IMG/VR virus record: IMGVR_UViG_3300032287_000924
Span: 1 to 30,024 of that record
Reading direction: 5' to 3' (one strand)
DNA from: a virus
Length of the DNA stretch: 30,024 nucleotides
Shown: positions 1 through 30,024 of the stretch, in pieces
How positions within the stretch are numbered: position 1 is the first letter of the stretch
Layout: each line of letters opens with the position of its first letter
Notes under the pieces: model-generated
Seen by the model: the letters and a program-made list of their open reading frames with translations, nothing else
What the model was told of the DNA's origin: nothing
The model's database searches: none
Made by a program: the position numbers and the translations under genes

Positions 1-70
1 TACGATATGATTTTTTTATGTCGTCAGGGGTAGCATTTTTAGCTATGCCTAACGTTTGATAATGATCCAT
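1..70 (-). CDS. J-domain (DnaJ-like) protein, N-terminal fragment cut by the window edge
   Basis: Reading the minus strand from the ATG at 70 gives 23 residues beginning MDHYQTLGIAKNATPDD and continuing IKKSYR. This matches helix I and the start of helix II of a J domain (pattern YxxLGIxxxATxxxIKxxYR). The HPD tripeptide that stimulates DnaK ATPase would lie just outside the window, so it cannot be checked. J proteins deliver clients to the host Hsp70 DnaK. With the GroES-like gene near 4.4-4.8 kb, the phage would carry parts for both host chaperone systems. No Shine-Dalgarno lies before the ATG. Instead a sigma70-like promoter ends 6 nt upstream. The match is short but specific; total length and C-terminal domains are unknown. 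Confidence 0.75.
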   Translation of the reverse strand, partial: MDHYQTLGIAKNATPDDIKKSYR

Positions 71-105
71 CTGAATAGTATAACACTTTATGTGTTAATA
101 GTCAA
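70..105 (-). promoter_or_regulatory. sigma70-type promoter of the J-domain gene with internal palindrome
   Basis: On the minus strand TTGACT (105-100) and TATACT (82-77) are separated by 17 nt; each hexamer matches the consensus at 5 of 6 positions. Six nucleotides separate the -10 box from the ATG, so the predicted start of transcription is at or beside the A of ATG. A perfect inverted repeat, TAACAC-N5-GTGTTA (81-97), covers the spacer and touches the -10 box and could be an operator. Repressor binding is inference only. Confidence 0.7.
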
Positions 106-106
106 A

Positions 107-730
107 TTAAGATTTACCCTCAATCTTTTCTTTAGTACGACCATATGCGGCTATACCAAGAACAGCACCCATAGCGATATGGTAAAGACCAGCACCTTGT
201 AGTGTTAATGGTTGCCATTGCATAGTAACACTACCTTTACTCATTGCTTGTAGTAGTGACCATAATATTGGGAAAACAACAAAGTCCATTGTACAAGTTA
301 GCATGTATATCCAACCCATAACTGGACGCCACTTTTTGTTAATCCAATCTGTGTTATCGTTTGCTACCAATACGTCTGCACCACTGGCGGCATTACTAGG
401 TGCCGCTCCAGTTAATACCGGTTGGTTTCCTGTTGATTGATTAATGTTTTGTGTGCTTCCAAATCCAGGCGTTGACGCTCCAAAGCCTGAACCTCCACCA
501 AAGCCACCTGATATTGGGGGTACTGCACCAAAACCCGGACTGGATGAGCCGAATCCTCCTGACGAAGGTGAGCCAAATGCTGAAGCCCCGCTTGATAATG
601 TGTTTGTGCCATAATTACTTCCTTGTGGGAATTGACTAATAGTAGGATCAGCCGCTAATGCTTCGTGATGGTCATCATCCAAAGCCATTGGGTTTTCAAA
701 TCCTGTCTTTTTTGGTAATATAGTTGCCAT
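107..730 (-). CDS. putative holin-like membrane protein with long Gly/Ser-rich N-terminus
   Basis: Protein of 207 aa. Residues about 35-120 are low-complexity and rich in Gly, Ser, Phe and Pro (repeated GFG and SSGGFG). The C-terminal 80 residues carry two hydrophobic stretches, about 139-162 and 177-196, and a charged tail ending TKEKIEGKS. The segment KKWRPVMGWIYM followed by the second helix resembles the 3-TM holin family known from gene transfer agents and aquatic T4-like phages (recognition from memory). A holin would let the GH19 endolysin at 10.3-10.9 kb reach the peptidoglycan. The ATG at 730 has AGGAT about 8 nt upstream and lies 2 nt after the previous stop. The long flexible N-terminus is unusual for a holin; a virion membrane-linked protein is an alternative. 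Confidence 0.55.
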   Translation of the reverse strand: MATILPKKTGFENPMALDDDHHEALAADPTISQFPQGSNYGTNTLSSGASAFGSPSSGGFGSSSPGFGAVPPISGGFGGGSGFGASTPGFGSTQNINQSTGNQPVLTGAAPSNAASGADVLVANDNTDWINKKWRPVMGWIYMLTCTMDFVVFPILWSLLQAMSKGSVTMQWQPLTLQGAGLYHIAMGAVLGIAAYGRTKEKIEGKS

Positions 731-732
731 GT

Positions 733-1311
733 TTATAATCCTGCCATTGCTCTAAATGCTTTTAATTCACTATCAGGTTCACCGAATTTATTAACAGTAT
801 CAAGACCTGCACGTTTACGCATTTCATTTAATTCTGTGCCATTTTCTTCATCATCTTCATCTTCGTGTTCTTCACGGTATTCGTGAGGACTGATAGCGAT
901 TACTTCTTTTAATTTGTCTTTGTCAGCTCCGTATGCTTCGCCTTCAACTTCAATTGACCAATCAGATAATGATAAACCAGTCAATGTTTCTAAATCTTCT
1001 AATAATTCTATAATACGTGATGCTGTTTTACTTCTACGTTCCATTTCAACGAATACTAAGTATTTGCCGGGGCTTAATTCACCTTCGCTAATACTAGCAT
1101 CAAGTACCCAATCATACCCACGTTCGAACCAATCAACTAAATCATTGCCGGCTGCTTCGCTATTTACGATAAAGGCTAATGTAACAATATCACTATCCTT
1201 ACCCATCTTTGCCGCATACTCATCTACACTTAATTCTGGTTCAACTTGATAAACCATATCCATGTAATCTAAACCTTCATTGATAATTTGCTTATTCATA
1301 GTTTCTTTCAT
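733..1311 (-). CDS. conserved hypothetical acidic protein
   Basis: Protein of 192 aa with no recognised catalytic motif. It has a mixed alpha/beta core (about 10-135) containing FIVNSEAAGNDLVDWFERGYDW and a YLVFVEMERR strand, then a very acidic stretch (EEHEDEDDEENG, about 146-157) and a C-terminus ending FRAMAGL. I recall similar proteins of unknown function in marine T4-like phages. Its ATG overlaps the stop of the upstream gene by 4 bp (ATGA, 1308-1311), so the pair is probably translationally coupled. A second in-frame ATG at 1299 is an alternative start. Position between PhoH and the holin says little about role. Confidence 0.7.
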   Translation of the reverse strand: MKETMNKQIINEGLDYMDMVYQVEPELSVDEYAAKMGKDSDIVTLAFIVNSEAAGNDLVDWFERGYDWVLDASISEGELSPGKYLVFVEMERRSKTASRIIELLEDLETLTGLSLSDWSIEVEGEAYGADKDKLKEVIAISPHEYREEHEDEDDEENGTELNEMRKRAGLDTVNKFGEPDSELKAFRAMAGL

Positions 1312-1913
1312 GCTGGTGGCATTGCGGCTGGGGTCGGGGCAGGAACTCCCATTCCTACATCAGTGTTATTCATCTGCTGTTCTTCTTCTGTCTCATTCTT
1401 ATCTAAATCATCATCATAAGAATCATCTAATTCTTCCAAGTCAATATTTTGACCAGCTAAGTCAATTGTACCTTCTTTGATATCATCCAATAATGATTTT
1501 GGAATCTCAATGTACACAAACCATACTGCTTTTTCCTTCATTTTAGGATATCGTGTTCCCGGAACATAATCATCATAGTCTTTTATTTCTACTGGAACTT
1601 TAACTTCACTTTTAGCAAATTTAACTTTACAGCCAATTGATACTAATCTTCTTGCACCCTTTGGATTGGGCATTAATTTGTATGGCCACATGAATACACA
1701 AGCGACACTATATCTACGTACATCAGGACCTTGAACTAGTTCACCTAATTCCCAGTTTCTGAATGCATATAAGTCAGCTTCGTCTAATACTCGTTCAAAG
1801 TCTAGTAAGGTGTTCATTGACCCGTCACTGGTAAAGATACCCTTAACGGTGCTGACTATGCTTACATAATCAATGTCATTAAAAAATTTGTCGGCGGTTT
1901 CGTGATGATTCAT
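1308..1913 (-). CDS. conserved hypothetical protein
   Basis: Protein of 201 aa. The first 140 residues look like a folded domain with the segments VSIVSTVKGIFTSDGSMNTLLDFERVL and VKFAKSEVKVPVEIKDYDDY. The tail is very acidic (LEELDDSYDDDLDKNETEEEQQ) and ends in a Pro/Ala-rich stretch. No enzyme motif is visible. Similar proteins occur next to the downstream gene in marine T4-like phages (memory, unnamed). It is the first gene of a minus-strand operon running towards the holin and J-domain genes. No Shine-Dalgarno precedes the ATG; a late-type octamer lies 5 nt upstream instead. Confidence 0.7.
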   Translation of the reverse strand: MNHHETADKFFNDIDYVSIVSTVKGIFTSDGSMNTLLDFERVLDEADLYAFRNWELGELVQGPDVRRYSVACVFMWPYKLMPNPKGARRLVSIGCKVKFAKSEVKVPVEIKDYDDYVPGTRYPKMKEKAVWFVYIEIPKSLLDDIKEGTIDLAGQNIDLEELDDSYDDDLDKNETEEEQQMNNTDVGMGVPAPTPAAMPPA

Positions 1914-1918
1914 TAATA

Positions 1919-1926
1919 TATTTATC
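1919..1926 (-). promoter_or_regulatory. T4-type late promoter core GATAAATA, leaderless geometry
   Basis: The minus strand reads GATAAATA, then TATTA, then the ATG at 1913. In T4 the late octamer TATAAATA lies about -13 to -6, so transcription here would start at the start codon. No ribosome-binding sequence lies between the motif and the ATG. Confidence 0.55.
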
Positions 1927-2011
1927 TTTTATTGATTAATCAGAAGATTTGCTTTAGTTTCAACCTAAGCCTAATATTTAGTCTAAATTATTGTGTTAAA
2001 AGTATGCTACT

Positions 2012-2039
2012 TTGACACTAAGCATTGACCTTAAATAAA
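2012..2039 (+). promoter_or_regulatory. putative sigma70 promoter of phoH
   Basis: TTGACA (2012-2017, full match) is followed after 16 nt by AATAAA (2034-2039, 4 of 6). The predicted start near 2046 would give a leader of about 37 nt that includes the Shine-Dalgarno at 2070-2075. The leader can form either of two hairpins: TGAGTG (2042-2047) with CACTCA (2055-2060), or GAGCA (2052-2056) with TGCTC (2061-2065). These exclude each other. The -10 is weak, so the call is tentative. Confidence 0.45.
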
Positions 2040-2082
2040 CTTGAGTGTTATGAGCACTCATGCTCTACAAAGGAGAATTAAC

Positions 2083-2862
2083 TTGAGCAAAAGAAAAACT
2101 AGCGCACTACGAACTCAGCAAGACACACGGTTTACACAAACCAAAAAAGACCATACATTTTATATGAAAGAGTCAAAAACAATAGATTTTTCACAGGCAC
2201 AACGAACAATGAGGGTTAACACAAAACCCGTTCAATTGATTCCAAAGTCCCTAAACCAAGAAAAATACATACTAGCATTGCTTGACGACAATACAGACAT
2301 TGTTGTCGTCACTGGCCCTGCAGGCACGGGTAAAACATACCTAGCCATGCAGGCAGCCATCAAGGCAATGCGTGATGGTGAGTGTGATAGAATCATATTA
2401 ACAAGGCCTGCCGTAGGTGTCGATGACGAAAAGCATGGATTCTTACCCGGAGATATCAATCAAAAGATGGAACCATGGACAAGACCTTTATTAGACGTAC
2501 TGCGTGAATACTATACAGCAAAGGAAATAACCCACATGCTAGAAGAACAGATAGTGGAGATTGCGCCCCTAGCATTCTGTCGAGGTAGAAATTTCAAACA
2601 TAGCTGGGTAGTATTAGATGAAGCACAGAACGCAACCCCTGGTCAACTCAAAATGATTATGACTAGAATCGGTGTAGGCAGTAAAATTGTAATTACTGGC
2701 GACATAGAACAAACCGATAGAAAAACAGCCGACAATGGGCTACTAGACTTACAAAATCGATTGGGGAAGGGGGTGATACCAGGGTTGCAACTATGCCACT
2801 TTGAACTGAAAGACGTTCAACGACATAAAATCATTGAGCATGTTTTAAAAATGTACTCATAA
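2083..2862 (+). CDS. phoH: PhoH-family P-loop ATPase
   Basis: Protein of 259 aa from the chosen TTG start at 2083, which sits 7 nt after a strong AAAGGAG (2069-2075). The longer frame opening at TTG 2041 or ATG 2050 has no such site. The core shows Walker A GPAGTGKT, then LTRPAVGVDDEKHGFLPGD, Walker B VVLDEAQNATPGQ, and the ITGDIEQTD strand, all typical of PhoH/PhoL. PhoH proteins are predicted RNA-associated ATPases; phage versions are common in marine T4-like phages but their role in infection is unsettled. The residues before about 65 are basic and poorly conserved. The gene is transcribed against the flow of almost all its neighbours and faces gp44 across a shared terminator, so it is probably an independent unit. 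Confidence 0.95.
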   Translation: MSKRKTSALRTQQDTRFTQTKKDHTFYMKESKTIDFSQAQRTMRVNTKPVQLIPKSLNQEKYILALLDDNTDIVVVTGPAGTGKTYLAMQAAIKAMRDGECDRIILTRPAVGVDDEKHGFLPGDINQKMEPWTRPLLDVLREYYTAKEITHMLEEQIVEIAPLAFCRGRNFKHSWVVLDEAQNATPGQLKMIMTRIGVGSKIVITGDIEQTDRKTADNGLLDLQNRLGKGVIPGLQLCHFELKDVQRHKIIEHVLKMYS

Positions 2863-2885
2863 AAAAGGGGCTAAATGCCCCTTTT
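2863..2885. terminator. bidirectional intrinsic terminator between phoH and the minus-strand operon
   Basis: A perfect 9-bp stem, AAAAGGGGC (2863-2871) with GCCCCTTTT (2877-2885), closes a 5-nt loop TAAAT. It has A/T tracts on both sides, so it works on either strand. It starts right after the phoH stop and overlaps the stop codon of the convergent gene ending at 2884. Confidence 0.9.
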
Positions 2886-3147
2886 ATACTTTTGTACTAT
2901 CGCTATTCGCTTTTTCCAATTGATCAATCAATGTAGGATAAACACGTTTGTAATATTCACACATCTTATCCCAATCACTATCAACTACTTTACCTTCAAT
3001 AACGCATTTGTCAATCTTCTTTGATTGAAAATCTAGTATTACATTACAGGTTTGAATGTCACTAGTGCGAGTACGTTTACTAATAGTAACCATCTCATCG
3101 ATTTGTCCGTTTGGTTTACGAACATATGTAATTAAAAAATATCTCAT
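2884..3147 (-). CDS. conserved hypothetical small protein downstream of gp44
   Basis: Protein of 87 aa beginning MRYFLITYVRKPNGQIDEM, with a beta-rich N-terminal half and an aromatic, charged C-terminal helix (DSDWDKMCEYYKRVY). It has no catalytic motif. I recall equivalents of similar length beside clamp-loader genes in cyanomyovirus-like genomes, function unknown. It is too short and dissimilar to be gp62 (about 187 aa in T4) or RegA. The ATG overlaps the gp44 stop by 4 bp and GGAG lies 8 nt upstream. It ends at the bidirectional terminator, so it is the last gene of the gp44 operon. Confidence 0.7.
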   Translation of the reverse strand: MRYFLITYVRKPNGQIDEMVTISKRTRTSDIQTCNVILDFQSKKIDKCVIEGKVVDSDWDKMCEYYKRVYPTLIDQLEKANSDSTKV

Positions 3148-4070
3148 GCTGTCAACTCCACCAATGTCGCTGCCAAACTAATTTCAGGAATACCTACTAG
3201 TGGCAGATTTGCTAGACCATTACGAATCGTAATGATACTTGCATCACGCTTTTCTTGATCCTTGCCCCACAAGTCTAAGTTGTCATACATCCATTTATAT
3301 GTATCTTCAATGCGTGTAGGATATAGTGCAATGTACTGCATTAATTGTTGCCTACCCTCAAGAATCTTACCAGACTTGAATAGGGTCGTTGCTTCCAACA
3401 ACAACTCATGTTCGCTACTCCCCTGTGCTTGAGGAGGCAACAATACACCTGTGTTGCTATTGACTTGTAACTGATTCAAACATTTACGCAAGTCTGGATA
3501 ACTAACACGTACATAACTATCAAGTGTATCTAAGTCAAACTCAACACCCTCAGTAACCAATACTGTCGCCGCACGTGCTGTGAACTCTGTGCGATCTGGC
3601 TTTGTGATATGTACTTTGTGACAACGACTCTCACGCAATGCTGGAATAATCTTTGTCTCATAGTTACAAGTAAGAATAAAACGAACTGTGTCAGCATATG
3701 CTTCCATATCGTTACGCAATGCCGCTTGAAAGTCTGGTGTAGTATAGTCAGCCTCATCAAGTAGGATAACTTTGAATGTACCGAACGGCATAGTCTGTGC
3801 AAATGTATTGATTTTATCTTTAACGATATCAATACCACGCTCACGTGACGCATTGATTTCCATTACATCATAATCATCAATACCTAGTTCATGTATCAAT
3901 ACTTTGGCAAGTGTAGTCTTACCTGTACCTGGATCACCACTCAATAACAAGTGCGGGATCATTTTATCTTTAATCCAACTGTTTACTTGGTTCTTCAATC
4001 GTTCATCAACAAACACATAATCGTTTACTGTGTTAGGACGATACTTTTCTACCCATAATTGATTCTTCAT
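3144..4070 (-). CDS. gp44: sliding-clamp loader large subunit (T4 gp44-like AAA+ ATPase)
   Basis: Protein of 308 aa, close to T4 gp44 (319 aa). It loads the gp45 sliding clamp onto primer-template junctions for replication and, in T4, indirectly for late transcription. Visible motifs: N-terminal LWVEKYRPNTVNDYV typical of clamp loaders, Walker A GDPGTGKTT (45-53), Walker B VILLDEAD (101-108), sensor region FILTCNYETKIIPALRESRC with the SRC arginine-finger motif (148-150), and a C-terminal helical collar. gp45 and gp62 are not in the window. The start ATG overlaps the preceding stop (ATGA). If the late-type octamers elsewhere are real, clamp loading by this protein would be needed to use them. 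Confidence 0.96.
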   Translation of the reverse strand: MKNQLWVEKYRPNTVNDYVFVDERLKNQVNSWIKDKMIPHLLLSGDPGTGKTTLAKVLIHELGIDDYDVMEINASRERGIDIVKDKINTFAQTMPFGTFKVILLDEADYTTPDFQAALRNDMEAYADTVRFILTCNYETKIIPALRESRCHKVHITKPDRTEFTARAATVLVTEGVEFDLDTLDSYVRVSYPDLRKCLNQLQVNSNTGVLLPPQAQGSSEHELLLEATTLFKSGKILEGRQQLMQYIALYPTRIEDTYKWMYDNLDLWGKDQEKRDASIITIRNGLANLPLVGIPEISLAATLVELTA

Positions 4071-4381
4071 CGCTTCAATGCTTCCATAGTAATAATTCTA
4101 GAAATCTGATTGCCAAGTTCTTCTTCACCATTGATAACATATAATGATGTATCCATTCTATCATTTCTATTATCATAATGTTTAAATTCAATTGCCCAAC
4201 CACCTGCTGCCTTATACATTCTAAATTGTATTGGCTCACTTGAAAATTCATCATTTTCTCTAATTGATGCTATTCTGCGGCGCTTACTCTGAACACTATT
4301 CATTGGTACAGCCTCATCTTCATCACTATAGCGAGAATGTTGAATTTTACTATCTAACCATCTATAAAACCATTTTAACAT
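4067..4381 (-). CDS. conserved hypothetical protein upstream of gp44
   Basis: Protein of 104 aa from the ATG at 4381 (MLKWFYRWLDSKI), chosen because AGGAAA lies about 6 nt upstream; an upstream in-frame ATG at 4411 has no such site and would overlap the co-chaperonin gene. The N-terminus is an amphipathic aromatic/basic helix, then a basic SKRRRIASIRE segment, then a beta-rich half containing GGWAIEFKHYDNRNDRMDTSLYVI. Proteins with this layout are widespread and uncharacterised in marine T4-like phages. The stop overlaps the gp44 start by 4 bp, suggesting coupled translation. Confidence 0.75.
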   Translation of the reverse strand: MLKWFYRWLDSKIQHSRYSDEDEAVPMNSVQSKRRRIASIRENDEFSSEPIQFRMYKAAGGWAIEFKHYDNRNDRMDTSLYVINGEEELGNQISRIITMEALKR

Positions 4382-4394
4382 TGTGTTTCCTATT

Positions 4395-4775
4395 TTAATA
4401 TACCATATCACTCATTGTTTCGTCACTCATGTATTGATCTGATACCATTAGTATATCATTAGGATCCACTCTACGCAATGTTCGTTTACCCGATTCATCT
4501 TGAATATCGATACCGCGTGTCCAACGTCCGTGACTGATAAGGATCCAATCACCTACTTTAAGTTCACCACCATCATACTCTGAACCAATTGCATATATCT
4601 GTGCCCAACGTGGTCTGATACCTGCACTTTTCATATCATCATTGGGCAACAGAATACCACCATTGGTGATACGATGTTCAAATTTCATATCAGATACAAT
4701 GATGTGTGCCCCGATAGGTCTAAACTTATCACGGGGGATTTTATGTGGTTCGAATGCTAATTTCTTTTCAATCAT
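4395..4775 (-). CDS. GroES-like co-chaperonin (functional analogue of T4 gp31)
   Basis: Protein of 126 aa from the ATG at 4775; the frame is open further upstream, but residues before this Met are lysine-rich and overlap the previous gene. After a short extension the sequence FRPIGAHIIVSDM, then RITNGGILLPND follows the GroES plan: a first beta strand, a mobile loop with the GGI-hydrophobic tripeptide that docks on GroEL, and later VGDWILISHGRWTRGIDI resembling the GroES VGDxVxF strand. A C-terminal extension (about 110-126) is rich in Met, Asp and Ser. It would help the host GroEL fold phage proteins such as the capsid protein. It starts 1 nt after the previous stop and has no good Shine-Dalgarno, so it is probably coupled. 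Confidence 0.8.
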   Translation of the reverse strand: MIEKKLAFEPHKIPRDKFRPIGAHIIVSDMKFEHRITNGGILLPNDDMKSAGIRPRWAQIYAIGSEYDGGELKVGDWILISHGRWTRGIDIQDESGKRTLRRVDPNDILMVSDQYMSDETMSDMVY

Positions 4776-4776
4776 A

Positions 4777-5151
4777 TCACTTTTTCTTTGTTTCAATTTC
4801 TTGTTGTTTAATCTTTTCAATTTCCAAATCATCTTCAAATGATTCTTCTAACTCAAGTTCTTCAGGTGTTAGCTCAGTTAAATCAATCTCTGGTTTCACC
4901 GCTTTTGGTTTATCCGGCTGAATTTTTTGTACAGGTCGTTTAGTAACTTGCGCTGAACGATTACCTACAGTTTTAGAATAACCATCCGTAACTTTTGCTG
5001 TTACTGGTTTGATTATTTTGCCGTGAGGATCGATTGTATCACCTCGAGCATTTAAGTTTTTCACATTTCCTACAGCTCTTGTTTTTTCATTTTTTGAACG
5101 TAGTGCGTTCATATCAACATTTTTACCCATTGCTGTTCTGTATATAGACAT
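4777..5151 (-). CDS. conserved hypothetical, disordered acidic-tailed protein
   Basis: Protein of 124 aa from the ATG at 5151 (MSIYRTAMGKNVDMNALRS), chosen because AAGGAG lies 7 nt upstream and overlaps the stop of the previous gene; in-frame codons further upstream lie inside that gene. The conserved part includes RAVGNVKNLNARGDTIDPHGK; the remainder is basic and proline-containing, followed by a strongly acidic stretch (LTELTPEELELEESFEDDLEIE) and a Lys-rich end. I recall the N-terminal motif from cyanomyoviruses as an unnamed protein. The composition suggests an intrinsically disordered virion or scaffold-associated protein; this is inference. Confidence 0.72.
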   Translation of the reverse strand: MSIYRTAMGKNVDMNALRSKNEKTRAVGNVKNLNARGDTIDPHGKIIKPVTAKVTDGYSKTVGNRSAQVTKRPVQKIQPDKPKAVKPEIDLTELTPEELELEESFEDDLEIEKIKQQEIETKKK

Positions 5152-5161
5152 AATTTTCTCC

Positions 5162-5668
5162 TTATTTGATAAACTCATCAATCGATAAGTCATAATACAA
5201 ACTATTTATACGGTGTACCCCTAGCAAAAACAATACAAAACTTGCTACACTAGAGCCACGACCTACTCCCCAAACGATATTGTTTTTACGCATTGTATCA
5301 ACCAAATACTTTAAGTATTGTAACAATACAAACATATTGCGTTCTTGAAACAATATAAGCTCTTCACCTGCACGTTGTAGTTCTGCTTCATTAGTACATT
5401 GATCCAATACAAACTTAGCAATGTCCAAGTCTTTATATTCAGTGGGCATGTACCAGTTTGATTGATTGTTGTTATCAAAATCTTCTATTGATATTTTTGG
5501 ATCAATATACTCAATCAATTCGGGTTTAGATTCAATAGATAAAATATCACCTAAACTAATATTTGATTCAGTATATGCTTTTTTTAAAGTACGTGTTGGG
5601 TCACGCATATACAAATCACATAAATCGTTTTCACTTAGTATAAGTTGACCATAAATATCAGTACGCAT
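5162..5668 (-). CDS. short DnaE (DNA Pol III alpha)-like protein lacking the catalytic aspartates
   Basis: Protein of 168 aa. Residues about 95-168 align by eye with the start of the palm domain of bacterial Pol III alpha: an ELILFQERNMF helix, then VWGVGRGSSVASFVLFLLGV (about 132-151), then INSLYYDLSIDEF. This is the family pattern of GRGS, then a hydrophobic helix, then P/S-L-x-x-D-L-x-x-x-x-F. In a full polymerase the catalytic PDxDxD motif follows at once; here the protein stops after FIK. PHP, fingers and other domains are absent. It cannot polymerise DNA alone and may bind nucleotides, DNA or the host replisome. Similar short proteins occur in aquatic T4-like phages (memory). There is no Shine-Dalgarno; a sigma70-like promoter ends 5 nt before the ATG. 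Confidence 0.7.
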   Translation of the reverse strand: MRTDIYGQLILSENDLCDLYMRDPTRTLKKAYTESNISLGDILSIESKPELIEYIDPKISIEDFDNNNQSNWYMPTEYKDLDIAKFVLDQCTNEAELQRAGEELILFQERNMFVLLQYLKYLVDTMRKNNIVWGVGRGSSVASFVLFLLGVHRINSLYYDLSIDEFIK

Positions 5669-5673
5669 AATAT

Positions 5674-5703
5674 ATTATAGCACCGTTGATTGTAAAAATC
5701 AAC
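5674..5703 (-). promoter_or_regulatory. sigma70-type promoter of the DnaE-like gene with palindrome over the -35
   Basis: On the minus strand TTGATT (5702-5697) and TATAAT (5679-5674, full match) are spaced by 17 nt, and the -10 is followed after 5 nt by the ATG at 5668. Transcription would start at or next to the start codon. A perfect repeat GTTGATT-N5-AATCAAC (5685-5703) covers the -35 and part of the spacer. It has no following T tract, so it looks more like an operator than a terminator. Confidence 0.7.
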
Positions 5704-5711
5704 TATTATGG

Positions 5712-6302
5712 TCACTTATCAGAGTCAGTAGTGAAAAGTATTTCGGATGCTTTGGCTTTCTTTTCCCATTCTAACCCAACATTTGCCCAATCAGTATGTT
5801 TGATTAATCTGACAATCTTTTCTTTTTTGGTAGTCTTTTCAACATCATTCATCATTGTAGATGATTCTAACCACCATCCTTTGTTCCCAAAAGGATTATG
5901 TTTTGCTGTTTCAATATCATAACTAAATCTAACACTATCACTTAATTCTGATTCTAAGTAAATATCTGTAATATTCAATCTACCTTCAGTAATAGCATTT
6001 AATTTTAATATTAATAGTATTGTAATGATTTGGTCATATGGTTCTTCTGGAACTGTACATACTTTAATATCTGCTTGTGTATATTTCTCTATGGCTTTTT
6101 TCTCTGTATTTTGTACAAATACGCTATTGGCTAGTGTATCTTCTAAGAAGTATATAATTCTGTCCATAGCAATATTTTGTTCTATGATTGACAATGTTTC
6201 TACTTCCATTGCCAATGTAAGATTGTAGATATTCATAATGAAGTTACCTTCAAAATGAACACCGGCTTGAAAACTAAAATCACGTTCTATTCTTGTTGAC
6301 AA
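5712..6302 (-). CDS. conserved hypothetical protein of aquatic T4-like phages
   Basis: Protein of 196 aa with a TTG start (6302) preceded by GAGGG 5 nt upstream; it overlaps the end of the previous gene by 23 bp. The segments MDRIIYFLEDTLANSVFV, KVCTVPEEPYDQIITILLILKLNAI and FGNKGWWLES recur, as far as I recall, in one uncharacterised family of marine T4-like phages. The C-terminal region has TDWANVGLEWEKK. No enzyme motif is seen. Being co-transcribed after baseplate/fibre genes it may be a minor structural or assembly factor, but the sequence does not show this. Confidence 0.72.
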   Translation of the reverse strand: MSTRIERDFSFQAGVHFEGNFIMNIYNLTLAMEVETLSIIEQNIAMDRIIYFLEDTLANSVFVQNTEKKAIEKYTQADIKVCTVPEEPYDQIITILLILKLNAITEGRLNITDIYLESELSDSVRFSYDIETAKHNPFGNKGWWLESSTMMNDVEKTTKKEKIVRLIKHTDWANVGLEWEKKAKASEILFTTDSDK

Positions 6303-6537
6303 TTTCGCCCTCTTTTTCTATGTTAACATTTGTTTTGATATTCTTCTTGTTGAAGATTTCATCCATTTTCTTGCTGGCTTGTTCACGGTAACTTTCCATT
6401 ACCATTTGTAATTGATGGATTAGTGGGGCGTTGCCCGTACGATAGGCAAAGTTTAACTTGTTGGTCAAACTTTCAATTGCCGTTTGCAATTCTTCTATCG
6501 TTTTGTCTGATAAGTCGTTAATAAAAGGATGTTTCAT
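6280..6537 (-). CDS. conserved small coiled-coil protein
   Basis: Protein of 85 aa, almost entirely predicted helix by composition (LSDKTIEELQTAIESLTNKLNFAYRTG, then LIHQLQMVMESYREQASKKMDEIF), with heptad-like spacing of Leu/Ile, then a Lys/Asn-rich tail. No known function. The ATG at 6537 lies 6 nt after a late-type octamer. An AGG is present but directly abuts the ATG and is too close to serve as a ribosome-binding site. Confidence 0.7.
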   Translation of the reverse strand: MKHPFINDLSDKTIEELQTAIESLTNKLNFAYRTGNAPLIHQLQMVMESYREQASKKMDEIFNKKNIKTNVNIEKEGEIVNKNRT

Positions 6538-6543
6538 CCTAGT

Positions 6544-6551
6544 TATTTATT
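6544..6551 (-). promoter_or_regulatory. T4-type late promoter core AATAAATA, leaderless geometry
   Basis: The minus strand reads AATAAATA, ACTAGG, then the ATG at 6537. The octamer overlaps the stop codon of the 421-aa structural gene upstream. The predicted transcription start coincides with the start codon within one nucleotide. Confidence 0.5.
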
Positions 6552-7815
6552 ACCATGAAGTGAGTGGGATTCTTTTCCAAATGTCGTTACCAACATATAT
6601 GTTAGCAGTAGTAGCAGTTGAATTGGAACTCAATGTAACAACTGTGTCTGCTACTCCATTAGTGCGAGATTGACTAACTGTGATATTTGGGCTAGAAATT
6701 GACTTAATATAATACACTGTATTAGAATATAATCCACCGATGTTAGCGTCAAATATGATCGGAGAGTTAACTGTTAAACTTGTAGTATTATTAAGTGTAA
6801 CTACGTCGGTAGTAACTGTTGTTGATAGTACGTTCTTTGGATAAGCAGTAGAGTTATATGTGTCAGTAGCAACATAAACATAACCAACTGGGTTAGCATA
6901 CATTGTACCTGAACCACCTGCTAAGTCTACGTTAGCACCACCAATAGTTGATGATACAGTAAAGTATGTATTAGCAGAAACATTTCTAACATAATAAGTT
7001 GTACCACTCGTAATGTTAGCTTCAAAGCTAGTGCCAGTGAATACGATTGGCAAGTCTGTATACAATTGTGTTGTATCACTTGTACTGAAATAATCAGCAG
7101 AATTTGTACTTGTAATTGTTAACTGATTGAATGATGGACCGACTGCTACGTCACCGTTAAAATCACCATTAAATCCAGTAGGTGGAACTAGTCGTTCTTG
7201 AACCTGTGTTGCTTGTCTTGGTCTATTTATTGGTTGTATATATAATGTGTTACCGCAATCGGTTGTACTAATAGAATAGTTCATTTGACTAACGCCATAT
7301 GGTGCTGTAATTGTAACTAATCCACCATTAGAAACAAAGTTTTCCAACATTGTTGAACCAGTGTTATTACTTGCCAATAAATTACCAGAAAAAGTAATAA
7401 CTGCGTTTGCATTAGAAATGCTTAAACGTAGTTCAATATTACTTTGTGTATTGGTAGGAGGCCAACTACCAAAATTGATTGTAGTATTTGCAGACACTGT
7501 TCCATATTGGACATCAGCTAATGATGCATCTACTAATACTGTACCGGCTAATGCGTTACCTAAGTTATAAGTGGTTGCTCTAAAACTTCTAGTGCTAGCA
7601 TTACTGATAAGAGTATTAGCCATATCGTTGTTTACAACTGTTCCTATTAATGCTTGCTTAACTACAGCTTTGTTTTGTAGGTCAGTTAATTCAGTTGCCG
7701 CTGTGTTCAAATTAGTAACAATAGATGCAAAGTTATCTCTAAAACCCTGAGAGTTATTATTAACTCCGGGTACAGGGTAGTTTACATTTATTGGGTTGGT
7801 GTTAATTGTGCTCAT
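6550..7815 (-). CDS. putative tail fibre / baseplate-associated structural protein
   Basis: Protein of 421 aa, rich in Thr, Asn, Ser and Val with few charges, typical of beta-structured fibres. The N-terminus (INTNPINVNYPVPGVNNNSQ, then a helical FRDNFASIVTNLNTAATEL segment) resembles an attachment module, and the larger fibre at 10962 has a comparable helical opening. Residues about 245-390 contain two copies of a module with the core TTYYVRNV or NTVYYIKSI, each followed by a strand and a Gly/Ser-rich end. The same module appears in the 826-aa protein upstream. The C-terminus ends IWKRIPLTSW. It has GGAAT 8-9 nt before the ATG and a late-type octamer 19 nt upstream. Confidence 0.75.
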   Translation of the reverse strand: MSTINTNPINVNYPVPGVNNNSQGFRDNFASIVTNLNTAATELTDLQNKAVVKQALIGTVVNNDMANTLISNASTRSFRATTYNLGNALAGTVLVDASLADVQYGTVSANTTINFGSWPPTNTQSNIELRLSISNANAVITFSGNLLASNNTGSTMLENFVSNGGLVTITAPYGVSQMNYSISTTDCGNTLYIQPINRPRQATQVQERLVPPTGFNGDFNGDVAVGPSFNQLTITSTNSADYFSTSDTTQLYTDLPIVFTGTSFEANITSGTTYYVRNVSANTYFTVSSTIGGANVDLAGGSGTMYANPVGYVYVATDTYNSTAYPKNVLSTTVTTDVVTLNNTTSLTVNSPIIFDANIGGLYSNTVYYIKSISSPNITVSQSRTNGVADTVVTLSSNSTATTANIYVGNDIWKRIPLTSW

Positions 7816-7834
7816 TGTTATATTCCATTATATA

Positions 7835-7842
7835 TATTTAGT
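7835..7842 (-). promoter_or_regulatory. T4-type late promoter core ACTAAATA
   Basis: The octamer lies 19 nt upstream of the ATG at 7815. A start about 6 nt downstream would leave a short leader containing GGAAT. It lies in the 31-nt gap after the 826-aa gene. Confidence 0.5.
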
Positions 7843-7846
7843 ACTA

Positions 7847-10327
7847 TCATTCATTCGGCAAAATTGTTTGTCTCGGGAATAATACATAAAAATCTTTACT
7901 ATTTAACGGATCGGGTACGGGTTGGGCACTAGGCAAACCAGTCCAAGCAGGTGGATTTAAATTATTATCAAAGTCATAAGTTGCACTCTTATCTACGCTA
8001 AATCTATCAATTTTGAAGTTGATTTGATTCAATGTATATGGCCATTGTGCATTAATGTTGTCTTTAATTGCAGTAGCAAGACCGGGCAACGTATAGCATA
8101 TCACCCATGCTTGTGTATAACCCAATGTGCTTCCGTTTTCCTGTTGACTTGTCATCCACAATGGTAATAGTTTACTGTTATATTCTTGTCCTAATTCTTG
8201 GGCTACACGTGTACGCATGTTATACAAACTATTTGGGTATAACACTCTTGCAAATCCTGGAGTTAAACTTGTATAGAAAGTTGGTTGACCATCAGCATCT
8301 GGGAAAATATAACTGGTAAAGATATCAGTAATACTTGTATACCATGGTCCTAAGTTTAAGTCAATTGCTTTTGGCCAATTAACAGCAATAGGTACACTTA
8401 TTCCTGCAGGGTTTACTAGATTGTCAATTACTTCACTGTATACAACTTCGTAAATTATTTCACCTGCATCATTTTTTGCAACAGCAGTTTTTAATTCACC
8501 TAATGTAATATTTCTCCAATAGTGATTTCTAGTTACAGCGGCAATGTATTGATTGATATCGCTTGCGTATATACCAAATGCATGTTGATATATCACACTA
8601 GTTGCTTTACCAAAATATATATCTTCTGGTCTATACAATGATTCAGTAGGTATTAATGTTTCATTAGTTAGTAATGATTCTATTATATTTCTATCTTGTG
8701 TACTAGGAGTGGCCTTAATATATAAAATATCAGTTGGTTGTCCGAATTCTTGCAACACTGTTAATGTAAATGTTTTACTTGTTTGAACTGATGTAAATGT
8801 GGGCGAGAATGCTTGTATAGTAAATGTAAAATCTGTGCTTTCACCTACTTCCAAATATTGACTAGTCGGTTGTGTAGCTACAAATCCTGTTATTTCACCG
8901 TTGCTTAACAATTCTAAGTTAGGCGGTAATGCACCTGATGTTATTCTATATTCTAATGGTACGTCTGATACTGCTTTAACTTTCAATGTACTAATAACTT
9001 CATTGTATATTGTTCCTAAATCAGAAGGTGTAGTCCATTCAATATTACCAGTAACATCTCTACTTACATTTACTGTAAAGTTAAAGTTTGGTGTAGATAT
9101 AGTTGGATTGCCGGTTTTAGAAACACTAACATTAAAATTAAAACTATTGATACCAGGGTTAGATAATACAGGATTACCGGTAAGCCATCCAGTAACACTG
9201 TTACCCGTTAACCATGACGGTAAATTACTAAACACATACTGTAGTGGATTGCCATCAAAATCATAACCTAACATTTTAAATGTAAAATTATTATCACTTA
9301 ATATTGTACCTATTTGTGCAAATGATGACGGTGCTACTGGTGGTAATATATAGTATCCATAGTATGGATCAGTATCACTTATTTCTATTGTTGCTGGTCT
9401 TGTGTTTAATAGAGTAGGTCTACGGGTGTTAGGTGGATTGCCTGGACCACCTTGACTTACAGGTGTTTGTTGATTGATAACAGTGATAGCATATGAACTT
9501 GTACTACCTCCCAATGCACTCACTAATCTTAACGTAAAATTATATGTTCTAATTGTTGGTTGACCAACCGAGACTGGTGGCAATGTAATTGACATACCAC
9601 CGGTTGCTGTAGTGACCGGAACAGTAACTCCGTTTTGTGTAGTTGAAATAGTAAACGCGGATAAACTAGTATTAACTGTTTTAACATAATATGTTACACC
9701 TGCTGTTATTCCACCAATTGGTGTTGTAAATGTGACTGGTCTACCAACTGTAATTCCATTTATAGACAATGCATATATATAATTAGTTGACGCTTCAGTT
9801 GAAAAACCTACTGTTGTTACTAACGGCAATGTTACCGGGACAGTTGGTGGTGCAGGATAACCTTGAATTAATCCGGCGGTAGATAATTCTAATCCAGGTG
9901 GTAACAATCCTCCTTGCAATTCTACAATTACATCATTGGTAGGATCAGGATTTGTATATTCAATATTAATTTGAGTCCAAATACTATCTTGTGTACTTAA
10001 CAATACTCCGGCCGGTGTAGTAAATTGAGGTATCGCTGTTCCTGATATCGTCATACTAAATGTTCTATCACGTAAGTTACCAAGATTATCAATTACTCTA
10101 ATAGTGAAAGTACTAACAGTATCACTTAATACTAATATCGGTATACCACTTATCACTCCTGTTGTAGTGTTTAATGTCATACCTACAGGAAGAGTACCCG
10201 CTAGTAAATTATAACTAATAGTAGTTGCCGGCGCTACAGGAGATGCAGACAATGCAAACACTGAAACTACACCATACGGGAATGTTCCAATAGAGCCTGC
10301 AGGGGTATTCCAAACTGGTTGTGCCAT
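7847..10327 (-). CDS. large structural protein with repeated Ig-like (He_PIG-type) domains
   Basis: Protein of 826 aa. At least four copies of the putative Ig motif (LPxGLxLxxxGxIxGxP) are visible: GTLPVGMTLNTTTGVISGIP near residue 45, LLPPGLELSTAGLIQGYP near 140, LPSWLTGNSVTGWLTGNP near 375, and ALPPNLELLSNGEITGF near 475. Between the second and third is one YYVKTV module shared with the 421-aa protein. The C-terminal 280 residues differ, with LLPLWMTSQQENGSTLGYTQ and a final DPLNSKDFYVLFPRQTILP; I recall this C-terminus as conserved in aquatic T4-like phages. It probably lies at the baseplate or tail periphery and binds the cell surface. The ATG follows the endolysin stop by 1 nt, and only a weak AGG precedes it. 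Confidence 0.8.
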   Translation of the reverse strand: MAQPVWNTPAGSIGTFPYGVVSVFALSASPVAPATTISYNLLAGTLPVGMTLNTTTGVISGIPILVLSDTVSTFTIRVIDNLGNLRDRTFSMTISGTAIPQFTTPAGVLLSTQDSIWTQINIEYTNPDPTNDVIVELQGGLLPPGLELSTAGLIQGYPAPPTVPVTLPLVTTVGFSTEASTNYIYALSINGITVGRPVTFTTPIGGITAGVTYYVKTVNTSLSAFTISTTQNGVTVPVTTATGGMSITLPPVSVGQPTIRTYNFTLRLVSALGGSTSSYAITVINQQTPVSQGGPGNPPNTRRPTLLNTRPATIEISDTDPYYGYYILPPVAPSSFAQIGTILSDNNFTFKMLGYDFDGNPLQYVFSNLPSWLTGNSVTGWLTGNPVLSNPGINSFNFNVSVSKTGNPTISTPNFNFTVNVSRDVTGNIEWTTPSDLGTIYNEVISTLKVKAVSDVPLEYRITSGALPPNLELLSNGEITGFVATQPTSQYLEVGESTDFTFTIQAFSPTFTSVQTSKTFTLTVLQEFGQPTDILYIKATPSTQDRNIIESLLTNETLIPTESLYRPEDIYFGKATSVIYQHAFGIYASDINQYIAAVTRNHYWRNITLGELKTAVAKNDAGEIIYEVVYSEVIDNLVNPAGISVPIAVNWPKAIDLNLGPWYTSITDIFTSYIFPDADGQPTFYTSLTPGFARVLYPNSLYNMRTRVAQELGQEYNSKLLPLWMTSQQENGSTLGYTQAWVICYTLPGLATAIKDNINAQWPYTLNQINFKIDRFSVDKSATYDFDNNLNPPAWTGLPSAQPVPDPLNSKDFYVLFPRQTILPNE

Positions 10328-10328
10328 A

Positions 10329-10952
10329 TTAATGTGCGCCTAAGTGTTGTAGTGCTAAATGATAATGATGTTTTCTATCTTCTAATCCAATAGTCCCACC
10401 ATTGATACGTTTTGTTAAAGTAATAAAGTCATCTTTGTCACAGAACTGATTTAATTTATTGTTATCCCAGAACCAACCAGCACTTGCAACAGCACCGTTT
10501 GGTGTTTCTAAATATCTTACAGTATCTTCAATACTCATATCTAGTGCTTCTGCAAAACGTGTATAGTTATCACGACCGGTCAATTGAATTAATCCACGAC
10601 CTCTGAATCTGAATCCATCACCTGAATTCTCATCACCGTTCTTCATGCGATTAGCGTAAACACGATTAGCTATCATCTCTGGCTTGCGTTCATATTGTTT
10701 TGCTAGTTCTTCAGAGGGGAAGTATTTCTTAAATGTACCCATTAGTCCTTTAGCACTGTAGTTTAAGTTTTCAATCACAGCATTAAAGCCGCCACTTTCA
10801 TGTGCTACTTGAGCTAAGAAACCTGCGACTCGGCGTGGGTTTTCGTACATTTCATAATATTCTGCTACTGTGTTAAGTGGCTCTACATAACCCTCTAATA
10901 CAGAGCGTTTTGTTTTTGGACACATTGCTGTTAATAATTCTATAGTTATCAT
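10329..10952 (-). CDS. endolysin, GH19 (chitinase-like) muramidase
   Basis: Protein of 207 aa. It cleaves peptidoglycan glycan strands at the end of infection, or locally during entry if virion-borne. Motifs: FLAQVAHESGGF (about 45-56), with the Glu of HESGG as the likely general acid; ENLNYSAKGL; and FRGRGLIQLTGRDNYTRF, the GH19 core signature, followed by SAGWFWDNNKLN. There is no signal peptide or N-terminal helix, so release would need a holin, for which the 107-730 gene is a candidate. AAGGAAA precedes the ATG. The gene sits between two long structural genes with gaps of 9 and 1 nt, so it is probably expressed late with them. Confidence 0.92.
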   Translation of the reverse strand: MITIELLTAMCPKTKRSVLEGYVEPLNTVAEYYEMYENPRRVAGFLAQVAHESGGFNAVIENLNYSAKGLMGTFKKYFPSEELAKQYERKPEMIANRVYANRMKNGDENSGDGFRFRGRGLIQLTGRDNYTRFAEALDMSIEDTVRYLETPNGAVASAGWFWDNNKLNQFCDKDDFITLTKRINGGTIGLEDRKHHYHLALQHLGAH

Positions 10953-10961
10953 TTAATTTCC

Positions 10962-13900
10962 TTATGCGTATGTTGCACCTACTGTATACCATTGAGTTGT
11001 TGTTGGTGCTACAAATTGTAGTGTTGCTCCGGCTGGTTGTGAGAATGATGCATTTGCAGCCGCTGTATTAATAATTCCGTTCACCGCCGGATAAACTAAC
11101 AATGCGTTTGCACTTGTATTTGTAATCACAATTGCCATGCCAGCAACTGCTGTTGGAAGTACAACACCGGCTCCACTAGCTACAGTAGATACAACGTTTA
11201 TTTCTTTAGTTAATGCAGTCGCATTACCTTGCACTGTGCCTGCGGCTGTAATACCTGTACCAACGGAACGAATGTGATAGCTAGATGCAATGATGTTTGC
11301 ACCACTAATATTACCTGTAGCTGTAACCAATCCACCTGTGCCAATATTACCAATGTTAGCATTACCTGATACTGATAAGGAAGCTAATGTACCGACACTT
11401 GTAATATTACCTTGTGCATTAGCTGTTACAGTACCCGCAGTAGCAACATTTAAGTTAGCAACTTGTGTTGTTGATGTAACTACAAATGGAGCTGTACCTG
11501 TTGCAACATTAGAAATTAGTTGAGGTGCCGTAATGTTAGCACTTGCTAATACTTGTGCAGTACCTAAGTTACTGACATTAGCATTTCCTGATGCACTTAA
11601 TGTTCCGGATACATTTGCACCTGAATCATTAATAACCAATACGCTAGGAGAACCCATAGCACTAAGTGCTATACTACTGTTAGCTGTAATACGTATATTA
11701 CTATTTCCATTTTGTAACAAACCACTGTTAATAGTTGTAATATTACCAGTTGTAATAATTGCAGTAGCAGTGCCTATATTGCCAATGTTAGCGTTGCCAC
11801 TTACACTTAATGATGTTAATGTACCAACACTTGTAATGTTACCTTGAGCATTAGTTGTTACTGTACCAGCTGTTGTTGCACTTCCAGCAGATGTTGCAGA
11901 ACCAGTTAGTGTTGCAGTAATAATATTTGCACTAAAACTTCCATTTGCGTCACGTGCAACAACTTTGCTTGCAGTTGCGGCACTCGTTGCATCAACGTTC
12001 GCTGTAACTGCTGTACCACCATTGAAACTTGTACCAGTTAAATAACTACCTAAGGTTAATGTTTGTGTGGTGTTAGCAGTAACGGTACCTGTACCACCTA
12101 ATGAAATACTTGTTCCATTAACCGTAACTGAACTGTTAGCAAGTCTTGCTTGTGCTAATGTGCCGCTTGAAATACTACTCGCATTTATACCTGTTAAACT
12201 ACTTCCATTACCGATAATATTACCCACAGATACATTACCTGTAGTTGTAATTGTATTGCTACCATATGCATTTAAGAACGTAGCAACTTGACTATCACCA
12301 TATGCACCTGTAATATTACTGGCATTGATATTAGTTAGTCCTGCACCATTACCAATGAATACACCGCTAGCTGATGTAATGTTTCCAGTAGCAGATATCA
12401 AACCACCTGTAACCAAGTTACCTCCGGTAACATTTCCCGTAGCTGTAATCAATCCACCTGTGGTTAAGTTACCACCAGTTACGTTACCTGTAGCAGTAAT
12501 CAATCCACTTGTACCTAAATTACCAACGTTAGCGTTACCTGTAGCACTTAGTGTCGTAGCGAATATTCCAGTAGCACCTAAGTTATCCACATTACTGTTG
12601 CCAGAACCACTTAAGTTACCCACATATAATGTAGCACTTACATTACCAAATGTACCATTACCCGTAGCAGATACAACACCTGCGGTGACTAAGTTACCTC
12701 CACTGATATTGCCGGTAGCAGTAATTAATCCACCTGTACCTAAATTACCAACATTAGCGTTGCCCGATACGCTTGCGGTGCCAGTTATGTTTGCACCTGT
12801 GCCAGTAACTATTAATGTAGTGTTACCTACACTTGTAAGATTAATGTTTCCATTTGCTGATGGTATATTAACATTACTATTACCATTAGACAATGGACCT
12901 AATATATTAGTCGCAGATAAATTACCGGATACGTTTGCTGTACCAGTTATGTTTGCACCTGTACTAGTTACGATAAGAACATTCCCTACGCCTGTTGCAC
13001 TTAATCCAATACTACTATCAGCCGCAATGCGTATATTACTATTACCATTTGCTAAGGTACCCACAAAATTATCAGATGTAGTATTACCAGCAACTGCTAA
13101 ACTTGTTAGTGTACCAACGCTTGTAATGTTTGGCTGTGCATTATCAACTACTGTATTTGCCACTGTTGCCGCATTTGCATTGCCATAGAATCTACCAACA
13201 AAATAGTTAGCAATTGCAGTATTACCTAAATTAGCATTACCAAATTCAGTATTAGCACTAATAAAATAACTAGCACGAACGTTTCCAAGATTAGCAAATG
13301 TTACAACCTCACTAGAGATAGATACATTACTACCAAAAGCAAATTCACTATTGCTATTATCCCAGCCCATAAACGCAGTAACTGGATTACCAACACCAGG
13401 GGAGCCTACATAATATTGTAATGCAGTACCTCTGTCTTTACCATCATTGGCAACTAAAGGATCACCGTTAGGACCACCTCCTAACGAAATAATAGGATCT
13501 TCAACTACTAATGATTCAATGTTAATGTAAGTAGCATTACCTAATACTGATAAGTTACCATTAATGATTGCATTATTTGCCACATTTAAATTGCCTACAT
13601 CAGCATTTCCTGTTACACTCACTGATGTTAGTATGCCAGTACTAGTAATATTGGGTTGAGCATTTGTTGTCAGTACACCTGCAAAATAATTACTTGTTGT
13701 TAAATTACCTAGATCAGCGTTGCCAGCAGAAACATTTCCGGTAATTGTTAAATTAGATAAAGTACCTGTGCTAGTAATATTGGGTTGTGCATTAGTTGTC
13801 AACACACCGGTAATAAAGTTAACTGTTGCTAAGTTGCCCAAATCAGCGTTATTGACAGTAAGGTTACCTGCAAGATTTGCACCAACACCTGTTACAACAA

Positions 13901-14753
13901 ATACATTTGCATTGCCGGCGGCACTGATATTAACATTACCATTAGCAACAGGAATGTTAACATTACTATTTCCATTTGCTAGTGCACCTAATATATTTCC
14001 AATTATAGCATTATTAGTAACTGTTATCGATGGTGTAGTTAATATACCAGTTACTTTATCAAAGGTAAACCCTGTATTACCTCCAAATGTTCCTACATCA
14101 TTGAACTGAACTTGTGAATTTACACCACCGGGTGAGCCATTGCCGCCGCCGCCGCCGGCTGCCCAAGCTAAAGTGCCGGCGCCATCTTGAGTTTGTAAAA
14201 AGTAGCCCGGGCTACCACCAGGAATATGTAAGTTTGAAATATTAGAAAAATTAATATTTGCTCCGGTGAAATTAGTATTACCGGTAAAATTAGCATTACC
14301 GGCTACACTTAAATTTGCTAATATACCTAAGGTATTGATATATGGTTGGTAGAATGAATTAGATGATAAGGTGCCGTTTAAGTTTGCTAAACCATTACCA
14401 GGCGCCGCAAATGTATTTGATAATACTTGTACTGGATCAATGTCAATGTTTAGTTGTTGTGATGAACTGGTAATAGTTACATTACTTAGTGTATTATCTG
14501 CACCTCGACCAACTTTAAGTGATGTTGTTGCTACTAGTAAGCAAGCAATATTAGCTGATATAACCACGTTACCTGTAGGATAATTAACAGTAATACCTGC
14601 TCCAGGAGTTCTATTAATTGAGTTTACAGTTGAATTAGCATTAGTACCAAATAATTGATCAAAATTAGTTTGTACTTTCTGAAATGCTGTTCGTATGGCA
14701 TCTGCTGACGGATCATCAGGAAATGTGCCAAAGTCTATATTTTGTTGGGCCAT
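10962..14753 (-). CDS. long tail fibre / adhesin with Gly-Asn repeats
   Basis: Protein of 1263 aa. The N-terminus (MAQQNIDFGTFPDDPSADAI, then FQKVQTNFDQLFG) is a helical opening found in aquatic myophage fibres. A Gly-rich hinge (AAGGGGGNGSPGG, near 195) follows. Most of the remainder is repeats of the type TGNxxxGN-L-x-T-x-G-x-I, including two almost identical 17-residue units GLITATGNVTGGNL near residues 750-790. The last 90 residues form a separate module, VVLPTAVAGMAIVITNTSAN ending QWYTVGATYA, which I recognise as a widely shared fibre tip. It probably trimerises and binds the host. A late-type octamer lies 22 nt upstream and AGGTAG precedes the ATG. Confidence 0.88.
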   Translation of the reverse strand: MAQQNIDFGTFPDDPSADAIRTAFQKVQTNFDQLFGTNANSTVNSINRTPGAGITVNYPTGNVVISANIACLLVATTSLKVGRGADNTLSNVTITSSSQQLNIDIDPVQVLSNTFAAPGNGLANLNGTLSSNSFYQPYINTLGILANLSVAGNANFTGNTNFTGANINFSNISNLHIPGGSPGYFLQTQDGAGTLAWAAGGGGGNGSPGGVNSQVQFNDVGTFGGNTGFTFDKVTGILTTPSITVTNNAIIGNILGALANGNSNVNIPVANGNVNISAAGNANVFVVTGVGANLAGNLTVNNADLGNLATVNFITGVLTTNAQPNITSTGTLSNLTITGNVSAGNADLGNLTTSNYFAGVLTTNAQPNITSTGILTSVSVTGNADVGNLNVANNAIINGNLSVLGNATYINIESLVVEDPIISLGGGPNGDPLVANDGKDRGTALQYYVGSPGVGNPVTAFMGWDNSNSEFAFGSNVSISSEVVTFANLGNVRASYFISANTEFGNANLGNTAIANYFVGRFYGNANAATVANTVVDNAQPNITSVGTLTSLAVAGNTTSDNFVGTLANGNSNIRIAADSSIGLSATGVGNVLIVTSTGANITGTANVSGNLSATNILGPLSNGNSNVNIPSANGNINLTSVGNTTLIVTGTGANITGTASVSGNANVGNLGTGGLITATGNISGGNLVTAGVVSATGNGTFGNVSATLYVGNLSGSGNSNVDNLGATGIFATTLSATGNANVGNLGTSGLITATGNVTGGNLTTGGLITATGNVTGGNLVTGGLISATGNITSASGVFIGNGAGLTNINASNITGAYGDSQVATFLNAYGSNTITTTGNVSVGNIIGNGSSLTGINASSISSGTLAQARLANSSVTVNGTSISLGGTGTVTANTTQTLTLGSYLTGTSFNGGTAVTANVDATSAATASKVVARDANGSFSANIITATLTGSATSAGSATTAGTVTTNAQGNITSVGTLTSLSVSGNANIGNIGTATAIITTGNITTINSGLLQNGNSNIRITANSSIALSAMGSPSVLVINDSGANVSGTLSASGNANVSNLGTAQVLASANITAPQLISNVATGTAPFVVTSTTQVANLNVATAGTVTANAQGNITSVGTLASLSVSGNANIGNIGTGGLVTATGNISGANIIASSYHIRSVGTGITAAGTVQGNATALTKEINVVSTVASGAGVVLPTAVAGMAIVITNTSANALLVYPAVNGIINTAAANASFSQPAGATLQFVAPTTTQWYTVGATYA
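12400..12510 (-). repeat. tandem 51-bp repeats inside the tail fibre gene
   Basis: Two almost identical 17-codon units (GGLITATGNVTGGNL plus two residues) lie side by side, with diverged copies on both sides through about 11290-13900. They are in frame, with many differences at third positions, as expected for an old repeat fibre shaft rather than recent slippage. Confidence 0.75.
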
Positions 14754-14775
14754 GTTTATCTACCTAGTTATAAAG

Positions 14776-14783
14776 TATTTATC
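14776..14783 (-). promoter_or_regulatory. T4-type late promoter core GATAAATA of the tail fibre gene
   Basis: The octamer is 22 nt upstream of the ATG at 14753 and directly downstream of the terminator of the previous gene. A start about 6 nt downstream leaves a leader of about 17 nt carrying AGGTAG. A second partial match, GATAAAC, abuts the ATG. Confidence 0.65.
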
Positions 14784-14805
14784 GTTTTTTGTGAATCATT
14801 AGCCC

Positions 14806-14838
14806 AAAAAAATACCCGACTACTGCCGGGTATTTTTA
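14806..14838 (-). terminator. intrinsic terminator after the 844-aa protein gene
   Basis: On the minus strand an 11-bp perfect stem, AAAAATACCCG (14837-14827) with CGGGTATTTTT (14818-14808), closes an 8-nt loop and runs into a total of seven T. It lies 13 nt after the stop codon at 14851 and separates this gene from the fibre promoter. Confidence 0.9.
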
Positions 14839-14850
14839 ATACAGAACTAA

Positions 14851-17385
14851 TTACTTAAGACCTGCTAATTTCTTCCAGTCACTTACTGATTCGTTCAACA
14901 TTTTAGATTCGTTGATATCAGTTGTACTGTGTGACATTGTACGATTTAATTGACTTGCAACGACAGGAATAGTTGTTTGACCAGTTTGTTTACGCTTGTT
15001 CAAACCGCCGCTAATGATATTCATCATAAAGTCAATATCAGCTTCAAATGATGCATCTGTGCCTTTTTTACCAGCTTCATTTGCCCACTCGTCTAGCTTG
15101 TCTTTCTTTTCTTCTTTGTCTTTTTTATCATCATACTCAATGTCTTTTTTGACTTTTTCGCCGGCTTCTTCTGCTTTGTCATCATCCTTACCTTTATGAT
15201 CTTCATCATATTCGATGTCCTTAGCAACTTTCTTAGCGGCTTTTTCAGCTTTGTCATCTTTCTCACTAGTAGATTCTTCTGACAACATTGCTAATTTCTT
15301 GTAAAGATTAAAGAAACTTGACTCTGACATTTTTTCTTTCATTTCTTCTTTACCGGCTTCTTCACCAGTTTCATCTTCAGCTTCTTTAACTTTACCTTTG
15401 TATCCTGGAAAAGGAATATTTGCAGGATGTTTTTTATCAAACTCATCTTTTTCAGCAGGAGTTAATTCAGCTTCGTTAGTAGGGCTTGAATAGATTTTAC
15501 CTTCTTCTTCATCTTGACCTGCATCAGCTTTTGCTAAGGCTGCATCACTACCTACTTGACCTGCAACATCAGCATTAGTATTATCAGCACCTGAATCAGG
15601 AGGATTATCTTCTGCTACATTGTATAGTTGTTGGTCTTCTGATTCTACTTCGTCAACCATTTCTTTTGAACCGCATGCATGACCTTCTTCCATCATTCCA
15701 CCGCATTCATTGCATGTTTCTTCATGACCATGCTCATCACTATGACCTTCTTCGCTTTCATAGTCACCGCCGGATACTTCTTCGCCGGCACCAGCTAACT
15801 TCTTCATCAAAGCCATCATACCATCATGGTCATCAACTACACTGATACCACCGTGTTCGTTACCACCCTGTGGAGCACCGTAACCATTTGTTTCTTCGCC
15901 ACCAAACAAGCCTAAACCTGCTGATTTGATGATTGATAACAACTGATCGGCTTCACCATCTTGTGCTGATACACTTACTGAGTCAGGAGCACCTTGTTGG
16001 CCTTTGCTGATAGAAACAGTCATACCTTCAGCAACATCTTCTTTGGATTCTAATAATGCATTTAGTTGATTGTCCAATGCTTCAAATGCAAATTCATCTA
16101 GTACGTCATTGTCACTAAAGGTTTGACCAAATGCTTTGAACGAATTTCCAGGAGTCTTGATTGCTTGTTGCTTCATATAAGCAGTCTTATCCATCTCATC
16201 TAGTTCAGGTGTACGTGCGCCATAGCTAGCCATGTTCTCTACTTCACTGCCCATCTCACCAACCATACCTTGAATTGGCATTTGGCCATAGCACTCATCT
16301 AGACCTTCTTTGTAGCCTTCGTGGTAGCAACGAGCTTCTTCCATGTCTTGGTAGTTCTTACCGCAATGTGAATGACCTTTAATGCCATCATGTTTGCCTT
16401 TTAATTTGGCAGCTAATAAGTTTTCGTTCATACTTTCTTTAACTTTCTTTTTGTCTTGAGCCGCTTTTTTCATTGGCTCTTTCTTATTACCGTCTTTGTC
16501 TAGGTCTAAGAAGTCTGGCTTCTTACCTTCATTTGTTTTATGTTTCTCATCATACTCAATATCTTTGGTAACTTTCTTGCCAGCCTTTTCAGCTTTGTTG
16601 TCATCTTTACCTTTATGCTTCATATCGTATTCTAAGTCTTTGGTAACTTTCTTACCTGCTTTTTCAGCTTTGTCGTCTGCTTTAGTGCGGCTTTCAAATT
16701 GTTGGCTACGGCCTGCGCCTAAACCTGCGCCCATGTCACCGTCATGTGTTGGCATTTCAGCTTCTTTGATTTTCTTTAATTGTGCGCCGGCGATACGCTT
16801 TGCGGCTTCTACACCATACTTGGGTGTTAGCTTACGAACTAGTGCATCAAATCCTGTAGTAGCATTGTTGTGCTTACCTACATCACCTTCACCTAATTCA
16901 TCGCCGGCTAGACTCATTTCGCCTTTACCGATAGATTGTTTAATCTGATTAGCTAGTTGTGGGTTTGTAACAGTGCCTAATGTTTTGTTACCTTGCTTGA
17001 TAACTTGTGTGTTTGATTGTGCAGGCATTACTGTAACTTGTTCTGCTTCATTCAACGCACTTTCCAATTGGTCAAAGTATTCTTTTAAACTATGCTTAGT
17101 CGTTTTCTTTTTGTCATACTTAGGTAATTTAACATCTTTACCTGCTTTAACACCAAACGCACTGAAGTCATACTTCTTATCTTCACCTGAAGTTTGTGTA
17201 GCTTTCTTAGGACGACCTTTACCTCTTTTTTCAGTTGAAGCGGCTTTAACTTTGTTACCTTCTTCATCTTCGTCATCTTTACGACCATAGCCACCAGGTT
17301 CAGCAGTATGCTTCAATCCTGTTTTTGTTTTTTCTGTAGCTTCGTTCAACTGGTCTAGTTGTGATAATAAACTTTTGAAATCCAT
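14851..17385 (-). CDS. 844-aa highly charged repeat protein, probably virion-internal or scaffold
   Basis: Protein of 844 aa, mostly Lys, Glu, Asp, Gly and Ala and likely disordered over long stretches. Four copies of a motif of the type DDKAEKAGKKVTKDIEYDxxHKGK occur in two pairs, near residues 236-290 and 705-755. KKPDFLDLDKDGNKKEP (near 295) resembles an EF-hand/dockerin-like DxDxDG loop. CNECGG then HACG (near 555-570) could bind zinc. The N-terminus is MDFKSLLSQLDQLNEA and the C-terminus SVSDWKKLAGLK. No enzyme domain is seen. Size, charge and position next to packaging and tail genes suggest an internal head or core protein; this is inference. AAAGGAA lies about 9 nt before the ATG. Confidence 0.75.
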   Translation of the reverse strand: MDFKSLLSQLDQLNEATEKTKTGLKHTAEPGGYGRKDDEDEEGNKVKAASTEKRGKGRPKKATQTSGEDKKYDFSAFGVKAGKDVKLPKYDKKKTTKHSLKEYFDQLESALNEAEQVTVMPAQSNTQVIKQGNKTLGTVTNPQLANQIKQSIGKGEMSLAGDELGEGDVGKHNNATTGFDALVRKLTPKYGVEAAKRIAGAQLKKIKEAEMPTHDGDMGAGLGAGRSQQFESRTKADDKAEKAGKKVTKDLEYDMKHKGKDDNKAEKAGKKVTKDIEYDEKHKTNEGKKPDFLDLDKDGNKKEPMKKAAQDKKKVKESMNENLLAAKLKGKHDGIKGHSHCGKNYQDMEEARCYHEGYKEGLDECYGQMPIQGMVGEMGSEVENMASYGARTPELDEMDKTAYMKQQAIKTPGNSFKAFGQTFSDNDVLDEFAFEALDNQLNALLESKEDVAEGMTVSISKGQQGAPDSVSVSAQDGEADQLLSIIKSAGLGLFGGEETNGYGAPQGGNEHGGISVVDDHDGMMALMKKLAGAGEEVSGGDYESEEGHSDEHGHEETCNECGGMMEEGHACGSKEMVDEVESEDQQLYNVAEDNPPDSGADNTNADVAGQVGSDAALAKADAGQDEEEGKIYSSPTNEAELTPAEKDEFDKKHPANIPFPGYKGKVKEAEDETGEEAGKEEMKEKMSESSFFNLYKKLAMLSEESTSEKDDKAEKAAKKVAKDIEYDEDHKGKDDDKAEEAGEKVKKDIEYDDKKDKEEKKDKLDEWANEAGKKGTDASFEADIDFMMNIISGGLNKRKQTGQTTIPVVASQLNRTMSHSTTDINESKMLNESVSDWKKLAGLK
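15120..15265 (-). repeat. intragenic repeat pair B (KAEKAAKKVAKDIEYD type)
   Basis: Two in-frame copies, about 72 bp apart, encode KAEKAAKKVAKDIEYD and KAEEAGEKVKKDIEYD inside the 844-aa protein. They are related to pair A at 16547-16680 but more diverged. Confidence 0.7.
16547..16680 (-). repeat. intragenic repeat pair A (KAEKAGKKVTKDIEYD type)
   Basis: Two in-frame copies encode KAEKAGKKVTKDLEYD and KAEKAGKKVTKDIEYD. They are identical at 15 of 16 residues but differ at the DNA level (for example tcgtattcta against tcatactcaa on the plus strand), so the protein sequence appears to be under selection. Confidence 0.75.
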
Positions 17386-17401
17386 TTTGTTATTCCTTTA
17401 A

Positions 17402-18025
17402 TTATTTTCTTGCGCCAGTTGCTGGCTTTGCTGGACGAGTAATTGTACTCATAGGACTCTTGTCACCCATCTTTTTGTCATCCAAGTACGGCTTGAATGG
17501 ATCAAACGAATCTGGTGTTTCCTTACCTGCATAAGGAATATTAATCTTGCTATCTTTAGCCTGATCTTTAATTGATTGTAAGTATGAATCTCCATATGCT
17601 TTGCTAGCTTCTTTGGCACCTGGTTGTTCTTCTAATTCAGTATGATTCAATAATGGTGTGTGACTCATTTCATTTTCATAACCAGTCATTTCACTGTTAA
17701 TGCTGTCATCAAAATTACTTGATACAACACGAACCATATCAACTTGATAACCTAATAGTTGTGCAATCTGTTGAATCATTGGCTCTGTCGCTGGATAGCG
17801 AAATTCTGCTTTAATGATGGTAACACTTTGATTGCTTAAATTAGGAAAACCGTATGGGTCTTTTTGTATTGGTGTGCTTTTTGGCTCACCAATATTGACA
17901 GGGTCAAACTTGTTTAGATTGTACTTAAACATATCTAAAAAGTTCTTGTCAACTTGACCAGCAATTTTGATAGTGTAATTGTAAGTATGTACACTTTCCA
18001 TGATGTATTTTCGTAGGCTTTTCAT
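17402..18025 (-). CDS. conserved hypothetical protein downstream of the small terminase
   Basis: Protein of 207 aa starting MKSLRKYIMESVHTYNYTIK. A folded N-terminal part (about 1-105) has alternating strands (YNYTIKIAGQV, VTIIKAEFRYPA) and a helix containing IQQIAQLLGYQVDMVRVV. The C-terminal half is polar and flexible, ending in a basic Pro/Ala stretch. No known motif. It has its own late-type octamer 20 nt upstream and AGGAATTAAG before the ATG, and precedes the 844-aa gene by 16 nt, so both are likely made late from one RNA. In T4 the large terminase gp17 follows gp16; this protein is too short and has no Walker motif, so it is not gp17. Confidence 0.7.
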   Translation of the reverse strand: MKSLRKYIMESVHTYNYTIKIAGQVDKNFLDMFKYNLNKFDPVNIGEPKSTPIQKDPYGFPNLSNQSVTIIKAEFRYPATEPMIQQIAQLLGYQVDMVRVVSSNFDDSINSEMTGYENEMSHTPLLNHTELEEQPGAKEASKAYGDSYLQSIKDQAKDSKINIPYAGKETPDSFDPFKPYLDDKKMGDKSPMSTITRPAKPATGARK

Positions 18026-18045
18026 TTCTTAATTCCTGTATCTAT

Positions 18046-18053
18046 TATTTATC
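18046..18053 (-). promoter_or_regulatory. T4-type late promoter core GATAAATA
   Basis: The octamer begins 3 nt after the stop codon of the terminase gene and ends 20 nt before the ATG at 18025. It gives a short leader with AGGAATTAAG. Confidence 0.65.
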
Positions 18054-18056
18054 TTT

Positions 18057-18536
18057 TTAATTGGATTTTGATGCCAACATCTTTAGCAACTCATTCCTAT
18101 CAAGACTTTTGCCCTCGCCTAACGGTGTAGCTTCTATCTGTTCTTCTTTTGATGCTAATTTTTGATCCAATTGAGCTTTTTTCAATTGTAAATCAAGCAT
18201 TTTTAGCTTCTTATTAATCTTTGCTGTCTTTGCCGTTATAGCATGTCCTAGCATACTACTTGCGGCATTGAATATTTCACTTGCAAAACGACTATCAACT
18301 TGCATTCCTAGGTCAACTAAATCCTTATAGCTGTTAGTTGCTAGTGCGGCTAATTCATCCATTTCTCCGTCTGCGGCTTCTAATCCTCTAACTTGTGGCA
18401 ATGCATGTTCAATCTTTTCTAAATTGTTCATTGCATCAGTAGTTATTTCCTGAGCATTAGTAGGAATAGGGATTGTTAATCCCATATCAGTATCATCTTC
18501 AGGAAGTTCGAATAGTTCGTTAAGTTTTTTAGTCAT
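18057..18536 (-). CDS. gp16: terminase small subunit (T4 gp16-like)
   Basis: Protein of 159 aa (T4 gp16 is 164). gp16 recognises concatemeric DNA and regulates the gp17 packaging motor. The sequence has an acidic N-terminus with LPEDDTDMGLTIPIP, a long helical core with SYKDLVDLGMQVDSRFASEI then MLGHAITAKTAKINKKLKML, and a charged helical tail (LDLQLKKAQLDQKL). The pairing of a GMxVxxRxAxxIF helix with an AITAKTAKxxKKLKM helix is how I recognise cyanophage-type gp16. gp17 is not adjacent: downstream lie an unknown gene and the acidic repeat protein, and upstream lie glycosyltransferase-like genes. AGGATAT lies 6-7 nt before the ATG. Confidence 0.72.
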   Translation of the reverse strand: MTKKLNELFELPEDDTDMGLTIPIPTNAQEITTDAMNNLEKIEHALPQVRGLEAADGEMDELAALATNSYKDLVDLGMQVDSRFASEIFNAASSMLGHAITAKTAKINKKLKMLDLQLKKAQLDQKLASKEEQIEATPLGEGKSLDRNELLKMLASKSN

Positions 18537-18543
18537 TTAATAT

Positions 18544-18576
18544 CCTATTATATACTTATCTTAGAATATATAATGG
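18544..18576 (-). promoter_or_regulatory. late promoter GATAAGTA inside a hairpin that can mask the gp16 ribosome-binding site
   Basis: The minus strand has ATTATATA (18574-18567), a 12-nt loop, then TATATAAT (18554-18547): a perfect 8-bp stem. With one bulged base it extends to pair CC (18576-18575) with the GG (18545-18544) of the AGGAT ribosome-binding site. The late-type octamer GATAAGTA (18560-18553) lies in the loop. RNA started there would begin near 18547 and lack the masking arm. Confidence 0.5.
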
Positions 18577-19743
18577 TTAAAAAGATGTCATAGCCTTAAT
18601 TTTAAATTCAGATGGAATGTATTTATAGGCCTCATCATACAGATGAGTATGATTATGTTCTATCATAGGAGCACATGAATTTATTAAATTATTAAATTCT
18701 TCTTCCGGTAAATTGTTCAATCTTGTTATTTCCTTTAATATTGCTTCTACCCGCTTGTCATAGTTTTCTATCTCATCATACGATTCATCTATTACGTGTC
18801 CAAATGTCTGATATCCACCCGCACGTAATGCTTTTAATCCATGATGTTGTGTTACACTAATAAATGGCTTTTTAAAAAGCATTGCTTTATACGTTTTTTC
18901 TGTTATAAAACTAAAATCATTTGGTTCAGTTTCAAATACAATATTAATTTTTGAATTGTTAAAATAATCACTTATACTCAACGGGTAGTCATGGTGTTCA
19001 AATAATCCACCGGTGAGGGTTGTTGCTTTAAGTTCATATGGAATTCCATCTATCCAAGATTCAATAATAGGTCTGCTATATTCTAAATGTTGAGGTATTG
19101 ATTTTTGAAAGTCTTCCTGTGTCCATTCGGTAAAACCAGGTGGGGTATAATTTACAAATGTATAATTACAATTATTAATTATATTATTTGCAATCAATTC
19201 ACACATAAATTCAAATCTATTTTTCTCAGGTCTTCTAATAAGAATAGAGAATCTTTTCATTTCAAGATTATTAATGTTTTTTTCTATTTCATGTTCATCA
19301 GATGATAAAAAAAATCTATATGCAAATTTGGTGATTTGTCTTTCAAATAATTGCATTAACCATTTATCACGTGCTAATACATTTACGCCGGGCCAATACT
19401 TCTGTATAAATTCTTTATCATATTCTAGTTGAGTTATAACATATATATTTTTATGTTCAAATCCCAATTGATGAAAGATTTCACGGTATTCAAGTACCGC
19501 TGATTCAGCAAACAATGACATTGATTTATGATCATGTATTATTAATAATTTTTTATTTTTAACATTAGCAATATCAGGTCTGTTGTTAACAAAATAGGGA
19601 GTCATATTAGGCTCTATTATGAACAAACTATTTTCTAATAAAGGGTCCGATTCAATTTTATACGTTTGTATAGGACAATCTAGTAGTTTTTCCATTAGTT
19701 CTGGATCAAGCCAGTGGCACAGTTCAAGTAAATATACATTCAT
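18577..19743 (-). CDS. putative glycosyltransferase, tandem copy 2
   Basis: Protein of 388 aa, paralogous to the gene directly upstream. Shared landmarks in the same order: MNVYL start, SxFxRR-type strand (FSILIRRPEKNRFEF here), SRPIIESWIDGIPYE, SKINIVFET, TEKTYKAMLFKKPFI (about 278-293), GYQTFGHVIDESYDEIENY, RLNNLPEEEF and MIEHNH. The EKTYKAxxFKKPFI block followed by GYxTF and DESYD is typical of GT-B enzymes related to fucosyl/GT10-like transferases, where it lies in the nucleotide-sugar site. Acceptor and sugar are unknown; candidates are virion glycans, host surface sugar or DNA. The gene overlaps the previous one by 20 bp, and its only upstream signal is a weak GGAAAAT. Confidence 0.62.
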   Translation of the reverse strand: MNVYLLELCHWLDPELMEKLLDCPIQTYKIESDPLLENSLFIIEPNMTPYFVNNRPDIANVKNKKLLIIHDHKSMSLFAESAVLEYREIFHQLGFEHKNIYVITQLEYDKEFIQKYWPGVNVLARDKWLMQLFERQITKFAYRFFLSSDEHEIEKNINNLEMKRFSILIRRPEKNRFEFMCELIANNIINNCNYTFVNYTPPGFTEWTQEDFQKSIPQHLEYSRPIIESWIDGIPYELKATTLTGGLFEHHDYPLSISDYFNNSKINIVFETEPNDFSFITEKTYKAMLFKKPFISVTQHHGLKALRAGGYQTFGHVIDESYDEIENYDKRVEAILKEITRLNNLPEEEFNNLINSCAPMIEHNHTHLYDEAYKYIPSEFKIKAMTSF

Positions 19744-20917
19744 CTTTATTTTCCGTTTTTAAAAAAGTCATATTAGATATCTTAAAATTTTCTGGACATA
19801 TTAAACTTGCATTATATTGACTAAACATCCAATTGTAGTTATGTTCTACTATATCATTACATTGACTAATTAGCCAATCTAATTCATCGTCCGATAGGTT
19901 ATTTAATCGTTCAATTTCATTTAGTATAGCTAATTTTCTTTCTTGGTAATCTTTAATATCATCATATGATTCATTAATCCACGGACTGAAAGTTTTATAA
20001 CCACAGTCTTTTAATAGTTTTAATGTGTATTGATGACACATAATAATGAAGGGTTTTTTAAAAAACATAGCTTTATATGTTTTTTCAGATATCATGCTAG
20101 GTCCCTTAATTGGATCAGTTTCATATACTATGTTTATTTTTGAATTATCAAGCATGTTGTTAATTTCATTGATATTTGGATCTAGTAGGTCATTGCCTGT
20201 TTCATACGGCATACCGTCTATCCAATTTTCAATATTATGTCGGCTATATAATAAATCTTCAGGTATATTTGCTTTTAAATCATCTATGTCAATAGTTTCT
20301 ATTAAATTTTCACCATGCTTATTAGTGAATGTAAAGAGACAATTATCAATTACATTTCTTGTTATCAAGTCAATAAAAAAATTAAATCTATCTTCTGTAT
20401 AGCGGCGACTGAATATAGAAAATTTCTTTGTAGGTAAATTTTTATTTGTAATATCGGTTTGTGTTAATCTAGTGCAAATATCATTGCTATTTAAAAATTC
20501 AACTAACCATTCATCTATTGCATGTACCTTTGCTCCTGGAATATACTGTTGTATTAAATCTACTTCACTTTGAAACTGACAAAAAATATAAACATTTGTG
20601 GGATTAAATTCAGCATCGTTCAACCATTTAGTTAATTCTTTTAACATAATTAATCCATCTTTGTTGCTAAAGGAATAACCATGATTAATAATCATTATTT
20701 TTTTATTTTTTATTTTTTTTAAGGAATCACTTGCTTGCTCAGTGCGTATTTTTCGCCACATTAGTTGAATCAATATAAGACAATCTTCTACGAATGGGTC
20801 AGTGCCTATATTAAAAATCTGATGGTTTTTTAATTCACTCTGTTGTAAATTTATCCAATCAATTATATTCGACTGGTACGCAGGCCAATTATTAATTTTT
20901 TTTAAATACAAATTCAT
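19724..20917 (-). CDS. putative glycosyltransferase, tandem copy 1
   Basis: Protein of 397 aa. Landmarks: MNLYLKKINNWPAYQ, KFSIFSRRYTEDRFNFF (about 165-180), SRHNIENWIDGMPYE, SKINIVYETDP, SEKTYKAMFFKKPFI (about 278-293), GYKTFSPWINESYDDIKDY, RLNNLSDDEL and IVEHNYNWM. These match copy 2 block for block, so the pair arose by duplication of one GT-B-like (GT10-related) gene and has since diverged strongly. Base composition is more AT-rich than in the neighbours, with long T runs on the plus strand at about 20693-20721, suggesting an acquired module between the gp4 and gp16 genes. No Shine-Dalgarno; a late-type octamer lies 5 nt before the ATG. Confidence 0.62.
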   Translation of the reverse strand: MNLYLKKINNWPAYQSNIIDWINLQQSELKNHQIFNIGTDPFVEDCLILIQLMWRKIRTEQASDSLKKIKNKKIMIINHGYSFSNKDGLIMLKELTKWLNDAEFNPTNVYIFCQFQSEVDLIQQYIPGAKVHAIDEWLVEFLNSNDICTRLTQTDITNKNLPTKKFSIFSRRYTEDRFNFFIDLITRNVIDNCLFTFTNKHGENLIETIDIDDLKANIPEDLLYSRHNIENWIDGMPYETGNDLLDPNINEINNMLDNSKINIVYETDPIKGPSMISEKTYKAMFFKKPFIIMCHQYTLKLLKDCGYKTFSPWINESYDDIKDYQERKLAILNEIERLNNLSDDELDWLISQCNDIVEHNYNWMFSQYNASLICPENFKISNMTFLKTENKDECIFT

Positions 20918-20922
20918 CTAAA

Positions 20923-20930
20923 TATTTAGT
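20923..20930 (-). promoter_or_regulatory. T4-type late promoter core ACTAAATA, leaderless geometry
   Basis: The minus strand reads ACTAAATA, TTTAG, then the ATG at 20917. The octamer and spacer together form the palindrome CTAAATATTTAG. No ribosome-binding site is present. Confidence 0.5.
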
Positions 20931-20950
20931 AAGATAGATTTTGAGGATTA

Positions 20951-21388
20951 TTATTTTGATTTACCATTTCTAAAAAGATCATCTTCTGTAATTACACGAA
21001 AGGCAAAACCCTGTGCTTTACAATAGGCCATAGCAGACGCCCATTTAGCATGATTAACTGCTATAACTAGTCTATCCTTAGCACTATAAACTTTACTTTC
21101 AATAAGACTTTGTTTTTTGGGTTTGATTTCTACTACTTCTGCTAGTTGTTTGCCGTATTTGTTTTGATATACAACAAAGAAATCAGGTATATACATATGT
21201 ACTTTCCCGTCTAGGGGGCTTTTATAGGGGATAGACATTGACTCACTAGCCCAATATGTAACATTCTTGTTAGTATCACAAAATGTCATAAAGGTTAGCT
21301 CCCAGCCTGATCTATATTTAGGTGCGTGTTTACCTATATACTTATGACCATTTTTTGGCGTAAATATGCCTTGTGCCCATTTAGCCAT
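20951..21388 (-). CDS. gp4: head completion protein (T4 gp4-like, TnsA/PD-(D/E)xK nuclease fold)
   Basis: Protein of 145 aa (T4 gp4 is about 150). gp4 acts after packaging to complete the head before tail joining. The sequence MAKWAQGIFTPKNGHKYIGK, YRSGWELTFMTFCD, YWASESMSIPYKSPLDGK, YIPDFFVVY and AEVVEIKPKKQ follows the family end to end. Candidate nuclease residues are E30, D69, E87 and K89 (E, PD, ExK), matching the TnsA-like nuclease fold. It could trim DNA at the head vertex; that role is inference from fold. It starts 2 nt after the previous stop without a strong Shine-Dalgarno, so coupling is likely. Confidence 0.87.
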   Translation of the reverse strand: MAKWAQGIFTPKNGHKYIGKHAPKYRSGWELTFMTFCDTNKNVTYWASESMSIPYKSPLDGKVHMYIPDFFVVYQNKYGKQLAEVVEIKPKKQSLIESKVYSAKDRLVIAVNHAKWASAMAYCKAQGFAFRVITEDDLFRNGKSK

Positions 21389-21390
21389 GA

Positions 21391-21750
21391 TTACTGCACG
21401 ATGTTACGTGATACTGGTTGATTTGATCTTGGTTCAACTGCAATACCGTACAATGAAGTTTTGCTTTTGAAACTATTAAGATAGTATGCAATGGTTTGAT
21501 TCATTTCCATTTTATTAGTACCTTTAATTTGGTCTAATAAATCGAGTACTGAAATTTGTGTCTCTTGTGCAATTCTAAATAATACTGCGGTAAAGTTGTT
21601 TGCTATATTTTTTGATTCACATACTGATAAAAAATATCCATGTACAATGTCATACTGGTTGGCATTGACAACTAAATTAATTGCATAGAATGAATCAAAT
21701 ATTCTAACTGTTTGATCCAATGAAGTTCTGGTGTCTAATATTCTTGGCAT
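21391..21750 (-). CDS. conserved virion-module protein of unknown function
   Basis: Protein of 119 aa. Residues 16-75 (RIFDSFYAINLVVNANQYDI, then VCESKNIANNFTAVLFRIA) and 85-115 (QTIAYYLNSFKSKTSLYGI, then VSRNIVQ) match, from memory, an unnamed protein found beside tail-tube and gp4 genes in cyanomyovirus-like phages. It is mainly helical and not membrane-bound. Its fixed place between tail and head-completion genes suggests a minor virion or assembly role. No Shine-Dalgarno precedes the ATG; a late-type octamer lies 5 nt upstream. Confidence 0.72.
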   Translation of the reverse strand: MPRILDTRTSLDQTVRIFDSFYAINLVVNANQYDIVHGYFLSVCESKNIANNFTAVLFRIAQETQISVLDLLDQIKGTNKMEMNQTIAYYLNSFKSKTSLYGIAVEPRSNQPVSRNIVQ

Positions 21751-21755
21751 AGTAT

Positions 21756-21763
21756 TATTTATT
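21756..21763 (-). promoter_or_regulatory. T4-type late promoter core AATAAATA, leaderless geometry
   Basis: The minus strand reads AATAAATA, ATACT, then the ATG at 21750. The spacer resembles the region after the T4 late octamer (TATAAATACTATT). No ribosome-binding site lies between. Confidence 0.55.
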
Positions 21764-21772
21764 ACCTAAATA

Positions 21773-22939
21773 TTAAGGAACTCTATTACCTGCGTTAGGA
21801 TTAGGTCCTATTTGTTGCGGGCTTGAGGCTGCATTGATTGGTGTACCTGCTGTACCTAATGTAGTGGGGGTCGCACCAAATATAGGAGTGACTACATTTA
21901 TATTTCTATTTGGTGTTTGCTGTACTGCATTAGTTATACCGGCAACAACTTCAGATTTTACAAGATTTTTAATTGGTGCATTTTTAAATGTATTGTATGT
22001 TGTGCCTGCCTTTTGAACAGCACCTAATATATTACCATTAGATAAATCTTGTATTGCACCACCTACACCATCCACTAAACCACCTTGACCTAAAATAGTT
22101 CCATTGGCGCCCGGTCTTGCAATTGGGCTAACTGTTCTATCATAATTGGCATTAAGACCAAAGCCAGTTATAATGTTACTAGGTGTTCTACCATCGATGG
22201 CGCCCTCGTTATACACAACTGTTTCGTAATCTAAATCCATTTGCATTTCCATAATGCCATTATTTTCATTGTAACTATAAGTATCGTGGTTAAATTTAGT
22301 AATGATTGGATTAATTAATGTATACGCTACAAAGTTATGTCTACTTAATCCAAACACAGTAATGTTCTTAAAGAAAGGAATCTTATGACCCCCGGGATTA
22401 GGTGTCTCGCCTATATAACCCCAATCATCATTGTTTGTAATTGAGGGTGTATATGTAGTTCGTTCGTTATATGTAGCTAACGTAGCTCCGGCGGTTGAAG
22501 GTGCGCCACCACGTGCTCCTGCAAATACAACTTTAGGTTTTGTACCATCACTATAACTGTAGTTGTAATATGCTTTCCATAAATTACGAATCATGTTTCC
22601 GTTATCATCATGGAAACTAATGTTTACTGGATCGTATTTAATTTTTGTTTGTATAATTCTTTTACGATTATACTGATTCATCTCTTGAGTAGCAAATGAA
22701 AACCCGGGTAGTTTAACTGTTTTTACTGCTAAACCAAAATTAGCACCAGTACTAACATTCTGTGAATATGCTTCAGGGTTTATATCAAAATAGACATGAA
22801 AGAGAAATTTTAATTTAGGAGAGTATTGATAACCATTAGTCCTAAATGTTTTACTAGCGTGAGTATAATCACGAAGGAAATCGCTGCCGAAAAATGTTCC
22901 GGCAGCGTCCTTTAATAAGTTCTGAAAAAATCCAGACAT
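21773..22939 (-). CDS. tail-tube-fold baseplate junction protein (gp48/gp54-like)
   Basis: Protein of 388 aa. The N-terminal region up to about residue 130 has the tube fold signature shared with gp19: FLFHVYFDIN, AVKTVKLPGFSFATQEMNQYN, KIKYDPVNISFHDDNGNMI, then RNLWKAYYNYSYSD. In T4, gp48 and gp54 use this fold to cap the baseplate and start the tube. The C-terminal third is flexible with Gly/Asn/Pro repeats. Length fits gp48 (364) or gp54 (320) better than the tube itself, and gp19 lies directly upstream. Which of the two it represents cannot be decided. AAAGGAAT lies about 9 nt before the ATG. Confidence 0.65.
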   Translation of the reverse strand: MSGFFQNLLKDAAGTFFGSDFLRDYTHASKTFRTNGYQYSPKLKFLFHVYFDINPEAYSQNVSTGANFGLAVKTVKLPGFSFATQEMNQYNRKRIIQTKIKYDPVNISFHDDNGNMIRNLWKAYYNYSYSDGTKPKVVFAGARGGAPSTAGATLATYNERTTYTPSITNNDDWGYIGETPNPGGHKIPFFKNITVFGLSRHNFVAYTLINPIITKFNHDTYSYNENNGIMEMQMDLDYETVVYNEGAIDGRTPSNIITGFGLNANYDRTVSPIARPGANGTILGQGGLVDGVGGAIQDLSNGNILGAVQKAGTTYNTFKNAPIKNLVKSEVVAGITNAVQQTPNRNINVVTPIFGATPTTLGTAGTPINAASSPQQIGPNPNAGNRVP

Positions 22940-22962
22940 TAGCTAGATTCCTTTAATTAGTA

Positions 22963-23595
22963 TTAAAGAGAACCGCCGATACCTGTAGCAATTGATCCAA
23001 CTGTACGACCGATACTTGCACCAACGCCAGAGCCAATTGGTGACTGAATTGCGTTATCATAACGTAATGTCAATGCAATAGTTACTGCTTCGTTTGTAGC
23101 ATAGTTCAATGTATTATAGTTAGCTGTCTGTAAGAAGCAACCATATAGTTCCCATGTTTCCAATACGATAGGAGCGGCTGCACCGTTACCACCGTCTAAG
23201 ATTTCAATGTTTGTTTGGAACTTATAATCTTGACCAGTTGCGGCACTTGCTTGTTCAACAAAGTCCATTTGTTTCTGTAATTGTTGACCAACTAATCTAG
23301 TTACTGAGTTAGAAGCATCATCACGAATATTGATATTCAATGGTGCCCAAGTGTGTTTACCTGCTAGATACATTGTTGAGTTGTATACTGGTAATGTAAT
23401 TTCAGCAAATGACAAGTTAGGACGAGAGCAGTCAATAACTTGTTTAGTTAATTCAACTGTACTAGCACTTGTTCCAAAATTCAAAAAGTTAACTCTGAAT
23501 CTAAATTGTAGTTTTGGCATTAACAAGCCCTGATTGCCGCCGGCGTTATCAGATGCTACTGTCATGTTAAACAATGATTGTGAGGCTGTTGCCAT
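22963..23595 (-). CDS. gp19: tail tube protein (T4 gp19-like)
   Basis: Protein of 210 aa. gp19 hexamers stack into the inner tube that sheath contraction drives through the envelope. The order FRFRVNFLNFG, VIDCSRPNLSFAEITLPVYN, TWAPLNINIRDDASNSVTRL, ETWELYGCFLQTANYNTLNY, then EAVTIALTLRYDNA is that of marine T4-like gp19. It is longer than T4 gp19 (163 aa), mainly by a Gly/Ile-rich tail. It follows the sheath gene and a stem-loop, has an excellent ribosome-binding site (AGGAGAAAG) and its own GATAAATA octamer. Confidence 0.9.
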   Translation of the reverse strand: MATASQSLFNMTVASDNAGGNQGLLMPKLQFRFRVNFLNFGTSASTVELTKQVIDCSRPNLSFAEITLPVYNSTMYLAGKHTWAPLNINIRDDASNSVTRLVGQQLQKQMDFVEQASAATGQDYKFQTNIEILDGGNGAAAPIVLETWELYGCFLQTANYNTLNYATNEAVTIALTLRYDNAIQSPIGSGVGASIGRTVGSIATGIGGSL

Positions 23596-23616
23596 ATTTC
23601 TTTCTCCTGTTATATA

Positions 23617-23624
23617 TATTTATC
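23617..23624 (-). promoter_or_regulatory. T4-type late promoter core GATAAATA of the tail tube gene
   Basis: The octamer is 21 nt upstream of the ATG at 23595 and 6 nt after the stem-loop at 23631-23650. The predicted leader carries AGGAGAAAG. This gives the tube a transcript of its own besides read-through from the sheath. Confidence 0.7.
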
Positions 23625-23630
23625 TCTAAT

Positions 23631-23650
23631 GAAACCCCTTTCGGGGTTTC
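23631..23650 (-). terminator. GNRA-loop stem-loop between sheath and tube genes
   Basis: On the minus strand GAAACCCC-GAAA-GGGGTTTC forms a perfect 8-bp stem with a stable GAAA tetraloop, 8 nt after the sheath stop codon. Only ATTAG follows, with no T tract, so it may be an inefficient terminator or a 3'-end stabiliser that tunes the sheath:tube ratio. Confidence 0.65.
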
Positions 23651-23658
23651 ATTTATGC

Positions 23659-26600
23659 TTATAATCCCGCTATCTCACCTGTATTCAAAACTCGTACTGG
23701 GATATAGATGAATTCAGCTGCCTTAACAGGCTCAATTGCAACGTCAATCCATAACTCGTTTCTATCAATTCTAGCAGGTGTGTTGTTTGATTCGTCACAA
23801 ACTACTAGATAATCATATATACCGCGTTTAGCAACTAAATCAACCAATAGTGTTTGTACAACACCAGAGATTTGATTACGTGTTAGTGCATCATTTGGTT
23901 CAAATACGAACGGTCTTGCTGCCAATGTTAGTTGTCTACGTAGATAAGCAACTAGTCTTGCAACGTTAGTACGATCCAATGAACTCTGTGAATTGAAACT
24001 TGTCTTGTTACCATAGTTCAATAAACCAACACCAGTGAAGAACACCAATGGGTTAATGAAGTTAACATACAATACATCACGTATACCAATATTAGTCTTG
24101 GTTTTGACAAACTCACCAGTAGTTGCATCTAAGTAACCAATGCCTGTAGCATTGTCAATTGTACCACGACGAGTGCCGGCTGCCGCTAACCATGGATAAG
24201 AAATAGTATCATTTCTTAAGAATGTACGCAACATCATGTGGCTTGGTGGAACAGCAACTTCGTTACCTGACAAGTCATTTGTAAGTCCACTTGGATAGAA
24301 CAAGCCTAAGTATGTATCACGTACTGGGCCACCGTTTGCTGGCTGAGATGAAGCATATGCTTGAATATCAGTAGCATTGTTAGGCAATCTCATTGGTGTG
24401 TCACCGATGATGTAACCTGTCTGACCACGTTCATTATTCAATGCAACCATGTTAGCTTGTAACTCTGGATAATATGGAGCTGCCATTAAGTTGAAGAAGT
24501 TATCTTCATCACGTATGTCAGCATTTGTATCAACTACTGACTTCATCGCTTCAACAACCATAATACGCTGTGCTTGACGACCCATATATGGGCTACCATC
24601 TAGTTTATTGCCACTTGCTGTTACCCATGTGTATGAGAACAGTGGTAAGTTATCAATATTAGTATTATCACCTGCATCATATGCACCTGCATCTGGGTAA
24701 TTAGCATTTGTAAAATAATTTGTTTTAAATTGTTTTACATTATATCCTGAACGGCGTGTGTTGAATAACAACATACCTGCAGGATAAGTGCTTGTGCTAG
24801 GTGCATCTAAGTCAACATAATCACTAGTCAATAAACTCTTGATTGTTGGTACAGGATCATCTACTGGATTGATAGAACCATTTGAACCCCAACGTGCGTC
24901 TAAGAATGTAACACCACTAGAGCTAGTTTGGTCTGTGTTATCTAAACGAACCCACTGAGCTATACCACTGACTGCTTGCCAACGGTTTATTAATGGATAG
25001 TTTTCTAAGTCACTTGTATCAATCCAGATATCACCATATGCTAATGCTGTACCATCACTTTGTGTTGTTGGCTCACTAGCAGTTACGATAGGACCATTTG
25101 GATCAGTTGTGTTAGAACCACTTGCTGATGGGAAGCCTGAACTATCATAATTTAAGTTACGATAACCATTCCACTGACCACCATAGTTTACCATAATGTC
25201 AACTTGGTCTACTACAGAATAGAACCAATTTGTGTTATTAGTAGGTGAAGCTACTGGTGCACCTTCATTAGCAATGAAATCTAATGGTACCCAATTACTA
25301 ATTGTTACTGAATATTCCGGAACACTGATACCTGAAACTACAGTTACTGATCCTACTGGACCAGTAGAACCACCGCCTGTAATACTTACAACTCGTACTA
25401 CTAAGTTATTTGCAGAACCAGTTCCACCCAATGATGCGTATGGAATAGTGATAGTATCACCTACTGTATAACCAGTACCAGCAACACTTACACCATTTCC
25501 TACTAACCTATATTGACCATATAGTTGTTGAACGTTAACTGCAAAGTTAGAACCGGTGCCACCAGTACCAGTAGCAGTAAATGTATGACTTGAGCTAAGA
25601 CCATATTTTACATTAGGTGTAACATCTGGTACAAAACCTATTTGCTCTAATATAGTTGTATCAGTTCCATCATATGGACTATCTTCGCCAAACCAATCAC
25701 TCAGAATGATAATACCACCTTCAGTATGTGTCAATTGAATCGCACCGTCTGTTGTTACTGAGCATGTTGTATACGGTATACTTGCAGATTGCCAAGCAGT
25801 TACAAAATCCAATGGTTCATCACCATCTGATAATGGTCCTATTTCATATGCTGTTGACGACAAGGATGTTGATCCAGGAATACTTACTAATGCATAAATA
25901 GGTGCACTACCGCCATCTGGAATACCTGCCAATGTCCAGTTAGTTTCTGTACCTGTTGCTACTGTGGGACCAGTTGCAGTTCTTTCCCATAAGAATATAG
26001 GAGCTTGATTGTAAGAAATGTATGGATTGGAGCTACTAGAATCATATGCGTATTGTGCATATATTGTTCCTGCAGGAATTGCTTTTCCACCAGTTGAATC
26101 TAATGTAGCGATTGCACTCCAATCAGATGTAGCCAATGTTACATTTCTTGCATTCCAATTTCCACTAACTGAGTTGTATCTAGATACATTTGGATCTAAA
26201 CCATTACCAGATGATCCAACTTTGAACCATACAGATCCTGTTGGACGAGGTTGAGATTGACTTGATGACCATAATGGCATTTGAGAAGCTGTACCAAATA
26301 CTACTGCCGGTGCATAGAAAGTTGCAGGAGAAACTGTTGAAAGTCCAAGATCCTCTATCGCTGTACCGGATACATTAGTAAGAGTCATGCTTACACTAGA
26401 TGTAAATTGTGGTTTTGTTAAGTAAATTGATAATTTACCTGAACTATCTACATCGGCTGATAAGTAGGCCCAGTTGAAACTATTAATTACACCGGCTACA
26501 CCTTCGGCTGTATCATTTGGTGCATTAGGAACAGTAATAGTAGCACTACCAGTAGTTCCTGCTAAAGCAATAGTAAATGTATCGCCTGCAGTTAAATCAG

Positions 26601-27303
26601 GATTAGAATTTGTTCCTTGCACTGCCGGTACAGATTGTAACCATTCAGTAGAACCTACTGTTACCCATTGATTACTTGGATTTTTGTAAAAATATTGACT
26701 ATTAGCAAATGGATTCGTAGTGTCGGGCATAATAGCATTAACTGCATATTGTCCGGTATTACCAATAGAGTCTAGTGGTGCACCACCACTTATGCTAGTA
26801 GCATCACTAATAACAATAGGTATTTGTAATTCAAACTGTCCAGTTGACGCATTAAATTCATAGATACCCCATGTACTTATTGTAGTATCTAACCAGTATG
26901 TGTTATTTGCAGGAGCGGCTGTTGGACGACTTGTTTGACCAACTAAGCTAGCTAAGTCGATATCAGCACGTATAACATAACAACGATTAGTAACGCCTAA
27001 TGAGCTATAAGCAGCCAATAGACCATACTCGTTAAGTTCGTAACCTTGAATTGGTGTGCCGTTTGTCGTTGTATAGAAGAACGGTGTACCATACAAGTTT
27101 ACTAGGTCACGTTGACTTGTTACTTGATATAGTTTGCCTGCATTAGCGGCTGTCGTAGCAGGAGCTACAGCGGCGCCAGTTGCGTCGGCTTTGTTTTGTG
27201 CGGTCGCTACGACAACTAGCGGAACTGAGTTTGTTGGGGCTGGAAGATACTGACTTTCATCAGTAATCGTTACTGACACGCCCGGAGATGTTAATACTGC
27301 CAT
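23659..27303 (-). CDS. gp18: contractile tail sheath protein (T4 gp18-like) with very large insertion
   Basis: Protein of 1214 aa, nearly twice T4 gp18 (659). Residues 1-120 are the sheath N-terminus (MAVLTSPGVSVTITDES, LVNLYGTPFF, ELNEYGLLAAYSSLG). Residues about 820-1214 are the conserved C-terminal core (RGQTGYIIGDTPMRL, YPWLAAAGTRRGTIDNATGI, VARLVAYLRRQLTLAARPFVFEPND, then PVKAAEFIYIPVRVLNTGEIAGL). The roughly 700 residues between hold several related modules with a PTxxPxNNTYWLDT or PTGSVWFKV start and a W/Y-rich strand, plus a Gly-rich domain with YTVGDTITIP. These probably project from the tail surface. The ATG has AAAGGAA upstream. There is no frameshift or stop; the reading frame is continuous. 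Confidence 0.95.
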   Translation of the reverse strand: MAVLTSPGVSVTITDESQYLPAPTNSVPLVVVATAQNKADATGAAVAPATTAANAGKLYQVTSQRDLVNLYGTPFFYTTTNGTPIQGYELNEYGLLAAYSSLGVTNRCYVIRADIDLASLVGQTSRPTAAPANNTYWLDTTISTWGIYEFNASTGQFELQIPIVISDATSISGGAPLDSIGNTGQYAVNAIMPDTTNPFANSQYFYKNPSNQWVTVGSTEWLQSVPAVQGTNSNPDLTAGDTFTIALAGTTGSATITVPNAPNDTAEGVAGVINSFNWAYLSADVDSSGKLSIYLTKPQFTSSVSMTLTNVSGTAIEDLGLSTVSPATFYAPAVVFGTASQMPLWSSSQSQPRPTGSVWFKVGSSGNGLDPNVSRYNSVSGNWNARNVTLATSDWSAIATLDSTGGKAIPAGTIYAQYAYDSSSSNPYISYNQAPIFLWERTATGPTVATGTETNWTLAGIPDGGSAPIYALVSIPGSTSLSSTAYEIGPLSDGDEPLDFVTAWQSASIPYTTCSVTTDGAIQLTHTEGGIIILSDWFGEDSPYDGTDTTILEQIGFVPDVTPNVKYGLSSSHTFTATGTGGTGSNFAVNVQQLYGQYRLVGNGVSVAGTGYTVGDTITIPYASLGGTGSANNLVVRVVSITGGGSTGPVGSVTVVSGISVPEYSVTISNWVPLDFIANEGAPVASPTNNTNWFYSVVDQVDIMVNYGGQWNGYRNLNYDSSGFPSASGSNTTDPNGPIVTASEPTTQSDGTALAYGDIWIDTSDLENYPLINRWQAVSGIAQWVRLDNTDQTSSSGVTFLDARWGSNGSINPVDDPVPTIKSLLTSDYVDLDAPSTSTYPAGMLLFNTRRSGYNVKQFKTNYFTNANYPDAGAYDAGDNTNIDNLPLFSYTWVTASGNKLDGSPYMGRQAQRIMVVEAMKSVVDTNADIRDEDNFFNLMAAPYYPELQANMVALNNERGQTGYIIGDTPMRLPNNATDIQAYASSQPANGGPVRDTYLGLFYPSGLTNDLSGNEVAVPPSHMMLRTFLRNDTISYPWLAAAGTRRGTIDNATGIGYLDATTGEFVKTKTNIGIRDVLYVNFINPLVFFTGVGLLNYGNKTSFNSQSSLDRTNVARLVAYLRRQLTLAARPFVFEPNDALTRNQISGVVQTLLVDLVAKRGIYDYLVVCDESNNTPARIDRNELWIDVAIEPVKAAEFIYIPVRVLNTGEIAGL

Positions 27304-27309
27304 TTTATT

Positions 27310-27380
27310 TTTCCTTTATGTAAAATTTTGAGGCTTACGGCCTAATTGCATACTATTATTTATCGAATACATAAAAAAAA
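27310..27380 (-). promoter_or_regulatory. sheath leader: possible long-range stem masking the ribosome-binding site
   Basis: On the minus strand the 13 nt at 27380-27368 (eight T then ATGTA) can pair with the 13 nt at 27322-27310 (TACATAAAGGAAA) with two G-U pairs and no mismatch, covering the AAAGGAA site. The 45-nt loop contains the late octamer and a small AGGC/GCCT hairpin. One arm is a simple T run, so chance is a real alternative. Confidence 0.35.
27357..27364 (-). promoter_or_regulatory. T4-type late promoter core GATAAATA of the sheath gene
   Basis: The octamer lies 53 nt before the ATG at 27303. A start near 27351 would give a leader of about 48 nt with AAAGGAA close to the ATG and would exclude the T-rich masking arm at 27368-27380. 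Confidence 0.65.
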
Positions 27381-27394
27381 GCCGAATTAGCGTG

Positions 27395-27404
27395 CCTTCG
27401 AAGG
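27395..27404. promoter_or_regulatory. 10-bp perfect palindrome in the divergent sheath/HNH intergenic region
   Basis: CCTTCGAAGG is fully self-complementary and lies between the sheath late promoter and the HNH gene promoter. It could bind a dimeric regulator; no other evidence supports this. Confidence 0.3.
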
Positions 27405-27410
27405 TTCTTT

Positions 27411-27418
27411 GCTAAATA
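27411..27418 (+). promoter_or_regulatory. late-type promoter core GCTAAATA on the plus strand, leaderless geometry
   Basis: The plus strand reads GCTAAATA, CGGT, then the ATG at 27423. It is the only plus-strand member of the set, and the gene it precedes has no ribosome-binding site. Confidence 0.45.
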
Positions 27419-27422
27419 CGGT

Positions 27423-27776
27423 ATGGCATTATTAAGACCTATATGTTCCCTGTGTAATAAAAATTACAAAGCTATCAACTATACACGTGCAGGAATCACT
27501 CACTATCGCAGTACATGTGATGAATGTGGTCGTAAGAAAAATAAAGAAAAACCTAGAAAAGCAAACTGGACTAAAGGTGGTTACAAGAAAAAAACCACAT
27601 GTGATTTATGTGGCTTTAAAAGTTTATTTACTAGTCAAATAACAGTCTTTCACATCGACGGAGACCTAGAGAATATTGCTCAATCCAATCTACGTAGTAT
27701 TTGTTTAAATTGTGTTGAGGTTGTTAAGAAGAAAGAAGTTAACTGGAAGCGGGGAGATTTACAAGTTGACTACTGA
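27423..27776 (+). CDS. HNH-like zinc-ribbon protein (putative endonuclease)
   Basis: Protein of 117 aa with four CxxC pairs: CSLC (8-11), CDEC, CDLC and CLNC. The segment VFHIDGDLENIAQSNLRSIC has the HNH layout (H-x-D-G, then N, then NL-x-x-IC) held by the last two CxxC pairs. The final residues are basic. Small HNH proteins in phages nick DNA at packaging sites, act as homing enzymes, or bind DNA without cutting. The gene points away from the sheath gene and its end overlaps the convergent dNMP kinase gene by 18 bp. The catalytic His is less clear than in classical HNH enzymes, because VFHID has a single His. Confidence 0.68.
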   Translation: MALLRPICSLCNKNYKAINYTRAGITHYRSTCDECGRKKNKEKPRKANWTKGGYKKKTTCDLCGFKSLFTSQITVFHIDGDLENIAQSNLRSICLNCVEVVKKKEVNWKRGDLQVDY

Positions 27777-28391
27777 GTTAACCTGCTTATGTAAATTATC
27801 AATTGTACCATTGTTATCAATATAGTGGTCATACAATAATCCAATGCTACTGTACTCACTTGCGTGTACACTATAGTTTGCTAATTCTACCATAGCTTTT
27901 TGATATTGTTCACTACCTTGAGGTTCATTGTTATAGTCAACTGCTGAACTATACCATACTGGTCGTTCACCTCGACTAACACGCATTGTGATTCCACCTA
28001 CAGTTTTTATAGAATTAACTTCATTAGCAAATCGACAATCAGTAATTACAATATTGTCATTAGTCTGTCGTAATTTGTTCTCAACGCTAGCTACCCAAAT
28101 ATCTTTATGAAAACTATTGCGGCAAACTTCAGTACCCCAGTATTGTAATACCCAACGTGGGGTAATTTCCATACCAAGTCGGTAACTCCACCAGTCATCA
28201 CGCTTTTCACGCCATTCACGGCTAGACTTAGTTGAACCTTCAAGCAATTCTCTATCCCAACCAAATACTGAGGCTACTGCATCTTTTAATGATGCCGCAA
28301 AACTAACACGTTTAAATCCATGAAACGTACAAAGATAGTCGGCAATCGTATCTTTGCCACTACCAATTAATCCTGTTACTCCAATAATCAT
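27759..28391 (-). CDS. gp1: deoxynucleoside monophosphate kinase (T4 gp1-like)
   Basis: Protein of 210 aa. It phosphorylates dNMPs from degraded host DNA or new synthesis towards dNTPs. The N-terminus MIIGVTGLIGSGKDTIADYL holds the P-loop (about 7-14). Next come FKRVSFAASLKDAVASVFGWDREL, the PRWVLQYWGTEVCR lid-type segment and VITDCRFANEV, the pattern of phage dNMP kinases. Length is near the T4 enzyme (241). GGGAG lies 6 nt before the ATG but is contained in a strong hairpin. It is an early-type gene embedded among late genes, which may explain the sigma70-like promoter. Confidence 0.87.
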   Translation of the reverse strand: MIIGVTGLIGSGKDTIADYLCTFHGFKRVSFAASLKDAVASVFGWDRELLEGSTKSSREWREKRDDWWSYRLGMEITPRWVLQYWGTEVCRNSFHKDIWVASVENKLRQTNDNIVITDCRFANEVNSIKTVGGITMRVSRGERPVWYSSAVDYNNEPQGSEQYQKAMVELANYSVHASEYSSIGLLYDHYIDNNGTIDNLHKQVNSVVNL

Positions 28392-28397
28392 AAAAAA

Positions 28398-28426
28398 CTC
28401 CCGTAGTATATATTATACTACAGGAG
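28398..28426 (-). promoter_or_regulatory. hairpin masking the dNMP kinase ribosome-binding site
   Basis: On the minus strand CTCCTGTAGTATA (28426-28414) pairs with TATACTACGGGAG (28410-28398) over 13 bp with a single U-G pair and a 3-nt loop. The 3' arm ends with the GGGAG ribosome-binding site. RNA entering from upstream would fold and hide it. Confidence 0.7.
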
Positions 28427-28440
28427 TCAGATAAAGTAAA
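28412..28440 (-). promoter_or_regulatory. sigma70-type promoter overlapping the dNMP kinase hairpin
   Basis: TTTACT (28440-28435, 4 of 6) and TATAAT (28417-28412, full match) are 17 nt apart. The expected start near 28405 falls inside the 3' arm of the hairpin, so this RNA would lack the 5' arm and leave GGGAG free. Confidence 0.6.
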
Positions 28441-28454
28441 GAGAGTAGGTGACC

Positions 28455-28844
28455 TTATTGATCAGTATCGGTATTTAGGTCTACGTATTTGATAGATCGA
28501 TTAGTTAATGCCGCAGCCAACGCTCGGTGATTGCCATCTATAATTTTTCCGTCTGCTACTATAATTATGCTATTTGAAAGATTTGGGTCAGACTTATAAT
28601 GATCCACTATTTCTTCTTGGTCTGGCTCCAATAAATCATATATTTCATCTATGTGTTCTGCCCTATATTGGCTAAGCAAAGTAATCATTAGTTTATGCTT
28701 AGGCATAACTTCTACCATTAATGGAATATCAAACTCATTGTTACCTATGTAGTCCCAAATGATTTCATCTCTGTCAGGTAAATCACCATCGTAAATCATA
28801 CTCAGTGTCATTTTTTCACTTTCAAATAACTCTGAAATTTTCAT
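28455..28844 (-). CDS. small ParB/sulfiredoxin-fold-like protein
   Basis: Protein of 129 aa. The C-terminal segment IIIVADGKIIDGNHRALAAA (DGNHR at about 103-107), followed by a short helix and a YVDL strand, is the core of the ParB N-terminal/sulfiredoxin-like fold (pattern DGxHRxxAA). The N-terminus MKISELFESE is common in small phage proteins. It lacks a helix-turn-helix, so it is not a full partition protein. ParB-fold proteins bind or hydrolyse nucleotides; the activity here is unknown. AAGGTTAA precedes the ATG, which follows the gp13 stop by 1 nt, so it is expressed with gp13. Confidence 0.68.
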   Translation of the reverse strand: MKISELFESEKMTLSMIYDGDLPDRDEIIWDYIGNNEFDIPLMVEVMPKHKLMITLLSQYRAEHIDEIYDLLEPDQEEIVDHYKSDPNLSNSIIIVADGKIIDGNHRALAAALTNRSIKYVDLNTDTDQ

Positions 28845-28845
28845 T

Positions 28846-29643
28846 TTAACCTTGTACCCAAGTTAGTGGTTGACTGTAATCCACATAACGTTTTAGTTCA
28901 TCAATAAGTTGTTCCATTGCGGCTTTGCCCTCAGCCTTCATAGCTGTGCCATTCAATGTTGTACCGCCACCTGGACCTGCAATAGAGCCAAATTTCTCAC
29001 GTGCTTCACCGATAATTAGTTTAAGATTAGCTAAGATAAAATCACCAATCCAAACACCAGCACCTGGATCTTGTAATAATACTGTTTCTGGTCTTTGAAC
29101 GTCAGCCCAAATCAATACACGTTCTCCTGTTCCTTTAGGGTCACGAACAATACGCAATGCTTTTGTAACTGGGTCAAACGTATATGTAACGTATCCACCG
29201 AACATTCTTGCGGCTAATTCAACATAACCTGCATAAAAATCATATGTTGCTAAACCGCCTGCAACGTTATAGTTTAATAGATATGTGTTTAGAATAGCAC
29301 TACTGAATGGGTCAAATGAACTGGATCCTGGGCCTGTTTCTAAACCAACTGTTCTACGGAAAATACTACGAACATTTATAAACTCTTGTGGCAGTGTATA
29401 AGTGTCAATGTTTTTTTCAATCGTCATTAAAGTATATGACTCGGCAGTAGCATTTTGTGCTCGTTGACGATATACTTTAATTGCATAGTTATAAGCTGCC
29501 TCATAATGTTGAGGGTCTAGCTCAATATCAATAATGCCGTTACCTAAACGATATGCTAGATTAGCGAAAAGGCCCTCTTTCAATTGGTCTAGTGTTAGAC
29601 CTGCGGGAGTAGAGAGCGGACTTGCTGTTGGGTATGTTGCCAT
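28846..29643 (-). CDS. gp13: head-tail neck protein (T4 gp13-like)
   Basis: Protein of 265 aa (T4 gp13 is 309). With gp14 it seals the filled head and makes the neck to which the tail joins. The block LAYRLGNGIIDIELDPQHYEAAYNYAIKVYRQRAQNA (about 31-67), then YTLPQEFINVRSIFRRTVG and VLIWADVQRPE, matches cyanophage-type gp13. A Gly-rich stretch (about 220-230) precedes a C-terminal helix and YSQPLTWVQG. gp14 is not next to it; a ParB-like gene follows instead. AGGAAAC lies about 7 nt before the ATG and is part of an inverted repeat. Confidence 0.78.
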   Translation of the reverse strand: MATYPTASPLSTPAGLTLDQLKEGLFANLAYRLGNGIIDIELDPQHYEAAYNYAIKVYRQRAQNATAESYTLMTIEKNIDTYTLPQEFINVRSIFRRTVGLETGPGSSSFDPFSSAILNTYLLNYNVAGGLATYDFYAGYVELAARMFGGYVTYTFDPVTKALRIVRDPKGTGERVLIWADVQRPETVLLQDPGAGVWIGDFILANLKLIIGEAREKFGSIAGPGGGTTLNGTAMKAEGKAAMEQLIDELKRYVDYSQPLTWVQG

Positions 29644-29647
29644 ATAT

Positions 29648-29676
29648 GTTTCCTGATGTTGTATTTATCAGGAAAC
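29648..29676 (-). promoter_or_regulatory. late promoter GATAAATA inside a hairpin masking the gp13 ribosome-binding site
   Basis: On the minus strand GTTTCCTGAT (29676-29667) and ATCAGGAAAC (29657-29648) form a perfect 10-bp stem with a 9-nt loop; the 3' arm contains the AGGAAAC ribosome-binding site. GATAAATA (29669-29662) spans the end of the 5' arm and the loop. A start near 29656 would remove the 5' arm. Read-through RNA from the repeat-protein gene upstream would keep it folded. Without a T tract it is a poor terminator. Confidence 0.7.
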
Positions 29677-29693
29677 TATAGTCTTGTAACCTA

Positions 29694-30024
29694 TTATGCG
29701 TAACCGTAGCTTGCGGCTGCTAATCCATATCTAGCAGTACCAACCCCTGTTGTATCTGTAGCAACTACACCTGTATTTGATACTAAATTAGTTAATGAAT
29801 AAATTGTTGAACCGCCGGCAGTGCTGGCCCCATATCCAAATATAGCTGTATCAACCCCGTATCCTGCGGCTGCTAATGCGTATCTAGCAGTACCAACCCC
29901 AGTAGTATCTGTCGCAACTACACCAGTGTTTGATACTAGATTAGTTATTGATGTATTGCTACCAGTATTACCATAACCAAAAATAGCTTGGCCAGAACTG
30001 CCATAGCCGGCGGCTGCTAATGCA
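29694..30024 (-). CDS. C-terminal end of a kelch-like repeat protein (runs off the window)
   Basis: An open frame enters from the right edge and ends at TAA (29696-29694), encoding about 109 residues. It holds two full repeats and part of a third of the type LTNLVSNTGVVATDTTGVG, then TARYALAAAGYG, then TAIFGYG. The Arg-Tyr-x-Leu-Ala-Ala-x-x-Tyr-Gly and aromatic-Gly-Tyr-Gly pattern with a 48-51 residue period suggests kelch-type beta-propeller blades. I recall similar phage repeat proteins in aquatic myophages, probably virion surface or fibre components. No function is established. Start and total repeat number lie outside the window. Confidence 0.75.
   Translation of the reverse strand, partial: ALAAAGYGSSGQAIFGYGNTGSNTSITNLVSNTGVVATDTTGVGTARYALAAAGYGVDTAIFGYGASTAGGSTIYSLTNLVSNTGVVATDTTGVGTARYGLAAASYGYA
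29713..30017 (-). repeat. 153/144-bp tandem coding repeats
   Basis: The 8-mer gcggctgc and its following block ctaat-cgtatctagcagtaccaacc recur at 29713, 29866 and 30010 on the plus strand, with spacings of 153 and 144 bp. Copies are highly similar at DNA level outside the variable loop, so recombination between blades is plausible. Confidence 0.85.

Follow-up and report, generated by a model that had tools for sequence, protein, structure and literature searches.

A conserved phage gene that probably encodes the GS-motif chain of a split minimal family C DNA polymerase

The minus-strand gene F1 lies in a 30,024-nucleotide stretch of viral DNA (the window; IMG/VR record IMGVR_UViG_3300032287_000924, positions 1 to 30,024) and is homologous to the start of the DNA polymerase III alpha palm. 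It ends at a conserved split point, is under purifying selection and co-occurs in phage genomes with a second gene, F2, in which all metal ligands of the active site are conserved. We consider it likely that the two chains form a minimal family C DNA polymerase, to which F1 contributes the GS motif and F2 the catalytic residues, and which would carry out short synthesis beside a family B enzyme. Features of the F1 region are collected in Table 1.

The sequence-only reading had taken the C-terminal part of F1 to be DnaE-like, and profile comparisons confirm this. Residues 91-167 match positions 18-94 of the 260-position PF07733 profile (E = 6.6e-9, above the Pfam cut-off), phrog_11127 ('DNA polymerase', 171 positions) covers the whole protein (3e-38), and the F1 family profile aligns with residues 322-393 of E. 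coli DnaE in solved structures (5.9e-5). The HMM-HMM comparison that the same reading had proposed, of the F1 family with Pol III alpha, is likewise significant (hhalign, 3.3e-10, probability 96.7%). A narrow F1 profile (A1) retrieved nothing real in a sequence search of the PDB; broader profiles led to Pol III alpha. No relative of the first 90 residues of F1 was detected in DnaE.

As the alignment reaches DnaE residue 393 and the first catalytic aspartate is E. coli D401 (PMC3919608), F1 stops about 7 residues short of the PDxDxD position, just where the first reading had placed its end. The end point is shared by 166 of 166 relatives, in which the frame terminates at most 6 residues from a common point, 0-6 residues past the DnaE-like region. 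No PDxDxD-like motif was found within 4.5 kb 3' of F1 in 80 relatives, nor anywhere in the window.

Table 1. Features of the F1 region, in positions of the window
Feature	Position	Strand	Basis and remarks
F1, probable N-terminal half of split minimal DNA polymerase III alpha	5162..5668	-	ATG start, 168 aa; PF07733, phrog_11127, F2 partner in relatives
Pol III alpha palm-start region, F1 residues 91-167	5168..5398	-	PF07733, profile alignments, AlphaFold2 model
GVGRGS nucleotide-binding GS motif, residues 134-139 (= E. coli DnaE R362-G363-S364)	5252..5269	-	GxGRGS in 166/166 relatives
E165 codon, near-invariant Glu at the DnaE R390 position	5174..5176	-	Alignments; E165 at least 90% conserved in 66 diverse sequences
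Promoter-like TTGATT-17-TATAAT	5674..5702	-	Ends 5 bases before the F1 ATG; kept in diverged relatives
Small conserved gene 3' of F1	4777..5151	-	Probable start 5151 behind AAGGAG (listed ORF start 5193); phrog_14844; relatives in 156/170 F1 loci
GroES/gp31-like cochaperonin ORF	4395..4838	-	phrog_931, Cpn10; in 155/163 F1 loci with room
gp44-like clamp loader large subunit	3144..4070	-	phrog_168, 3.5e-70; in 125/139 F1 loci with room

Six reference phages were searched genome-wide with the full-length DnaE family, phrog_405, and each yielded a second ORF (6/6). This ORF, F2, encodes about 190-200 aa, belongs to phrog_11778 and is matched by phrog_405 at 3.2e-9. Its motifs (D-x-D-x-D, the H-x-x-G strand, KxD, RP-x-K and F-K-K-x-H) follow the order found in DnaE from PDxDxD via D555 to the fingers, and its N-terminus extends at most about 15-20 residues ahead of DxDxD. 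The split point is hence closely defined, with F1 ending at E. coli residue 393 and F2 beginning just before 401. The catalytic aspartates of the C family, E. coli D401, D403 and D555, are all present in F2, which also keeps D405, the residue separating DnaE from PolC (PMC3919608). DxDxD and KxD are kept in 182 of 182 F2 sequences, a 183rd being cut at a contig edge. Across more than 160 sequences per half, the metal-binding aspartates, D405 and the KxD lysine of F2 are invariant, as is the GS motif of F1. A direct sequence search of F2 against the PDB gave a weak best match (0.011), and a smaller profile gave nothing real; the assignment is based on the phrog_405 match, the collinear motifs and the fold match described below. 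In one F2 gene, Atu_ph07 gp074 (NC_042013.1, ~58799-58870; locus L093), the annotated start omits the DIDIDF N-terminus; the open frame continues upstream through this stretch to an in-frame ATG. Other F2 genes carry the annotation 'putative membrane protein'.

Stand-alone F1 is present in 62 phage records and F2 in 63, and all 62 F1 records also hold F2, as matched by per-genus counts and the rows shown rather than by a full accession list. The 63rd F2 record is an incomplete 109-kb Klebsiella record with F2 only. Twelve other, weak F1 matches were left out of this comparison: 11 of them lie in Thomasclavelia, Myxococcus, nickie and Bacteroides phages, where the examples opened proved to be genuine longer DnaE genes, and the twelfth is left unclassified. 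Among the IMG/VR matches listed, 15 of the 17 F1-bearing contigs near or above 250 kb hold both genes in one copy each; the two without F2 may be incomplete. Relatives in IMG/VR number at least about 570 for each half.

The first reading had regarded F1 as solitary, and this view does not hold. Relatives do carry the rest of the polymerase, with its aspartates conserved, as a separate gene in the same genomes; it is not the next frame or the next gene, and F1 and F2 are tens of kb apart. For the present phage, the closest collinear relative among the matches listed is a 50.5-kb IMG/VR contig, which aligns with the window from ~609 to 29684 and has an F1 95% identical to the present one. Its F2 lies at 47.1 kb, about 21 kb past the point matching the right end of the window; the F2 gene of this phage should therefore lie at a similar distance, some 21 kb, to the right of the 30-kb record. 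The split mini Pol III is also present in 141-kb Alishewanella phages (loci L007 and L089; OQ508956.1) and is thus not confined to jumbo phages.

The presence of F2 bears directly on the function first proposed for F1, namely that it acts by itself as a mimic of the host polymerase, binding or blocking a replisome partner of the host. Such a decoy could well be small and separate and could retain a well-conserved DnaE-like region, as F1 does. However, the catalytic partner accompanies F1 in 62/62 phage records, the residues conserved in F1 are those of the nucleotide-binding active site, and the hosts spread across many genera, including Agrobacterium, Pseudomonas, Vibrio and Salicola. A stand-alone mimic is thus not supported, and we regard it as very unlikely.

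Even less probable is a joining of the two halves into a single chain, through a split intein or frameshifting. Precedents come from the split inteins of cyanobacterial DnaE (PMC3919608) and from MIJ3, a relative whose family B polymerase contains an intein (PMC6892783), but the end of F1 and the start of F2 leave no room for intein halves and the distance between the genes speaks against it. An intein, a frameshift or a continuation in the next gene was rejected on the PDxDxD-free sequence 3' of F1 in the 80 relatives, and no fused F1-F2 gene occurs among 166 F1 ORFs.

F1 is under strong purifying selection. Pairwise dN/dS against its four closest relatives is about 0.03, and a wider comparison of 45 pairs gives a median of 0.13, a rough value given that dS is near saturation in the wide pairs. 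Overall identity to six aligned cultured-phage homologues is 26-38%. Together with the fixed end in 166/166 relatives, the low dN/dS bears out the earlier impression of a maintained protein free of decay. That DnaE is represented by no more than a fragment would suit a decaying remnant of a full-length DnaE, an explanation to which we assign practically no probability: it is ruled out by the dN/dS of about 0.03, the fixed end point and a neighbourhood conserved in deeply diverged phages.

F1 had further been credited with a promoter of its own, a claim that stands in one respect and fails in another. The count of promoter-like pairs in the region is no higher than chance (9 found against 8.7 expected from shuffles), but the boxes are conserved in diverged relatives (loci L008-L048 and L086), where a TTG and a TATAAT-like box recur at the same place and the -10-like box is found 5-7 bases ahead of the F1 start codon. 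It is this conservation, and not the number of sites, that makes the promoter probably real. No Shine-Dalgarno sequence is visible upstream of F1 (window 5669-5702), which, combined with a -10 box so near the ATG, suggests a leaderless mRNA. At the other end of the window, a terminator-like hairpin with TTTTTT directly abuts the listed ATG at 28391 of a minus-strand ORF (27759-28391).

The genes surrounding both halves are largely those of replication. In nearly all loci with enough sequence, F1 is followed by the small gene, the GroES/gp31-like gene and the gp44 clamp loader. Primase and helicase genes adjoin F2 in most loci, and in close relatives of the window a 3'-5' exonuclease gene (PF16473/phrog_255; locus L103, 1453-2624, minus strand) directly precedes F2, its stop overlapping the F2 start (ATGA). 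Exonuclease relatives occur at 80 of the 183 F2 loci and represent a possible proofreading partner. A small convergent phrog_11637 gene (locus L091, 3408-3761) also lies beside F2 in 176/183 loci. A family B DNA polymerase is encoded in 6/6 reference phages and 7/8 large IMG/VR contigs; none is visible in the 30-kb window. A PF07733 search for a full-length DnaE elsewhere in the reference phages and large genomes finds F1 only.

Taken together, the motifs of the two proteins point to a division of labour in which F1 would supply the nucleotide-binding GS motif and F2 the aspartates of PDxDxD, that of KxD as the third (D555 in E. coli) and shortened fingers. The two chains probably join non-covalently to form one Pol-beta-like nucleotidyltransferase site. 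The assembled and catalytically active pair would then perform short, non-processive synthesis in replication or repair alongside the family B replicase, for example to fill gaps, repair DNA or extend primers. The neighbours speak for this reading, with the clamp loader next to F1 and the primase/helicase and exonuclease next to F2.

Structure models offer a further view of the two halves. AlphaFold2 single-chain models reached a pLDDT of 90.8 for F1 and of 91.7 for the F2 of a 352-kb relative. The best PDB match of each in Foldseek was a Pol III alpha structure, 7pu7 for F1 (probability 1.00, TM 0.45 by query, E-value 0.03) and 4iqj_B for F2 (probability 0.99, TM 0.52, E-value 0.03). With E-values above 0.001, these fold matches agree with the Pol III alpha assignment rather than prove it independently.

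Compared to DnaE, F2 is about 79 residues shorter between the equivalents of D405 and H511, a region corresponding to the thumb, and about 89 residues shorter between those of P640 and F756, where the finger segment with R709, R710 and K714/K715 is gone. R390 and R709 are invariant in the aligned DnaE set; F1 has a Glu at the R390 position and F2 is without the R709 segment. Lengths and alignments further indicate that the pair is devoid of PHP, thumb, clamp-binding and (HhH)2/C-terminal domains. The GS motif holds the nucleotide in Pol-beta-like enzymes, and we take R390, R709 and R710 to be triphosphate contacts, as in the Thermus Pol III ternary complex. With the metal ligands kept and the arginines and thumb lost, the metal chemistry of the pair is probably retained, while its nucleotide binding and its grip on DNA must differ; loss of the three arginines may weaken dNTP binding.

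These losses, of the whole thumb, of the R709/R710 finger segment and of R390 to Glu, would also suit the main rival explanation, in which the complex has ceased to be a DNA polymerase, or is one only secondarily, and serves the phage replisome as a structural, DNA-sensing or other nucleotidyltransferase accessory. However, retained metal-dependent catalysis predicts just the invariance seen in the metal aspartates, D405, the KxD lysine and the GS motif, and we consider this rival unlikely. Retention of the metal site and GS motif alongside loss of the triphosphate-holding arginines and DNA-gripping thumb lends some tentative weight to the idea that the pair is a family C nucleotidyltransferase doing other work next to the family B replicase, for instance nucleotidyl transfer to primers or ends, or sensing of primer ends.

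Should the two-chain polymerase that we favour be active, it would represent a very small family C core, formed by two separate chains beside a family B enzyme. Both proteins are still 'hypothetical' or 'putative membrane protein' in many records; being widespread, conserved and small enough to express, they are directly testable.

Relative to the bacterial DnaE of E. coli, the order of the GS, PDxDxD, KxD, RP and F-x-K-x-H motifs is preserved across F1 and F2. DnaE is a single chain of 1160 aa, whereas F1 and F2 amount to about 365 aa in two chains, with no PHP, thumb, clamp-binding or OB domains, a Glu in place of R390 and no R709/R710 finger segment. Full-length phage DnaE proteins (phrog_405; Mx1, nickie, Bacteroides DAC19) also belong to family C, but are single chains of ~1130-1290 aa. 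Another, unrelated-looking DnaE split is seen in Thomasclavelia phage TR-TP1 (locus L194, 3044-7669), where an HNH endonuclease gene separates the two ORFs of the DNA polymerase.

The same F1 protein was recorded in a 2017 paper on Pectobacterium phage CBB, which lists CBB_328 as a truncated Pol III alpha of 172 aa (PMC5259590); the part of that paper dealing with this protein does not mention the F2 partner gene. A search of the open-access literature for an experimental test of the split mini-polymerase found none, and the only later work on the topic that it turned up was a paper from 2021. In its account of group 2.2 jumbo phages, that paper describes a split minimal Pol III alpha from genome comparisons (Iyer et al. 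2021, PMC7824862), and the enzyme kind is thus already known, the present F1 being another member. The system it outlines agrees with the present one: its two proteins stand alone and come from genes far apart, the N-terminal part binding NTP and the C-terminal part Mg2+ and template, with a family B polymerase alongside and no other Pol III domains reported there. Its authors propose that such a pair acts as one enzyme and serves as a model of ancestral Pol III, and the short, non-processive synthesis that we favour is close to what they suggest. The present copy differs from the set in that account by coming from an uncultured phage; the protein family extends to the 141-kb non-jumbo Alishewanella phages, and the account does not remark on the lost arginines. 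New here are the finding that more than 160 sequences per half share the split point and the metal ligands, the occurrence in 141-kb phages, the conserved promoter near the ATG and the absence of the three arginines.
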